A stretch of DNA of 64,000 nucleotides from Candidatus Hydrogenedentota bacterium. GTDB taxonomy: Bacteria; Hydrogenedentota; Hydrogenedentia; Hydrogenedentales; SLHB01. The notes below the pieces were generated by a model, which was given only the letters and a program-made list of their open reading frames with translations, did no database searches and had not been told where the DNA came from. The translations under genes were made by a program, and so were the position numbers. This document shows, piece after piece, positions 1 through 64,000 of this stretch; the first letter of the stretch is position 1, and every line of letters starts with the position of its first letter. The DNA is taken from assembly GCA_029552745.1 (NCBI GenBank), contig JAKPDK010000158.1, forward strand, positions 1 to 64,000. Direction: 5' to 3'.

Positions 1-15
1 GCGCTGCGCCCCTAC
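1..15. repeat. Truncated REP-like palindrome (right arm) at window edge
   Basis: The first 15 bases (GCGCTGCGCCCCTAC) are identical to the 3' half of the complete palindrome at 394-422. The left arm would lie outside the window. It sits just upstream of the transposase gene, as REP elements do around RAYT genes. Confidence 0.7.
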
Positions 16-48
16 GATATCTGAATTTGCCGCAACGGAGGATTTACC

Positions 49-3895
<3,847 letters not shown>

Positions 3896-3899
<4 letters not shown>

Positions 3900-4204
3900 A
3901 AAAGAGCGTCATGCCAGACTGGGTACCGCTAGAAGAGGCAGTGCCGCTCGACCTGTTCAAAGCCGACGTCCACGCATGGGCACGGCGGCTGGGAGTTACT
4001 CCCCGCGAAATCCGCCTGCGCCCGATGAAACGCAAGTGGGCTAGTTGCTCCTCGCAAGGCCGCCTGACCTTCGATACGGATTTGTTGCGCCAGCCGCCCA
4101 ATTTTCGGCGCGAGGTCATTGTACACGAACTGCTGCATCTCAAGGTCCCAAACCACGGACCGCTGTTCAAAGCACTGCTTAAAGCATATCTTCAAAACCG
4201 TTGA
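3896..4204 (+). CDS. Short DUF45/YgjP-type zinc metallopeptidase, 102 aa
   Basis: The product has the HExxH zinc site as His77-Glu78-x-x-His81 in VIVHELLH, with a further Asn86-His87, as in the YgjP/SprT-like (DUF45) gluzincins. At 102 residues it is well below full-length YgjP, but short versions of this family are known next to hsdR. It overlaps hsdR by 4 bp (ATGA at 3896-3899), so it is very probably translated with HsdR. Its substrate is unknown. The conserved RKWASCSSQGRLTFDT segment before the zinc site is typical of the family, so the gene looks intact. Confidence 0.85.
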
Positions 4205-4489
4205 TAATACCCTTCGGCAACGAAAAAGTCCCTGTACAGAACAACACCCAACACATGATTCGAATCGTTCGTTCGATTTGTTCCCGCAGGGAAATGCAAA
4301 CTTGGTACACAAGCAACCTTTCAAACAGACCTTAAACACCCAGGGATACGTGACACACCAACGTTCAAAAGGTTCTGGCTGGATTCGGTTGGCGTGAGGT
4401 GCAAGACTTAGTTACGTTTGGGTTACCTTGTGGGATAAAATAGGTGGGAAAAGTCTGGATGAAGCGGAAGGCTTGTTGAGAAACGAAGC

Positions 4490-4984
4490 ATGAGATTAGA
4501 CGCGGCTAATTTTGTTTATTATCACCCGAAGGGCGCGATGTATGGGTGGTTTTCTGATAAAGGTTTGAGGTTTTTGGAGTTGCCTCTGCCGAATCAGCGG
4601 AAACTGCCTTTGTTACACTCCTTCGTAAATGACCATCGAGTATGGATCTTGCATGAAGCGCTGGAACGCTATTTTGCTGGCATTCGGGAAGATTTCGAGC
4701 GGGTTCCTCTGGATTTTACGGGCGCGACGCCGTTTCAGGAAAAAGTCTGGCGGGCGGCACGGAACGTTTCATGGGGCACGGTCTCTACGTATGGGGCTCT
4801 GGCAAAAATGCTTGAAAAGCCGAATGCCGCGCGCGCCGTGGGCAACGCGTTAGGAGCAAATCCGTTGCCTATCCTGGTGCCGTGCCACAGATTTTTGAGG
4901 ACGGACGGACAACTGGGCGGCTTCTCGTCGGGGCTGGAGTGGAAAAAGGAACTCCTTCGGGTAGAAGGCATCTCCGTGCACTAG
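4490..4984 (+). CDS. ogt: Methylated-DNA--protein-cysteine methyltransferase, 164 aa
   Basis: Suicide DNA-repair protein that moves alkyl groups from O6-alkylguanine to its own cysteine. The acceptor is Cys132 in the PCHR motif (VPCHRFLRTDG), preceded by the helix-turn-helix ARAVGNALGANP and followed by GGFSSGLEWKKELL, all standard for Ogt/MGMT. The N-terminal domain is short and divergent. There is no strong Shine-Dalgarno near the ATG. It is convergent with accC, 39 bp away. The 285 bp between this gene and the metallopeptidase show no gene or clear signal. Confidence 0.93.
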   Translation: MRLDAANFVYYHPKGAMYGWFSDKGLRFLELPLPNQRKLPLLHSFVNDHRVWILHEALERYFAGIREDFERVPLDFTGATPFQEKVWRAARNVSWGTVSTYGALAKMLEKPNAARAVGNALGANPLPILVPCHRFLRTDGQLGGFSSGLEWKKELLRVEGISVH

Positions 4985-5023
4985 ACTATCCCGCCGGGAG
5001 AATGTTCCTGGAACGCTTGGCGC

Positions 5024-6367
5024 CTACTTAGCCCGCGGCAAAAATTGCTCGATGAACGTGGGGGACAATTCGCCACGCCGGAATCCATCACTTTCCACTA
5101 TCCGCGCACAGAGTTTGGCAGTGGTACGTACCCCTTCGGTGGTAAACTCATCCAGCGCTGCCACAAGACGATTGATCGCCTCGTCACGTGTTCTGCCGCG
5201 CGCGATGACCTTTGCGAGAAGCGAATCGTAATACCGTGGGACAACATAGCCGGAATAGAGGTGACTATCCACACGAATCCCGGCACCTCCTGGCAGATGA
5301 CACCGCGAGATCAACCCAGGCGAAGGCGCAAAATTGTTTTCGGGGTCTTCCGCGTACACGCGCGCCTCAATAGCGGCGCCGGTAGGCTTGAGCGCGTCCA
5401 CTTCGAGAGGTTCGCCGGCTGCAACGCGGAATTGTTCTACCACGAGGTCTGCCCCTGTAACTTCCTCGGTGACCGGGTGTTCCACCTGGATTCGTGCATT
5501 AAACTCGATGAAATAGAATTCACCATCGGGCGCCAGCAAGAACTCGGCTGTGCCAGCGTTGGTGTAATTGATTGCTTTTGCCGCTTTTACAGCTGCGGCT
5601 GCCATTTTCTTACGAAGAGCGGGGGTAAGCCCCGTGGACGGGGTTTCCTCGATCAATTTTTGGTGACGTCGCTGAATGGTACACTCGCGCTCCCCCAGAG
5701 CAACCACTTTACCGTGTTGGTCGCCCATGATCTGAAACTCGACGTGCCGCGCGCCCTCGATGAATTTCTCGATGTACACGCCCGGATTGCCAAACGCGGC
5801 TTCTGCTTCCGCAGCAGCAAGACTGAGGGCGTTCTTCAGCGCGACATCGTTGTGCGCGGTGCGCATGCCTTTTCCCCCTCCGCCGGCAGATGCCTTGACC
5901 AGAACGGGGAATCCGATTTCCTTGGCGATGGCTAGGGCTTCCTCCGGGTCTGATACAAGCCCCTCGCTCCCGGGCACCACCGGCACCCCCGCCTCTCGTA
6001 CACGCCTCCGACATGCCGCTTTGTCCCCACTTAAGGAAATCGCTTCCGGAGTAGGCCCGATAAATCCGATGTTACATTCACGGCATATCTCCGCGAATTT
6101 GGCATTTTCCGATAGAAACCCATATCCGGGGTGAATCGCGTGGGCGTCACAAATCTCAGCGGCAGCAATTATGCTAGGAATATGCAAATAGCTTTCCGAA
6201 GCAGACGGGGGACCTATACAAATGCTTTCGTCCGCCAACGACGTGTGCAGGCTATCCTGATCGGCCGTCGAGTAAACCGCAATAGACGTGATCCCCAGTT
6301 GGCGACACGCGCGAATAATACGAACTGCAATCTCACCCCGATTAGCTATGAGTATGCGACGAAACAT
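5024..6367 (-). CDS. accC: Acetyl-CoA carboxylase, biotin carboxylase subunit, 447 aa
   Basis: Carboxylates biotin on AccB using ATP and bicarbonate, the first half-reaction of malonyl-CoA synthesis. It starts MFRRILIANRGEIAVRI, the canonical N-terminus. The ATP-grasp glycine loop is KASAGGGGKGMR, and EFNARIQVEHPVTEE is the catalytic and biotin-contact region. The frame is open 20 codons further upstream, but the ATG at 6367 is preferred because AGGAG lies at the accB stop just before it and all family members begin there. It is 10 bp downstream of accB in the same transcript. Confidence 0.97.
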   Translation of the reverse strand: MFRRILIANRGEIAVRIIRACRQLGITSIAVYSTADQDSLHTSLADESICIGPPSASESYLHIPSIIAAAEICDAHAIHPGYGFLSENAKFAEICRECNIGFIGPTPEAISLSGDKAACRRRVREAGVPVVPGSEGLVSDPEEALAIAKEIGFPVLVKASAGGGGKGMRTAHNDVALKNALSLAAAEAEAAFGNPGVYIEKFIEGARHVEFQIMGDQHGKVVALGERECTIQRRHQKLIEETPSTGLTPALRKKMAAAAVKAAKAINYTNAGTAEFLLAPDGEFYFIEFNARIQVEHPVTEEVTGADLVVEQFRVAAGEPLEVDALKPTGAAIEARVYAEDPENNFAPSPGLISRCHLPGGAGIRVDSHLYSGYVVPRYYDSLLAKVIARGRTRDEAINRLVAALDEFTTEGVRTTAKLCARIVESDGFRRGELSPTFIEQFLPRAK

Positions 6368-6377
6368 GCGGTGTGCC

Positions 6378-6893
6378 TCACTCCTCTTCCACAGGTCTGA
6401 CGGCAAACAAGGGCTGACCGAACTCAACGGGCTCCGCGTTTTCGACTAGGATCTTTTCGATGATGCAGGGGAATTTCGCGGTAACTTCGTTCATCAACTT
6501 CATCGCCTCGACGATACATACAGTTTGGTCTGCTTCCACACGGTCACCCACCCGAACAAAAGGCGGCTCTCCCGGTGCGGGTGCCGCGTAAAACACGCCC
6601 ACCATGGGGGCATTAATCGTGACAAGTCCCTCCAAATCGTCAGCCGCGTCCCCCTCTGCTGGTTCGGAAACAGGGGCACTGGAGGAAACCTTCGGCAAAG
6701 CAGTTTCCACTCGCGGCGCACTCGGCGGTTCCACATAAACCGGTGGCGACACCACGGGGGCATGCGGAATAACCTGTGACACGGCTTGTGCCTTTTTCAG
6801 CACAATTCGGGTACCCCCGTCCTCTAACTCCATCTCGCTGATTTTCGATTGTTCAAATATTTGTATCAGTTCCCGCAGTTTATCAAGTTCCAC
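6378..6893 (-). CDS. accB: Acetyl-CoA carboxylase, biotin carboxyl carrier protein, 171 aa
   Basis: Carries the biotin of acetyl-CoA carboxylase. The C-terminal biotinyl domain has the biotinylated lysine in VEAMKLMNEV, and the N-terminal helix (MELDKLRELIQIFEQ) is typical of AccB. A Pro/Ala-rich linker joins the two. It directly precedes accC and lies 80 bp downstream of the M24 peptidase gene. Many bacteria have efp between pepQ and accB; here it is absent. Confidence 0.97.
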   Translation of the reverse strand: MELDKLRELIQIFEQSKISEMELEDGGTRIVLKKAQAVSQVIPHAPVVSPPVYVEPPSAPRVETALPKVSSSAPVSEPAEGDAADDLEGLVTINAPMVGVFYAAPAPGEPPFVRVGDRVEADQTVCIVEAMKLMNEVTAKFPCIIEKILVENAEPVEFGQPLFAVRPVEEE

Positions 6894-6973
6894 TGCGCAA
6901 CCCTCCTAGCCCCGAAACAGACCCGCATCCCATACAGGTCTGATTGGCTTCTTCTGTCTATACCCCAAAATCT

Positions 6974-8074
6974 TCACCTCGTCAATTCTTTGGAAGCACG
7001 CGTCATGACCCTGCATCCAACCGAGGTGACCACAATAACATCTTCAATACGCACACCACCTTGCCCCGGAATATAAATACCCGGTTCCACCGTCAGTACC
7101 ATGCCCGGTTCTAACACTACCTCGGATTGAGGATTCAAACGGGGAGCTTCGTGAATCTCAATGCCAAGGCCATGTCCCAATCCGTGGCCAAAATACTGCC
7201 CAAAGCCGGCTTCTGAGATGATGGTACGCGCCACGGCATCAAGTTCACGACAGGTCATTCCTGCTTTTGCAGCCGCCAGCGCCGCCAGCTGAGCATTCAA
7301 GACAGTCTGGTATACATGCCCAAACCAGTCAGGATGCATGCTACCGAACACGGTCGTTCGAGTCAAGTCAGAACAGTAGCCCCGCCACTTACAGCCAAAG
7401 TCGAGCAACACCACATCTCCTTCAGAGAGGCGGGCATCGCCTGGCTTTCCGTGCGGCAACGAGGTGCGTTTACCAAACAGCACAATCGTATCAAAAGAGG
7501 GAGCCTCTGCACCACGGAGCTTCATTTCGTAATCAATTTTCGCCGCCACTTCGCGTTCCGTTACTCCCGGAGCAAGTCCCTTAAGAACGTCTACCAACAC
7601 CGACTCGGCGACCCGTAAAGCGCCATCTATGGCGGCGATTTCGTTTTCGTCTTTCACCTGCCGCAAGTTGGACAGCACCCCAGGAATATCCCGGAGCCTC
7701 CCAAGGTAGTTCTTCTCAAGTGTACGTAAAGCCCCTACCGTAAGAGATTCCGGCTCGTATGCTGCCACCTGGCATCCAACCGATTGCAACCTTTCTGCTA
7801 CTCGCACGCAGATATCTCCGGATATTTCCTCGACGGGAAAACCTACCACTTCCGCCCGTGCTTGCTCCGTGTAACGCGAATCACAAAAGAAAAACTCTTC
7901 TTTCCGGGTCACAATCACGGCAGAGGTGGAGCCGCGGAAACCTGTCAAGTATTGATTGGCAGCAGCGTTAAGGCTGAAAAAACCGTCGCAGGAATTAGCA
8001 CAAAGGTTTTCGCGCAATTTTTTCACGCGTTCCAACATGACTTTACGGTTCTCCCAGTGTTCCAAACGACTCAT
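6974..8074 (-). CDS. M24 family aminopeptidase (Xaa-Pro aminopeptidase/PepQ type), 366 aa
   Basis: Dinuclear-metal peptidase of the pita-bread fold, expected to act on Xaa-Pro bonds. Visible metal ligands are the Asp pair in VLLDFGCKWRGYCSDLTR, the His in GHGLGHGLGIEIHE and the Glu residues in LTVEPGIYIPG and GVRIEDV. The N-terminal creatinase-like domain (ANQYLTGFRGSTSAVIV) is present. The ATG at 8074 is chosen because it forms an ATGA overlap with the upstream gene; the longer open frame runs back into that gene without family similarity. It is the last gene of the polysaccharide run before accBC. Confidence 0.92.
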   Translation of the reverse strand: MSRLEHWENRKVMLERVKKLRENLCANSCDGFFSLNAAANQYLTGFRGSTSAVIVTRKEEFFFCDSRYTEQARAEVVGFPVEEISGDICVRVAERLQSVGCQVAAYEPESLTVGALRTLEKNYLGRLRDIPGVLSNLRQVKDENEIAAIDGALRVAESVLVDVLKGLAPGVTEREVAAKIDYEMKLRGAEAPSFDTIVLFGKRTSLPHGKPGDARLSEGDVVLLDFGCKWRGYCSDLTRTTVFGSMHPDWFGHVYQTVLNAQLAALAAAKAGMTCRELDAVARTIISEAGFGQYFGHGLGHGLGIEIHEAPRLNPQSEVVLEPGMVLTVEPGIYIPGQGGVRIEDVIVVTSVGCRVMTRASKELTR

Positions 8075-10914
8075 TCGCGGGCAGGCAATGTCTCTGCATA
8101 TTGCAGAGCCTTTTCTCCTTCTTCTATGTACTTGCTTGCCTCCGCTCGCATGTCGGCGTTGGAAGATTCTTGCAAAGCTTTTCCATACTGGACCAATCTC
8201 TGTCCGTAACGCGTCCATATTTCCCGCGAAGTCGGGTAGAGCTCCGCGCTGCGACGGTAAGCGTCAACCGCTTCACGAAATAGTTCTGGGCGACGAGGGC
8301 TTTCTTCGGCGCCTGCCCGTAACCATAAGATTCTGCCCAGCAACTCATAGTTCACGGCTTGCATGGGACTACGCCGCACAATTTCCCGAGTCCAAAAAAG
8401 GCATTTGTCGAGCAGCCGCCGGCGTTCGTCAGTCATCGGTTTTTGCTGTGCCGTCAATAAGTCATACCATTGGAAAATATGGGCGGCAAGGTCGGGGCTA
8501 TGCGGATACGCCTCATCCACTCGCTTCGCCCGTTCCAGCCACTGGGCTACGGCATTTCTTGCCGCGACATACGCCTTCTCTCTGTCCGTCACCACAAACT
8601 CTTCGAACCCTGTCCGAGCCGCTTTTCCGTCTCCCTTCGACAGAATGCCAGCCAAATTTTGCGGCGGTCCCACCACTTTACCAAAGGACATGGCTACATT
8701 ATCCGAACCGACCAGTGCTTTCACAAACCGATAAGGAATGCGCAGCGGTTGAGATGGAACGGGACTATCAGGTTTGCAATTTTTCAGGAGAAACTCAGCC
8801 GTGCTGAGCCGGGCGTTTATTGTCGGTGGATCCGCCAACACTTGGTCTACCGCCCGAAGCCCCATTGTTCCCACGGAAAAAACTGCGGCGATAAGTACCG
8901 AAAGTACACCGATCGCCCGCGCCAGGTAACGAGGGGAAGGCTCCGGCAACCTATTTCCCTCTTTACACAAGCCACCCCAAGCCACCAAAAGTCCTGCCAT
9001 GAGATACTGAAACGTAGCGAGGCTCGGATTGTAAAAATTGAAATCCACCAAAGAATGCAACAAGAATGCAAACACGCCGCCAAACAAGCCCGCCGCAAAA
9101 AGTTTGTTCCCGGCATCCTTAGTTCTTTGAAGCACGCGCACGCCATAGAACAAGATGGAACCCCAAAAAGCGCAAAACACCAACACACCCAAGATACCCG
9201 TCTCGCAAAATATCTGCAGGTAGTCATTATGTGCCTGTTTCACGTCGCCTGCACCAAGAAACTGATACCGCGGGTAAATAACACCAAAATTACCCAGCCC
9301 AATTCCACGAAACCAGTAATCCTTTAGAATTCGCAGTCCAACCTCCCAATACCCCACTCTCAAAGCGAACGTAAGGGGACTCATCAATTCCGCGGGAGAA
9401 ATTGGCCTTCCTTGAACCGAAGCAGCTTGTGTTGCGGATGCAGAGGCCGTATTTTGGGGCTCAGACATGGTTTCATTCGCAAAAACAGGGTTAAGGACAC
9501 CACTTGCAAAGAACGCAGACATTCCCAGGCATATCAAAAGCGCTGCCAACATCGTGACAACGTTTGAATCGGATTTCGCATGCCGCCACCCCCTCATCCT
9601 ACTCGCAAATAAAATAAATACCGTAATAAAAGTACTCAACGCCAACGCCAACATCCCACCGCGGGAGACGGTCAAAATCAAAGCATAACTGCAAACAAAA
9701 AGCGCAGAACACGCCATGGCTACTTGAGCATAGAGCCAAAACAGGGGCAAGCCTTTTTTCTTTACAGTCCACCAAGTCAAAACCGCGATGGCAATAGGTA
9801 TAAAAACAGACGACAAAGCCAAAAGCGTGCCGCGGCTTGGCGGTGAGTTTTGTGCGAACAGTTGAAGTCCAAAAAGAAACACCAATCCAAACGTAATCAA
9901 CAAAGCCACCAACCATGCAAATACGGCAGCCGCCGCAGCGTCTCCCGTAACGATCCCCAACACGAAGCCTCGTTGTTGCCTCACTTCTTTCGATACCCTA
10001 CGAGACGATTCGTCTTGTGTCCCTGTCTTTTTGACCTTTCGTAGCCTTGTAACACGAGACACAAGCACCCCCGCGGAAGTTGGAATAACCAAAATGAGAA
10101 AAGCCGCCAAGGCATTTGCGAAAAGAAATGTTCCGAACGCCCTATTTGAATAGAGACGGTGAAGAAGCTCAGGCCGGTTTGCCGCATTCCCGACTTGCTG
10201 AGCCAAGATCTCCGGACTGCGCTCCACTACAGCGCGAATCTGCGGGATTTGATACTTAATATTCCATGCCGCATAAATGGATTCTGCCACACCAACACAC
10301 AACAACGCGGCGACGACGATGCCAAGCGAAACTCGCGAACGACAAGAAGTAATCACCGTCAGAAAGAGAAATGTATAGCCCAACCAATTGATCCAGTACC
10401 TGTAGGAATTGTCAAACTGAATGGTCCACAACAACCCTACGCCCGTTACTACCAAGAAGATAGAGGGCAATACCCAAAAGCGACGATGAAAGAAAACCCC
10501 ATCGTAGATCAAAACTTTCCCGATGCTTCCCATAAAGAGAAGCGCGGCAGCCCAAAAGAAATACACGTTGTACTGTGGAAACGTTATTCCGTCAACCCAC
10601 GGTCGGACAAATACGATTGCCGCCAAGCCATTCGCAATAGCCAGTTCGTGCGCCCGGGAAGGATTTTGGGGATAGACAAAACGGGACATCGCAAGCGCAA
10701 CCAGCCCGCATACCCCCGAAAGAACCGCCCCATAAGGCAATGTCCGCAACGTCGGCAACAATATCGCCCACACTATCAACAGCACGAGCAAAATGGCTTC
10801 GTAAACGGCTACGCGAGTCCAAGAAACCTCTTCTTCTGGTGCAACGACGCTGGGCGACTCAAGAGATTTCTCGCTAGTTGTCGCCAAGTCCTTTTTCTTT
10901 TTTGAACGCTTCAT
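8071..10914 (-). CDS. O-antigen ligase/polymerase-like membrane protein with C-terminal TPR region, 947 aa
   Basis: Large integral membrane protein of the Wzy_C/WaaL superfamily, expected to polymerise or ligate lipid-linked polysaccharide in the periplasm. Many hydrophobic segments fill the first two thirds. The signature loop QAHNDYLQIFCETGILG is followed by a membrane helix. The last third is soluble, with tetratricopeptide-like repeats (EAVDAYRRSAELYP, then ASKYIEEGEKALQYAE). The N-terminus is strongly basic (MKRSKKKKD). The ATG at 10914 overlaps the preceding stop (ATGA). Neighbouring glycosyltransferases support a role in surface glycan export. Ligase and polymerase cannot be told apart from sequence alone. 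Confidence 0.85.
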   Translation of the reverse strand: MKRSKKKKDLATTSEKSLESPSVVAPEEEVSWTRVAVYEAILLVLLIVWAILLPTLRTLPYGAVLSGVCGLVALAMSRFVYPQNPSRAHELAIANGLAAIVFVRPWVDGITFPQYNVYFFWAAALLFMGSIGKVLIYDGVFFHRRFWVLPSIFLVVTGVGLLWTIQFDNSYRYWINWLGYTFLFLTVITSCRSRVSLGIVVAALLCVGVAESIYAAWNIKYQIPQIRAVVERSPEILAQQVGNAANRPELLHRLYSNRAFGTFLFANALAAFLILVIPTSAGVLVSRVTRLRKVKKTGTQDESSRRVSKEVRQQRGFVLGIVTGDAAAAAVFAWLVALLITFGLVFLFGLQLFAQNSPPSRGTLLALSSVFIPIAIAVLTWWTVKKKGLPLFWLYAQVAMACSALFVCSYALILTVSRGGMLALALSTFITVFILFASRMRGWRHAKSDSNVVTMLAALLICLGMSAFFASGVLNPVFANETMSEPQNTASASATQAASVQGRPISPAELMSPLTFALRVGYWEVGLRILKDYWFRGIGLGNFGVIYPRYQFLGAGDVKQAHNDYLQIFCETGILGVLVFCAFWGSILFYGVRVLQRTKDAGNKLFAAGLFGGVFAFLLHSLVDFNFYNPSLATFQYLMAGLLVAWGGLCKEGNRLPEPSPRYLARAIGVLSVLIAAVFSVGTMGLRAVDQVLADPPTINARLSTAEFLLKNCKPDSPVPSQPLRIPYRFVKALVGSDNVAMSFGKVVGPPQNLAGILSKGDGKAARTGFEEFVVTDREKAYVAARNAVAQWLERAKRVDEAYPHSPDLAAHIFQWYDLLTAQQKPMTDERRRLLDKCLFWTREIVRRSPMQAVNYELLGRILWLRAGAEESPRRPELFREAVDAYRRSAELYPTSREIWTRYGQRLVQYGKALQESSNADMRAEASKYIEEGEKALQYAETLPARE

Positions 10915-12026
10915 GATCCTTTTTTGCCAGCATGATTCACACTCATCAAGAGCACGATCAGACCAAATACACCCACAATTTGCACGAGAATCACCACAGC
11001 ACCCCACAAGTCTACCTGTCGCAGAAGAACTGCCCCCATGCCGCTAACCACCCCCACGAGATAAATAAACTCTACCGCCTGCCTGGGCGTCATGCCCATG
11101 GTCACAAGACGGTGCGAAAAATGACGCTTATCACCTTTCATTATAGACTCGCGACCTCTCCAGCGAATAAAAACGACACTGGCTGTATCAAAAAGCGGCA
11201 CACTCAACGCAGCCAGCGGTGCCAATATCGCCGTTCGGGAATGAGATTCGGACGTATAGAAGGTTGCCAAAACAGAAGCCACCGCGAGCACATACCCGCA
11301 AAACAACGCCCCACTATCCCCCATATAAATTTTCGCAGGATTCATGTTGTGATATAAGAACCCTGCCGCGGCGCCCGCAAGTACCACCAAAAGCAGACAC
11401 ACAAATGTTTCATCCGGTACCAACGAAGCAAACATCGCGACGGCGGCGATTGCCGTTATACCTGCACACAAGCCATCCATATTATCCAGAAAATTCATCG
11501 CATTCGTCATCAACACAATCCAGATAATCGTAATCGACCCCGTAACAAACACGCTTGCCCAATGCGCATCCCATACGTCAGGAATAAATAGGTCCAATCG
11601 TACCCCACCAAGCACGACCGCTAATGCGGCAATCAGTTCCCCTATCAATTTCGGCTCAGGTCGGAGAACCTTGATATCATCGATAATACCCAAAACAAAA
11701 ATGACAACGCCTCCGACAAAAATGCCTAGAAGTTTTCTGTTTGCCTCGTCACCAAGAAAGGAAAAGACATGCATGTGAAGCCAATCGGTGCCAAACACCC
11801 GCACAGGCTTCAACAGCAACAAACTCCCCGTAACGACTGCGCAAAACGTGATGAAAATTGCGGCACCGCCCAAAAGGGGAACGGGCGCCTTTTGCATTTT
11901 CCGTTCACCGGGATGATCGAGTACCCCCAACCGAATTGCCAAACGGCGCGTCCATTCAGTTAACAAAAGGCTACTCGCAAACGACACACCCAGCGCGTAA
12001 GCGTAAATCAAGTACCAGTTCGTCAC
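10911..12026 (-). CDS. Undecaprenyl-phosphate sugar-1-phosphate transferase (WecA/TagO/MraY family), 371 aa
   Basis: Membrane enzyme that moves a HexNAc-1-phosphate from the UDP-sugar to polyprenyl phosphate, starting glycan assembly. Family motifs are present: LDHPGERKMQKAPVPLLGG near the N-terminus, NAMNFLDNMDGLCAG (the Asp-rich catalytic region), YMGDSGALFCGY and HFSHRLVTMGMT. It has about ten hydrophobic segments. Its start overlaps the stop of the upstream glycosyltransferase (ATGA at 12023-12026). It most resembles the WecA/TagO branch, given its partners here and the absence of peptidoglycan genes nearby. Confidence 0.92.
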   Translation of the reverse strand: MTNWYLIYAYALGVSFASSLLLTEWTRRLAIRLGVLDHPGERKMQKAPVPLLGGAAIFITFCAVVTGSLLLLKPVRVFGTDWLHMHVFSFLGDEANRKLLGIFVGGVVIFVLGIIDDIKVLRPEPKLIGELIAALAVVLGGVRLDLFIPDVWDAHWASVFVTGSITIIWIVLMTNAMNFLDNMDGLCAGITAIAAVAMFASLVPDETFVCLLLVVLAGAAAGFLYHNMNPAKIYMGDSGALFCGYVLAVASVLATFYTSESHSRTAILAPLAALSVPLFDTASVVFIRWRGRESIMKGDKRHFSHRLVTMGMTPRQAVEFIYLVGVVSGMGAVLLRQVDLWGAVVILVQIVGVFGLIVLLMSVNHAGKKGS

Positions 12027-13132
12027 GAACTTCTTCCTGTCAAAACATCAACATAAAGTTCATATTCTCGCCGGGCTATATCTTCCGCTCGAAACTCCCG
12101 CCAGACTCGGCGCTTTGCCTCTTCGCCCATTCGTTCACGCAGCGCGGAGTTATCCAGAAGCGAATTCACCGCTTTCGCCAGTGCATCTGGATCTTTCGGG
12201 GGAACGTTCAACCCGGTTACACCGTCCAAGTTCACAAATTCCACACCCGTGCCTAACCGAGTGGCAACCACAGGTTTCCCGCACGCGTGCGCCTCTAACA
12301 TCGAAATCCCAAACGCCTCACTTCGGGCAACCGAAGGAAACACAAAAACATCACAAGCATGGAGATAATCCACCAAATCTTTCTGGTTTAGCTCTCCCGG
12401 AAAAGCTACCGATACACCCAGCGACTGCGCAAGCCTCTGATTTCGTTCGCGTTCTGGTCCGTCGCCAGCTATTACCACCCGCGCACGAATCTGAGCCGAT
12501 GCCATGACCAACTGGTCTATTCCTTTATAGTATCTGTGCCTACCCGAAAAAAGCACAAACCTGCCCCCGTATTGCTCACGAAGGGCTGCAACACGTCCCA
12601 GATCGGGATGCTCGAACTCCTCCGGAACAATCCCAAGAGGCACAATCCGACACCGCTCCCGCAACCGCTTCAGGGTGAAGGAGGTTTCGAGATATTGCGG
12701 CGACGCCACTAGTATCATATCAGCTCGTTTCAAGAACTTCATCTGGAAAGGCGCATAAAAACGCATCGCAGACGCTTGCCGTACGACGTCGCTTTGGTAC
12801 CGCACGATAAGACAAGAAGACGGGCGTGTCAGTAACCACGACAATTCGGCGGTGGGATTCGGACAGTGAATTACCGTGACTTCCCCCGCCAATTGTTTCA
12901 AGTAATAAGGAAAAAGCGGCGAAATCGGAGCGCTTTGAAACCGACCCCACTCCCCTACTTCCGTCACCGGAATCCCTTCATGCCACCGCTTCCGCGTAAA
13001 AACTCGCCGACTGCAGACCAGCGCCTCCACTTCCGCCCACTGTTTTTGATATCTGCACATCAACGCAAGATGACGCTCCATTCCCCCGTGAATTGGCGGA
13101 TCATAATCTTTGTAAACGTGTAAGATTCTCAT
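12023..13132 (-). CDS. GT-B fold glycosyltransferase (GT1/GT4 type), 369 aa
   Basis: Retaining glycosyltransferase with two Rossmann domains, expected to add a sugar to a lipid-linked intermediate on the cytoplasmic face. The N-terminal loop is IHGGMERHLALM. The C-terminal half shows VLFSGRHRYYKGIDQL and the EX7E motif in SEAFGISMLEAHACGKP. The ATG at 13132 (MRILHVYKDY) is chosen because it overlaps the upstream stop and matches family N-termini. Donor and acceptor are unknown. Confidence 0.9.
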   Translation of the reverse strand: MRILHVYKDYDPPIHGGMERHLALMCRYQKQWAEVEALVCSRRVFTRKRWHEGIPVTEVGEWGRFQSAPISPLFPYYLKQLAGEVTVIHCPNPTAELSWLLTRPSSCLIVRYQSDVVRQASAMRFYAPFQMKFLKRADMILVASPQYLETSFTLKRLRERCRIVPLGIVPEEFEHPDLGRVAALREQYGGRFVLFSGRHRYYKGIDQLVMASAQIRARVVIAGDGPERERNQRLAQSLGVSVAFPGELNQKDLVDYLHACDVFVFPSVARSEAFGISMLEAHACGKPVVATRLGTGVEFVNLDGVTGLNVPPKDPDALAKAVNSLLDNSALRERMGEEAKRRVWREFRAEDIARREYELYVDVLTGRSS

Positions 13133-14235
13133 TTTCCCGCTAACTCGCGATACACAGCCAATGTGAGCTCCGCGGTGCGCGCCCAACTGAATGTTTTGGC
13201 TCGCTGAAGTCCTTTCTCACGTAACGTGCATCGCAGCTGTTCTTCGCTGTCGAGTGCGATGAGCGCTTGAGAAAGCGCCTCCGTGTCGTACGGGTCCACG
13301 TAGAGGGCTGCGTCCCCCGCCACTTCAGGTAAGCTACTCGCACGGGAAACGACCACCGGTGTACCGCAAGCCATGGCTTCAATCACCGGTAACCCAAATC
13401 CCTCGTATAAACTGGGGTATAGGAGCGCCGTGGCAGCACTCAGCACAGCCGGAAGATCCTCATCCATAATAAATCCCGGGAGATGAATCCGTCCAGCATA
13501 CGGTGAATCATTCAAAACAGCACGAAGACCCCGTGTTTTCCAGCCCCAACGTCCCGCCAAGACCAAATCCGACGACAGTTTGGCCGCTATTTGTGAAAAA
13601 GCCAGAACACAGCGTTCCAGGTTCTTGCGCGGCTCAAATGTACCGAGACACAGAAAAAAACGGTTAGGTAATGTATACTTGGTTCGCACAGCTTGTTGCG
13701 CTGCTTCGTCCAGGGGACGGAACTCCGACCGGGCAGCATAAGGAGTCACGCGAACACGTTCCCGAGAGAAACCTAACATCTCCTCCAGATCACAAGCTGT
13801 ATACTGCGACCCGGTAATAACCATGGCCGCCCGGTTTAACGTCATCTTAATAGCCTTACGGTAGTACAGGGCACGGTCAGCACGAAACCAAGCCGGATTC
13901 CTCAGGAAAGAGATATCGTGTATAGTGACAACGGTATGACGGAATTTTCTCAATCCCGCAAACGTACACGGATAGTGTAGTACGTCCGACATCGTCTCGC
14001 GCGCACTCGTTACAAACGTCCAGTGATCAAAGACCAGCCGCGCCATGGTGGACTGTGCTCCAACCGGAAGGAAGAATCGCTCATCAACGCCCTTTGGAAC
14101 TGAGATATCCCGAGGCCAGAACACCCGGATATCGATCCCCCCGCCCAAACTTACCAACTGTTTGGCTAATTCCCGCGTATAGACGCCGGTGCCGCTGCGG
14201 TTGCCCGCCTGAAGTCCGTTGAATAAAACCTTCAT
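13129..14235 (-). CDS. GT-B fold glycosyltransferase (GT1/GT4 type), 368 aa
   Basis: Second glycosyltransferase of the run. The N-terminus MKVLFNGLQAGNRSGTGVYT has the donor-domain glycine loop. FFLCLGTFEPRKNLERC and the EX7E motif in YEGFGLPVIEAMACGTPVV are classic for mannosyl- or glucosyl-transferase relatives. It is similar in architecture to the next upstream gene, so the pair may derive from a duplication (inference). Both ends form ATGA overlaps with neighbours; the ATG at 14235 is used for that reason. Confidence 0.92.
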   Translation of the reverse strand: MKVLFNGLQAGNRSGTGVYTRELAKQLVSLGGGIDIRVFWPRDISVPKGVDERFFLPVGAQSTMARLVFDHWTFVTSARETMSDVLHYPCTFAGLRKFRHTVVTIHDISFLRNPAWFRADRALYYRKAIKMTLNRAAMVITGSQYTACDLEEMLGFSRERVRVTPYAARSEFRPLDEAAQQAVRTKYTLPNRFFLCLGTFEPRKNLERCVLAFSQIAAKLSSDLVLAGRWGWKTRGLRAVLNDSPYAGRIHLPGFIMDEDLPAVLSAATALLYPSLYEGFGLPVIEAMACGTPVVVSRASSLPEVAGDAALYVDPYDTEALSQALIALDSEEQLRCTLREKGLQRAKTFSWARTAELTLAVYRELAGK

Positions 14236-15350
14236 GCGACTACCTTCTGATAGGCTTGAAACAGCGTCTGCGTGGACCGAGCCCATGTAAACTGACTCGC
14301 GCGCGCCTTCCCCTTTTCGCTTAAGATTTTTCTAATCGCCGCATCGCTTACTACAGAACGAATTGCCGCCGCAAGAGCATCATGGTCTTCGGGATTGACG
14401 AGGATACCGGCATCCCCGACGACTTCCGGCAGCGAAGACCGATTTGAAGCGATGACGGGACACCCTGCTGCAAACGCCTCAACGACAGGCAAACCAAATC
14501 CTTCGTAAAAACTCGGGAAAAGAAAGACATCCGCCGCAGCATAAAACAGGGGCAGATCTGCTGCGGGAACATACCCAGGCAGGACCACCCGCTCGCGATG
14601 CGATGTGCGTTCCAATCGTTCAAAAAATGGCTCCGTCTTCCAACCCACTGCCCCGACCAGCACTAAAGAATGGGGAAGATCACCTGCCACTTTCAAAAAC
14701 GCTTCCAGTAAACCGACCACATTCTTTCGGGGCTCAAGAGTTCCGACATAAAGGATGAACGGCACATGAACGCCGTAGCGCTCTTGAAGCAATGCTACGG
14801 CTTCTTCACGCCGTGGAAACCTGAGGTCCTCAGGCACCCCGCCGTAGGCAACAAAAATGCGCTCGGAGGGGATATTCGCCAGTTCCATCAATTCCTGCTT
14901 GCTCGATTCCGAACACGTGACCACCGCATCCGCTTCGCGTGCAAACCGGATCACGCTGCGATGAAAGGGCCCGACAATTTTGGGGCTGCAAAACTCCGGA
15001 TACCGGATGAAAACCAAATCATAAATGGTTACAATGCGCTTACACTTCTTGACCGGGGGTAAGAAATAATTCGTCGCGTGAAAAAGGTCTAACCCCGAGA
15101 ACATCTTGTCCACACGCGGCAAACCCAACAGGCGCCAAACCTGGTAAAGCAGCCGCGTCGGAATAGGGACATGCTTCCAGGACTTCAGTTTGGGAAGAAT
15201 AGGATTGTTTGCCCTATTCATGCCACTGGAAAAGCCATGCAACTCGATATGAGGATAACTATCCAAAAAACACTTTGCCCAATTAAGACAGAATGTCCCG
15301 ACCCCAGTTCGGTTGCCTGTAAGTGGGGTAATGTCAAGACCGACTTTCAT
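14232..15350 (-). CDS. GT-B fold glycosyltransferase (GT1/GT4 type), 372 aa; first gene of the polysaccharide run
   Basis: It starts MKVGLDITPLTGNRTGVGTF, carries ILYVGTLEPRKNVVGLLEAF and ends with the EX7E site in YEGFGLPVVEAFAAGCPVI, all typical of retaining GT4 enzymes. It is the promoter-proximal member of a run in which each stop overlaps the next start. A σ70-like promoter lies about 47 bp upstream on the same strand. The sugar specificity cannot be read from the sequence. Confidence 0.92.
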   Translation of the reverse strand: MKVGLDITPLTGNRTGVGTFCLNWAKCFLDSYPHIELHGFSSGMNRANNPILPKLKSWKHVPIPTRLLYQVWRLLGLPRVDKMFSGLDLFHATNYFLPPVKKCKRIVTIYDLVFIRYPEFCSPKIVGPFHRSVIRFAREADAVVTCSESSKQELMELANIPSERIFVAYGGVPEDLRFPRREEAVALLQERYGVHVPFILYVGTLEPRKNVVGLLEAFLKVAGDLPHSLVLVGAVGWKTEPFFERLERTSHRERVVLPGYVPAADLPLFYAAADVFLFPSFYEGFGLPVVEAFAAGCPVIASNRSSLPEVVGDAGILVNPEDHDALAAAIRSVVSDAAIRKILSEKGKARASQFTWARSTQTLFQAYQKVVA

Positions 15351-15396
15351 CGATACCGCGATGACCTATTCTGCTAAGACTTGAGTTGCATACCAT

Positions 15397-15426
15397 GGTA
15401 TAGCAAGACTGTTTGACACAAGTCAA
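15397..15426 (-). promoter_or_regulatory. Candidate σ70 promoter of the polysaccharide run
   Basis: Read on the minus strand, TTGACT (15421-15426) and TATACC (15397-15402) are separated by 18 bp. The -10 half lies inside the 12-bp perfect palindrome ATACCATGGTAT at 15390-15401, which could be an operator. It is placed just upstream of the first glycosyltransferase. Confidence 0.5.
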
Positions 15427-15525
15427 GAAAGATTGGCGATTTGTCATCCCACGTATTCTTTTAAATTATTGTCCTACAATATTTTAGAAAACAATGGTCT
15501 TTGGAGAAAGTGTTGAACGACCAAC

Positions 15526-15554
15526 TTGACATCTTACGAAAGATATGGTAGACT
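15526..15554 (+). promoter_or_regulatory. Candidate σ70 promoter of the hrcA-grpE-dnaK-dnaJ operon
   Basis: A perfect -35 TTGACA (15526-15531), a 17-bp spacer and TAGACT (15549-15554). The predicted transcription start falls at the left edge of the CIRCE operator, so HrcA binding would block it. Confidence 0.75.
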
Positions 15555-15564
15555 TTGGTGGTTG

Positions 15565-15591
15565 TTAGCACTCTTGTTTATTGAGTGCTAA
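15565..15591. promoter_or_regulatory. CIRCE operator (HrcA binding site)
   Basis: TTAGCACTC at 15565-15573 and GAGTGCTAA at 15583-15591 with a 9-nt spacer, an exact match to the CIRCE consensus. HrcA binds this to repress the heat-shock operon, and hrcA is the very next gene, giving autoregulation. Confidence 0.97.
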
Positions 15592-15601
15592 AAGGTGCGC
15601 T

Positions 15602-16639
15602 ATGGAGCTATCGGAGAGAGAACAACTGATCCTTCATGCTGTTGTACATACTTACATTACTACGGCAGAACCCGTAGGCTCCCGCACTATTGTCAAACGA
15701 TTAGGCCTCGGTTTGAGTCCTGCCACTGTCCGTAACGTCATGGCAGACCTCGAAGAGGCCGGTTATTTGGAACAAGTTCATACGAGTTCCGGCCGCGTAC
15801 CCACAAATCGAGGTTATCGCTATTACGTCGACTATCTGATGCGCGTGCAGGAACTCACAATCGCAGAACGCAATCGTATCGAACGGGAACTTTCGGAAAA
15901 ACTGAATGACGCGGACGAGGTGATGCGCCAAACCAGCCATTTATTGGCGTTGGCAACGCACCATGCGGGAATTGCGGAGTCTCCAAGGGACACGGCAGCC
16001 GTTGTTCGCAATGTAGAGATAATGTCGCTGGGCGGATCACGATTTGCCCTGTTGATCGCCGATAATTACGGGAGACTCAAGAGCTTGCTTATGTCTCCCT
16101 CCGTTAGCATTGCAGAAACGGATGTAGCGCCGCTGCGCAATTTCTTGAACGAAGCCCTGCGAGGCGTCTCCGTTAACAATATTCACGAGGCGATAGCGTC
16201 ACGTATCGCCCAACTCACCGATGAATATCGGCGCCTTGCCGTATGGGCGGTTTCCATGGTATCGACACTACCCCGGGAAAAAGCGCCCGAGCTTTATCTG
16301 GAAGGTGCGGAACAGTTGATGGAGTTGCCCGAATTTCGCGACATCAACCGAATTAAGGAAGTCTTCGCCTTTTTTGGTGAGCGTGACCGTCTCCTAGAGT
16401 TACTACGTGCCGGCATCCAGGACGGACCGCCCAAAACCACCGTGGTTATCGGCGGGGAGAACACGGGATGCGGCCTCGAAGAAGTGAGTGTTATTGCTTC
16501 ACCCTACTGCGTGGATGAAGAACCGGTCGGCATGATTGGTGTGTTAGGTCCACGGCGCATGCCTTACTCGCATCTGACCGCCGTGGTGGAATATACCGCT
16601 GGGATTGTCAGCCGTTTATTGACGCGTTTAGCCCGGTAG
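15602..16639 (+). CDS. hrcA: Heat-inducible transcription repressor HrcA, 345 aa
   Basis: Repressor of class I heat-shock genes through CIRCE. The N-terminal winged helix (ERREQ-like start, then GLSPATVRNVMADLEEAGYLEQ and HTSSGRVPTNRGYRYYVD) is highly diagnostic, and the C-terminal GAF-like domain ends with the conserved IGVLGPRRMPY segment. An upstream TTG at 15581 is in frame, but it lies inside the CIRCE operator; the ATG at 15602, preceded by AAAAGG, is the better start. First gene of hrcA-grpE-dnaK-dnaJ. Confidence 0.96.
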   Translation: MELSEREQLILHAVVHTYITTAEPVGSRTIVKRLGLGLSPATVRNVMADLEEAGYLEQVHTSSGRVPTNRGYRYYVDYLMRVQELTIAERNRIERELSEKLNDADEVMRQTSHLLALATHHAGIAESPRDTAAVVRNVEIMSLGGSRFALLIADNYGRLKSLLMSPSVSIAETDVAPLRNFLNEALRGVSVNNIHEAIASRIAQLTDEYRRLAVWAVSMVSTLPREKAPELYLEGAEQLMELPEFRDINRIKEVFAFFGERDRLLELLRAGIQDGPPKTTVVIGGENTGCGLEEVSVIASPYCVDEEPVGMIGVLGPRRMPYSHLTAVVEYTAGIVSRLLTRLAR

Positions 16640-16715
16640 CTGCCGCGGCTTGGTAACAACGCGTTACAAGAAACGGTGCCTTGAATTAACTCGTATTTGT
16701 GGTTACGGTTAGAAA

Positions 16716-17393
16716 ATGACAGATTGTAGAATGGAAAAGACAGAGTTGGAAAAGCGATTGGAGGCAGAAGCGGCAGCGGAAGCTGCGAAAAAAGCTGAAG
16801 CGCAAGAAACTGTCCCTGAAGAATCTCAACGGGACTTGTCCGCCGAACTGGACGCCGTGAAGGCAGAACGCGATCAGCTTCGAGACCAATTTCTGCGCTC
16901 GCGGGCTGAATTTGAGAATTTTAGGAAGCGCAAAGCTCGTGACGAAGAGCAGTTTCGTTTAAGGGCAGCAAAGAATCTGGTACTAGATTTGCTCCCTGTG
17001 CTTGACCATCTCGAATTGGCTATGCAACATGCTCGAGACGAGTCGGGAGGACTTGTCGAGGGCGTGGCGATGGTAGTGAAACAGTTTCGTGAGGTGCTCG
17101 CGCGACATGGGGTCGAGCCCGTGCCTGCCGCAGGTATCGCGTTCGATCCGAGTCTGCACGATGCTGTGATGCAGCGCGAGGACCCCAGTGTTCCCAACCA
17201 TACGGTTTTGGAGGAGGTACAGCGCGGCTATATGATGGGTGGACAGTTGATTCGGCCTGCGCGTGTCGTGGTCAGTGTAGGCGGGCCACCCCGCGAAACA
17301 ACGACCGAACAAACACGGACTTGTGCAGAACCTGAAACAACCGAAGTGACAACAGAACGTATCGGTGATGAATCAAACACCGAACTGGATTAA
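16716..17393 (+). CDS. grpE: Nucleotide exchange factor GrpE, 225 aa
   Basis: Releases ADP from DnaK. A charged N-terminal coiled coil (Glu/Ala/Lys-rich, residues about 6-75) leads into RAEFENFRKRKARDEE and the beta domain with FDPSLHDAVMQ and GYMMGGQLIRPARVVVS, the family signature. The tail after about residue 190 is Thr/Glu-rich and poorly conserved. ATG 16716 and ATG 16731 are both possible; neither has a clear Shine-Dalgarno. It lies 60 bp upstream of dnaK. Confidence 0.96.
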   Translation: MTDCRMEKTELEKRLEAEAAAEAAKKAEAQETVPEESQRDLSAELDAVKAERDQLRDQFLRSRAEFENFRKRKARDEEQFRLRAAKNLVLDLLPVLDHLELAMQHARDESGGLVEGVAMVVKQFREVLARHGVEPVPAAGIAFDPSLHDAVMQREDPSVPNHTVLEEVQRGYMMGGQLIRPARVVVSVGGPPRETTTEQTRTCAEPETTEVTTERIGDESNTELD

Positions 17394-17453
17394 CAAAAGG
17401 AAAGATCCTCTCAGCCCAAACGAAGTGGCTGGGTAAAAAGGAGGTAGATATAA

Positions 17454-19373
17454 ATGAGTAAAGTAATTGGTATTGATTTAGGTACAACAAATTCTTGCGT
17501 TGCCGTGATGGAAGGCGGTGATCCTGTGGTCATCGCAAATGCCGAGGGTAGTCGCACGACACCGTCGGTAGTAGCATTCACAAAAGATGGCGAACGCCTG
17601 GTCGGCGCCGCCGCAAAACGTCAGGCGATCACGAATCCCAAAAACACCATCTTTTCAATTAAACGCTTCATGGGACGCCGTTACGAGGAGGTGCGTGAGG
17701 AAGAAAAACTCGTGCCCTACAAAGTAAGTGCCGCTCCCAACGGTGACTGTCAGGTCGAGGTGATGAACAAAACATACAGACCACCTGAAATATCGGCGAT
17801 GATTCTGCAAAAGATGAAAGAAACTGCCGAGATGTATCTCGGCGAACCTGTCACCCAGGCGGTCATTACGGTACCCGCATACTTCAATGACTCCCAACGG
17901 CAGGCAACCAAAGACGCTGGGCGCATTGCCGGTTTGGAGGTTTTACGCATTATCAACGAGCCGACCGCAGCGGCACTGGCCTATGGTTTGGACAAGAAAA
18001 AGGATGAAAAAATAGCCGTATATGACCTGGGTGGTGGTACCTTTGACATTTCTATTCTGGCAATTGGCGACGGTAGCTTCGAAGTCCTCAGCACCAATGG
18101 TGACACCCATTTAGGCGGCGACGATTTTGACCAGCGTGTTATCGATTGGCTTGCCGACGAATTCCTGAAAGATTATGGCATCAATTTGCGCAAAGACCCC
18201 ATGGCCCTGCAGCGTCTAAAAGAGGCCGCGGAAAAAGCCAAGTGCGAGCTTTCCACCGTCATGCAGACCGATATCAATCTGCCGTTCATCACAGCAGACA
18301 GCGGCGGTCCGAAGCACCTCAACTACACGTTGACGCGCGCTAAGCTAGAACAACTCTGCGAAGACCTGCTTCAGCGCACCAAGAAGCCCTGCTATCGCGC
18401 CCTGGAAGATGCCGGACTTAAGGCATCGGACATCGACGAGGTAATCCTTGTGGGTGGGATGACGCGTATGCCTGCTGTGGGTGAAATTGTAAAGAGCATC
18501 TTTGGCAAGGAACCCCACCGTGGCGTCAATCCGGATGAGGTCGTCGCGATCGGTGCGGCAATTCAGGCGGGCGTCCTGTCGGGCGAAGTGAAAGAGGTAC
18601 TCCTACTGGATGTCACTCCTCTTTCGCTCGGCATTGAAACGCTGGGCGGCATTTGCACGAAACTTATTGAAAGAAACACGACGATCCCCGTCACCAAACG
18701 TCAGATTTTCTCAACAGCAGCAGATAACCAGACTGCCGTGACCATTCACGTGTTGCAAGGCGAGCGCGAATTAGCGGCAGACAACCGCACGTTGGGCAAA
18801 TTCGATCTCATCGGCATACCGCCGGCTCCCCGAGGTGTGCCGCAGATCGAAGTCACGTTCGACATCGACGCAGACGGTATCCTGCACGTATCCGCAAAAG
18901 ACCTGGCAACAGGCAAAGAGCAGAAAATCCGCATCGAGTCCTCGAGCGGCTTGTCGGAAGATGAGATCAAACGCATGGTTCAAGAAGCGGAGCGCCATGC
19001 AAAAGAGGACCAAGAACGAAAGAGAGCCATCGAGATTCGCAACAATGCGGACTCGCTGCTGTACTCCACGGAAAAAACGTTGAGAGAATACGGAGATAAA
19101 GTCAGCGAAACAGAAAGAAGTCGTGTCCAGACAGCTATGGAAAGACTCAGAGAAGCCCTAAAAGGCTCCGACACGAACGCTATTGAGAACGCCACGCGCG
19201 AACTGACCCAAGCGAGTCATTCTTTGGCGGAAGCGATGTACAAAGCTTCGGCAGCCAAAGCACAAGCCTCGGCGGGTGCTACGACAAGTGACGCCGAAAA
19301 CAATCCGGGCTCCTCGAGTACGGTAGATGCGGATTTCACAGTAGTAGACGACGACGAATCCAAGAAGAATTAA
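17454..19373 (+). CDS. dnaK: Molecular chaperone DnaK (Hsp70), 639 aa
   Basis: ATP-dependent chaperone. It begins [18 protein letters not shown] and contains the actin-fold phosphate loops ([13 protein letters not shown] and [14 protein letters not shown]). The substrate-binding domain ([14 protein letters not shown]) and lid helices follow, ending in an acidic tail ([13 protein letters not shown]). The length is standard. AAAGGAGG lies 11 bp before the ATG, a strong ribosome site fitting high expression. Its partners GrpE and DnaJ flank it. Confidence 0.99.
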
Positions 19374-19381
19374 AGTAACAA

Positions 19382-19414
19382 GTTGGTGCGACGCACTTTG
19401 GGCGTCGCACCAAC
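19382..19414. terminator. Intercistronic hairpin between dnaK and dnaJ
   Basis: GTTGGTGCGACGC at 19382-19394 pairs perfectly with GCGTCGCACCAAC at 19402-19414 (13 bp, 7-nt loop). No clean U-tract follows, so it may act as an mRNA-stabilising element or attenuator that lowers dnaJ relative to dnaK rather than as a full terminator. Confidence 0.6.
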
Positions 19415-19429
19415 ACAATTTAGTATAGT

Positions 19430-20596
19430 ATGAGCACTATGACAGGACATAAGGACTACTACGAAATATTAGGCGTGCCTCGCACGGCAAGCCAGGAAGA
19501 AATCCGCAAGGCGTACTTGAAACTCGCCCACAAATACCATCCTGACAAAACGGGCGGAGACAAGGAAGCCGAGGCAAAACTTAAGGAAATCAACGAGGCA
19601 TACGATACCCTGAAAAACCCGAACAAGCGCGCCCAGTACGACGCCATGGGTAGCGCCTTTGCTGGTGGGTTTTCTGGGCGAGATTCCGGCTTCGAAGGTT
19701 TCGGTGGTTTCAGCGGTTTCGGCGGCGGAAGCGCGGGCGGATTTGAGGCTCCTTTCGATGACTTCTTCGACATTTTGTTTGGTAGAACAACAGGTGGAAG
19801 AGCAAGAAGACGCTCGGCACAACCAGGTGCCGACCTGGAATATCCCATACGCATCACCCTCCGCGAAGCCGCTAAAGGCACCAAAAAACGTATCCGTTTC
19901 GCTCGTAGAGAGATATGCCCCGAGTGCAACGGCACGGGCGCGGCGCGCGGCAGCCAACCCACGACCTGTCCCGATTGCCATGGTGCGGGGCAAGTCAGAA
20001 GGTCACAGGGGTTTTTCACGATTACCCAAACGTGCGCGCGTTGCGGTGGGGCCGGCGTAGTTATCTCCTCCCCTTGCGCGCGCTGTTCCGGTAGCGGGCG
20101 CGTCCGTGTGGAACGAGAAATCGAGGTTCGCATACCCGCAGGGATTAGTTCTGGACAGCGCGTTCGTTTAGGAGGTGAAGGAGAGCCTGGCGAGGGCGGT
20201 GGACCCCGTGGTGACCTGTTTATCTTGGTGGAAATTGAGCCCGACAATATCTTTTCACGTGAAGGGAACGATATCATCTGCGAAGTGCCCATCAGTTTCC
20301 CAGACGCCGCACTGGGCGCCGAAATTCAAGTGCCCACTTTGGACGGACAAGAACGGCTTCGCATTCCAGCCGGCACACAGTCCGGCACCGAGTTCCGTTT
20401 ACGTGGAAAGGGCATGCCTGACCTTCAGGGCTACCGACAAGGAGACGAAATCGTCCGAGTGATCGTTGAAACCCCAACAAAACTTTCTAAGGAACAACGC
20501 GAGCTTCTGGAACGGTTCCGCGAGCTCTCTTCCGCGCAGAGCTACCCCCTTTATCGTCGTTTCCTTGACAAGGTGAAAGAGTCTTTTGCCCGTTGA
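19430..20596 (+). CDS. dnaJ: Chaperone protein DnaJ (Hsp40), 388 aa
   Basis: Co-chaperone that stimulates DnaK ATPase and delivers substrate. The J domain (DYYEILGVPRTA with HPD in HKYHPDKTGG) is followed by a Gly/Phe-rich linker, four zinc-finger repeats (CPECNGTG, CPDCHGAG, CARCGGAG, CARCSGSG) and the C-terminal substrate domains (RIPAGTQSGTEFRLRGKG). ATG 19430 and ATG 19439 are both possible. It is the last heat-shock gene; 154 bp separate it from ahbC. Confidence 0.98.
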   Translation: MSTMTGHKDYYEILGVPRTASQEEIRKAYLKLAHKYHPDKTGGDKEAEAKLKEINEAYDTLKNPNKRAQYDAMGSAFAGGFSGRDSGFEGFGGFSGFGGGSAGGFEAPFDDFFDILFGRTTGGRARRRSAQPGADLEYPIRITLREAAKGTKKRIRFARREICPECNGTGAARGSQPTTCPDCHGAGQVRRSQGFFTITQTCARCGGAGVVISSPCARCSGSGRVRVEREIEVRIPAGISSGQRVRLGGEGEPGEGGGPRGDLFILVEIEPDNIFSREGNDIICEVPISFPDAALGAEIQVPTLDGQERLRIPAGTQSGTEFRLRGKGMPDLQGYRQGDEIVRVIVETPTKLSKEQRELLERFRELSSAQSYPLYRRFLDKVKESFAR

Positions 20597-20750
20597 TCGG
20601 CTTGAAGACCGGCGTGCATCGTGACGTATAACCGCCAAGTGTATCGGCAATTTCGAATCAGACAAAAAGCGCGGGAATCCTGAGAAACCTTGATTTGTTT
20701 TATGGGTATAGTGAGACTTTATCTATTTCACCCAGGGCAGGGTTTTCACT

Positions 20751-21935
20751 ATGATCGGCGTAAGCAAACTCTACTGTGGCACGGTTGAGCCTTCCGACGC
20801 CTTACGTTACGGAAGAAAAGCCAAAGACTTACCCAGCCACCTTCTACAGTTTTCGGAAGACAAAAAACCCGTCGTTGTTTGGAACTGTACGAGAAGCTGT
20901 AACCTTCGCTGCATCCACTGCTATTCGCAATCCCAGTGCCAAGCCTACGAAGGAGAACTCTCTACGGACGAGGGAAAACGACTCATCGATTCTCTCGCAG
21001 AGTTTGGCGCACCCGTTATTCTCTTCAGTGGCGGCGAACCCTTGATGCGTAAGGACCTCTTTGAATTGGCGGCTTATGCTGTGGCGTCGGGGCTACGCGC
21101 CGTCATCAGCACCAATGGAACGCTCATCACGGAGCAAATCGCCGAACGATTGCAAACAATTCGCCTTTCCTATGTTGGTGTCAGTCTGGATGGGACCGAA
21201 AAGGTGAATGATGCCTTTCGGGGCATGGAAGGCGCCTACCAGCGTGCCCTAAGGGGAATTCGTTCGTGCTTGGCGGTCGGTCTCAAGGTCGGTTTACGCT
21301 TCACCATCAATCGGCGCAATGTCTCAGAAATTCCGGCGATATTCGACATCATCCGCGAAGAAAACATTCCTCGGGTTTGCTTTTACCACTTGGTATATTC
21401 GGGACGCGGCAGTGCTCTTATCGACGAGGCTCTCAGCCCCACGGAGACACGTCGCGCCGTCGACTTTATTATAGACAAAACAGCCGAACTCCACCGTGAA
21501 GGTAGACCGGTAGAAGTGCTTACCGTCGACAACCATTGCGATGGTCCCTACATCTATCTGCGACTTACAAAAGAGAATCCCGAGCGCGCTCGTGAGGTGT
21601 TGAAACTTCTCCAATTCAACGAAGGCAATTCTTCTGGCGTAGGCATTGCCTGCGTTTCCTGGGATGGTTCCGTACACCCTGACCAATTTTGGCGACATCT
21701 TGTCCTTGGCAATGTCCGTGAAAGAAAATTCGGCGAGATTTGGACAGACAGGAACAACGAATTGCTCATGAAAATTAAGAACAAGAAACGCCACGTTACA
21801 GGACGATGTGCCGCGTGCAAATGGCTCGAAATATGCGGAGGAAATTTCCGTGTGCGTGCCGAAGCCATGACCGGAGACCTCTGGGCGCCTGACCCCGCTT
21901 GCTATTTAACCGACGAGGAAATTGGACTGACGTGA
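20751..21935 (+). CDS. ahbC: Radical SAM 12,18-didecarboxysiroheme deacetylase AhbC, 394 aa
   Basis: In the siroheme-dependent heme pathway AhbC removes the C2 and C7 acetate chains of didecarboxysiroheme to give Fe-coproporphyrin III. The N-terminus (MIGVSKLYCGTVEPSDALRY) matches the family. The radical SAM cluster is Cys50, Cys54 and Cys57 in CNLRCIHC, with FSGGEPLMR next. A C-terminal Cys-rich region (CAACKWLEICGGNFRVRA) fits an auxiliary 4Fe-4S cluster. The related NirJ of heme d1 synthesis is the alternative, but AhbA, AhbB and AhbD are adjacent and no nir genes are seen. The stop overlaps the next start (GTGA). Confidence 0.9.
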   Translation: MIGVSKLYCGTVEPSDALRYGRKAKDLPSHLLQFSEDKKPVVVWNCTRSCNLRCIHCYSQSQCQAYEGELSTDEGKRLIDSLAEFGAPVILFSGGEPLMRKDLFELAAYAVASGLRAVISTNGTLITEQIAERLQTIRLSYVGVSLDGTEKVNDAFRGMEGAYQRALRGIRSCLAVGLKVGLRFTINRRNVSEIPAIFDIIREENIPRVCFYHLVYSGRGSALIDEALSPTETRRAVDFIIDKTAELHREGRPVEVLTVDNHCDGPYIYLRLTKENPERAREVLKLLQFNEGNSSGVGIACVSWDGSVHPDQFWRHLVLGNVRERKFGEIWTDRNNELLMKIKNKKRHVTGRCAACKWLEICGGNFRVRAEAMTGDLWAPDPACYLTDEEIGLT

Positions 21936-22405
21936 GCACGATTGACGACATTGACCGCCGTATCTTGGACCGTATCCAACAAGATTTCCCTATAGTATCC
22001 AGACCTTTTGCCGAATTGGGAAGACATATCGGAATTTCCGAGATCGAAACCATCACACGCCTCCAGCGCCTTCAAGAAAAAGGTATAATCCGCCAAATTG
22101 GCGGCGTTTTCGAATTGAGACAAACAGGACATGTAAGTACGCTTTGCGCTGCCACTGTCGATGCCGATCATTTGGATGACGTCGTGAAGGTCGTGAATGC
22201 CTATTCGGAAGTGACGCACAATTACCTGCGCGAACACACGTTCAACCTTTGGTTCACCGTGATTGCCCCATCACGACAACGCCTTGAAAAAATAATCGAA
22301 CACATCCGCAATACAGAAGGCGTAAAACAACTATTGGATTTGCCGGCGGAAAGAGTCTACAAGATCCGAGTCAATTTCGCGGCAACCATAGAGGAGACAG
22401 AATGA
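21932..22405 (+). CDS. ahbA: Siroheme decarboxylase, AhbA subunit (Lrp/AsnC-like), 157 aa
   Basis: AhbA and AhbB together decarboxylate siroheme at C12 and C18. The protein has an Lrp-type helix-turn-helix (IDDIDRRILDRIQQDFP, then PFAELGRHIGISE) and a RAM-like domain with NYLREHTFNLWFTV, typical of AhbA. The frame is open further upstream within ahbC, but the GTG at 21932, overlapping the ahbC stop, gives the family-length protein. Despite the HTH it is an enzyme in characterised members, not a regulator. AhbA rather than AhbB is assigned from the NYxREHxFNLWFT block. Confidence 0.85.
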   Translation: MSTIDDIDRRILDRIQQDFPIVSRPFAELGRHIGISEIETITRLQRLQEKGIIRQIGGVFELRQTGHVSTLCAATVDADHLDDVVKVVNAYSEVTHNYLREHTFNLWFTVIAPSRQRLEKIIEHIRNTEGVKQLLDLPAERVYKIRVNFAATIEETE

Positions 22406-22902
22406 ATCTGGCAGACTGGGAAATCGCTCTGCTGCAAGCGTTGGAAAAGCCGCTGCCGTTGGTCTCCAAACCCTTTGAGGAGGTGGCTCGACAAATCGGC
22501 ATTCCTGAAGATGTCGTGTTGGAACGGATTCGTTCTTGGCTGGCTCAGGGAACCCTTCGCCGTTTTGGAGCACGGGTCGCCCACAACCGCATAGGATACA
22601 CAGCAAATGGTATGAGTGTATGGAACGTGCCGGATGAGCAACGGGATCAAGTAGGACAGGTAATTGCGGCATTTCCTGAAGTCAGCCATTGCTATGCGAG
22701 GCCACGCGCTACGGACTGGCCCTACAACGTCTTCGCAATGATTCATGGCGCCCGTAAAGAAGACGTCTTGGATGTTGCCCAAAAAATCGCCCAAAAGATA
22801 AAGGTGACGGACTATCAAGTCCTCTTTACTGTTCGAGAATTAAAGAAAACGACACCGCAGATATTTTCCAATAGTTCCTATGCGGGAGGCTTTTCATTAT
22901 GA
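22402..22902 (+). CDS. ahbB: Siroheme decarboxylase, AhbB subunit (Lrp/AsnC-like), 166 aa
   Basis: Second subunit of siroheme decarboxylase. The N-terminal HTH-like part (PFEEVARQIGIPEDVVLERI) is followed by LRRFGARVAHNRIGYTANGM and the block FPEVSHCYARP...DWPYNVFAMIHG, characteristic of AhbB; these His and Tyr residues are near the substrate site in the family. It overlaps ahbA by 4 bp and ahbD by 4 bp, so all three are likely translated together. Confidence 0.87.
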   Translation: MNLADWEIALLQALEKPLPLVSKPFEEVARQIGIPEDVVLERIRSWLAQGTLRRFGARVAHNRIGYTANGMSVWNVPDEQRDQVGQVIAAFPEVSHCYARPRATDWPYNVFAMIHGARKEDVLDVAQKIAQKIKVTDYQVLFTVRELKKTTPQIFSNSSYAGGFSL

Positions 22903-23972
22903 CCCCAAACCCCGCAGCCCCGTCATCGCCTTATGTCCCACGACTTATTGCTTGGGAACTCACGCGAACTTGCACCTTGCATTGCCGTCACTGCCGCGCA
23001 GCCGCTCGAAATGTGCCTTACGACGAAGAACTGTCATTCGACGAAATTGTTCGCGTTTTAGATAACATAGCCACAAAATTCAAACCCATTATGATCCTGA
23101 CGGGCGGCGAACCCTTGCTGCGTGCAGATATCTTGGACATTATTCGACATGTGCGCGCCTGCGGATGTCGTCCCGTTCTCGCCACATGCGGGGTACCCCT
23201 TACTCCAAAATATGCCCAAGATATCAAGGACGCCGGCGTCGAACGTATCAGTATAAGCATTGACGGACCCGACGCCGCCACGCACGACGATTTCCGCGGC
23301 ATGCCCGGTGCATTCGATGCGACCATGCGGGGAATTCACGCAGCACGTACCGCTGATCTCCCCTTTCAAGTGAACACCACCGTGACAAGGCGAAATGTGG
23401 CACATCTCGAGCGCATTCTCCAACTTGCCATTGATGTGGGCGCCGCCGCATTCCACCCTTTCTTGCTGGTGCCCACGGGCCGCGGTAAGGAACTCGAAGC
23501 GGAAACGCTCCGTGCCGAAGAGTACGAGCAAGTACTTCAGCGTATTTACGAACTTCGCTCCCAAACCCCCATACCGTTTAAGCCTACCTGCGCCCCTCAT
23601 TATTATCGGATATTTAGACAAAATGAAGCGGCGGCAGGCCGAGAAGTGACGGTGGAAACCCATGGTTTGGACGCCATGACAAAAGGTTGTATGGGCGGCA
23701 ATAGTTTTGCTTTTATCAGCCACGTGGGCAAAGTGCAAATCTGCGGATTTCTCGACGTGGAAGCAGGCAACTTACGAAAAGAGAATTACGACTTCGTGCA
23801 TATATGGCAGGAGTCGCCGCTCTTCCTGGAACTGCGCGATTACCGCAACTACAAAGGGGATTGCGGCAGATGCGACTATCGCAGGTGGTGCGGCGGATGT
23901 CGCGCACGCGCCTACGCCATCGCAGGGGACTATCTTGAAGAAGAGCCGTTCTGCGCGTACCATCCTGATTGA
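22899..23972 (+). CDS. ahbD: Radical SAM heme synthase AhbD, 357 aa
   Basis: Oxidatively decarboxylates the two propionates of Fe-coproporphyrin III to the vinyls of heme b, last step of the Ahb pathway. The radical SAM cysteines are Cys25, Cys29 and Cys32 in CTLHCRHC, and LTGGEPLLR follows. The C-terminal region has a second Cys cluster (CMGGNSFAF, KVQICGFLD, CGRCDYRRWCGGCRARAY), as expected for the SPASM-like auxiliary cluster of AhbD. ATGA overlap with ahbB. Related radical SAM/SPASM proteins exist, so context carries part of the assignment. Confidence 0.88.
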   Translation: MTPNPAAPSSPYVPRLIAWELTRTCTLHCRHCRAAARNVPYDEELSFDEIVRVLDNIATKFKPIMILTGGEPLLRADILDIIRHVRACGCRPVLATCGVPLTPKYAQDIKDAGVERISISIDGPDAATHDDFRGMPGAFDATMRGIHAARTADLPFQVNTTVTRRNVAHLERILQLAIDVGAAAFHPFLLVPTGRGKELEAETLRAEEYEQVLQRIYELRSQTPIPFKPTCAPHYYRIFRQNEAAAGREVTVETHGLDAMTKGCMGGNSFAFISHVGKVQICGFLDVEAGNLRKENYDFVHIWQESPLFLELRDYRNYKGDCGRCDYRRWCGGCRARAYAIAGDYLEEEPFCAYHPD

Positions 23973-24020
23973 CAGGCATGAAGCGCCGCATAACAGGGGA
24001 ACGTCAAGAGAAGAAATACG

Positions 24021-24869
24021 ATGCATAATGTGGTGACCATTCTGGCTTGGGTTGGCTGTGCCGGCTATGTGGTTGCAGCGGGTTACGCCTTATACTTTCT
24101 CCGCACGGGCAGGCAATCCCTTTTGCGACCCACTGCGCTGGGCCTCTTCACGGGAGGTTTCAGCCTATTAGGAGCCCTAGTACTGCGTGGATTCATTTCT
24201 CACCGGCTACCTCTCACTGGCGCGCGAGATGCCCTGTCCCTTCTTATCATTCTAGCGACAGCCGCTGCTTTACCGGTGGCGCGACGACCCCGTGCCGCCT
24301 CTCTTCTCTGTTTTCATGCTCCCCTGCTCGCACTATTAAGCCTGATTACTATATTTCTGACAAGCGACACCCTCGCCACCCCCGCTCACCAACTTCGCAG
24401 TATGCCGTTGATCCTCCACGTAGGGGTTGCGTTTCTCGCCTATGCGTTCTTTCTCTCCGGCGGTCTGACAAGCGCCGCCTATGTGATACAAGCCCGACGC
24501 ATAAAAAGCCATAGCGAGGCAGGGTTTTTCCAATATCTTCCCTCTTTGGAGGAGCTTGACCAGAGCCTTTGGTCCTCCATAACCAAAGGTTATGTGCTGT
24601 TTACCGCGACACTTTTCATCGGATGGGCGTGGGCGTGGGCTGAACGCAACTTACTGGGTGACAAATGGTACTTGGCGCCAAAAGTTCTCCTTTCTCTGGT
24701 CATGGTTCTATTTTACGCAGTGTGTTTTCATGCTCGCCGCCGCGGCTGGTTGCGAGGACCCCAATTGGCATACTGGGTCCTTATGGGCTTCTGTCTCTTT
24801 TTCGGACTATATTTAGTCCTAGAATTGACCGGGCTGCGCACCTACTATTTTTGGGGGAACGCTCAATGA
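24021..24869 (+). CDS. hemX: HemX/CcsA-family integral membrane protein, 282 aa
   Basis: Polytopic protein with about eight hydrophobic segments, of the cytochrome c assembly (CcsA/CcmF/HemX) superfamily. MPLILHVGVAFLAYAFFLSGG is a recognisable helix with a conserved His, and the tail LVLELTGLRTYYFWG is typical. In many bacteria a hemX-like gene sits directly before hemA and affects GluTR level or heme handling. Here its stop overlaps the hemA start (ATGA). It could instead belong to a cytochrome c maturation system II; no ccs1 partner is seen. Confidence 0.78.
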   Translation: MHNVVTILAWVGCAGYVVAAGYALYFLRTGRQSLLRPTALGLFTGGFSLLGALVLRGFISHRLPLTGARDALSLLIILATAAALPVARRPRAASLLCFHAPLLALLSLITIFLTSDTLATPAHQLRSMPLILHVGVAFLAYAFFLSGGLTSAAYVIQARRIKSHSEAGFFQYLPSLEELDQSLWSSITKGYVLFTATLFIGWAWAWAERNLLGDKWYLAPKVLLSLVMVLFYAVCFHARRRGWLRGPQLAYWVLMGFCLFFGLYLVLELTGLRTYYFWGNAQ

Positions 24870-26137
24870 GCCTGGTCGTCTTGGGACTTAGTCACCATAC
24901 TTGCCCGGTGGAGATCCGAGAACGGCTCGCATTTCCCCCAGAGACCTTGCCCGTTGCACTGGCGCGACTTCGCAAGTACATCGACGAGGGCGGTTTTGTC
25001 ATTCTCAGCACCTGCAACCGGGTGGAAATCTACGCCCATCATCCGGGAGCATCTGCAAGTTCCCTTGTTGATATCCTCAAAAAATTCTTGAGCGATTGGC
25101 ACCAACTGTCTGAGGACGTCTTTGCCGATGGTTTGTATTCCTACGAGGAAATCGAAGCCGCAGGACATCTGTTTCGCGTCGCCGCCGGCGTAGATAGTCT
25201 CGTGGTAGGCGAAACTCAAATATTAGGGCAGGTCCATGATGCGTACCTCGCCGCCCAAACACAGCAAACCACGGACAAAATCATCCATGCCTTATTCCAG
25301 CGCGCCTTTTCAACGGCAAAAACGGTGCGATCCGAAAGCGGGATCGGTACAGGCAAAGTGTCGATCAGTTCAGTCGCCGTAGATCTTGCTGCCGCAATTT
25401 TTCGAGATTTTGAGAAAACCACGGTGCTTGTGATAGGCGGGGGGGAAACCGCAGAACTTACCTTGAGAAGCCTTTGTGAAAAAGGGGCAAGGCGAATTCT
25501 CATCGTGAACCGCAGCCAGGAAACCGGCGAAAACCTGGCAGTCAAGTACAAAGGCACCGCTCACCCGTGGCAGGAACTCTCCAATGCAATCGCGGGTGCT
25601 GATATCGTGATCAGTTCAACCGCGGCGCCTGAGTACATTTTGCGAGTTCCGGACATGGATCCGGTGCTACGCCTCAGAAAAGGACGCCCGATTTTCTTCA
25701 TCGATATAGCAGTGCCGCGAGATATCGACCCGCGGGTCGCCGAGCTCCCCGATGTGTACCTCTATAATATGGATGATTTACAACATGTCGTCGAACGAAA
25801 CATGGAGGCAAGACGGCGCGAACTCACCCGCTGCATCGAAACCATCGATAAGAATGCCCAGCAGTTCATCGCTTGGATGGCGAGCTTGGCGGCAGAACCT
25901 ACCATCCGCTCCATGGCAGACGAACTTCACCAAATCCGCGAACAGGAACTAGATAAAACCTTGCATGTTTTGAGTAATCTTTCCGAAGCCGAGAAACAAG
26001 AGGTCCGATATCTGTCGGAACGCATCGTAAATCGCATCTTGCAACGCCCGATGCGAGAAATTAAACAGGAAATCGGACATCACGACCCTCATACCGTGCT
26101 TCACCTCGTGAAACGAATGTTCGGATTGGGAGAGTGA
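24866..26137 (+). CDS. hemA: Glutamyl-tRNA reductase, 423 aa
   Basis: NADPH-dependent reduction of glutamyl-tRNA to glutamate-1-semialdehyde, the committed step of C5 tetrapyrrole synthesis. The catalytic cysteine is Cys50 in VILSTCNRVEIYAH. GVDSLVVGETQILGQV is the substrate-pocket signature, and the NADPH domain (VLVIGGGETAELTLRSL) and a C-terminal dimerisation helix follow. The frame stays open far upstream inside hemX; the ATG at 24866 is chosen because MSLVVLGLSHHTCPVE is the family N-terminus. It provides precursor for the adjacent Ahb enzymes. Confidence 0.97.
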   Translation: MSLVVLGLSHHTCPVEIRERLAFPPETLPVALARLRKYIDEGGFVILSTCNRVEIYAHHPGASASSLVDILKKFLSDWHQLSEDVFADGLYSYEEIEAAGHLFRVAAGVDSLVVGETQILGQVHDAYLAAQTQQTTDKIIHALFQRAFSTAKTVRSESGIGTGKVSISSVAVDLAAAIFRDFEKTTVLVIGGGETAELTLRSLCEKGARRILIVNRSQETGENLAVKYKGTAHPWQELSNAIAGADIVISSTAAPEYILRVPDMDPVLRLRKGRPIFFIDIAVPRDIDPRVAELPDVYLYNMDDLQHVVERNMEARRRELTRCIETIDKNAQQFIAWMASLAAEPTIRSMADELHQIREQELDKTLHVLSNLSEAEKQEVRYLSERIVNRILQRPMREIKQEIGHHDPHTVLHLVKRMFGLGE

Positions 26138-26274
26138 AACAGCTCTTTTTGCAAAAATTCTTCAGACAGGCTCATATCCGGTATTTGGGGCTCAAGTTGA
26201 CACCAAAACAAGACGTCCGTAAACTCGAATAATCTACGAACATTGAAGCACCATAGAACGAAAGGAAAGAACTT

Positions 26275-26715
26275 ATGAAAAGGACAACTTGGATGCTCGC
26301 ATGGACGATACTACCCGTTTTGGTTCTTGCTGCGATGGGCTGTTCCACCACCCCAAAAGGACCGTCAGACGAAGAAATGATTCGTGGGACGCTCAGTCAA
26401 TTGAAGACGGGGCTTGAATCAGGCAACATAGACCAAATCATGTCGATCTTTTCTGAACAGTTCCGTGATCCAGACATGGGAGACAAAGCACGGTTACGGC
26501 GGGAAATACAAAGTTATTACGCCGATGGCGACCTGAAAAATGCTAAGGTTTCCCTCGAAACCGTCACCTTGACAAAAGCTGACCCCAAAACATACAACGT
26601 GGACGGCATAAAACTGCAGGCGAATTTCGGCAGCGGGACGCTTGGCTTCACCATGACCAAAGAGGCTGATGGCGCTTGGCGCGCTGTGCGGCTTCGGTTT
26701 GCCGAAAGCTACTAA
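26275..26715 (+). CDS. Small predicted lipoprotein, 146 aa
   Basis: A basic start (MKRTTW), a hydrophobic segment and a lipobox ending LAAMGC (Cys23) predict a lipoprotein anchored after signal peptidase II cleavage. The mature part (TLSQLKTGLESGNIDQIMSIFSEQF, then GAWRAVRLRFAES) resembles the SnoaL/NTF2-like fold in pattern, which is only a suggestion. AAGGAAAG precedes the ATG. It stands alone after hemA and before a hairpin. No specific function is recognised. Confidence 0.75.
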   Translation: MKRTTWMLAWTILPVLVLAAMGCSTTPKGPSDEEMIRGTLSQLKTGLESGNIDQIMSIFSEQFRDPDMGDKARLRREIQSYYADGDLKNAKVSLETVTLTKADPKTYNVDGIKLQANFGSGTLGFTMTKEADGAWRAVRLRFAESY

Positions 26716-26746
26716 AACATTCTCTTACTAATCGTAACCAAATGAA

Positions 26747-26781
26747 TAGGCGTCGGCCACAACACAATCGACCGACGCCTA
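26747..26781. terminator. Hairpin terminator between convergent lipoprotein and rpsA genes
   Basis: TAGGCGTCGG (26747-26756) pairs with CCGACGCCTA (26772-26781) around a 15-nt loop. It sits between two convergent stops (26715 and 26801) and is flanked by A/T-rich sequence, so it could serve both directions. Confidence 0.65.
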
Positions 26782-26800
26782 CGAAAACTAAAGCGAACGC

Positions 26801-28684
26801 TCACTCACCACTACCCTGAACGGGCTCGGTGTTTTCCGAAGTCTCGGGTTTCTCGCCGGATTGTTCAGACGGAGAAGGTTCCGTGACATCCTGAGCAAAC
26901 TCCTGCATCAGGCGGTTTGCTGCCGCGGCAATGTCCGTGCCTTCTTGCAGCAGCGATTTCGGGAGCGCATCACCCAGTACATCGCCAATACTCACCTGAG
27001 CAGAACCGCTCATCGAATATCCCGCTTCCGCTTCTTTTTCTTTGTCTCTAATGTACTCCCGCACGCTCAGTCCGATTTTTCGCTCGTTCTGGTCAACGGA
27101 AACAACCTTTGCCATCACCTTATCGCCGACGGAAAACACATCTTCGGGCTTTTGTACTCGTTCGACACTGAGCTCACTGATATGAATCAGACCTTCGACA
27201 TCATTGTTCAGTTTTGCGAAAGCCCCGAACGGCACAAGTTTCGTGATCTCCACCTCGACATGGGAACCTATCGGCGTCGCCGAAACAACCTTCAACCACG
27301 GATCTTCTTCGAGTTGCTTCAAACCGACGCTGATCTTTTCATTTTCCGGATCGATGCTGAGAACACAAACCTCGATTTCCTGACCTTTTGTCAACACCTC
27401 ATTCGGATGGGAGATCTTTTTCGTCCACGACAAATCGCTCACATGCAACAGCGCGTCGATACCTTCCTCAATCTCCACAAACGCACCGTACTCCGTCATA
27501 TTTCGGACAATCCCCTTAATGCGGGAACCGACGGGATACCTCACGGCTAACTCACGCCATGGATTGGGACGCGTCTGTTTAAGACCCAGAGCAATTTTCT
27601 CTCCTTCGGGATCTACGTTGAGTACCATGACGTCAATTTCATCGTCCAATGACAACAGCTCGCTGGGATGCCGCACGCGTCGCGTCCAGCTCATCTCGCT
27701 GACGTGCACCATCCCTTCGATACCGTCTTCGAGCTGAACAAACGCGCCGTACTCGGTCATACTCACCACACGTCCCCGCACGACCGAACCGACGGGATAA
27801 CGGTCCACGGCGGTCTTCCAGGGATTGGGTACCTTTTGTTTCAGACCGAGACTTATTCGTTCCGTTTGGGGATCAAAACTCAACACCATCACTTCGATTC
27901 GTTGACCTACTTGCACCACTTGGGAAGGATGTTTGACACGTCCCCACGACATGTCCGTCACGTGCAACAGACCGTCAATACCACCTACGTCAACAAACGC
28001 GCCAAAGTCTGTAATATTCTTTACTTCGCCGGAAATGATTTGGCCCACAGCAATAGTGGACATCAAGCGGCTTTTGTCATCAGCGCGTTGCTCTTCAAGC
28101 AGTTTCCGCCTGCTCACCACAACGTTGCGGCGACGTTTTGACAGCTTAATAATCTTGACATCCATTTCCTGTCCGATATATCGGTCAAGATCGCTCGTGG
28201 GACGCCACGTAAGTTGACTTGCCGGCATAAAAGCGTCAACTCCGATATCCACTTTGAGACCGCCCTTGACGCGCCGCACAATCCTGCCACGGATCACTCC
28301 GTCCTCTTCGTAGACCCGCTGCACCTGCGTCCAATTCTTGATTTTGTCCGCCTTTATCTTGGACAAAACCGGCATGCCGTTTTCATCTTCCGGCTCATCG
28401 ATGAAAACATCAAACTCTTGACCCACTTGAATTTCTTCGGGATTGGGGAATTCGGTAATACTGATCGCTCCCTCGCTCTTATAGCCGATGTCGACCAACA
28501 CCACCTCATCGCCGATTTCAACCACACGTCCCCGCACTACTTCCCCTTCTTTGAAGCACTGCATCGTCTGATCGTAAAGTGCCTGCAGTTCTTCCGGCGT
28601 CATATCAGGGACGTCTTCCGTGGAGCGTTCTAGCGCCGACGGGAAAGACGCAGGCTCCACATAATCGTTTCGTTGCGCTACCAT
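26801..28684 (-). CDS. rpsA: 30S ribosomal protein S1, 627 aa
   Basis: RNA-binding protein that recruits mRNA to the 30S subunit. Six S1 (OB-fold) repeats can be followed, with the repeated pattern GxVxxxTxYGAFVxLxxGIEGxxHVSxxSW best seen in the middle four; the first two are more divergent as usual. The acidic, low-complexity C-terminal tail is variable. The start is preceded by GAAGGAGG, but about 15 bp away, longer than ideal; no other start is visible. A good promoter lies upstream at 28748-28777. Confidence 0.97.
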   Translation of the reverse strand: MVAQRNDYVEPASFPSALERSTEDVPDMTPEELQALYDQTMQCFKEGEVVRGRVVEIGDEVVLVDIGYKSEGAISITEFPNPEEIQVGQEFDVFIDEPEDENGMPVLSKIKADKIKNWTQVQRVYEEDGVIRGRIVRRVKGGLKVDIGVDAFMPASQLTWRPTSDLDRYIGQEMDVKIIKLSKRRRNVVVSRRKLLEEQRADDKSRLMSTIAVGQIISGEVKNITDFGAFVDVGGIDGLLHVTDMSWGRVKHPSQVVQVGQRIEVMVLSFDPQTERISLGLKQKVPNPWKTAVDRYPVGSVVRGRVVSMTEYGAFVQLEDGIEGMVHVSEMSWTRRVRHPSELLSLDDEIDVMVLNVDPEGEKIALGLKQTRPNPWRELAVRYPVGSRIKGIVRNMTEYGAFVEIEEGIDALLHVSDLSWTKKISHPNEVLTKGQEIEVCVLSIDPENEKISVGLKQLEEDPWLKVVSATPIGSHVEVEITKLVPFGAFAKLNNDVEGLIHISELSVERVQKPEDVFSVGDKVMAKVVSVDQNERKIGLSVREYIRDKEKEAEAGYSMSGSAQVSIGDVLGDALPKSLLQEGTDIAAAANRLMQEFAQDVTEPSPSEQSGEKPETSENTEPVQGSGE

Positions 28685-28747
28685 AACTTAGTTTGTTAAC
28701 CTCCTTCAGGGAATTTACCCGCCTTTGGCCAATACGGGCAAGGTGGT

Positions 28748-28777
28748 ATGATACCAAACAATCTTGGAATGCGTCAA
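28748..28777 (-). promoter_or_regulatory. Candidate σ70 promoter of rpsA
   Basis: On the minus strand TTGACG (28772-28777) and TATCAT (28748-28753) are separated by 18 bp, matching the consensus at five of six positions in each box. It is 64 bp before the rpsA start. Confidence 0.6.
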
Positions 28778-28809
28778 TTTTTCAACAAGAACTAAAAAGG
28801 CGCTAAAAA

Positions 28810-31281
28810 ATGCAGAAAATAATTGTGACGTCGACATGCACCTGCCTACTATTTTACGCTATCATTTGTCCTCAAGTCTCTGGCGATTCTCTAAATATTT
28901 CCACGCAACAACAAGACGTTCCACAACAAAACGTGGAGACGAAAGGAACTTTCATGACTCCATCAACCGATAAGAACAACAACCCAATCAGAACCTCTAA
29001 GTGGTTGCTTTGGTACACCCGCCCTGCAGAAAAATGGACAGAAGCTTTGCCCGTAGGAAACGGACGCATGGGCGCTATGGTTTTTGGTGGGATAGCCCAA
29101 GAACGCATCCAACTCAATGAAGAAACCGTTTGGGATGGCTATGCAAGAGACACGACAAGCCCGGATGCCTTGGCGGCACTTCCTGAAGTCCGACGCCTTC
29201 TGTTTGAGGGCAAAAACAAAGAGGCAGAAGAACTTGCGAAAAAGACCTTGGTGGGACGCCCAGGGAAAATTCACTCTTACCAATCTTTGGGTGATCTGAA
29301 TATTTCCTTTCCCGAAACGCAAGAAGTCAAGGGCTACCGCCGTTCCCTCGACATCGAACAAGGCATCGCGGCTAGCCACTTCACAGCGGACGGGACCACG
29401 ATTCATAGGGAAGTATTTGCCTCCGTTCCAGACCAAGTCATCGTGGTACACCTGTCTGCCGACAACCCCGGTAAAATCTCCTTACGCGCAAACCTCTCTC
29501 GTGTCCAGGATGCCGAGAGCCTCTGCCTGGAAGACAATCGCCTGGTACTACGCGGACAGATCCAACGACCGCGGGAAGATACCGGCGAAAATGCCGGCCT
29601 CAAGTTCGAGTGCCACGCCCTCCCCGTGTGTCTCGGCGGGAAAATAGCACGCCAAGATACCTCGGTGGTTATCCAAAACGCGGATCAAGTCTATTTTATT
29701 ATCGCGGCAGCAACAACCTACCGCGGTAAAGATCCAGAGGTTCTTTGTCGCACCTGGATCGAGCACGCCGCAAAAAGCTACGAAGAACTGCGGGCTAATC
29801 ATGTCGCAGACCACCAAAAGTTATTTAATCGCGTTGATTTGTGCTTGGGCAACGGACCGACAGACCTTCCAACCGATGAACGCCTCGCACGAGTCGCACA
29901 GGGGGCAGAAGACCCCGAATTAGTCACGCTCTACTTCCAATATGGACGCTATTTGCTGATGGGCTGTTCCCGCCCGGGATGTTTGCCCGCAAACCTTCAA
30001 GGCATTTGGAACGAGCACATGGAAGCACCTTGGCAAAGCGATTACCACACAAACATCAACCTCCAAATGAACTACTGGCCCGCAGAGGTCACAAACCTCT
30101 CCGAGTGCCATCTCCCATTAATAGACTTCATGGAGTCACTCGTGCCTTCTGGAGAACGCACCGCAAAGGTACATTACGGCGCCCGCGGATGGGTAGTGCA
30201 CCACATCACCGACATCTTCGGATTTACGACCCCCCACGATAGTGTCTTGGGCATTTGGCCCATGGGCGCTGCTTGGCTTTGTTGGCATCCCTATGAACAT
30301 TATCTATACACCGGCGACGTGGAATTTTTAAGAAACCGCGCGTATCCCCTGATGAAAGGCGCGGCGCTGTTTCTGTTGGATTTCCTTGTCGAAGACTCTC
30401 AAGGAAGGCTGGTGACTTGCCCCTCCCATTCTCCGGAGAATACGTTCATAAAACCAGATGGTACACATTCCATGTTCACGTACGGTGCTACCATGGACTT
30501 GATGATCACCCATAACCTCTTCTCGAACTGTATTGAGGCTTCTCGAATACTAAATACAGACGAAGATTTTCGCCAACAACTCGAGTCTGCCCTCAAACGA
30601 CTCGCCCCCCTTCAGATTAGCCCCAAAACGGGAAGATTACAGGAATGGATAGAAGATTACGATGAGGCGGAACCAGGTCACCGGCACATGTCACATCTCT
30701 TTGGCCTTCATCCGGGTTGCCAGATCAGTCTGAGAGATACTCCAGAGCTCGCCGCTGCAGCACGCAAATCGTTGGAATATCGGCTGGCTCATGGCGGCGG
30801 CCATACCGGTTGGAGTCGAGCCTGGATCATTAATTTTTGGGCCAGATTCGAAGAACCCGAAAAGGCATACGAGAACCTCCAGGCACTTCTGGCGAAATCT
30901 ACGTTGCCGAATCTCTTCGATGACCATCCCCCGTTCCAAATTGACGGCAACTTCGGCGGTACCGCAGGAATAGCAGAAATGTTGCTTCAGAGTCACACCG
31001 GCTCGATTCATCTCCTGCCCGCTTTGCCCAAGGCATGGAACACCGGCTATTTCCGAGGCCTTCGCGCGCGTGGGGGTTATACGATCGGCTTGGCATGGAA
31101 AGACGGCAACGTCACATCCGGAGTAATTAAGGCAACACAAAATGGGATTTGTCGGATTCGTTGCAAGACCCCGATACGCATCACATGCGCCGGCAAATAC
31201 TTGTCCCCCAGGCAAATCGAATCCGACCTTCTGGAATTTGATGCTACCAAAGGTACGGTGTACGAAATAATTGGCATGTAG
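28810..31281 (+). CDS. Glycoside hydrolase family 95 alpha-L-fucosidase (secreted), 823 aa
   Basis: Inverting 1,2-alpha-L-fucosidase family. An N-terminal hydrophobic stretch (about residues 4-24) looks like a signal peptide, so it likely acts outside the cytoplasm. The core begins at LLWYTRPAEKWTEALPVGNG, the GH95 N-terminal signature. Conserved barrel motifs are NLQGIWNE, NLQMNYWPAEVTN, CPSHSPENTF (near residue 540), HRHMSHLFGLHPG and FQIDGNFGGTAGIAEML (near 710). Full length, no breaks. Family members also include galactosidases, so substrate is not certain. Its stop is 5 bp from that of the convergent M14 gene. Confidence 0.93.
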   Translation: MQKIIVTSTCTCLLFYAIICPQVSGDSLNISTQQQDVPQQNVETKGTFMTPSTDKNNNPIRTSKWLLWYTRPAEKWTEALPVGNGRMGAMVFGGIAQERIQLNEETVWDGYARDTTSPDALAALPEVRRLLFEGKNKEAEELAKKTLVGRPGKIHSYQSLGDLNISFPETQEVKGYRRSLDIEQGIAASHFTADGTTIHREVFASVPDQVIVVHLSADNPGKISLRANLSRVQDAESLCLEDNRLVLRGQIQRPREDTGENAGLKFECHALPVCLGGKIARQDTSVVIQNADQVYFIIAAATTYRGKDPEVLCRTWIEHAAKSYEELRANHVADHQKLFNRVDLCLGNGPTDLPTDERLARVAQGAEDPELVTLYFQYGRYLLMGCSRPGCLPANLQGIWNEHMEAPWQSDYHTNINLQMNYWPAEVTNLSECHLPLIDFMESLVPSGERTAKVHYGARGWVVHHITDIFGFTTPHDSVLGIWPMGAAWLCWHPYEHYLYTGDVEFLRNRAYPLMKGAALFLLDFLVEDSQGRLVTCPSHSPENTFIKPDGTHSMFTYGATMDLMITHNLFSNCIEASRILNTDEDFRQQLESALKRLAPLQISPKTGRLQEWIEDYDEAEPGHRHMSHLFGLHPGCQISLRDTPELAAAARKSLEYRLAHGGGHTGWSRAWIINFWARFEEPEKAYENLQALLAKSTLPNLFDDHPPFQIDGNFGGTAGIAEMLLQSHTGSIHLLPALPKAWNTGYFRGLRARGGYTIGLAWKDGNVTSGVIKATQNGICRIRCKTPIRITCAGKYLSPRQIESDLLEFDATKGTVYEIIGM

Positions 31282-31286
31282 GCAAC

Positions 31287-32957
31287 TTATTTCGCCAAAG
31301 ACAAACCGAACTCCGCGAAAGGCACGGCACTCCACCGGAAGATTTGCCGTAGAACGGGCGAGTTTTGAAACATGCTGTTAAGGCCAGGCGCCCATTGGTA
31401 ATAGCCCGTAATGAGCCATCTTCCCGCCAAGCTTTTCGCCAATACGTTGTCGCGAAACATGCGAAGTCCCGACAGCATCTCTGGATCGTCTTGAAAAACC
31501 TTCTCCGCGGGGCATACCGAAGGCGGAGAACCCTCACCGGAAGAATCGGGCTCTAAATAAACGTCCCACCGAGTCACCTTGCCTTCTTCAACTCGCACTC
31601 CCGTGACCGTAACTGACCGATATCCTTTGGAACTAAACGTCAATGTATATTCGCCAGGAAGAAGGAGGCGGTAATAATCGCCAACATCCGGATCGGTAAA
31701 CACAGGTTGGGAATTGCCAGAGACCATCACCTTTGCGAACAACGGCAGCCCGTTATCCTTCTCTTTCACCAATCCCCGCACCCCGATGTGTATCGCCTCC
31801 AGATAGGCCAACATAGCTTCTCCATTAGCCTGCCATAAAGTCTCCAACTGGGAGCTTGGGGGCTGAAAAGCGTCTGAGATCTCTATCGTGATCTCACAAC
31901 ATCCCATGTAGCGATACATCCAGTCTTGCATCCCCCCACGAACCACGTACCACGCCGCCCCATTCGTTATACCCTGCGGGAAATAGGAACTTGCAAACAT
32001 ATCCGGATTGTTTGAGGCATATTGCAGGGCCAACCAACGGAACAGCGCATCATCCGGCGCAGCAGAATAGGTCCCGGAAGGTTTGCCGTCATCATCGTAA
32101 GGATAGTTGGCAACCAACGTCCCCGTGTGAAAATTCGCAGATAAAACAAATGAATTCGCCTTTGCCCAGCGCATCAATGCGGCGGTCTCGGGCTGACGCC
32201 CTGTGTCTAACAAAGGCGCTCCGCTGTAGACGGTACCAGTAAAATCATCAGGATATTTGGGAAAACTGCGATTGAGGTCCACGCCGTTGGCATTGTTCCG
32301 AGTGCCCCTTTCATATCCATCCGGATTCATCAATGGTACAACCCATATGGCCGTTTCATCCACCAGCCCGGCTATCCTAGGATCGGTACCGTAACCCTCG
32401 AGCAACAACTGAATAAAATTAAGGCATACTACCGCGCTGGGCGTCTCGTTTCCATGAATCGCCCCAACATATCGAAACTCGGGTTCTTCTTCCTCAACGT
32501 CCGGATTATCCGTAATCAGTACCGCCCAAATCTCGCGCCCTTCTACGGATTGTCCGAGCGAAAAAAGCCTTGCAATGTCGGCATGCGTCGTAACCCAATC
32601 CTCTAACGTCGCGCTTATCTCATCGTACGTAGGATAAGCCTCTAGCTGCCGCTCTTGAGGAAAGACATAGACTTCAAAACCTGCCTGCGCAAGTTCCGAC
32701 AAGAAACAACGCTCGCCAAATATGACCACACGATTTCCTTTCACGGAGCCTACCGAGACGCCGATATTTTCAAGCACATCAACATCCGTTGGGGCAGAAA
32801 TTGTCACCGACCCCATGAAAGTGCTTCCAACGGAATCAGCGCCTCCCGCAAAGGCTTCAGAACCACAGAGCAGACACCCTACGAGCAAGAAAAACAATAA
32901 CCCGGTTTCGAGCGGAAATGTTTTGCAAGTTCCTTTCGTATGCCACCGACAGGTCAT
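31287..32957 (-). CDS. Secreted M14 zinc carboxypeptidase with regulatory-like domain, 556 aa
   Basis: A signal peptide is visible (TGLLFFLLVGCLLC, then SEAFAGG). The M14 domain holds zinc ligands His168 and Glu171 (HGNETPS) and His277 (ANFHTG), with catalytic Glu359 (ITIEISDA); NPDGYERGTR and GVDLNRSFP are also conserved. A carboxypeptidase-regulatory-like beta domain follows (YTLTFSSKGYRSVTVTGV). The last 75 residues (LRMFRDNVLAKSLAGRWLI, then YYQWAPGL) resemble the C-terminal CFI-box-type tail found on diverse secreted proteins. The ATG at 32957 is favoured over 32966 because GAAGGA is then 8 bp upstream. Confidence 0.9.
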   Translation of the reverse strand: MTCRWHTKGTCKTFPLETGLLFFLLVGCLLCGSEAFAGGADSVGSTFMGSVTISAPTDVDVLENIGVSVGSVKGNRVVIFGERCFLSELAQAGFEVYVFPQERQLEAYPTYDEISATLEDWVTTHADIARLFSLGQSVEGREIWAVLITDNPDVEEEEPEFRYVGAIHGNETPSAVVCLNFIQLLLEGYGTDPRIAGLVDETAIWVVPLMNPDGYERGTRNNANGVDLNRSFPKYPDDFTGTVYSGAPLLDTGRQPETAALMRWAKANSFVLSANFHTGTLVANYPYDDDGKPSGTYSAAPDDALFRWLALQYASNNPDMFASSYFPQGITNGAAWYVVRGGMQDWMYRYMGCCEITIEISDAFQPPSSQLETLWQANGEAMLAYLEAIHIGVRGLVKEKDNGLPLFAKVMVSGNSQPVFTDPDVGDYYRLLLPGEYTLTFSSKGYRSVTVTGVRVEEGKVTRWDVYLEPDSSGEGSPPSVCPAEKVFQDDPEMLSGLRMFRDNVLAKSLAGRWLITGYYQWAPGLNSMFQNSPVLRQIFRWSAVPFAEFGLSLAK

Positions 32958-33040
32958 GGAAGCCATCCTTCGAATAAATTGACGCGCTGTTACCTATATA
33001 GTACCTTGTAGTAGCCAAAAAGTAACAAAGGGACCGCCCG

Positions 33041-33811
33041 GTGCTGACGACTCTATTCAATAGAAAACGTCTACTCCCTTTTCTAAACGTTTTCTTTCCG
33101 CACTTTTGTAGGCTGTGCAAACAGCGGATTTTGACGGAAGAAAATGCCTTCTTTTGTCCGGAATGTTGGGAGTTAAGCCCCCGGATCGAGCGTCCATTCT
33201 GTCCCGTATGTGGCAAACCCCATCCGCGAGGTGTCGCCATGATGAACCCGACGCTTTTCCCATGTGGTCCCTGTGCGACTACTAAAGACCGTTTTCCATT
33301 CCGTCGTGCTATAAGTTCAGCTCACTTCACGGGCGCCATTGCGGAAGGGATTAAGTTGCTCAAGTTCCAGGGTAAAAAACGACTCGCAAAACCTCTGGCA
33401 GCGCTACTCACCAAAACCATCCAATCCGAACTCGACCCAAACGAATACAATGCAATTGTCCCCGTTCCGCTTTACCCCGTTCGTTTGCGGGAACGTGGTT
33501 TCAACCAATCCCTCTTGCTAGCCGAAGAGATCAAAGCGTTGTTCCCCAACGCTGTATTGGATTTATCACTCAAGAGAATCCGCCCAACCCGGACCCAAAG
33601 CCTTATCACCGATAGAAAAGAGCGCACACGTAATGTTCGTGGGGCTTTTGCCGTTTTAGGCGAAGCGTGCCAACTCAAAAACGCCGGCGTCTTACTTATC
33701 GACGACGTGATCACCTCTTACGGGACGGTGTCCGAGTGCACCCGCGCTTTGCGGCGTGCTGGTGTAGGCTTTGTCGACGTATTGAGTGTAGCGATGGGCA
33801 CTCCCGTATGA
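33041..33811 (+). CDS. comF: ComF family phosphoribosyltransferase-like protein, 256 aa
   Basis: ComF/GntX proteins are required for, or linked to, DNA uptake. Two pairs of cysteines at the N-terminus (CRLCKQ, CPEC) and two more (CPVC, CGPC) form a zinc-ribbon region. The type I phosphoribosyltransferase fold follows, with VPLYPVRLRERGFNQS and the PRPP motif VLLIDDVITSYGTV. The GTG start at 33041 follows AAAGGGA. It stands alone, divergent from the M14 gene and convergent with the next. Confidence 0.9.
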   Translation: MLTTLFNRKRLLPFLNVFFPHFCRLCKQRILTEENAFFCPECWELSPRIERPFCPVCGKPHPRGVAMMNPTLFPCGPCATTKDRFPFRRAISSAHFTGAIAEGIKLLKFQGKKRLAKPLAALLTKTIQSELDPNEYNAIVPVPLYPVRLRERGFNQSLLLAEEIKALFPNAVLDLSLKRIRPTRTQSLITDRKERTRNVRGAFAVLGEACQLKNAGVLLIDDVITSYGTVSECTRALRRAGVGFVDVLSVAMGTPV

Positions 33812-33853
33812 AAGGCCGAATAAGCGGACGCCCGGACAAACAAAACCGACCCC

Positions 33854-35299
33854 TCAAATGGCTTCCCATTCGCCGCTGGATTCCACAGGCTTGAAAATCA
33901 TCCGACGGTCGGTTTCGAGCATGAGCGGACGTTTCCGAAGACAAGCCTCGACATGCGGAAAACGAATCAAACGAGTTCGTGAGGCGGCACATCGTTCGAT
34001 GAGGTGCAAATAGAGCAAGAGCCGCGCCACTCGCATTTGGTGCGGCGTTGCACAATACACCACCAGCCCATGTTCCATAGCGTGCTGAAAACTGTCCCGT
34101 AACGCCGCGGGACGGCTCGCATCTGCGGCAGACCATTGAAACAAGTCTAAACCTTGGCGTTCTACCTGAACATCATGGTATCTCAGTTCATATTCACGAC
34201 AAAGACGCTCGTAGACGCTCGTCAGCTGATCAAACCAATATAAAATCGCGCGGTACCCCTCCTCGGCAAGGTCGAGCTCTATTTGGAATTCGTCTATGGT
34301 ATCAATCGTTTGCGCCGCCAATGCCCCCAGGCGCTCTTCGTTTTCCTCCGGTATCATCCTCACGCGGGCTTTTTCTGCCGCATCACCATAATTAAAACTT
34401 TCCAAAATCGTAGCAAGATGAAACTTGGAACGAGAGATCAAACCAAATTCCCGCAACAACGGCGCCACCACGGAATCCTGTTCCAGCACCGCGTCCGCAT
34501 GCGGCTGTCTGGCACAGATCTCTGCTCCCCATTCCCGCCAAAGCTCTTGCAAAATCGCTGAAAACGCCTTTCCCAACCCGGTAGGTTCTTTTTTGTTTTG
34601 GGCATGTGCCACTAACCCCGCAAGCTGCTGTGACAGCTGGCGGCTGGTACGCAGGAGCACATTCTTCTCTGCGAGGCAATACAGGACCACGAGACGGTCC
34701 ATCGCAACAAAGGCTTCTTCCTCCGGCACCTGCCATTGCTGAGTAAGCAGATTTGACCATGCCGTTCGCCATTCCCGAAACTGCCGTGCCAAATGACTCC
34801 GAGGATGACGCCTCACCTCGTCCAGCGACCCCTCCAAGACACGTTCCTTAGCGAGAACATCGCGAAACTCCCGTTCCAACTCCTCCGGCGAATCCGCTGT
34901 CAACAACAATTCCTCGGAAAACGCGTCGTACAAATAGGCGCGTTGCAGATCCGACATGAACGCATAACGAACCTTAATTGCCCGTGTAGCTGCGACCACA
35001 GGACGTGTCGCCTCGCAGAAATCCAAACCTCGCTGCACAATCGCGGAGGGAGGCTTTAACGTGCCCGGCAAAACAAAATGTGCCGCCAACATGCCTTGCC
35101 CACGAGGCGTCAACAAATACGAAACCGTCGGTACCGGTGAAAGATTGGCAGGCATGCCAAGCGGCGCCGGCTCCGTCCAACCAAACCATTCCAAAAAACG
35201 CTCCGCAACATCACATTGCCGGTCACGCGTGACGGATACTAATTGCTGCTGCAACATTTCACAAACATGATGAAGCGGTCTCTTGGATGATTGCACCAT
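33854..35299 (-). CDS. Uncharacterised 481-aa protein paired with an HTH regulator
   Basis: No family recognised. The protein is soluble, mostly helical in pattern and rich in Arg, Glu and Leu. Residues about 100-190 (RYAFMSDLQRAYLYDAFSEE) loosely recall the non-catalytic part of some restriction-enzyme N-terminal domains, but no ExK or other nuclease motif is visible. A REYELRYH segment formally fits an Rx6H pattern (HEPN-like), which may be chance. It overlaps the regulator gene by one base (TGATG), so the two are co-translated and probably functionally linked. Reading frame and codon use look like a real gene. Confidence 0.75.
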   Translation of the reverse strand: MVQSSKRPLHHVCEMLQQQLVSVTRDRQCDVAERFLEWFGWTEPAPLGMPANLSPVPTVSYLLTPRGQGMLAAHFVLPGTLKPPSAIVQRGLDFCEATRPVVAATRAIKVRYAFMSDLQRAYLYDAFSEELLLTADSPEELEREFRDVLAKERVLEGSLDEVRRHPRSHLARQFREWRTAWSNLLTQQWQVPEEEAFVAMDRLVVLYCLAEKNVLLRTSRQLSQQLAGLVAHAQNKKEPTGLGKAFSAILQELWREWGAEICARQPHADAVLEQDSVVAPLLREFGLISRSKFHLATILESFNYGDAAEKARVRMIPEENEERLGALAAQTIDTIDEFQIELDLAEEGYRAILYWFDQLTSVYERLCREYELRYHDVQVERQGLDLFQWSAADASRPAALRDSFQHAMEHGLVVYCATPHQMRVARLLLYLHLIERCAASRTRLIRFPHVEACLRKRPLMLETDRRMIFKPVESSGEWEAI

Positions 35300-35937
35300 C
35301 AGGGTATCCCCTCACCTTTTCTCACTACGTATCCTGCCGCCTCAATGCGCCCCCATATTACGTCGTCTCGGCGGCCCAGGATATCCAATCCCTCACTCAA
35401 AAAAACACCTATCTCGGAATCCCGACGCTGAAGCCGCTGCACAAATTCTTCGCTGCTCAAGGCCTGAACCCGATAACCCTCCGGAACAGTGCCGATAGGC
35501 TTCCGCCCACTTAGCGTTACCGCTAATACCTCCCCCGTCTCCTCGTTCAGAAAAGCTTGCCGAACATCTTCATCTCCCGCAAGCGCCCCCCGCAGTCTTT
35601 GCATGGGTGTTGAAGTCTTCAACACCAAATGCCGCAAATCAGAAAACAAGGGGTATTGAACATCTACCTGATAGTAAGCCCTATTGCCTTCAGACCGTCT
35701 GTAGAGCAGCCCTATCTCTGAAAGACGTTCCAACTCACGCTGCACCGCACGAATCGGCAATCCCGTAGCGACCTCTACCTGCCGCTGATAATAGGCTCGG
35801 CGGGGATCCAACATGAAAAATCGCACAACCGTTGCGCGTGCTTTAGATCCAAAGAGTACAGCCAATACATCAACCTGGCGATCTTCAGGCTCTCTCTCAG
35901 TATCAATATCCCCTTTTTCTAGCAAATCAACTTCCAT
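35299..35937 (-). CDS. Winged-helix regulator with degenerate nucleotidyltransferase-like C-terminus, 212 aa
   Basis: Residues about 24-115 form an ArsR/MarR-like winged helix (LAVLFGSKARATVVRFFML, ATGLPIRAVQRELERLSEIG, then NRAYYQVDVQYPLFSDLRHL). This is the pattern of proteins in which such an HTH precedes an MNT-type nucleotidyltransferase. Here the second half keeps only end-of-domain features (ALSSEEFVQRLQRRDSEIG) and lacks the catalytic GSxxRG...DxD. ATG 35937 is chosen because a σ70-like promoter lies immediately upstream; the longer frame would run through it. Likely a transcription regulator of its own operon. Confidence 0.78.
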   Translation of the reverse strand: MEVDLLEKGDIDTEREPEDRQVDVLAVLFGSKARATVVRFFMLDPRRAYYQRQVEVATGLPIRAVQRELERLSEIGLLYRRSEGNRAYYQVDVQYPLFSDLRHLVLKTSTPMQRLRGALAGDEDVRQAFLNEETGEVLAVTLSGRKPIGTVPEGYRVQALSSEEFVQRLQRRDSEIGVFLSEGLDILGRRDDVIWGRIEAAGYVVRKGEGIP

Positions 35938-35971
35938 AAAATGATATGATCCGTTGCATTTTTCAGATGAT

Positions 35972-36000
35972 AATATACAACATGTAGTCAAAAAAGTCAA
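35972..36000 (-). promoter_or_regulatory. Candidate σ70 promoter of the regulator/orphan operon
   Basis: On the minus strand TTGACT (35995-36000) and TATATT (35972-35977) have a 17-bp spacer. A second TTGACT-like motif lies within the spacer. It is 34 bp from the chosen start codon. Confidence 0.6.
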
Positions 36001-36265
36001 TAGGGATATATTATGACTGCGCTTTCCGGTTCGTTTGGTTTTCTGAAAAGTGAAGGTCATTTCATTTATGATGTTACAGAACGGTTCTATGGACCATATA
36101 TTTCTACAATTATGTAGGTATTTACCGGAGGCAAACGGACTTATGGTACCTACCTTTTTGAAAGAATTACCCATCACCTGAAATATACTAACTCGCTCAC
36201 CTTCAATAAATTAAATCAACTTTACCAGAGACGATATTAAGGCCAAATCCAGAAATCATGTCACT
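36001..36265. other. Intergenic region without recognised gene
   Basis: Part of the 492 bp between the regulator start and amt. Beyond the two promoter candidates at its ends, no open frame, RNA gene or strong hairpin is seen. The base composition is more A/T-rich than its surroundings. Confidence 0.5.
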
Positions 36266-36281
36266 TGGCACGAGACCTGCG
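36266..36281 (+). promoter_or_regulatory. Candidate σ54 promoter upstream of amt
   Basis: TTGGCACGAGACCTGC contains GG at 36267-36268 and GC at 36279-36280 with exactly 10 bp between, the -24/-12 arrangement of RpoN promoters; TGGCAC matches the consensus. Nitrogen control of ammonium transporters by σ54 is well known. The leader to the ATG is about 150 bp. Confidence 0.6.
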
Positions 36282-36429
36282 CAAACACACTTAAGACGGA
36301 TTTCGTGAGTGGCTCATGCCATCTTCCGTTTGAAATCAGTCACCATATCGGGCAGGAGTACAAGAAGGGTTCCGGTTAAGTTTTTTCTAAATAAGCACTG
36401 CAAAAACCGGAGTCATAGGAGGTGCCAAT

Positions 36430-37844
36430 ATGTCTACGAAAATGGAAAGATTATTTAAAGGCGTAGCTCTCAGCTTGGGAACGGCGGTATTTCTAGCTTT
36501 ACCTTCAGCCGCTCAAGAACTTAACTCAGAGGTCCTTGCAGAACATAAAGTGATGCTCGACACGGTCTGGACCATGGTGGCAGCGTTTCTCGTATTTTGG
36601 ATGAACGCAGGTTTTGCGTTGGTCGAGTCCGGTTTTTGCCGAAAGGAAAATACCGTTAACATTCTTACAAAAAACTTCATCGTCTTCGCTATTTCGGCAC
36701 TTGCCTACTGGTTCTTTGGCTTCGCCTTTATGTTTGGGGATGGTAACACTTTCCTGGGGTTAAGGGGATTTATGATGACGGGCGCTGACAATAGCCCAGC
36801 AACCCGCGACGCATACACCGGTGTTTATTCCGCCTTGAACTGGACAGGGGTCCCGCTTGAATGCAAGTTTTTCTTTCAACTTGTATTTGCAGGCACCGCG
36901 GCAACCATAGTCTCTGGGGCCGTAGCAGAACGGATCAAGTTCCAAGCATATCTTTTGTTTTCTTTTCTCCTTGTCGCTCTCATCTATCCGGTTACAGGCC
37001 ACTGGATCTGGGGGGTGGCTTTCTCGCGGCAAGAGTTTTTCATGATTTCGCCGGTTCCACCCAGGTGCATAGTGTGGGAGGATGGGCAGCCCTGGTTGGT
37101 GTGCTTTTCCTTGGTCCCCGCCTCGGCAAGTATCGGAAAGACGGCGGTGTTCAAGCCATACCAGGTCATAACATGACCTCAGCAGCCTTGGGCGGTTTGA
37201 TTTTGTGGCTAGGGTGATTTGGCTTTAATCCAGGAAGCACCATGGCAGCCGATTTTAACGCCATCGCGCACATCAGCGTAACGACGGCTTTGGCGGCATC
37301 AGCCGGAACAGTCGTTTCTTGCTTGTATGCGTGGTTCAGACTTGGCAAACCTGATCTGAGCATGATTATCAACGGCTGTCTGGCAGGACTGGTGGCTATT
37401 ACGGCTCCCTGTGACGGTGTAAGCGGCAACGGGAGCATCATCATCGGCGCTATTGCGGGTGTGCTTGTCATTGAAGCCGTCCTTTTCTTTGATAGGATTC
37501 ACCTTGATGACCCCGTAGGCGCTTTATCTGTTCACTTGGTGAACGGTGTCTGGGGCACACTGGCATATGGCTTGTTTAACACCCAAGAAAACGCCGATGC
37601 AGGATGGAGCAAGGGATTATTCTACGGCGGTGGTTTCACCCAACTCATCAATCAGGTCATTGGAATTGTTGCCGTCGGTGTATTCGTAGTCATTGCCTCT
37701 GTCGTGTTCTGGTACCTGACGAAACTCGCGTTGGGTATGCGTGTCAGTATTAAGGAAGAAGCGGAAGGTCTCGACCTGAGTGAAATGGGGTTGGAGGCAT
37801 ATCCGGAAGATGCAGAAACCCCTCTAGCGGAATCGTCATTTTAA
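36430..37844 (+). pseudogene. amt: Ammonium transporter (Amt) gene disrupted by frameshift and TGA
   Basis: Summed over two frames the product is a complete Amt channel of about 470 residues: signal peptide (ALPSAAQ), [65 protein letters not shown] and [16 protein letters not shown]. At the G-run 37010-37015 one G appears missing: six G shift the frame, seven would give WGGGF. In the second frame TGA at 37215-37217 replaces the conserved Trp of LWLGWFGFNPGS. AGGAGG precedes the ATG. Two independent lesions argue for a pseudogene; a sequencing error could explain the homopolymer but less easily the TGA. Confidence 0.88.
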
Positions 37845-38141
37845 GGTAACAGAGAGCCTGGCGCGAAGGTCTTAATGCCATGACCCCTATGCCACAAGCG
37901 AGAAACAGAACGAACCAATGCACGAGAGGAGTGCGAGGTCGTCACAACATTTTTGGATTTTTCCTCCGCCCGTCGAGATACGATTCACTAACCGGACATT
38001 CCAGCATGACCCAGGCGAACTCTGCCCACGTCGTAAATCCCACAACCGACAACGAACGGTTATCCGTATCTCGACGGGTTCCTCCAAGGAATTCACGAGA
38101 CCTATATATATACTATACCTGTGGACCAGAGGCGTAAATGT
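37845..38141. other. Intergenic region downstream of amt
   Basis: No convincing gene or RNA. A TA-rich stretch (38102-38117, TATATATATACTATAC) could be a weak -10 region but has no clear -35 partner. Confidence 0.4.
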
Positions 38142-38173
38142 GATAGCCCTCTTCGTTTCCGAAGAGGGCTATC
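38142..38173. terminator. Strong hairpin terminator between convergent amt and EF-hand genes
   Basis: GATAGCCCTCTTCG (38142-38155) pairs perfectly with CGAAGAGGGCTATC (38160-38173), a 14-bp stem with a 4-nt TTTC loop. It lies 32 bp past the stop of the minus-strand gene. U-tracts are weak on both sides. Confidence 0.75.
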
Positions 38174-38204
38174 GCTGTTGAGGAGCATCACGCTGCTGGT
38201 GGTC

Positions 38205-39080
38205 TCATGGTTCACAAGGTGCTGGTGGCGGCCCCTGGCGGTCTTCACGGCTCAAGAAACCGTCTTTGTTTCGGTCAATACATTCAAATCGTTCTTTGTC
38301 CATTCTTGGAAACTTGGCGGACAATTCCTCAAAGGCCAATTTGCCGTCACCGTCCGTGTCGGCTTCTCGGAAAAGCTGCCGAAGTCTCTCGCCTCTTGCT
38401 TGATTCGGACCCATGCCGCCTTGAGGACCTTGACCGGCGTTAGGTCCAAAACCCTGGCCTGCCCCGGGACCTGCTACCCTATCGGCGGCAGAAATCACAC
38501 CATCACCGTTCCGATCTAAACGTTGGAATTTCTCTCGGTCGATTCGCGGAGCTACCGCGGACAATTCCTCAAACGTGACTTCTTTGTTTCCGTCAGCATC
38601 CGCCTCACGAAGTTTTTGCAAGAACTTCATTCCCGCGGCCCCAGGCCCCCCTTGCAGTCTTCCCGGTGGGGGAGGCGGCATCTGGGGACCACCTTCCGGA
38701 CACGCAGGCGGGGGTCCCATCATGGGTCCGGGCCCCTTACCTTTACCCTCTCTGGGACCCTTATGACCCTTCGGTCCCTTGGCGCCGCGCTCGCCTTGGG
38801 GTCCTTGCATACCTCTGCCACGTCGGTCCTCAACGGACAAAACACCATCTCCGTTGCGATCCAAACGAGCAAAGATCTCTTCATCCACCCCGGGCCAAAT
38901 CGCTTGAAGCTCTTCCAACGTTATTTTCCCGTCACCGTTGGTATCGGCACGGGCAATACCGAGACCAGGACGATGCGGAGGTGGACCGCCCGGCGGGTCC
39001 GCAGGGGGCTGCGCGCTCACACTGAAGCACACGGTTGTCGCCAATACGGCTGCAATTACCAAAATCTTCTTGCCACTCAT
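38205..39080 (-). CDS. Secreted six-EF-hand protein with collagen-like linker, 291 aa
   Basis: A signal peptide (KKILVIAAVLATTVCFSVSAQ) is followed by three pairs of EF-hand loops: ADTNGDGKITLEEL with LDRNGDGVLSVED, ADADGNKEVTFEEL with LDRNGDGVISAAD, and ADTDGDGKLAFEEL with IDRNKDGFLSRED. Most loops have full Ca2+ ligands. Between pairs 1 and 2 is a Gly-x-y tract (GPQGERGAKGPKGHKG) and a Pro/Gly/Met-rich stretch. The ATG at 39080 with AGGAG 8 bp upstream is preferred over the GTG at 39089. Probably a calcium-binding periplasmic or cell-surface protein. Partner and role are unknown. Confidence 0.85.
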   Translation of the reverse strand: MSGKKILVIAAVLATTVCFSVSAQPPADPPGGPPPHRPGLGIARADTNGDGKITLEELQAIWPGVDEEIFARLDRNGDGVLSVEDRRGRGMQGPQGERGAKGPKGHKGPREGKGKGPGPMMGPPPACPEGGPQMPPPPPGRLQGGPGAAGMKFLQKLREADADGNKEVTFEELSAVAPRIDREKFQRLDRNGDGVISAADRVAGPGAGQGFGPNAGQGPQGGMGPNQARGERLRQLFREADTDGDGKLAFEELSAKFPRMDKERFECIDRNKDGFLSREDRQGPPPAPCEP

Positions 39081-39245
39081 TTTCGTCACTCCTATTTTCG
39101 TTTTCTTCTCCGGCTGCCGTTCTGTTAAACACCGTTTTTATCTGCGAGTTCCCTAATAGGCATCTTCAAAACATCAGGTGGTCCGGAAAGCGGTGCCGGA
39201 GAAAGCCCGAAAGACACAGGCAGGAAAAAACGAAGAAGAGATAGC

Positions 39246-40190
39246 CTACGTCGGAATTAGTTTGATCGCCCGGTCGGCAAGATCGGAAACGGTAGTCTCT
39301 TCACTCACAGGAATCCATTGAATCCGCGAATCGCCGCGAAACCATATCAGCTGACGACGAGCATACCGGCGGGTGTTACGCTTCATCGTCTCGAGGGCCT
39401 CTTCATAGGAGCATTTACCCTGCAAATAGTCGGCGAACTCGCGGTAACCCAGCGTTCGGAGCTGTGCGAAGCGCTCGCCATAACCCTGGGCTAATAACGT
39501 CCGGACTTCGTCTAAAAAACCGCACGCCAGCATCCTTTCCACGCGTTCGTTGATGCGCCTGTAAAGAACCTCTCTGGGAAGGTCTAAACCGATTTGCAGA
39601 ACGCGCAAGGATGGGGATTCGTTCTGGTGAAGCCGATGTAGGGCTGAAATGGGCTTGCCCGTCAATTCATAGACTTCAAGAGCACGGACAATTCGTCTGA
39701 GATCTCCAGGCAAAATCACCTTCGCATAATCGGGATCTACCGATTGTAACCTTTCATATAGGATTTGTACCCCACCCTGTTCTGCTTCCGCGTGAAGACG
39801 TGCACGAATAAATTCATCTTTCGCTGGACCAGGAAACAAACCGTCAATTACCGCCCGCAGGTAAAGCCCAGAGCCCCCTACCAATACGGCGATTCTCGCT
39901 CGCCTATTCAATGCCGCGATTACATTCCGGGCTGCTACGCCAAACGCCCCAGCCGAGAATTGCTCTAGGGGACTCAAGAAACCTACGAAATGGTGTTTTA
40001 TCTTAGCACGTTCTTCCAAAGTGGGCGCCGCCGTGCCTATCTCCATGCCTTTATATACCTGCATGGAATCGGCAGAGATGATCTCGGTATCCAAGCGGCG
40101 GGCAAGCTCCAAACTGAGCGCCGTTTTTCCCGAAGCCGTCGCCCCCACAATAGCAACAACGTCCGGCGGAGGACTCAAAACACAAGTCAC
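39246..40190 (-). CDS. miaA: tRNA dimethylallyltransferase, 314 aa
   Basis: Adds a dimethylallyl group to N6 of A37 in tRNAs reading UNN codons. The P-loop is IVGATASGKTALS, followed by ISADSMQVYKGMEIGTAAP and the substrate loop KIKHHFVGF; VGGSGLYLRAVIDGLF and RQLIWFRGD near the end are also characteristic. The GTG start (40190) overlaps the mutL stop (GTGA), so miaA is translated from the mutL transcript, a common pairing in bacteria. Confidence 0.97.
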   Translation of the reverse strand: MTCVLSPPPDVVAIVGATASGKTALSLELARRLDTEIISADSMQVYKGMEIGTAAPTLEERAKIKHHFVGFLSPLEQFSAGAFGVAARNVIAALNRRARIAVLVGGSGLYLRAVIDGLFPGPAKDEFIRARLHAEAEQGGVQILYERLQSVDPDYAKVILPGDLRRIVRALEVYELTGKPISALHRLHQNESPSLRVLQIGLDLPREVLYRRINERVERMLACGFLDEVRTLLAQGYGERFAQLRTLGYREFADYLQGKCSYEEALETMKRNTRRYARRQLIWFRGDSRIQWIPVSEETTVSDLADRAIKLIPT

Positions 40191-42085
40191 GGCCTCCTCC
40201 GAAAACTTTTTTCCATCTGCACCTGGGTGAGCTCGGTGACAATAGGTCTGCCATGCGGGCAGGTGTAGGGAGGCTCCAAGGTGCGAAAACCTTCCAACAA
40301 CGCGCGACGCTCCTCAATGGTGAGCCTATCGCCTGCTTTCACAGCGCCTCGGCACGCTTCCACAGCCAGTCGGAGCAAATCATCCAGAATCTTTTCTTTG
40401 CTGAATAGGTCCCCTTGAGCAAGTTGTTCCAAAACACGATACACCACATCAGCAACTTTTGATTCATCGTACAGATGACAGATGGCCGTAATCTGAAACG
40501 TATTACCCCCAAAGGGAGCCGCCTCAATGCCGACCTGGCGAAATAGTTCGAGATTGGCTTCAAACAAGCCACTGTAAGATGGCGGCACATCAATGAGCAA
40601 GGGAACCACGAGCCGCTGCGCCTGGTACTCTTGGTCCGCTAACTCCTCCCGCAAAGTTTCATACATAAGGCGTTCGTGCAGGGCGTGTTGATCGATGATT
40701 AGCAAACGCCCTTCGTCGGGAACCAACAGATAGGTGTCAAATACCTGCAAGGGAGTCTCTCCAATATCGTCGATACTGTGGAAAAACGCCGTGGGCTCCG
40801 CAGAACCCCAGCCCGAGGTCGGTTCCTCGCTTGGCCTCGCCACTTTCCCCGCAGTGAGAAGCTCTCCTTGTCGCTCCTCTGTGGGCGCCTGAAACACGCG
40901 CGCAGTTTCCGCCTCCGAAAACTCCGATTCGGAAGACGTGGCATTATTTGCCGTTCCAGATAGAGGGCTGACGGTAGATGTCTTTTTTGTCTCTATCCCA
41001 GTGGAAACGGAAGATGGAGGCAAAAAAGTGTCTCGAGAAGGAGAAGAAGTGCCCGGCGGCGTTAAACGGGCGAGGCACTCCCTGACCACCTCGCTCATCG
41101 CAGTTCGCACAGCCCGTTCATCTCGAAAACGCACTTCCCGTTTCGTGGGGTGAATATTCACGTCGACCGTCCGTGGCGAAGTCTCGATTAGAATGACACC
41201 AACGGGACGCCTTCCAACTAACAAAAGTTGATGATAGCCATCTTCAAACCCGTACTGAAGCGAACGGTTAATTACCGGACGGCGGTTCAAGAAAAAGAAT
41301 TGGTGCGACCGGGAAGAACGACTCAAATTCGGCGTCCCTATCATCCCTTCAAAACGCATGCCGACACGTTCTGCGGAAAGTTCCACTAAGTCGCGTAAAA
41401 ACGGCAAGCCCCAAATGAGTGCGATTCGTTCGCGAAGCGTTGCATGTTCCGGAACATCTAAGAGCAATTTGTCGTTGTGAAACAATTGAAATCCTACTTC
41501 GGGAGAGGACAAAACATACCGCTGAACACAGTCGATACATTGACTCAGTTCTGTAGCAATACCTTTCAGAAACTTCGCCCGTACCGGTGTATTAAAATAC
41601 AGGCGGTTCACAGTGACTCGCGTTCCTACGGGCGCCGATGTCTGGGAGACATCGCGTAAAACCCCTCCCTCAACCCTCACCCGTACTCCTCCGTCATCCT
41701 GCGGACGTCGGGTAACCAATTCAAAACGAGAAACGGCTGCTATGCTTGCCAGGGCTTCACCCCGAAAACCAAACGTGACGATGTTATCCAGGTCTTCCGC
41801 CGTTCGTATCTTGCTAGTGGCGTGACGTTCAACAGCCAAGATGGCATCCTGCTCGGACATGCCGCACCCGTTGTCCGCTACTTCGATCGTCCTGCGTCCC
41901 GCGGCAACTAAGCGTATGGACACGCGCGTCGCACCCGCATCCAACGCATTCTCAATAAGCTCTTTCACAACAGATGCGGGACGCTCCACCACCTCGCCCG
42001 CCGCAATGCGATTGGCGACTTCTTCCGGCAGAATGCGTATAGCCGGACTCGTTCGCGATTTGGGATGGTTCGTTTTTTTCTGCAT
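40187..42085 (-). CDS. mutL: DNA mismatch repair protein MutL, 632 aa
   Basis: GHKL ATPase that links mismatch recognition to strand removal. N-terminal motifs are VVKELIENALDAGA, IEVADNGCGM and TFGFRGEALASIAAVS. A variable linker (about 335-440, Ser/Thr/Glu-rich) leads to a C-terminal domain with the metal-site motif DQHALHERLMYE and the downstream ACRGAVKAGD and CPHGRP motifs. The motif set predicts endonuclease activity, as in bacteria without MutH. Translationally coupled to miaA. Confidence 0.97.
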   Translation of the reverse strand: MQKKTNHPKSRTSPAIRILPEEVANRIAAGEVVERPASVVKELIENALDAGATRVSIRLVAAGRRTIEVADNGCGMSEQDAILAVERHATSKIRTAEDLDNIVTFGFRGEALASIAAVSRFELVTRRPQDDGGVRVRVEGGVLRDVSQTSAPVGTRVTVNRLYFNTPVRAKFLKGIATELSQCIDCVQRYVLSSPEVGFQLFHNDKLLLDVPEHATLRERIALIWGLPFLRDLVELSAERVGMRFEGMIGTPNLSRSSRSHQFFFLNRRPVINRSLQYGFEDGYHQLLLVGRRPVGVILIETSPRTVDVNIHPTKREVRFRDERAVRTAMSEVVRECLARLTPPGTSSPSRDTFLPPSSVSTGIETKKTSTVSPLSGTANNATSSESEFSEAETARVFQAPTEERQGELLTAGKVARPSEEPTSGWGSAEPTAFFHSIDDIGETPLQVFDTYLLVPDEGRLLIIDQHALHERLMYETLREELADQEYQAQRLVVPLLIDVPPSYSGLFEANLELFRQVGIEAAPFGGNTFQITAICHLYDESKVADVVYRVLEQLAQGDLFSKEKILDDLLRLAVEACRGAVKAGDRLTIEERRALLEGFRTLEPPYTCPHGRPIVTELTQVQMEKSFRRRP

Positions 42086-42392
42086 CGCATAGCATTCTAA
42101 AAGACATGGGGCGCGCGCGCAAACCCGTATGTAAGAATTCCATCAGATCCCCTGGTTTTCGCTCCGACTTTATGCATCACACCGCCCAGCGTAGAATACA
42201 GTCCGTGTTATTCCCCTGTTGTCAAACAGGCCTAAGAATACGAAGAGATTGGATGAAAAGCGGTGCAAAACTTCAATCAACTTCCGTGTTTCAGTCGCCG
42301 CACGTACAATTTGTCGCTGTATGTCATTTACAAAATGCCATCGCAAGCGCTCATGTTCGCTAAACTTACTCAAAATCTAGAATAAAATAGGA
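42086..42392. other. Intergenic region, no gene seen
   Basis: Between the divergent mutL and alpha/beta hydrolase starts. Only a short hairpin (CCTGTT at 42215-42220 with AACAGG at 42225-42230) and an A/T-rich stretch before 42393 are visible. No RNA gene recognised. Confidence 0.4.
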
Positions 42393-43175
42393 ATGATTGA
42401 AGAAAACACAAAAAAGAATTTTTCTGGCTTTTCGAGGCATTACGTCCCAACAGACGAAGGCAAAATCTCCTACCTTCGGCGGATTGGCGACGGTCCCACC
42501 GTCGTCCTCATCCCTGGAAGTTTCAGCGACGCCGAACAGTGGATGGATGTCGTTTCTCTCCTTCCAAAAACAATGCCCCTTGTCCTTGCGGAACTGTGCG
42601 GGCATGGTGGAAGCTGGCCGCCTCCCGCTAATGGTTCCATTGAACAATTTGCAGTTGACATTCTCTCCATAACGGGGGACGCACAATTAGAACGATTTAT
42701 CATAGGCGGCCACAGCATAGGCGGCATGGTTGCGTTGGAAGTGGGACGTATTGCTCCCGAACACGTGCTCGCCATCATCTCTTTTGAAGGTTGGACGTGT
42801 CGCCAAGCCGCTTACGATGCCTTCCCCGGAAACGTGGCGACTCCGCCGTCTCCCGAAAAAGAAGCACTTCGAAATGCGGAACGTGCCCGGGTCACGGCCC
42901 AGTGGACGCCGGAACAAATTCAATCTTTTGGAAGCATTTGGCGACAATGGGACGGCACAGCATTCTTGAACAGCACGCAGATTCCCCTTTGGGAGGTCTA
43001 TGGCGATCGAGGAAGACAACGTCCCGAACGTACACTCCTCCGAATACCAGACCGTCCCAACATCCGCCTTCGCTGGATCCAAGGCGCCTCTCATGACTTG
43101 CCGCGGGAGTGTCCCGATTTAGTGGCGAAGATCATTCTGGAGGTGTCGGAGTACGTGGGTAAAAACATCCCGTGA
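42393..43175 (+). CDS. Alpha/beta-fold hydrolase, 260 aa
   Basis: The fold is shown by VVLIPGSFSDAEQWMDVV (oxyanion region), LAELCGHGGS, the nucleophile elbow GGHSIGGMVALEVG with the catalytic Ser, and RWIQGASHDLPRE with the catalytic His. The catalytic acid is probably in WEVYGDRG. The lid region between strands 6 and 7 is short. Substrate cannot be predicted. No signal peptide, so cytoplasmic. AGG is only two bases from the ATG, but no better start exists. A monocistronic gene ahead of the FAH-family gene. Confidence 0.85.
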   Translation: MIEENTKKNFSGFSRHYVPTDEGKISYLRRIGDGPTVVLIPGSFSDAEQWMDVVSLLPKTMPLVLAELCGHGGSWPPPANGSIEQFAVDILSITGDAQLERFIIGGHSIGGMVALEVGRIAPEHVLAIISFEGWTCRQAAYDAFPGNVATPPSPEKEALRNAERARVTAQWTPEQIQSFGSIWRQWDGTAFLNSTQIPLWEVYGDRGRQRPERTLLRIPDRPNIRLRWIQGASHDLPRECPDLVAKIILEVSEYVGKNIP

Positions 43176-43262
43176 GGTCGCCGGGTTGCGTTTTTATCCC
43201 CTTATTTGCGACGCTACTAACGTCCTTTCAACAAACCCATATCGAAATCAGGAGAACACAAC

Positions 43263-44066
43263 ATGCGAGTAGCGCGAGTGATGGATGAAAAAGGCACAGT
43301 CACCTATGCTATCCAAGATAAAGGGGGAACTCTTCTCCGTGCAGAGGGCGATCTCTTTTCTGGCACCCTGCGTGCCACGACGGAACAAATCGCACCAACG
43401 GGTTGGCTGCCACCGATAGACCCACCGGTTGTTCTCTGTATCGGGCTCAATTATGCAAAACACGCAGCGGAAGGTGGTTCCCCTATCCCCAAATACCCTG
43501 TATTGTTTATGAAGAATCCCAGGGCAGTCACGGGACATTTGCAACCGATTTGTATCCCCAAGGTGTGCGATGACGAAGTTGATTATGAAGCGGAATTGGT
43601 CGTCATTCTTAAGAAATCAGGACGCGATATCCCGAAGGAAAAGGCGCTCGAGTATGTGCTTGGATATACCGCTGGAAATGACGTTAGTGCCCGTCGCTGG
43701 CAGTCGGAACGCGGGGGGTCTCAGTGGAACCGAGGCAAGAGTTTCGACACCTTCGCACCCATGGGACCCTTTTTGGTGACAGCTGACGAAATCCCAAATC
43801 CCAACACGCTGGGCATACGCTCGGAACTGAACGGAAAAGAAATGCAGCGATCGAATACATCGGACATGATCTTCGACGTGCCGACTTTGATCGCGTTCCT
43901 CTCCCAAGATACCACCTTGATTGCTGGCACGGCAATTATGACGGGAACGCCGGAAGGCGTCGGTTGGACACGCAACCCCAAAATCACGCTGAAACCCGGA
44001 GACCAAATATCCGTGGAAGTGGAACAGATTGGCGTGCTGACCAATCCCGTGATTGCCGCTCCATAA
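43263..44066 (+). CDS. Fumarylacetoacetate hydrolase family protein, 267 aa
   Basis: The FAH-like core starts at PVVLCIGLNYAKHAAEGG, with KNPRAVTG, the metal-binding VDYEAELVVILKKSG, YTAGNDVSARRWQ, KSFDTFAPMGPFLVTADEI and the end motif GDQISVEVEQIGVLTNPV. The family includes acylpyruvases, oxaloacetate decarboxylases and catabolic hydrolases, so the reaction is not fixed. AGGAG precedes the ATG. The dispersed repeat copy A begins immediately after the stop codon. Confidence 0.93.
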   Translation: MRVARVMDEKGTVTYAIQDKGGTLLRAEGDLFSGTLRATTEQIAPTGWLPPIDPPVVLCIGLNYAKHAAEGGSPIPKYPVLFMKNPRAVTGHLQPICIPKVCDDEVDYEAELVVILKKSGRDIPKEKALEYVLGYTAGNDVSARRWQSERGGSQWNRGKSFDTFAPMGPFLVTADEIPNPNTLGIRSELNGKEMQRSNTSDMIFDVPTLIAFLSQDTTLIAGTAIMTGTPEGVGWTRNPKITLKPGDQISVEVEQIGVLTNPVIAAP

Positions 44067-44519
44067 GTCCACAAACCTTTGGCACTACATCGAGGAGGTA
44101 GACCAAGCTTATACGCCCGGTTGTCATTGCGAGGAGCGAGTCTTCGAAGCGACGAAGCAATCCCCTTACCCGCGTAGCGCACGAGGACAACACACAAAGA
44201 CAGGGTTTTCCCACTGTCCCCCGAGGGGATTGCCACGTCGTGCCTAACGGCTTCCTCGCAATGACAACGTAAGGTTGTAGCGCAAGGGGAGGTGGTGCCT
44301 GACGGCATTCGTCGTAATAGCAGGGGGCGGGACATAGCGCAAGAGGACGTAGTACGGAAAAACGAGGAATCCCGAGTGGTCAAAAAGGTTCATGAATGGA
44401 CAAGCGTACTTTGGTGATGCCATCCATTAGCGCCTTTCCCTTAAATACCTTGATGGAAAATCCTCTCTTCAGCACCCCATCCAACATCATAAAAAGTGTC
44501 AAAGGTACTGGACTTATAC
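44067..44519 (-). repeat. Dispersed repeat, copy A (inverted orientation)
   Basis: Read on the minus strand this stretch matches copy C at 53073-53468 from end to end with substitutions and small indels; shared blocks include GTATAAGTCCAGT, GTTGTCATTGCGAGGA and the edge GCCAAAGxTTTGTGxAC. An inner inverted repeat, 44122-44135 (TGTCATTGCGAGGA) against 44253-44266, bounds an internal segment. It fills the gap between the FAH-family and DUF169 genes. Confidence 0.8.
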
Positions 44520-44553
44520 TGCCGCCTGACCGAAAATCTCTTCACGCGGCGCT

Positions 44554-45297
44554 TTACAACCGGAATCGGACCTTCTCCCACGACCCGGTAATGAGAAAAC
44601 TTTCATCCATGTTCTGAACCATCGCGACAAACTTCTTCATCGGAATCGCAAACGAAAGGGTCTCACGCGGCACAAACGGACGCGCTGATACGTCAAACAT
44701 GCCAATTACAGCACGGGGCGCCGCGCTCTGCTGTTCTAGCAAGGGATATTGCACGATGGAACCACAACCCGCACAAAATGGGGCGATCACTCCTTCCCGC
44801 CGTTCTTCGTCGTAGTTTGCGAGTGTGAACAACCCAGATAAGACATCCGGCTTGGCGTAAAAAATGACCGCGACAGGCTCATCCTTTTCTTCCAGCAAAT
44901 CCCACCGCTTAAAGACGATGTATCGCCCAGGAGCAGGCAAATCGGGGACATTTTGCAGGAAGGCTCGAACCAATTCCGGGGACTTCTTATAGCGTTCCCC
45001 CTCCATTTGTCCCGGAATCCCACACGAAAGAAAATACTCGAAATTGGGGCGCAGCGTGCGACTGAAACCCAAATAGCGCTTCCCACCCTCGCACCCCACC
45101 GTGTTCACGTCAAACCGTTGGGGCTTTCCTTGTCGAACCGCCCCCAACTGCGCCAGGAAACATCGATGACCGTCGGGAGCATCCGCCAACTCAACCGACG
45201 AATCGTCGTCGGTGTAGTAAAACACGATGGGCAACTCCGAATGCGGAAAGTACTTCTGCCAGCGTTCGAGAAACATCTGCTTCAAGTACATATCCAT
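44554..45297 (-). CDS. DUF169 family protein, 247 aa
   Basis: Matches the uncharacterised DUF169 (COG2043) family: KYLGF-type block (RYLGFSRTLRPNFEYFLSCG), APFCAGCGSIVQYPLLEQ and PFVPRETLSFAIPMKKF are its conserved segments. The cysteines in CAGCGS and the family's common distribution in anaerobes suggest a redox or metal role, which is not established. The ATG at 45297 is chosen because GAGGAG is 9 bp upstream; the frame extends further without similarity. Soluble, single gene, just downstream of the broken DUF4832-type gene. Confidence 0.75.
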   Translation of the reverse strand: MDMYLKQMFLERWQKYFPHSELPIVFYYTDDDSSVELADAPDGHRCFLAQLGAVRQGKPQRFDVNTVGCEGGKRYLGFSRTLRPNFEYFLSCGIPGQMEGERYKKSPELVRAFLQNVPDLPAPGRYIVFKRWDLLEEKDEPVAVIFYAKPDVLSGLFTLANYDEERREGVIAPFCAGCGSIVQYPLLEQQSAAPRAVIGMFDVSARPFVPRETLSFAIPMKKFVAMVQNMDESFLITGSWEKVRFRL

Positions 45298-45365
45298 AGC
45301 ACCATACTCCTCGTTTATTTGTAAGTAACCCTTTTCACTCCAGCATAGCACACCGCTCGACGCTT

Positions 45366-46703
45366 CTAATGCTCGACTGTCGCCAAACTCAACCAACCGC
45401 TCGCGTGTTGGTCCTGTGTCTTGTTAGCGAACCGTATCGGTCTACCGTTCGACAGCGAATTGGGCACGGTCAACGCGACAATGTAGGTCCCTTTTGGTAA
45501 CCGCCGCGTAGTGAGCTCAGCAGACCAAACAACTGGGGCTTCCCCCGGCAATAACCCCAAGAGACGCCCCGCACCTTTCTGTTGCCGGACGACGGTGCCA
45601 TTTTGATCCAGCAACGCAAACACGGGCGACCATGCATAGTAGAATGGCGCGACTCCCCTGTTTTCCACCTGCACCGAAACTTGTAATTTTCCGCGATTAG
45701 GTCGGTTAATCGTAGCTGCAGAGACATAAAACTCGTAACCCATTCTACGCACCATTTCTTTTGTCCGCTGAACGCGTTCAGCATTTTGTGCCGACTCGTC
45801 CCCAGAAAACATCCCGGAGTCCATAAGCTAGGTCACATGAGTCGCTGCCACGCACTGCAAAAAATCTTGAATGCGGTCGCCGCCTGGGTCGATGTCAAAC
45901 ACTTTTCCCCATGCTTCCGGGCGAATCTCCCCGCCAATCGGATGTGTTTTCCACTTCTCCAGTGCCCCCTCCCCTGCTTCCGTCAATCGGGTCATAAAAG
46001 ACCAGCGGTCTTGTTTTTTACCCGTGTTTATTGTAGTCCAAGCAAACGAGTCATCGTGGTAACCAAAACAGCGCTGGGCATTTGCCGCGTAACGGTCTTG
46101 ATTTTCGCCCGCAGGATACCGCAACAATATGGGCGTCTTCTTGAAGGACGCCTCATACGCGTCCATAATCTCCTTTTGAACGTCCTTGCTCGCAAAAAGT
46201 TCAATGTGTGGATGCGTATGCCATTCCCCCCAGTAGCCGAGTAACCCTGCGGTAATAAACCCAATCCTCGGATCCCCATCGTAGCGCGCTCCCAAGGCAC
46301 TGATAAATTCCTTAAATACACGTCTCAACCGCTCATCTTCATAATTCGGGGTGACCATCTCCATTGGCGCGCCCTCCGTTAAACGCGAATTCGGATAACG
46401 GTGCACCGCCAAGCCGTCGCTGAGCAAAAAATCGGGGATAAGTTTGAAAGACGCTGGACTCCCCGGATATTCCAACATCACACGGAAAATCGCCTGATGT
46501 CCTCGTTGAGACACCGCGTCCAGGAAATTCTCCAAAGGTTGCCAATCATAGACACCATAATCTTTGACGAGATCAGATAAGGGGAAATACTGAAACTCCA
46601 TGCTGTGAGGGATCCTGCCTCGTCTGTCGCCTGCATAGGGCACCAACCCTTTTAGGGGATTATCAACCGGCGCAGGCGCATATTCTAGACGCACGGTAAT
46701 CAC
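45366..46703 (-). pseudogene. DUF4832-type protein gene interrupted by in-frame TAG
   Basis: Two open stretches in the same frame, 46703-45831 and 45827-45366, form one protein of about 445 residues separated only by TAG at 45828-45830. The first part has NPLKGLVPY, the barrel-like RVMLEYPG and LLGYWGEWHTHPH, the second the beta-sandwich end (VSVQVENRGVAPFYYAW, then LPKGTYIVALTVPN), the layout of DUF4874/DUF4832 proteins. The stop falls in THVT*LMDSG, where Trp is expected (TGG to TAG). Upstream of the GTG at 46703 the frame encodes a signal-peptide-like TILGIFWCFFVIV but has no ATG; an ATG at 46786 is out of frame. Confidence 0.8.
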
Positions 46704-46873
46704 TTTTCCTTCGTCCCCTACACCCTTACCAACGATAACAAAGAAACACCAGAATATCCCCAGAATAGTGCGAAGCGTTTGCTCATATCGTTTGAAGTGC
46801 TCCTATTTTGCCCAAAGCGCCATCTGCACCTAGTATAGTAAAATGCCTAAAACCAAACAAGCCTGTGTATTCG

Positions 46874-47268
46874 TCCTGTACCTTAGGCACCTTTTGTTGG
46901 GTTGGATTAGGAGTTGAACAGAGGTTTTTATGAACGTCATTAGTCATTAAGAGATAGGCTCCGAGGCATCGTGCCCCGAAGTACCTTAGAGCCCTTAACA
47001 AAACTCTTGAACATTCGGAATTACTCGTCTTTCCGTGCTACGTTCTATTGCCCCCACCCTGTCATTGCGAGGAGCCCCGAAGGGGCGACGTGGCAATCAC
47101 CTCAGGTATCCGAAAGTTACCCCCGACCTTTGCTTCACGTCCTCTTGTGCTGCACCGTTGAGGGGATCACTTCGTCGTTTCAGGAACTCGCTCCTCGCAA
47201 TGACAACCTGTTCGTCTAAAACCAGGTATACCTCCCCGATGCACTGCGAAGCGTTTGAGATCTCATGG
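46874..47268 (+). repeat. Dispersed repeat, copy B
   Basis: Same orientation as copy C at 53073, similar over nearly its whole length (for example TTTTGTTGxGTTGGATxAGGA, TGTCATTGCGAGGAG, GCTCCTCGCAATGACAACCTG). The inner inverted repeat is 15 bp perfect: 47060-47074 against 47191-47205. An extra hairpin GCCCCGAAGGGGC follows the left arm. Confidence 0.8.
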
Positions 47269-47626
47269 AGCCAGAAAAGAAATTAAAGATTGTTCATTTT
47301 TGAACAACCATTGAATATCCTGGGTTTCTTTATGGCCGATTATCTAATACAAATGTGAAAAATGGCTACTCAATACAAAAGTCCAAAGAGTCTAAAAAAT
47401 GTAACTTATTGATTTTATGTGAATTATAGCACAACCTATCATTGGCACGAAAAATGCTCGACATCTTCTCGGTTGTAAACTTTTGATGTTAACCGCAAGG
47501 TTCAAAGGATTGAGGCTTAGGGTCGAACACGGGAGTCGAGTGAGTCTGCTTTAAAAGGTCCCCTGAAACGGTTCCTTTGCATTGGCTTCTTACCAAACAT
47601 GCGACTTAAGGGACCCAGGGGGACAT
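47269..47626. other. A/T-rich intergenic stretch without recognised gene
   Basis: Contains a perfect 7-bp inverted repeat with a T4 loop (TTGTTCA 47290-47296, TGAACAA 47301-47307), which could be an operator or a small hairpin. No open frame with gene-like features and no tRNA. Confidence 0.45.
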
Positions 47627-47661
47627 AACAATGCGAAGTCGGTGTAAGACTTCGCATTGTT
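47627..47661. terminator. Hairpin terminator at the 3' end of the ABC/DUF4340 operon
   Basis: AACAATGCGAAGTC (47627-47640) pairs perfectly with GACTTCGCATTGTT (47648-47661), a 14-bp stem with a 7-nt loop. It lies 23 bp after the stop of the minus-strand DUF4340 gene. The U-tract is short in that direction. Confidence 0.65.
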
Positions 47662-47684
47662 GGTTTTATAGGGCAAAAGGCGCG

Positions 47685-49526
47685 TCACTCGTCCTTTACT
47701 CCGCGTAGCGCCTCCCGAACATCGTCTATCAAATCCTGTTTTACAAAGAACAGTTCCGGTCGGTTTCCACATAGGGCATAGCGGTATCGTTCGTTCTCGT
47801 CTTTTGCAAGCGCACCTACCCTCAAATAGGACATCTTTTGTCCGGAAGAAGCCTTTCCAGAATTCAAAGTAACCTCTACCGTCAAAATGGGTGCATCCAA
47901 ACCATAGGGAGCTAGGTCTGACGGTTGTTGGACACTGGCAATTCCTGTGGCACGTACCGAATGCAGAGTGTCCAGAAGAGCCGCCATGGCGCTCTGAGAC
48001 TCCCACACTTTTCCAGACGGTTTGACCACACGCCAAACCGTCGCTGCCTTTTCAAACTCGTAGTCGACTCCTTCAAACCGTAACGACACGTGAACCGCCT
48101 CTTCGGTTTTGAACTGCAACAAGTACTTGCCAACAAACATGAATGCACTCGCTTGTAAGAGGTTTTCGGCGGCAGTCACTGGAATAGTTACCACTGACCC
48201 GGTATCCTGAGTGGCGTAAGAGGCATTCTTGTCGTCTGCGGCATTTCCGATCCGCACCTCTACAGGTGTCTGTGCCCCTTTGTACTGGAGGGTCAAACGC
48301 CCCCTCGGCGCATCCAGACCCGCGTCAGACGGGACTCGGTCGAGAAACGTCGTAGCCTCGATGTCCATCAATTGGGCAATAAAACTTGAGACAGCCACCT
48401 GGTCGGTCTCCTGAACAGACGGTTCGGACAAGACCCACCCCTTTTGGTCATCCTTAACCAAGAAAAACGATTTGCCACCTGTTACGAATCGGATGGACAT
48501 GATTTCCGAGGCTTTACGCGTCACCAAACGCCGAGCACGAAATGCGGTGGGCGAGGCAGGGAACAATTTTTCAATGTCTTTAGCGACCGTAAAAACCGCA
48601 GGTTTGTCGGCGTGTTTGGCAAAAATCCTCGAGTCTTTTCCCTCTTTGGCTGTAGCGCCGAAATAAATAGTCGTCGGTTTGTCATCGCCTTCGACAAACA
48701 GCGTGATGCGCGCCTGGGGTGGGTCCAACCCATAGTCAGCCAATGGTTTGGGTTCGTCTACGAAATCCTTGCAAACATCCGTTTGCAATCGTTGCACAAG
48801 TCGTGACACCGACTCATTATCTGCCGGGGCTGTCACGGGTTCGCGTAGCACCCATGATTCGTCTGAGTCTCGTTCCACTGCCACAACAACGGATTCTTTA
48901 CCTTTTTCGATACCCGTTTGAGACGCGTTGGGCTCATTGCCTTGCCAGTACCGCGCAAACTCCAAACGGCGTATGGGCTTGTCCTTCTGAGGAAACAGGC
49001 GAAACTCGCGCAACAAATCTAGTCCTCGGTTCAACTCGAAAAAGGCATCTTCACTCACCAAGAGAATGGCGGTATCGTTGACCTGAGCATAGCGATTCTT
49101 TCGTGTGGGACCCGGCATACCAAAGGTTATCTTCAATTTCGCGCCCTCAAAGGTTTCTGCCTCTACAGTAAGGCGGGGCACGTCTAATTCATAATGGGAG
49201 ACCTCTTTCGGGTTTTCCTCTAGAAGACGCTCGGTACTCAACTCCGCAAGATGCGCGGCTATACGATTCCAAATCTCTTGGTAAGCGTCGAGCGGGTAAG
49301 GGGCCTCGATATGCCAGGTCCCCGTGGCATCTTTGCTTGCCACCACAGGCCTTTGTTTTTCTTGTTGAATACTGATTTTTCGGAAATCGCCTGCTTCGAA
49401 GCTGAATACCTTTTTCTGCTGGACGGCGCGCTGGCGCCAATAACTTTCAAACCAGAGTGCGCCAAAATAAGCGCCGCATAACAGAAAGAAGACAACTCCC
49501 AATACCGCGGTCGTTTTCGGTTTCAT
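47685..49526 (-). CDS. DUF4340 domain protein, membrane anchored, 613 aa
   Basis: One N-terminal transmembrane helix (TAVLGVVFFLLCGAYFGALW) is followed by repeated DUF4340-type beta units: YELDVPRLTVEAE, YGLDPPQARITLFVEG, AGLDAPRGRLTLQYKG and YGLDAPILTVEVTL each begin a similar ~100-residue module, so four tandem modules are visible. Proteins of this kind commonly follow GldG-like genes in ABC exporter operons; the role is unknown. The ATG at 49526 overlaps the upstream stop (ATGA). Confidence 0.85.
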   Translation of the reverse strand: MKPKTTAVLGVVFFLLCGAYFGALWFESYWRQRAVQQKKVFSFEAGDFRKISIQQEKQRPVVASKDATGTWHIEAPYPLDAYQEIWNRIAAHLAELSTERLLEENPKEVSHYELDVPRLTVEAETFEGAKLKITFGMPGPTRKNRYAQVNDTAILLVSEDAFFELNRGLDLLREFRLFPQKDKPIRRLEFARYWQGNEPNASQTGIEKGKESVVVAVERDSDESWVLREPVTAPADNESVSRLVQRLQTDVCKDFVDEPKPLADYGLDPPQARITLFVEGDDKPTTIYFGATAKEGKDSRIFAKHADKPAVFTVAKDIEKLFPASPTAFRARRLVTRKASEIMSIRFVTGGKSFFLVKDDQKGWVLSEPSVQETDQVAVSSFIAQLMDIEATTFLDRVPSDAGLDAPRGRLTLQYKGAQTPVEVRIGNAADDKNASYATQDTGSVVTIPVTAAENLLQASAFMFVGKYLLQFKTEEAVHVSLRFEGVDYEFEKAATVWRVVKPSGKVWESQSAMAALLDTLHSVRATGIASVQQPSDLAPYGLDAPILTVEVTLNSGKASSGQKMSYLRVGALAKDENERYRYALCGNRPELFFVKQDLIDDVREALRGVKDE

Positions 49527-51196
49527 TGGTACTTCCTGCGCACCGTGTAGATAACCAGTCCGGCTAATACGACCACATGTACCAACGCCAGACTCGCTAT
49601 CCAAGCAATGACTTGCTCTTGTAAGGGCGACAACACAATCGGGTTATCCTCTTGTCGCGTAGCCCGAATGCCGATCAGCTCCTCACTTTCCGTAAGCCAA
49701 GCGAAAATATTCATCACAAGGTTTCCACTCGATAACAAGCCACGATTGGTCGCTAGGTCGCGGCTTCCTACGACGACAAGACGTGCTTCGCGGGCAACGC
49801 CGGAATCATCTGTCTGCCGAGAGCTTTTTCTGACTACGGCAACCGCCAAGGGTAATGCGCCTTCTTCCTCGTCGGCATCCTTTCTGGATGCGCGCCAGCC
49901 CGCTTGGATAACACCGGCAAGGTCTTTCTCCGCCCAACAGTCCGGCGTGCTGCGTAGTAAGACCTCTCCGGTGACATCTTTGGGCATTTTGTCAACCAAC
50001 GATACACTGCGAGCGCCCCGTAATTTCAGAATCTCGGTGTAACCACGCGTAATCGGGTGATTGTCGTTATAGGAACCCCGATAAGGACTTTCGCCATCCT
50101 CCGCTGCAAAACTTGGTTTTAGGGTTATCTCTACACCCGTCGACCGAGAAACAACGATGTCCTCGCCGACCCGAATGCCATATTTTTCTTCGAGCCAAGG
50201 GCGCATTTGCTCGACAATCCGGACGTCTGGCAACCGCTGGACCGCCCAAATGTCGAGAAATACGAGCAGCCGGCCGCCGCGTTCCAGATATTCCTCGAGA
50301 GCAGCCACATCATAGGGACGCAGGTCTCGATTTTGACCGTAAATTACCAGTAGATCACAATCAGCCGGAACATGGGCGCTATCGGGCTGAAATTGGAGTT
50401 GTTTCACTTCGTACGATTCGCCTAGCAAAAGTCCGCGTAAGATGCTACCACCTTGTTCTGGGTCTTGGTCGGTGATGTCCTTTTCCCCATGCCCAGACAA
50501 GAAATAAACCTTGGGCGCCGCATCGCGCAGAACCGCTATCAACGCATTCGTAAAGTCCCGTTCTTCGAGCCGCGGGTTTACCCCCGTAAGGGCAATCACC
50601 CGTGGTTTGCGGTCGCCGCAGCGAACGACAACCGTGCCCGAAGGAGATGCACGCGGTATATCCAGACGTTTTAGGATTAGCGGGTCACTTTCGGGGTCTA
50701 CAATTTCATACCGCAAGTGTTCCGGGGCATACTTACGACATCGCTCCAAGAAGACGCGGGTCTTATCCTCCGCTACCGCAACGAGGCTGTCCGCGGCGGA
50801 AACGAATAGTCCGTATACCTCGACACTCTTGTCCATTGTTTTCAGAACTTGTATCGTCTGAGGAGACAGTTCGCGCCGTCCCTCCTGAGTCAGGTCCCAG
50901 CCGACGTCCCAATGTCGCACAAAACCATACGTTGCTACACAAATACCAAAAAAGAACAACGAACCCAACACGGCGTTGATTCCAGCGGCGGATGCCTCAA
51001 GTTCCGCCGATTGAACAAATCGAACCAACGTCCACACGATCCAGACAACTCCGAGCACTAAACCAAGCGCAAAGGGAATAACTACGGGAGCGACGAACGG
51101 CGTCTGTTTCAGCAAAAGAAAATTCAGCGCTACATCCAGCAGAATGATTGCCCCAATCCCCAGAGCCGAGCGTAATTTTCCGACAGGGTCTGTCAT
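49523..51196 (-). CDS. GldG-like ABC exporter auxiliary protein, 557 aa
   Basis: Three N-terminal hydrophobic segments (residues about 10-95) are followed by a large extracytoplasmic domain (DLTQEGRRELSPQTIQVLKTM, VYFLSGHGEKDI, YDVAALEEYLERGGRLLVFLD) and a final helix near the C-terminus (IASLALVHVVVLAGLVIYTV). This is the plan of GldG/ABC_transp_aux proteins. In Bacteroidota GldG works with GldA and GldF in gliding; here a general export or envelope role is more cautious. ATGA overlaps on both sides. Confidence 0.87.
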   Translation of the reverse strand: MTDPVGKLRSALGIGAIILLDVALNFLLLKQTPFVAPVVIPFALGLVLGVVWIVWTLVRFVQSAELEASAAGINAVLGSLFFFGICVATYGFVRHWDVGWDLTQEGRRELSPQTIQVLKTMDKSVEVYGLFVSAADSLVAVAEDKTRVFLERCRKYAPEHLRYEIVDPESDPLILKRLDIPRASPSGTVVVRCGDRKPRVIALTGVNPRLEERDFTNALIAVLRDAAPKVYFLSGHGEKDITDQDPEQGGSILRGLLLGESYEVKQLQFQPDSAHVPADCDLLVIYGQNRDLRPYDVAALEEYLERGGRLLVFLDIWAVQRLPDVRIVEQMRPWLEEKYGIRVGEDIVVSRSTGVEITLKPSFAAEDGESPYRGSYNDNHPITRGYTEILKLRGARSVSLVDKMPKDVTGEVLLRSTPDCWAEKDLAGVIQAGWRASRKDADEEEGALPLAVAVVRKSSRQTDDSGVAREARLVVVGSRDLATNRGLLSSGNLVMNIFAWLTESEELIGIRATRQEDNPIVLSPLQEQVIAWIASLALVHVVVLAGLVIYTVRRKYQ

Positions 51197-52029
51197 ACGC
51201 CCGTCCTCCATTTCCGGGTTTCGAACACACGAAACGTCAGGAAAAGGAAAAACGCAGTCAGCACCCCATAATAGACAATGTCCTCCAACTGCAGAACCCC
51301 TTGTGTCATTTGCTGGGCGTGAGCATCAAGAGGTAAATCGAGAACAAGCCGGCGGAAAACTCGATAGAAAAAGCCGACGATCGTTCGGGCTTGGTCGCTC
51401 CACGTTGCCGGGGCGGGGTTGGCTTCGCTGAGATCTTTTCCTACAGCCCCCAGAATATAGGAAATGAAAAAGGCGCCGAACGTCGTCGTTGCGGAAGTTA
51501 TGGGGTTTTTCGCCAATGCCGAAATGAATAGCCCGACACTGACAAAGGCAGCCCCCATCAGAAACACGGCTAAAACACCCAGAACGAGGACAGCCGGCTC
51601 CACCGTGGCGAACCATGCCACGATACATAAGTGGACGAAAATGCCACCCATCATGACCACAAGCAGAGCAAGCGCAGCCACATATTTGCCAAAAATAATC
51701 TCCGCATCACGAACGGGATAACTGAGCAACAGTTCCATGGAGCCCCGGTGCCTTTCCTCCGCCAACAGCCGCATGGTGATCAGAGGCCCAAGGAAAATCA
51801 TGACTTGCCCGCAAAACACCAAAAAGGGACTCAACATAGTCTCTTCAAAATCGGGCACCCCGGGATATTGGTACGCAGCAGGAGATTGAGATATTCGCGC
51901 ATAGTAAATAAAACTTGCTAGAAACCCAATACCTGTAATCGCGACATACACCGCAGTGACAACATATCCGATGGGTGTGACGAAATAGCTGAAGAATTCC
52001 CGTTTCGCAATCGCGAAAAACGCCCTCAT
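51193..52029 (-). CDS. ABC-2 type transporter permease (GldF-like), 278 aa
   Basis: Six hydrophobic segments. The N-terminal KREFFSYFVTPIGYVVTAVY and the block LITMRLLAEERHRGSMELLLSYPV followed by DAEIIFGKYVAALAL are the ABC-2/GldF hallmarks. It would form the membrane channel for the ATPase encoded just upstream. It overlaps both neighbours by 4 bp. Confidence 0.93.
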   Translation of the reverse strand: MRAFFAIAKREFFSYFVTPIGYVVTAVYVAITGIGFLASFIYYARISQSPAAYQYPGVPDFEETMLSPFLVFCGQVMIFLGPLITMRLLAEERHRGSMELLLSYPVRDAEIIFGKYVAALALLVVMMGGIFVHLCIVAWFATVEPAVLVLGVLAVFLMGAAFVSVGLFISALAKNPITSATTTFGAFFISYILGAVGKDLSEANPAPATWSDQARTIVGFFYRVFRRLVLDLPLDAHAQQMTQGVLQLEDIVYYGVLTAFFLFLTFRVFETRKWRTGV

Positions 52030-52991
52030 GGTTCCTGCTCCGTGCTTCCCGATAAGGACTCTTCCGTTGCAATAGCTTCCACAAAAATATCCTCCAAGGT
52101 GCGAGACCTCTCCTGCAAAGCCACTACAGCAACCCCCGCCCTGACTAGTTTGTCCGCTATTTGGTTTGGCGTCACGTGCCCCCGCAAACCCGTTACTTCA
52201 AAACGATACCCTGTCGACTCCGAGCCGCCTCGGAGTTGAACCAAATCCACCCCGGGAACGCCTTGAAGAATGTTGCGAATCGTTTGTTCAGAACCTATCG
52301 CCTCAACCCAAACAGTAACCCGTTCAGCGGATTTTTCCAGAACCGACATAGCGTCCTGCGTAACGATGCGACCTTGGTGAATGATAATAACGCGGCGACA
52401 CACCATGGAAACCTCAGGCAAAATATGGGAACTTAACAAAATCGTGTGACTATCCGCCAACGACCGAATCATTTCGCGGATCTCGATGATCTGACGAGGG
52501 TCAAGCCCAACGGTAGGTTCGTCAAGAATGAGAACCGCCGGATTCCCGATCAAGGCTTGTGCTAGACCGACACGTTGTCGATATCCTTTGGATAGATGAC
52601 CCACCTGCCGGCGGCTCATGTGCGTGAGACCACACCGCTCCATCACCCGCCCGATCTCACGCGAGACTTCCCCACGTGCCACGCCTTTTATGTCGGCAAC
52701 ATACTTGAGAAATCCTTGCACCGTCATTTCGGGATAAATCGATATGTTCTCGGGAAGATAGCCTAAGTTCCGCTTTGCTTCCAGCGAATTGTCTGTTACG
52801 CTGAACCCCGCAATTCGAGCCGTCCCGGAGCTCGGCGGCATACATCCCGCCAAAATACGTAGTGTGGTGCTTTTACCTGCCGCGTTGGGACCCAGGAAAC
52901 CGACCACCTCGCCTTTTTCGATTTGAAAGGTGACATCCTGTATAGCCGGGATACGCCCGTAATATTTCGTCAGTCCTTGCGTTTCTATCAT
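52026..52991 (-). CDS. ABC transporter ATP-binding protein (GldA-like), 321 aa
   Basis: Complete ATPase: Walker A GFLGPNAAGKSTT, Q-loop near YLPENISIYPEMT, signature LSKGYRQRVGLAQAL, Walker B AVLILDEPTVGLDP and switch His in LLSSHILPE. The C-terminal ~100 residues form the regulatory extension common in ABC-2 exporters (DUF4162-like). First gene of the ABC-permease-GldG-DUF4340 operon, which reads leftward. No clear promoter was found in the 80 bp before dispersed repeat copy C. Confidence 0.95.
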   Translation of the reverse strand: MIETQGLTKYYGRIPAIQDVTFQIEKGEVVGFLGPNAAGKSTTLRILAGCMPPSSGTARIAGFSVTDNSLEAKRNLGYLPENISIYPEMTVQGFLKYVADIKGVARGEVSREIGRVMERCGLTHMSRRQVGHLSKGYRQRVGLAQALIGNPAVLILDEPTVGLDPRQIIEIREMIRSLADSHTILLSSHILPEVSMVCRRVIIIHQGRIVTQDAMSVLEKSAERVTVWVEAIGSEQTIRNILQGVPGVDLVQLRGGSESTGYRFEVTGLRGHVTPNQIADKLVRAGVAVVALQERSRTLEDIFVEAIATEESLSGSTEQEP

Positions 52992-53072
52992 GATCTTTGT
53001 TTTTAAGACTCGTCAACGCCCCGAATGTTGTCGCATAGTTTACATGAGTTTACACCCACGAATAAACGTGAT

Positions 53073-53468
53073 GTATAAGTCCAGTGCCTTTGACATTTTT
53101 TGTTGTGTTGGATGAGGAATTGAACACTGGACGTTGCATAAAGGTCACTAAAGGAAAGACATCAACGCATGCCATTTCCGAAGTACGTTGGAACTATTTA
53201 CGAACCCCTTTGACGACTTGGGATTACTTGTTTTTCCGCGCTGCGTGCTAATGCGCTACGCCCCCGCTGTCATTGCGAGGAGTGCCACCAGGCGCGACGT
53301 GGCAATCCCCTCAGGCCTCCGGTGATTACCCCAACCCCTGCCCCACGTCCCCTTGCGCTGCGCGGTTAAGGGGATTGCTTCGTCGTTTCGAAGACTCGCT
53401 CCTCGCAATGACAACCTGGTGTAAACACAGGTCTAGCGCTTCGATGCAATGCCAAAGATTTGTGAACT
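53073..53468 (+). repeat. Dispersed repeat, copy C
   Basis: Reference copy of the family. The inner 15-bp perfect inverted repeat is 53268-53282 (TGTCATTGCGAGGAG) against 53399-53413. Copy A matches its reverse complement from edge to edge; copy B matches in the same orientation. It sits in the divergent gap between the ABC operon and the nqr operon. Confidence 0.8.
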
Positions 53469-53821
53469 CATGCACGGGTTCGAATTGTTGCATGTGCGTC
53501 CCCAAAACACCTTTCCTTGCAGACATCCAGATAGGGCATACAGGCATCGTCCATTCCTAGCGAAACCCTGAGAACATGGCTTTTTCGCTATAATGTGCAC
53601 GAATTAAGTCGCTTGAATTGCGCAAGGCGTATTTTTCAGCTCTGTTTTCCGTGCGGTTGAGAATATTTTGAGGCGTTTTGATGTTACCAAAAGTGAATTT
53701 AATCACAGTTAGAACCGTTTTCCAAGGTCGAATTCTGATGCGGTCGTAATCAGCATGTGACCTTGTTCTGTTGTAGTTTGGTTTTTGATGGCCGCCTATG
53801 GCATGATTTTGCGTTGGGTTA
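53469..53821. other. Non-coding stretch upstream of nqr
   Basis: No gene recognised. A TATAAT at 53589-53594 could be a -10 box but lacks a good -35, and it is about 370 bp from nqrA. The remainder is T-rich without strong hairpins. Confidence 0.4.
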
Positions 53822-53845
53822 CATAACGAGTTGCACTTCGTTATG
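53822..53845. repeat. Short inverted repeat CATAACGA...TCGTTATG
   Basis: An 8-bp perfect stem (53822-53829 and 53838-53845) with an 8-nt loop, 120 bp before nqrA. It could be an operator for the nqr operon or a fragment of another dispersed repeat; neither can be decided from one copy. Confidence 0.45.
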
Positions 53846-53964
53846 GAAACAATAAAGTTCCCGATGCCTCGGTTTTTGTCGGCGCATTCAGTTTTTGTTC
53901 ATCCAAACCCAAGTATCGGGAAAATCGGCACGTTTACAAAAGCAAATGAGGGTTTTTTACGTTC

Positions 53965-55365
53965 ATGCTGGAAATGCAGGAATCCAAAGTAATTCGACTC
54001 CGGAAAGGTCTTGACCTGCCCATCACCGGCAGGCCGGAGCAGCGCATTGACGATGCCAAGGCTGTGCCGCGCGTTGCCATTATCGCCGCAGACTATCTTG
54101 GTCTGCGCCCGGCGATGCGAGTCGAAGTCGGTCAAGCCGTCCGCCGCGGCGAAGTGCTTTTTGAAGACAAAAGAAATCCCGGCGTACAAATCACATCGCC
54201 CGGCGCTGGCGTCGTCACAGCCATCAACCGGGGAGAACGACGGGCGCTCATCTCCGTGGTTATTGAACTCAATGAAAGAGAGCGCGCAGGCAAACCAACA
54301 GAAGAAGACTTCACACCTTTCCCCTCCTACACCGGTAAAGACATCGCAGGATTAAGTCGTGATGCGATAGGCGCGTTGTTGCTGGAGTCCGGTTTATGGA
54401 CATCTTTTCGCACGCGGCCATTTTCCAAAATACCTCATCCGAACACGGTGCCGCATTCCATTTTCGTTACAGCAATGGATACCAATCCCTTGGCGCCGTC
54501 TGTAGACGTTGTCCTAAGAGAAAAGAAGGAATCGTTCCACTATGGCCTTGCCGTGATTGCAAAATTAACAGACGGCAATGTTTTTCTCTGTAAAGCAGAA
54601 GATTCCCATGAAGTCAGCGCGCCACCTCATCAAGGAATCAAGGTCGTCTCCTTTGCTGGCCCACATCCCGCAGGCACCCCAGGCGTCCATATCCATTTCC
54701 TGGACCCGGTGCATAAAGAAAAGACTGTTTGGCACATTCCCTATCAAGAAGTCATCGCAATAGGAGACCTCTTCCGCACAGGGCGATTAAACGTGGAACG
54801 TGTCATTTCGTTAGCGGGTCCTTCTGTACAGCGTCCCCGCTTGCTGCGAACGCGCCTAGGTGCCTCCACGGACACACTCACAGCAAATGAGTTGGTCCCC
54901 GGGGAACATCGGGTCATTTCGGGTTCCGTGCTATCGGGGCGCACAGCCTCCGGCGAAATTGGTGGATATTTGGGCAGATACCATTACCAAATCAGTGTGC
55001 TTCCGGAAGGGCGGGAACGGTATTTTTTGGGTTGGATGTCTCCGGGCATCAACCGCTTTTCGGTTATGCCGATCTATATTTCTCGTTTCTTCAAGAACCG
55101 TCTTTTCAAGTTCACGACAAATTTGAACGGTGGAAAACGAGCCATGGTGCCCATCGGATTGTACGAAAAGGTGATGCCGATGGACATTTTGCCTACGTTT
55201 TTGTTGCGAGCACTCTTAACCAACGACCTGGAACGCGCCGAGGAACTCGGGTGCCTGGAATTGGACGAAGAGGATGTCGCCCTATGCTCCTTTGTGTGTC
55301 CCAGTAAGATTGACTATGGTACCGCATTACGTCACGTACTCGATACTATCGAGAAGGAGGGATGA
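53965..55365 (+). CDS. nqrA: Na+-translocating NADH:quinone oxidoreductase subunit A, 466 aa
   Basis: Peripheral subunit of the sodium-pumping respiratory complex Na+-NQR. The N-terminus [16 protein letters not shown] and the block [23 protein letters not shown] with [16 protein letters not shown] are diagnostic, as is the C-terminal [12 protein letters not shown]. Full length. ATG 53965 or 53974 are both possible; no strong Shine-Dalgarno separates them. It overlaps nqrB by 4 bp and begins the nqrABCDEF-apbE operon. Confidence 0.96.
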
Positions 55366-56618
55366 TGAAATTTCTTCTCGACCTACATAATCGCTTAGGT
55401 AAATGGTTCGAAAAAGGGGCACCCCTCGAATGGCTCCATCCGCTATTTGAGGCACAGGATACGTTTCTTTTTACGCCAGACACCGTGACAGAGCATCCGC
55501 CCCACGTGCGGGACGGTATTGACCTAAAACGCCTTATGATCACCGTTGTGATCGCTCTGTTTCCTTGTATGCTCATGGCTATGTACAACACGGGTTATCA
55601 AGCCCATCTCGCCATTGAAGCCGGTTGCCAACCGCTGAACAATTGGCGCACGAGCCTCTTTACGTGGATGGGTTTTGAGTTTTCTTCCCGCAACGTGTTT
55701 GCCTGTTTCGTCCATGGGGCGCTCTATTTCATCCCCGTCTATCTTGTGACGCTCATTGCCGGCGGTCTTGTAGAAGTTATTTTCGCATTGGTACGGCGCC
55801 ACGAAATCAACGAAGGGTTTTTGGTGACAAGCGCCTTGTTTCCGCTAATTCTACCGGCAACTATCCCCTTATGGCAGGTCGCTCTCGGTATCATCTTCGG
55901 GATACTTGTCGGCAAGGAGGTGTTTGGCGGCGTGGGTATGAACATATTCAACCCCGCCCTGATGTCACGCGCTTTCCTGTATTTCGCCTATCCCGGACAG
56001 ATCACAGGGGACAACGTGTGGATCGCGGCACAGACCACCCCAGACGGATACAGCGGCGCCACGTGGTTAGCGGTTGTAAAAGAACGTGGTTTGGCTGGCT
56101 TGGCGCATCCCGACCTGGGCGCCGCGCACGCGAATCTCACCTGGTGGCGTGCTTTTATTGGCTTGGAACCGGGTTCTATGGGTGAAACATCTGCCCTCTT
56201 GTGTCTGGTGGGTGCGGCAATACTTATTGCCACAGGCGTCGGTTCTTACAGAACCATAATTGGATGTTTTCTAGGTAGTTTCGTCATGGCAGAACTTTTC
56301 AATCTTATCGCCTACCTGCACCCGGGCGGCAACCCGTATTTCGCCGTACCGTTTTTCTGGCATTGGGTCATCGGCGGCTTCGCCTTTGCCGCCGTGTTCA
56401 TGGCGACCGATCCGGTTTCGTCCCCGTTCACGGAGAAAGGAAAATGGATTTACGGTTTCCTCATTGGGGCGTTTGGTATCCTCATCCGCGAGGTAAATCC
56501 CGCCTATCCCGGAAGCTGGATGCTTGCAATCCTGTTCATGAACATGTTTTCGCCCTTGATAGACTATTTCATTGTGCGGGCAAACATTAAACGAAGGATG
56601 GCGCGTTATGCAGCGTAG
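55362..56618 (+). CDS. nqrB: Na+-NQR subunit B, 418 aa
   Basis: Membrane subunit with about ten helices, site of covalent FMN and riboflavin and part of the sodium path. The FMN attachment threonine is in [27 protein letters not shown] and [20 protein letters not shown] are conserved NqrB segments. The first about 55 residues precede helix 1. Overlaps nqrA by 4 bp and nqrC by 11 bp. Confidence 0.97.
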
Positions 56619-57390
56619 CGTTACCTATACGTTAATTTTCGCAACCACCGTCTGCGTTATTTGCTCCCTTTTTGTATCCTCGGCGGCGGTCATGTTGAAG
56701 GAACGTCAAAAAACGAATTTCGTCCTCGACCGCCAAGCGAAGATTCTGTCCGTTGCTGGCTTAATACAGGAAGGAGAAAAACTCTCCCCCCAAGAAATTC
56801 GCGATCGTTATCAAAAATACATTGTTCCGCGTTTCGTTGATTTGAGCACAGGAGAATACGTGGAAGAACCTACGCTGAACCCGGAGACTTACGACCCCAA
56901 GCAAATCCTTCGTGATCCGAAGTTAAGTCGCGAGGCGCCCGAAAACCCGTCTCGGGTGGCGCGTATTCCCAATCATGCACTTATCTATCAGGTCGTGGAG
57001 AACGGAGATATAAAAGAACTCATATTGCCTATCGAGGGCAAAGGACTTTGGTCTACCCTACGTGGGTACCTCGCGTTAGAAAAGGATGCACAAACTGTTC
57101 GCGGACTCATTTTCTATGAACAAGCAGAAACCCCCGGACTTGGCGGGGAAGTTGAAAACCCAAAATGGCGGGCTCTTTGGAAGGGCCGCAAGGTGTTCGA
57201 CGAACAAGGTACCCCTAAGCTTGCCGTCATCAAGGGTCAGGCGGGCACACCCGAACAAGACCCTTATCGTGTCGACGGACTTTCCGGAGCGACTATTACG
57301 AGCCGTAGCGTAACGTACATGATTCAATTCTGGTTGAGCGAAAACGGCTTCGGACCCTTTCTGAAACGCTTCCGGGAAGGCGCTGCATAA
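56608..57390 (+). CDS. nqrC: Na+-NQR subunit C, 260 aa
   Basis: One N-terminal transmembrane helix and a periplasmic flavin domain. Covalent FMN attaches to the Thr of [11 protein letters not shown], the ApbE flavinylation motif. [17 protein letters not shown] and [17 protein letters not shown] are also conserved. The ATG at 56608, overlapping the nqrB stop by 11 bp, gives the family-like [15 protein letters not shown] start; the open frame begins 12 codons earlier within nqrB. Confidence 0.97.
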
Positions 57391-57406
57391 TCACGAGGAG
57401 ACGCTT

Positions 57407-58045
57407 ATGGCCATAGGACTTTCAAAAAAAGAACGTGAAGTACTTTTAGACCCTTTGTTTCATAACAACCCTATCGCATTTCAGGTCTTGGGCATTTGTT
57501 CCGCACTCGCGGTAACAACAAAATTAGACACTGCCGTCACCATGGCGATCGCCCTTACCCTGGTAACGGCATTTTCGAATCTGTTCATTAGTTTAGTACG
57601 GAATACCGTACCCACGAATATTCGTATTATCGTCCAGCTTTCCATTATTGCCTCGCTTGTTATCGTTACTGACCAGATCCTGAAAGCTTACTTCTTTGAC
57701 ATATCCAAACGTCTTTCTGTTTTCGTAGGACTGATTATTACGAACTGTATCGTCATGGGAAGAGCGGAAGGGTTTGCGATGCAAAACCCGCCTTGGATCA
57801 GTTTTCTCGACGGTATCGGCAACGGGTTGGGCTACAGTATCGTGTTGGTCACCGTAGGCACGTTGCGGGAACTGTTTGGCTCCGGCAAACTTTTTGGCCA
57901 TACCATTTTGCCGCTCGTTACCGACGGAGGCTGGTATGTCCCAAATGGTCTGATGTTGCTCGCTCCTGCGGCGTTTTTCATCATTGGATTCTTCATTTGG
58001 ATCCTTCGCACGCTGATGCCTGAGCGCCAGGAAAAAGAGGACTAA
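57407..58045 (+). CDS. nqrD: Na+-NQR subunit D, 212 aa
   Basis: Six-helix membrane subunit of the NqrD/RnfE family. [38 protein letters not shown] and the [13 protein letters not shown] helix are characteristic, with an iron-site Cys in TNCIVMG. GAGGAG precedes the ATG. It is similar to NqrE by ancient duplication. 16 bp after nqrC, 3 bp before nqrE. Confidence 0.97.
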
Positions 58046-58048
58046 CCC

Positions 58049-58663
58049 ATGGAACATTATGTGAACCTCGCAATCAAATCGATTTTCATTGAAAACATGG
58101 CCCTGGCTTTCTTCTTGGGCATGTGCTCTTTTCTAGCGGTCAGTAAAAAAGTCGAGACTGCCATCGGCTTGGGCACGGCAGTCATCTTTGTTCAGACCCT
58201 CACCGTGCCTCTGAACAACCTGGTGCTAAACATCTTCCTAAAAGAAGGCGCCATGGCTTGGTTACACCCCGCTCTGAAAGACGTCGACCTCACGTTCTTA
58301 GGTTTTATAACCTACATCGGTACGATTGCAGCCGCCACACAAGTGGTGGAAATGACGGTGGAACGTTTCGCACCCAAACTGTACGCCGCGTTGGGCGTTT
58401 TCCTTCCACTCATTGCCGTAAACTGCGCCATTCTCGGGGGTAGCCTCTTCATGGTGGAGCGGGACTATAACTTTTGGGAAAGCGTCGTATTCGGAATTGG
58501 GAGCGGTCTAGGATGGGCGCTGGCGATCATCGCCCTGGCGGCTGTCCGCGAAAAAATGCGATACAGTAATGTCCCGGGTGGATTACGCGGGTTAGGCATA
58601 GCATTTCTTCTGACAGGACTTATGGCAATCGGATTTATGGCGTTCAGCGGGATCCAGCTGTAG
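58049..58663 (+). CDS. nqrE: Na+-NQR subunit E, 204 aa
   Basis: Six-helix partner of NqrD (NqrE/RnfA family). [20 protein letters not shown] carries the conserved iron-site Cys, and [19 protein letters not shown] carries the second. The helix [21 protein letters not shown] is typical. It follows nqrD with only a 3-bp gap. Confidence 0.97.
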
Positions 58664-58684
58664 CTGAACGGATGAGGAATACCC

Positions 58685-59914
58685 ATGCAGATCATCGGTC
58701 TCGGCGTTATCATGTTTACGGGAGTAATCGTCTCTCTGGTTGTCGTGCTCATGGTGGCTCGATCGAAATTGGTGCACCTTGGCGATGTCACTATCACGAT
58801 TAACGATGACCCCGAACGTAGCATTAAAACCGCAGGCGGAAGCTCCCTTCTTAGCACCCTAGCTGCAAACAAAATTTTCCTTCCCTCGGCGTGTGGCGGA
58901 AAAGGGAGCTGCGGCGTCTGCCGAGTAAAGGTCAAATCCGGCGGCGGAACGCTGTTGCCCACGGAAACCAGTTTCATCAATCGCAAACAAGCCCGGGAGG
59001 GCATGCGGCTCGCCTGTCAGGTAAAAGTGAAAGAAAACCTTGCTATCGAGGTACCACCCGAGATCTTTCATATTCGCCAGTGGGTCTGCCGCGTGCGTTC
59101 CAATCACAACGTCGCCACGTTCATCAAAGAATTGGTGCTGGAACTGCCTGAGGGCGAGTCGGTACCTTTCCGCGCGGGTGGCTATATTCAAATTGAGTGC
59201 CCGCCACATCATGTCCGGTTCAAAGACTTCGATATTGAGCCAGAATATCGCGATGAGTGGGACAAATATGACCTGTGGAAACTGGAGTCCATCTGCACGG
59301 AGCCGGTGCAACGCGCTTACTCAATGGCAAACTACCCGGGCGAAAAGGGCATTATCATGCTTAACGTGCGTATCGCCACGCCTCCCCCGCGCGCTCCCGA
59401 AGGCACGCCTCCCGGGATCATGTCCTCGTATATTTTCAGTCTGAAGCCCGGAGATACGGTTACCATTTCCGGACCCTACGGGGAGTTTTTCGCAAAAGAC
59501 ACGAACGCAGAGATGTGTTTCATCGGGGGCGGCGCGGGTATGGCACCCATGCGCTCGCATATCTTCGACTTGTTTTACCGACTGCATACCAAACGAAAAG
59601 TCACCTTCTGGTACGGTGCGCGCAGTTATCGGGAAGCCTTTTATGTGGAGGAATTTAACAAAATCCAGGCTGAAAATGAGAATTTCCGCTGGACACTCGC
59701 CCTTTCAGAACCCTTGCCTGAGGATCATTGGGACGGCCCGAAAGGGTTTATCCACCAAGTCTTGTACGATTTATATTTAAAGAACCATCCCGCACCGGAA
59801 GATGTGGAATACTATCTGTGCGGCCCGCCCATGATGCTGACCGCATGCATAAATCTCCTTCACGACCTGGGGGTTGAGGATGACAATATCCTGTTCGACG
59901 ACTTTGGCTCATAA
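58685..59914 (+). CDS. nqrF: Na+-NQR subunit F, NADH-oxidising, 409 aa
   Basis: Electron entry subunit. An N-terminal membrane helix leads into a 2Fe-2S ferredoxin domain ([18 protein letters not shown] with the fourth Cys in LACQVKV), then a FAD domain ([13 protein letters not shown]) and an NADH domain ([16 protein letters not shown] and the end motif [17 protein letters not shown]). All four cluster cysteines are present. GAGGA lies just before the ATG. Confidence 0.97.
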
Positions 59915-59951
59915 TATCGCGTGCGAAATTTCCGCAAATTTAAAACATCAC

Positions 59952-61061
59952 GTGAAAATCCCTTCAGCCAGAATGCTTGGAGCCAGTTTCTGTGCTGTCC
60001 TTGTGATGTTTTTGATCGGTTGCCATGCTCACGTGGAAAAGACTACCTTACCTCTTGCGGTTTTTTCTGGCAATACCATGGGGAGTACGTACACGGTCAA
60101 GGTCGTTGCCGAACACCCCTTCACTGAACAAGGAAAAAGAGCGGTGAAAGACGCCATCGAGCGTGTTCTTGCTGACATCGACATCAAAATGTCCACCTAT
60201 CGAGACGATTCCGAATTGTCTCGATTTAACGCCCATCGCGACGCTACTCCGTTTTCCCTCTCGAGGGAAACCTTGGAGGTACTCTCCCTTTCTCAGAGAA
60301 TCAGTAAGGAGACCGACGGAGCGTTTGATATCACCGTATCTCCTCTCGTTGAGCTGTGGGGATTCGGACGTCACAAAAAGGACGAAGACGAAAGACAAAT
60401 ACCATCACCTGAGGAGATTGCCGCAGCCCAAACTCGGGTAGGCTATGAAAAAATGGTCATCGATTACGACGCCGGTACCGTACAAAAAACGCAACCGGAC
60501 ATCATATGCGACGTGGGGGCCATCGCCCCCGGCTATGCTACGGACAAAGTCGCTGAAGCCATCCAACAACTCGGGTATGACAATTACATGGTCGAGATCG
60601 GCGGAGAAGTTCGCGCTCACGGACACAACCCCGAGAAAGAACCTTGGCGTATTGGAATTGAGAAGCCCAATCCCGAGGGACGCTCTGTTCAACGAGTTGT
60701 TCCCCTTACGGATGCGGCGATATCCACCTCAGGAGACTATCGAAACTACTTCGAAAAGGATGGAAAACGATATTCCCACGAAATTGACCCACGAACCGGA
60801 CGCCCTATTGAACACAACCTAGCTTCGGTAAGCGTGATTGCACCCGATTGCGCTTCCGCGGACGCCTATGCAACGGCGCTAATGGTGCTCGGCTACGAAC
60901 AAGGAAAAACCTTCGCGGAACAACACACGCTGCCGGTCTACTTTATCATTCGTACGCAGGAAGGCAAGTTCGAAACCGACGAATCCTCCGCCTTCACAGA
61001 TTACTTGAAACGTTTTGAATCTGCGGAAGAATTGTCACCTTCTCCGAAGGCTTCTTCATGA
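59952..61061 (+). CDS. apbE: FAD:protein FMN transferase ApbE (lipoprotein), about 369 aa
   Basis: Attaches FMN to threonines of NqrB and NqrC, so its place after nqrF fits. A lipobox (LVMFLIGC) predicts a lipoprotein facing the periplasm. GNTMGSTYTVKVV, GAFDITVSPLVELWGFG, CDVGAIAPGYATDKV, MVEIGGEVRAHG and YSHEIDPRTGRPIEH are ApbE blocks, and the metal site Asp lies in DCASADAYATALMVLG. The start is uncertain: GTG 59952 gives a basic signal peptide, ATG 59973 is also possible, and the open frame runs back into nqrF. No clear Shine-Dalgarno for any. Confidence 0.92.
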   Translation: MKIPSARMLGASFCAVLVMFLIGCHAHVEKTTLPLAVFSGNTMGSTYTVKVVAEHPFTEQGKRAVKDAIERVLADIDIKMSTYRDDSELSRFNAHRDATPFSLSRETLEVLSLSQRISKETDGAFDITVSPLVELWGFGRHKKDEDERQIPSPEEIAAAQTRVGYEKMVIDYDAGTVQKTQPDIICDVGAIAPGYATDKVAEAIQQLGYDNYMVEIGGEVRAHGHNPEKEPWRIGIEKPNPEGRSVQRVVPLTDAAISTSGDYRNYFEKDGKRYSHEIDPRTGRPIEHNLASVSVIAPDCASADAYATALMVLGYEQGKTFAEQHTLPVYFIIRTQEGKFETDESSAFTDYLKRFESAEELSPSPKASS

Positions 61062-61144
61062 TCCCCCGTGAAGTAGTTGAAGCAATCTGTCTGGCAGAAT
61101 TAGTATAATGGATCGCTTTTCGTTTCTGCGCGAAAGCATAAGTC

Positions 61145-61159
61145 GCCCCTCGGAGGGGC
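61145..61159. other. Small hairpin upstream of thrS
   Basis: GCCCCT-CGG-AGGGGC, a 6-bp stem with a 3-nt loop, 30 bp before the thrS start. It may influence translation of thrS; nothing more of an operator or T-box is visible. Confidence 0.35.
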
Positions 61160-61188
61160 ATTACCCCAAACCACAGGCTAGGATCATT

Positions 61189-63108
61189 ATGGAGACGATA
61201 GAAATACATCTGCCTGATAACTCGACCATCCAGTTACCCGCCGGCAGCACGGCTCTTGATCTTGCTGCACGCATCAGCAATCGATTGGCAAAAGAAGCTG
61301 TCGGAGCAAAGATCAACGGCGTTGTAAAGGATTTGACTACCCCGTTGTGCCAAGGGGACACCGTCGAAATCCTCACCTTTGACTCCCCTGATGGACAAGC
61401 CGTGTTTCGGCACAGTGCGTCTCATATCATGGCTTCTGCGATTCTTCGCGTCCGCCCCCATACCCGGTTGGCAATCGGTCCGGCTATCGAAGATGGTTTC
61501 TATTACGATATCGAGACCGACCCACCATTGACCGAAGAGGACTTTCCTGCTATCGAGGCAGAAATGCAGCGGATCGTTCAGGAAAATGCGCCGTTTGTTC
61601 GAAAGGAAGTCACCAAGGAAGAGGCGCTGCGGTACTTCGAATCGCGGGGTGACGTCTATAAAGTGGAATTGATCAAAGACCTGCCCGACAGCACGGTGAC
61701 GTACTACCAGCACGGCGACTTCATTGACCTATGTCGGGGTCCCCACCTGCCGTCTGCCGGCAAAGTAAAAGCATTCAAACTGCTAAGTGTTGCCGGTGCG
61801 TATTGGCGCGGCGATGAACGCAACCCCATGCTCCAACGAATCTATGGCACCGCATTTCCCAGCGCCAAACAATTGGAGGAGTATTTGCGACTGAGAGCCG
61901 AGGCGGAAAAACGTGACCATCGCAAATTAGGCCGGCAATTAGACCTATTTTCGTTTCATAGTGTCGGTCCCGGTTTTCCCTTCTTTCACCCCAAAGGCAT
62001 GGTTGTTTTGAATGCCCTCATGGAGTTTTGGCGGGAAGAGCACCGAAAACGCGGTTATGGCGAAGTACGTACGCCGATCGTTCTAGACCGCGTGCTCTGG
62101 GAACAATCGGGACATTGGGATCATTACAAAGAAAATATGTATTTCACCGTGATTGACGATCGCGACTTCGCCATTAAACCCATGAACTGTCCCGGCGGCA
62201 TGTTGATATACAAATCTGCCTTGCGTAGTTATCGCGACTTGCCCCTCCGCCTTGCGGAAGTGGGTACCGTCCACCGCCATGAAAAATCGGGCGTCTTGCA
62301 CGGGTTGACACGCGTTCGCATGTTCACTCAAGACGACGCCCATATCTTTATGACTCCTGACCAGATTCAGAGCGAGGTCACAAGTCTGATTGACTTCGTG
62401 GATTCGGTTTATGCTGTTTTTGGGTTGGAATATAGTATCGAGTTAAGCACCCGTCCCGAAAAGTCTATCGGCACGGACGAAATGTGGAACACCGCCACAG
62501 ACGCGTTAAAAAACGCCCTCGATCATAAGGGCGTCGCCTATAAGATCAACGAAGGCGACGGGGCATTTTATGGACCCAAGATCGATTTTCACGTCCGCGA
62601 CTGTCTAAAAAGGTCGTGGCAATGCGCGACAATCCAACTCGATTTCGCCATGCCGGAAAAGTTCGACCTAGAGTATACCGGAGCTGACGGGGAACGGCAT
62701 AGACCTGTTGTTATTCATCGCGTCATCTACGGCGCTATTGAACGCTTCTTCGGTATCTTGATCGAACATTTCGGCGGGGCATTCCCTGCGTGGCTCGCCC
62801 CCGTACAAACGACGGTCATTCCCGTATCTCCGGCATTCGAGGAATATGGCCGGTCAGTACTCGATCGACTCACCCAACAAGGGTTCCGAGTTGAAATGAA
62901 TTGCAGTTCTGAAACGTTAAATTATCGGATTCGGTCTGCTCAGACCCAACAAATACCCTATATGTTGGTCGTCGGCGAGCGTGAACGCGAGAACGACAGC
63001 GTTTCCGTGCGTCACCGGCGTAAGGGTAATATTGGCACAATGACTGTGGTAGAATTCTTGCAGCGGCTCCAGAATGAAGTTCAATCAAAGGCATTGGACA
63101 CGGCGTAA
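61189..63108 (+). CDS. thrS: Threonyl-tRNA synthetase, 639 aa
   Basis: Class II synthetase. An N-terminal TGS domain (METIEIHLPDNSTIQLPAG) is followed by the editing domain (HSASHIMASAI) and the catalytic core, with zinc ligands in NCPGGML and in FTQDDAHIF. Motif 2 (YRDLPLRLAEVGTVHRHE) and motif 3 near the RHRPVVIHRVIYGAIERF end are clear. A C-terminal anticodon-binding domain closes the protein. The frame begins at 61108, but ATG 61189, with AGGA upstream, gives the canonical start. Confidence 0.97.
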   Translation: METIEIHLPDNSTIQLPAGSTALDLAARISNRLAKEAVGAKINGVVKDLTTPLCQGDTVEILTFDSPDGQAVFRHSASHIMASAILRVRPHTRLAIGPAIEDGFYYDIETDPPLTEEDFPAIEAEMQRIVQENAPFVRKEVTKEEALRYFESRGDVYKVELIKDLPDSTVTYYQHGDFIDLCRGPHLPSAGKVKAFKLLSVAGAYWRGDERNPMLQRIYGTAFPSAKQLEEYLRLRAEAEKRDHRKLGRQLDLFSFHSVGPGFPFFHPKGMVVLNALMEFWREEHRKRGYGEVRTPIVLDRVLWEQSGHWDHYKENMYFTVIDDRDFAIKPMNCPGGMLIYKSALRSYRDLPLRLAEVGTVHRHEKSGVLHGLTRVRMFTQDDAHIFMTPDQIQSEVTSLIDFVDSVYAVFGLEYSIELSTRPEKSIGTDEMWNTATDALKNALDHKGVAYKINEGDGAFYGPKIDFHVRDCLKRSWQCATIQLDFAMPEKFDLEYTGADGERHRPVVIHRVIYGAIERFFGILIEHFGGAFPAWLAPVQTTVIPVSPAFEEYGRSVLDRLTQQGFRVEMNCSSETLNYRIRSAQTQQIPYMLVVGERERENDSVSVRHRRKGNIGTMTVVEFLQRLQNEVQSKALDTA

Positions 63109-63140
63109 AACGGAAATCATAAGTGTAAAGGGGAGAACTT

Positions 63141-63488
63141 ATGGGCGGCGGTCGTGAAAAAAAACCAGTTTACAGCGAGGTAGACGTCATTGGGCGCTGC
63201 AAACAATGCGGCGGTCCCGTGACGCAATATGACAAGGTCACGGGGGTCATGGGCATTTTCTGCAGCGAAACGTGTCGAGAACGTTTTGAAACCTTTGCCC
63301 AACGCGCCGCAGCGCTGGATGCATCAAAACGTCCCCGTCTCGGATTGGGATTCCGCATAAAAACCCTCATCGGCAGACTTATCATTTTAATTTTGGCTAT
63401 TGCGGTGATCGGCGCCGCGTCCATTCTGTTCCGGATTCCTGTGCTCGCACCTATTTTTATCCGAATACTTCGTATGGTAGGTTTTTAA
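63141..63488 (+). CDS. Small zinc-ribbon membrane protein, 115 aa
   Basis: A treble-clef-like zinc ribbon (CKQCGGPVTQ, then FCSETCRERF) occupies residues about 20-50. One or two hydrophobic helices follow (LIGRLIILILAIAVIGAASIL). No family name is recognised. AGGGGAGA precedes the ATG. It is 33 bp after thrS and 16 bp before the next gene, so likely one transcript. Confidence 0.7.
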   Translation: MGGGREKKPVYSEVDVIGRCKQCGGPVTQYDKVTGVMGIFCSETCRERFETFAQRAAALDASKRPRLGLGFRIKTLIGRLIILILAIAVIGAASILFRIPVLAPIFIRILRMVGF

Positions 63489-63503
63489 AAAGGACTGCAT
63501 ACT

Positions 63504-63947
63504 ATGGATCTAAGTCGTGTCAAATGGGTTGCATTGGCAGCGCTCGTCGTGTTGCTGGGTTGGCTCTTTACGGAACCAGGAATTAGTTACCTTCATCGAA
63601 AGTTCACCTCCGACCCGGGCGGAGACCCGAAACAAGCCGAACTGAATGAACTAGGACTCTCCCGTCTTGGCGGGTTCCTTTTGCGCACGCTGCGTTACGA
63701 GTGGGCGGAACGCGTCTTCGAAGATGCACTCCGCCTCTATCCCGACGGCAAAAACTCCCGATATGTCTTGTATCGACTCGCAAAAGTTAAGGAAAAACGC
63801 GGCGATTACCGTGCCGCGGTCGCCATCCTGGAACGATTAATGTACGAAAACGCCCATGCTATCGACGACCGAGTGCCCAACAACGACGTCTTAAACTTGC
63901 GACGTAACAAACTGGTAGAAACTCACGAGTTGGGTACCGTCAGGTAA
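63504..63947 (+). CDS. Membrane-anchored TPR-like protein, 147 aa
   Basis: An N-terminal helix (VKWVALAALVVLLGWLF) is followed by TPR-like helical pairs (WAERVFEDALRLYPDG, YVLYRLAKVKEKRGDYRAA, VAILERLMYENAHA). No catalytic motif. The spacing from the zinc-ribbon gene suggests co-expression. Function unknown, possibly envelope protein-protein contacts. Confidence 0.72.
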   Translation: MDLSRVKWVALAALVVLLGWLFTEPGISYLHRKFTSDPGGDPKQAELNELGLSRLGGFLLRTLRYEWAERVFEDALRLYPDGKNSRYVLYRLAKVKEKRGDYRAAVAILERLMYENAHAIDDRVPNNDVLNLRRNKLVETHELGTVR

Positions 63948-63956
63948 CGAGGTTCT

Positions 63957-64000
63957 GTGACAGAGTGGGTTGCAGGGAGAATCCCGGTCCTGGAATGTCT
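63957..64000 (+). CDS. Start of an RlmB/TrmH-type rRNA methyltransferase gene (truncated by window)
   Basis: From the GTG at 63957 the frame reads MTEWVAGRIPVLEC, very like the N-terminus of RlmB-type SpoU methyltransferases (EWVxGRxPVLEAL). A GAGG lies 4 bp upstream. Only 14 codons are visible, so the assignment rests on this short match and is tentative. Confidence 0.55.
   Translation, partial: MTEWVAGRIPVLEC

Follow-up and report, generated by a model that had tools for sequence, protein, structure and literature searches.

Three 0.4-kb repeats, each with an inner inverted repeat, are present in the window analysed here (a 64-kb stretch, contig C109 of a 4.36-Mb, 188-contig Candidatus Hydrogenedentota MAG), and we consider it very probable that they are MITEs derived from an insertion sequence (IS) of IS481-like type that has sigma70-type promoters as its insertion sites. 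The nearest NqrA proteins in named genomes, at 59–64% identity, come from Candidatus Hydrogenedentota. Each of the sequence types involved, MITEs, REPINs and IS481 elements, is already known. A preliminary description had recognised the three repeats, which proved to be real, and had proposed either a non-autonomous mobile element or a structured regulatory repeat, without the true ends, the autonomous partner or the promoter-specific target. The former proposal is borne out by common terminal inverted repeats, 5-bp target site duplications (TSDs) in 25 of 53 copies, an IS in this genome that has identical ends, and a left arm in which part of the IS transposase gene survives as a relic; the latter is taken up below.

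The repeats as MITEs of an IS481-like element

Terminal repeats and TSDs place the copies at 44060–44520 (copy A, minus strand, 461 bp), 46866–47269 (copy B, plus strand, 404 bp) and 53072–53474 (copy C, plus strand, 403 bp), near to but slightly different from the edges first proposed. A check for TSDs at these edges found an exact one in copy A (GCCGC, at 44055–44059 and 44521–44525), a 4/5 match in copy B (GCCTG at 46861–46865, GCCAG at 47270–47274) and a 3/5 match in copy C (CGTGA at 53067–53071, CGGGT at 53475–53479). Copy A, defined by its terminal repeats, its exact TSD and a reading of the empty site, lies in the last codons of an FAA-hydrolase gene. It had correctly been said to start exactly at a stop codon: the TAA that ends the gene is supplied by the element's own end (CCATAAG). 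The reconstructed empty site reads ...NPVIAA*, and the FAA-hydrolase of a relative, where homologues are about 63% identical, ends ...NPVVAA*. Copies A and B enclose, as described, a DUF169 gene and a broken DUF4874/DUF4832 gene (45366–46787, minus strand); the latter is split into separate frames and is a pseudogene, with copy B on its promoter. No match to any Rfam family was found anywhere in the window.

When copy C was searched against the genome it matched 131 places, so that further copies do exist. Our survey of the genome, which covered stretches of contigs and the whole of contig C25, yielded about 90 MITE copies, counted by their left ends, of 0.4–0.7 kb; the 53 copies with paired ends are 322–737 bp long. 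The left terminal repeat occurs at 79 sites (vs 0 for the control), the ends of full copies are constant (left, TGTATAAGTCCAGTACCTTTGGCAC...; right, read inward, TGCATAAGTTCACAAACCTTTGGCACTGCAT...), and the terminal inverted repeats span about 25–30 bp. The 5-bp TSD matches at four or more of five positions in 25 of the 53 paired copies and exactly in 9, vs 1.75% and 0.04%, respectively, in a control that compared the left flank of one copy with the right flank of a different one. Other TSD lengths were rejected, the signal lying at exactly 5 bp. An exact match to the same left end was not found in named GTDB genomes.

Both MITE ends match an IS of about 1086 bp, of which the same genome holds at least six near-identical copies. 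This IS carries a single ORF of 346 amino acids with HTH and rve/rve_3 domains, assembled from the ends of contigs C95 and C106 across an overlap of 141 identical bases. Many contigs break off some 141 bases into one of the element ends, left or right, a pattern typical of near-identical multi-copy elements in short-read assemblies. Six contig-split IS copies could be paired by identical 5-bp flanks (GGTTA, TATTG, CTGAA, GCGGC, ATAGT and TCCGA), which suggests recent transposition. The best NCBIfam model for the transposase is that of the IS481 transposases (NF033577), and since its score, 174.9 bits, is under the cut-off of 224, we call the element IS481-like; close relatives of the transposase are annotated as IS481. 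The transposase was found neither in 67 other Hydrogenedentota genomes at E <= 1e-30 nor in viral contigs. As a side observation, IS copies at the ends of contigs C7, C23, C24, C25, C26, C27, C29, C35, C36, C37, C106 and C162 carry 5-bp duplications that match one another and hint at which of these contigs adjoin; the IS could thus be used to scaffold this Hydrogenedentota MAG.

The left arms of the MITEs align with approximately residues 321–346 of the IS transposase, including those of copy A (44440–44520, plus strand, residues 320–346) and copy C (53072–53149, minus strand, residues 321–346). The earlier statement that the repeats encode no protein thus holds overall, apart from this remnant of about 26 codons of the transposase C-terminus. 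As is expected of MITEs, the repeats are short, non-coding and present in many copies, have terminal inverted repeats in common with an autonomous element and are flanked by a TSD. Because their left arms keep the transposase relic, they are internal-deletion derivatives of the IS, and they are presumably mobilised in trans by its transposase.

The insertion site

With the left end defined as the element end nearest the transposase C-terminus, we read the target outward from 93 distinct IS/MITE left ends, calling promoters from sequence alone. The order outward is the 5-bp TSD, a -35 hexamer, a spacer of 17 or 18 bp and a -10 box. Directly outside the TSD stands TCAA, the reverse complement of the -35 word TTGA(CA). 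TAnnnT follows at a spacer of 17 in 36 and of 18 in 33 of the 93 sites, most other spacings giving about 2 of 93; the combined 69 of 93 compare with 3.9 expected (P ~2e-74). Right ends lack the promoter signal (TTG in 3 of 59, -10 in 3 of 59). ORFs that resemble genes and have a ribosome-binding site follow in the outward direction at 61 of 91 sites, vs 6 of 91 in the opposite direction, and tRNA genes follow 8 element sites.

Two of the copies in the window face such a promoter, both on the minus strand and called from sequence. That of copy B (46832–46860) combines a -35 box TTGTTT (46855–46860), 17 bp and a -10 box TATACT (46832–46837) upstream of the broken DUF4874/DUF4832 gene, and that of copy C (53037–53066) a -35 box TTTATT (53061–53066), 18 bp and a -10 box TAAACT (53037–53042) upstream of an ABC ATPase gene (52026–52991, minus strand). 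TAnnnT at a spacer of 17 or 18 is absent from 24 of the 93 sites; copy A, within the end of the FAA-hydrolase gene, is one of these exceptions.

The IS begins at about -41, and its transposase gene is codirectional with the target gene. The transposase ORF (..W-T-Y-T) extends to the element's final base. At TTGA targets, which account for 40 of the 93 left ends, its reading frame first meets a stop codon in the -35 box, at the TGA.

Alternative explanations and the nested REP pair

The most serious rival, in our view an improbable one, is that the transposase reads only the TCAA/TTGA word by the 5-bp cut and that promoter proximity reflects selection against insertions in genes. TTG is indeed the strongest part of the motif (T in 88, T in 77 and G in 72 of the 93 sites), but intergenic TTGs, taken 40–200 nt upstream of a codirectional ORF, have a -10 box at 17/18 bp in only 34 of 398 cases (8.5%), as against 45 of the 61 element sites with TTG (74%; odds ratio 30, P 2e-27). 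Similarly, 8 of 183 TTGACA words of contig C25 are followed by a -10 box, compared with 10 of 15 element sites, and among sites with a poor -35 box 28 of 38 still retain the -10.

A second family of repeats bears on the next alternative. Each copy in the window contains an inverted pair of TGTCATTGCGAGGAG-type REPs (44122–44266 in copy A, 47060–47205 in copy B and 53268–53413 in copy C), and TGTCATTGCGAGGAG has 305 exact sites in the genome vs 0 for its reversed control. Contig C25 holds 94 REP sites (with at most two mismatches) in 49 clusters, 30 of which have no terminal repeat nearby, and the spacing of REP doublets, mostly 137–149 bp on this contig, is alike inside and outside the MITE. 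We therefore have the features of a REPIN, namely an inverted REP pair of constant spacing, in many copies, that also occurs outside the MITE, and we read it as a separate second repeat family nested in, or captured by, the MITE. What remains of the proposed structured regulatory repeat is this inner REPIN, which folds unusually well (z = -5.4 for the REP doublet of copy C), but 30 of the 49 clusters on C25 lie outside the MITE. Although the pair resembles known REPINs in its inverted arrangement, its hundreds of sites and its hairpin fold, it differs from them in being nested in a MITE and in having an only putative link to a RAYT. The 305 sites, together with the one RAYT gene of the genome (94.3 bits, cut-off 80), might suggest that the whole 0.4-kb unit is a REPIN-type element moved by RAYT. 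We regard this as very improbable: the outer ends and the 5-bp TSDs match the IS481-like element, REP doublets also stand alone without MITE ends, and the sampled flanks of the RAYT gene, where the contig ends nearby, contain no TGTCATTGCGAG. On the TSDs and the IS-derived ends, RAYT was ruled out as the mover of the whole element.

Hardest of all to credit is a promoter that belongs to the repeat and travels with it in a larger element. The signal does keep a constant distance to the left end, but it falls beyond the duplicated 5 bp, and spacers and downstream genes differ, with only four pairs of element sites having similar flanks.

We return to insertion at promoters by an IS481-like element. 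The IS and its MITEs would insert 5 bp upstream of the -35 box, in one orientation, at about -41. The choice of target would depend on RNA polymerase bound at the promoter, or on its sigma factor, a proposal for which we see the balance as roughly even and which we favour to this extent because the -10 box is kept at the right spacing even where the -35 box is poor. Likewise, three features point to recognition of the promoter as a whole, most simply by way of the RNA polymerase holoenzyme: the fixed distance to the -35 box, the tolerance of spacers of 17 or 18 bp, and a -10 that is there even when the -35 is poor. Alternatively, the transposase might read the promoter DNA directly. Since core promoter and gene stay intact, the insertion site is probably a safe harbour, and this may be why some 90 copies have accumulated.

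With respect to the REPs, nothing matching their sequence was found in the open-access literature. The REP part, not the IS, has short matches in two genomes of the same order (G015 and G025, loci L134 and L140), and the REP family would therefore be older or more widespread than the MITE. Beside the RAYT gene (L032, G000:C36:81191-83831), two genes (ORFs 1836–2612 and 2–1252, both on the minus strand) contain in-frame repeats that read AEAGLQHS/AEARLQQS and, on the other strand, GLLKPCFS; these are apparently insertions of another REP-like family into genes.

Relatives of the transposase and comparison with known systems

Among relatives of the transposase, that of Sulfuricystis (58% identical, plasmid record) has the TSD AAGGC and the target TTGCAA-17-TAGAAT, and that of Nitrosophilus (50%, plasmid record) reads AATAA-TTGACT-18-TAAAAT, with a far flank that has no clear 5-bp repeat. 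The N. labii annotation of the transposase also ends at the TGA of the -35 box. Neither a TSD nor a consensus promoter was found for the Nitratiruptor relative (plasmid record).

ISKpn28, an IS481-family element of Klebsiella and E. coli plasmids and chromosomes, resembles the Hydrogenedentota element in its transposase (about 42% identical over the full length), its 5-bp TSD, its end ..CCATACA facing TTGnnn-17-(-10) and a stop codon outside the element; it differs in its host and its diverged ends, and some copies misfit. ISKpn28-group copies with an exact 5-bp TSD (L300/L316, which are one site, L298, L303, L311, L312, L313, L314 and L315) are followed by TTGnnn, a spacer of 17 and a -10-like hexamer with 3–6 of 6 matches, the weakest being CACTAT of L303 (3/6). 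Sites of this group adjoin hok, ldr, yehL, the colicin V immunity gene (cvi) and a type III toxin-antitoxin gene. The misfit is the E. coli relative's site at yegH (TTGCC/TTGCA), which does not conform to a consensus promoter; it is common to several E. coli strains and probably inherited. No promoter was found at the junctions of the ISKpn28-group copies L295, L296 and L309, whose flanks do not match, as would follow from a later replacement of one flank.

From these comparisons we infer a promoter-targeting group of IS. More tentatively, and with slightly less than even confidence, we suggest that a whole IS481-like subgroup, extending from Hydrogenedentota to ISKpn28 of E. coli and Klebsiella, reaches its sites by docking on the RNA polymerase holoenzyme at the promoter. 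Integration would then occur at about -41, in a single orientation, upstream of promoters that include those of tRNAs and of antitoxin RNAs, and the -35 box would lend its TGA as the stop codon; this would be a bacterial counterpart of integration as in yeast Ty3. Ty3 and Ty1 integrate at a fixed place upstream of transcription starts, including those of tRNA genes, guided by Pol III factors. They share with the Hydrogenedentota element the fixed position upstream of start sites and the tRNA genes among its targets, but are unrelated to it, and its own link to RNA polymerase is only surmised.

Target choice by bacterial IS is usually described as near-random, as directed to a short word or as confined to one specific site. 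In the open-access literature we found no account of promoter targeting in this register by an IS or a MITE, which is weak evidence of novelty, and as far as we could find the putative promoter targeting of ISKpn28 appears here for the first time. The nearest described case is the -10-like TA preference of the CREE/Correia MITEs of Neisseria, whose duplicated TA resembles a -10 (PMC9330008). These, too, are MITEs with a target that resembles part of a promoter; however, their TA mimics the -10 itself, whereas the Hydrogenedentota element inserts 5 bp upstream of a -35 that is left intact. For those members of the IS481 family that target NCTAGN, such as ISLxc2, the target likewise supplies the stop codon (PMC2516522), and TSDs in the IS481 family are mostly 6 bp (PMC10045372). 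The NCTAGN type thus shares with our element a related transposase and a target-derived stop, but differs from its 5-bp TSD beside a promoter.

A compact IS whose insertions are aligned with a complete promoter would illustrate how a mobile element can avoid harm to its host and, if our reading is true, each insertion marks one promoter and serves as a natural promoter marker. Promoter targeting would also explain the presence of ISKpn28-type elements at plasmid toxin-antitoxin RNA loci. Finally, PGAP labels several E. coli IS481 transposases (L309–L320) as 'missing C-terminus', an annotation artefact apparently caused by, and explained by, a stop codon that lies in the flanking target DNA.
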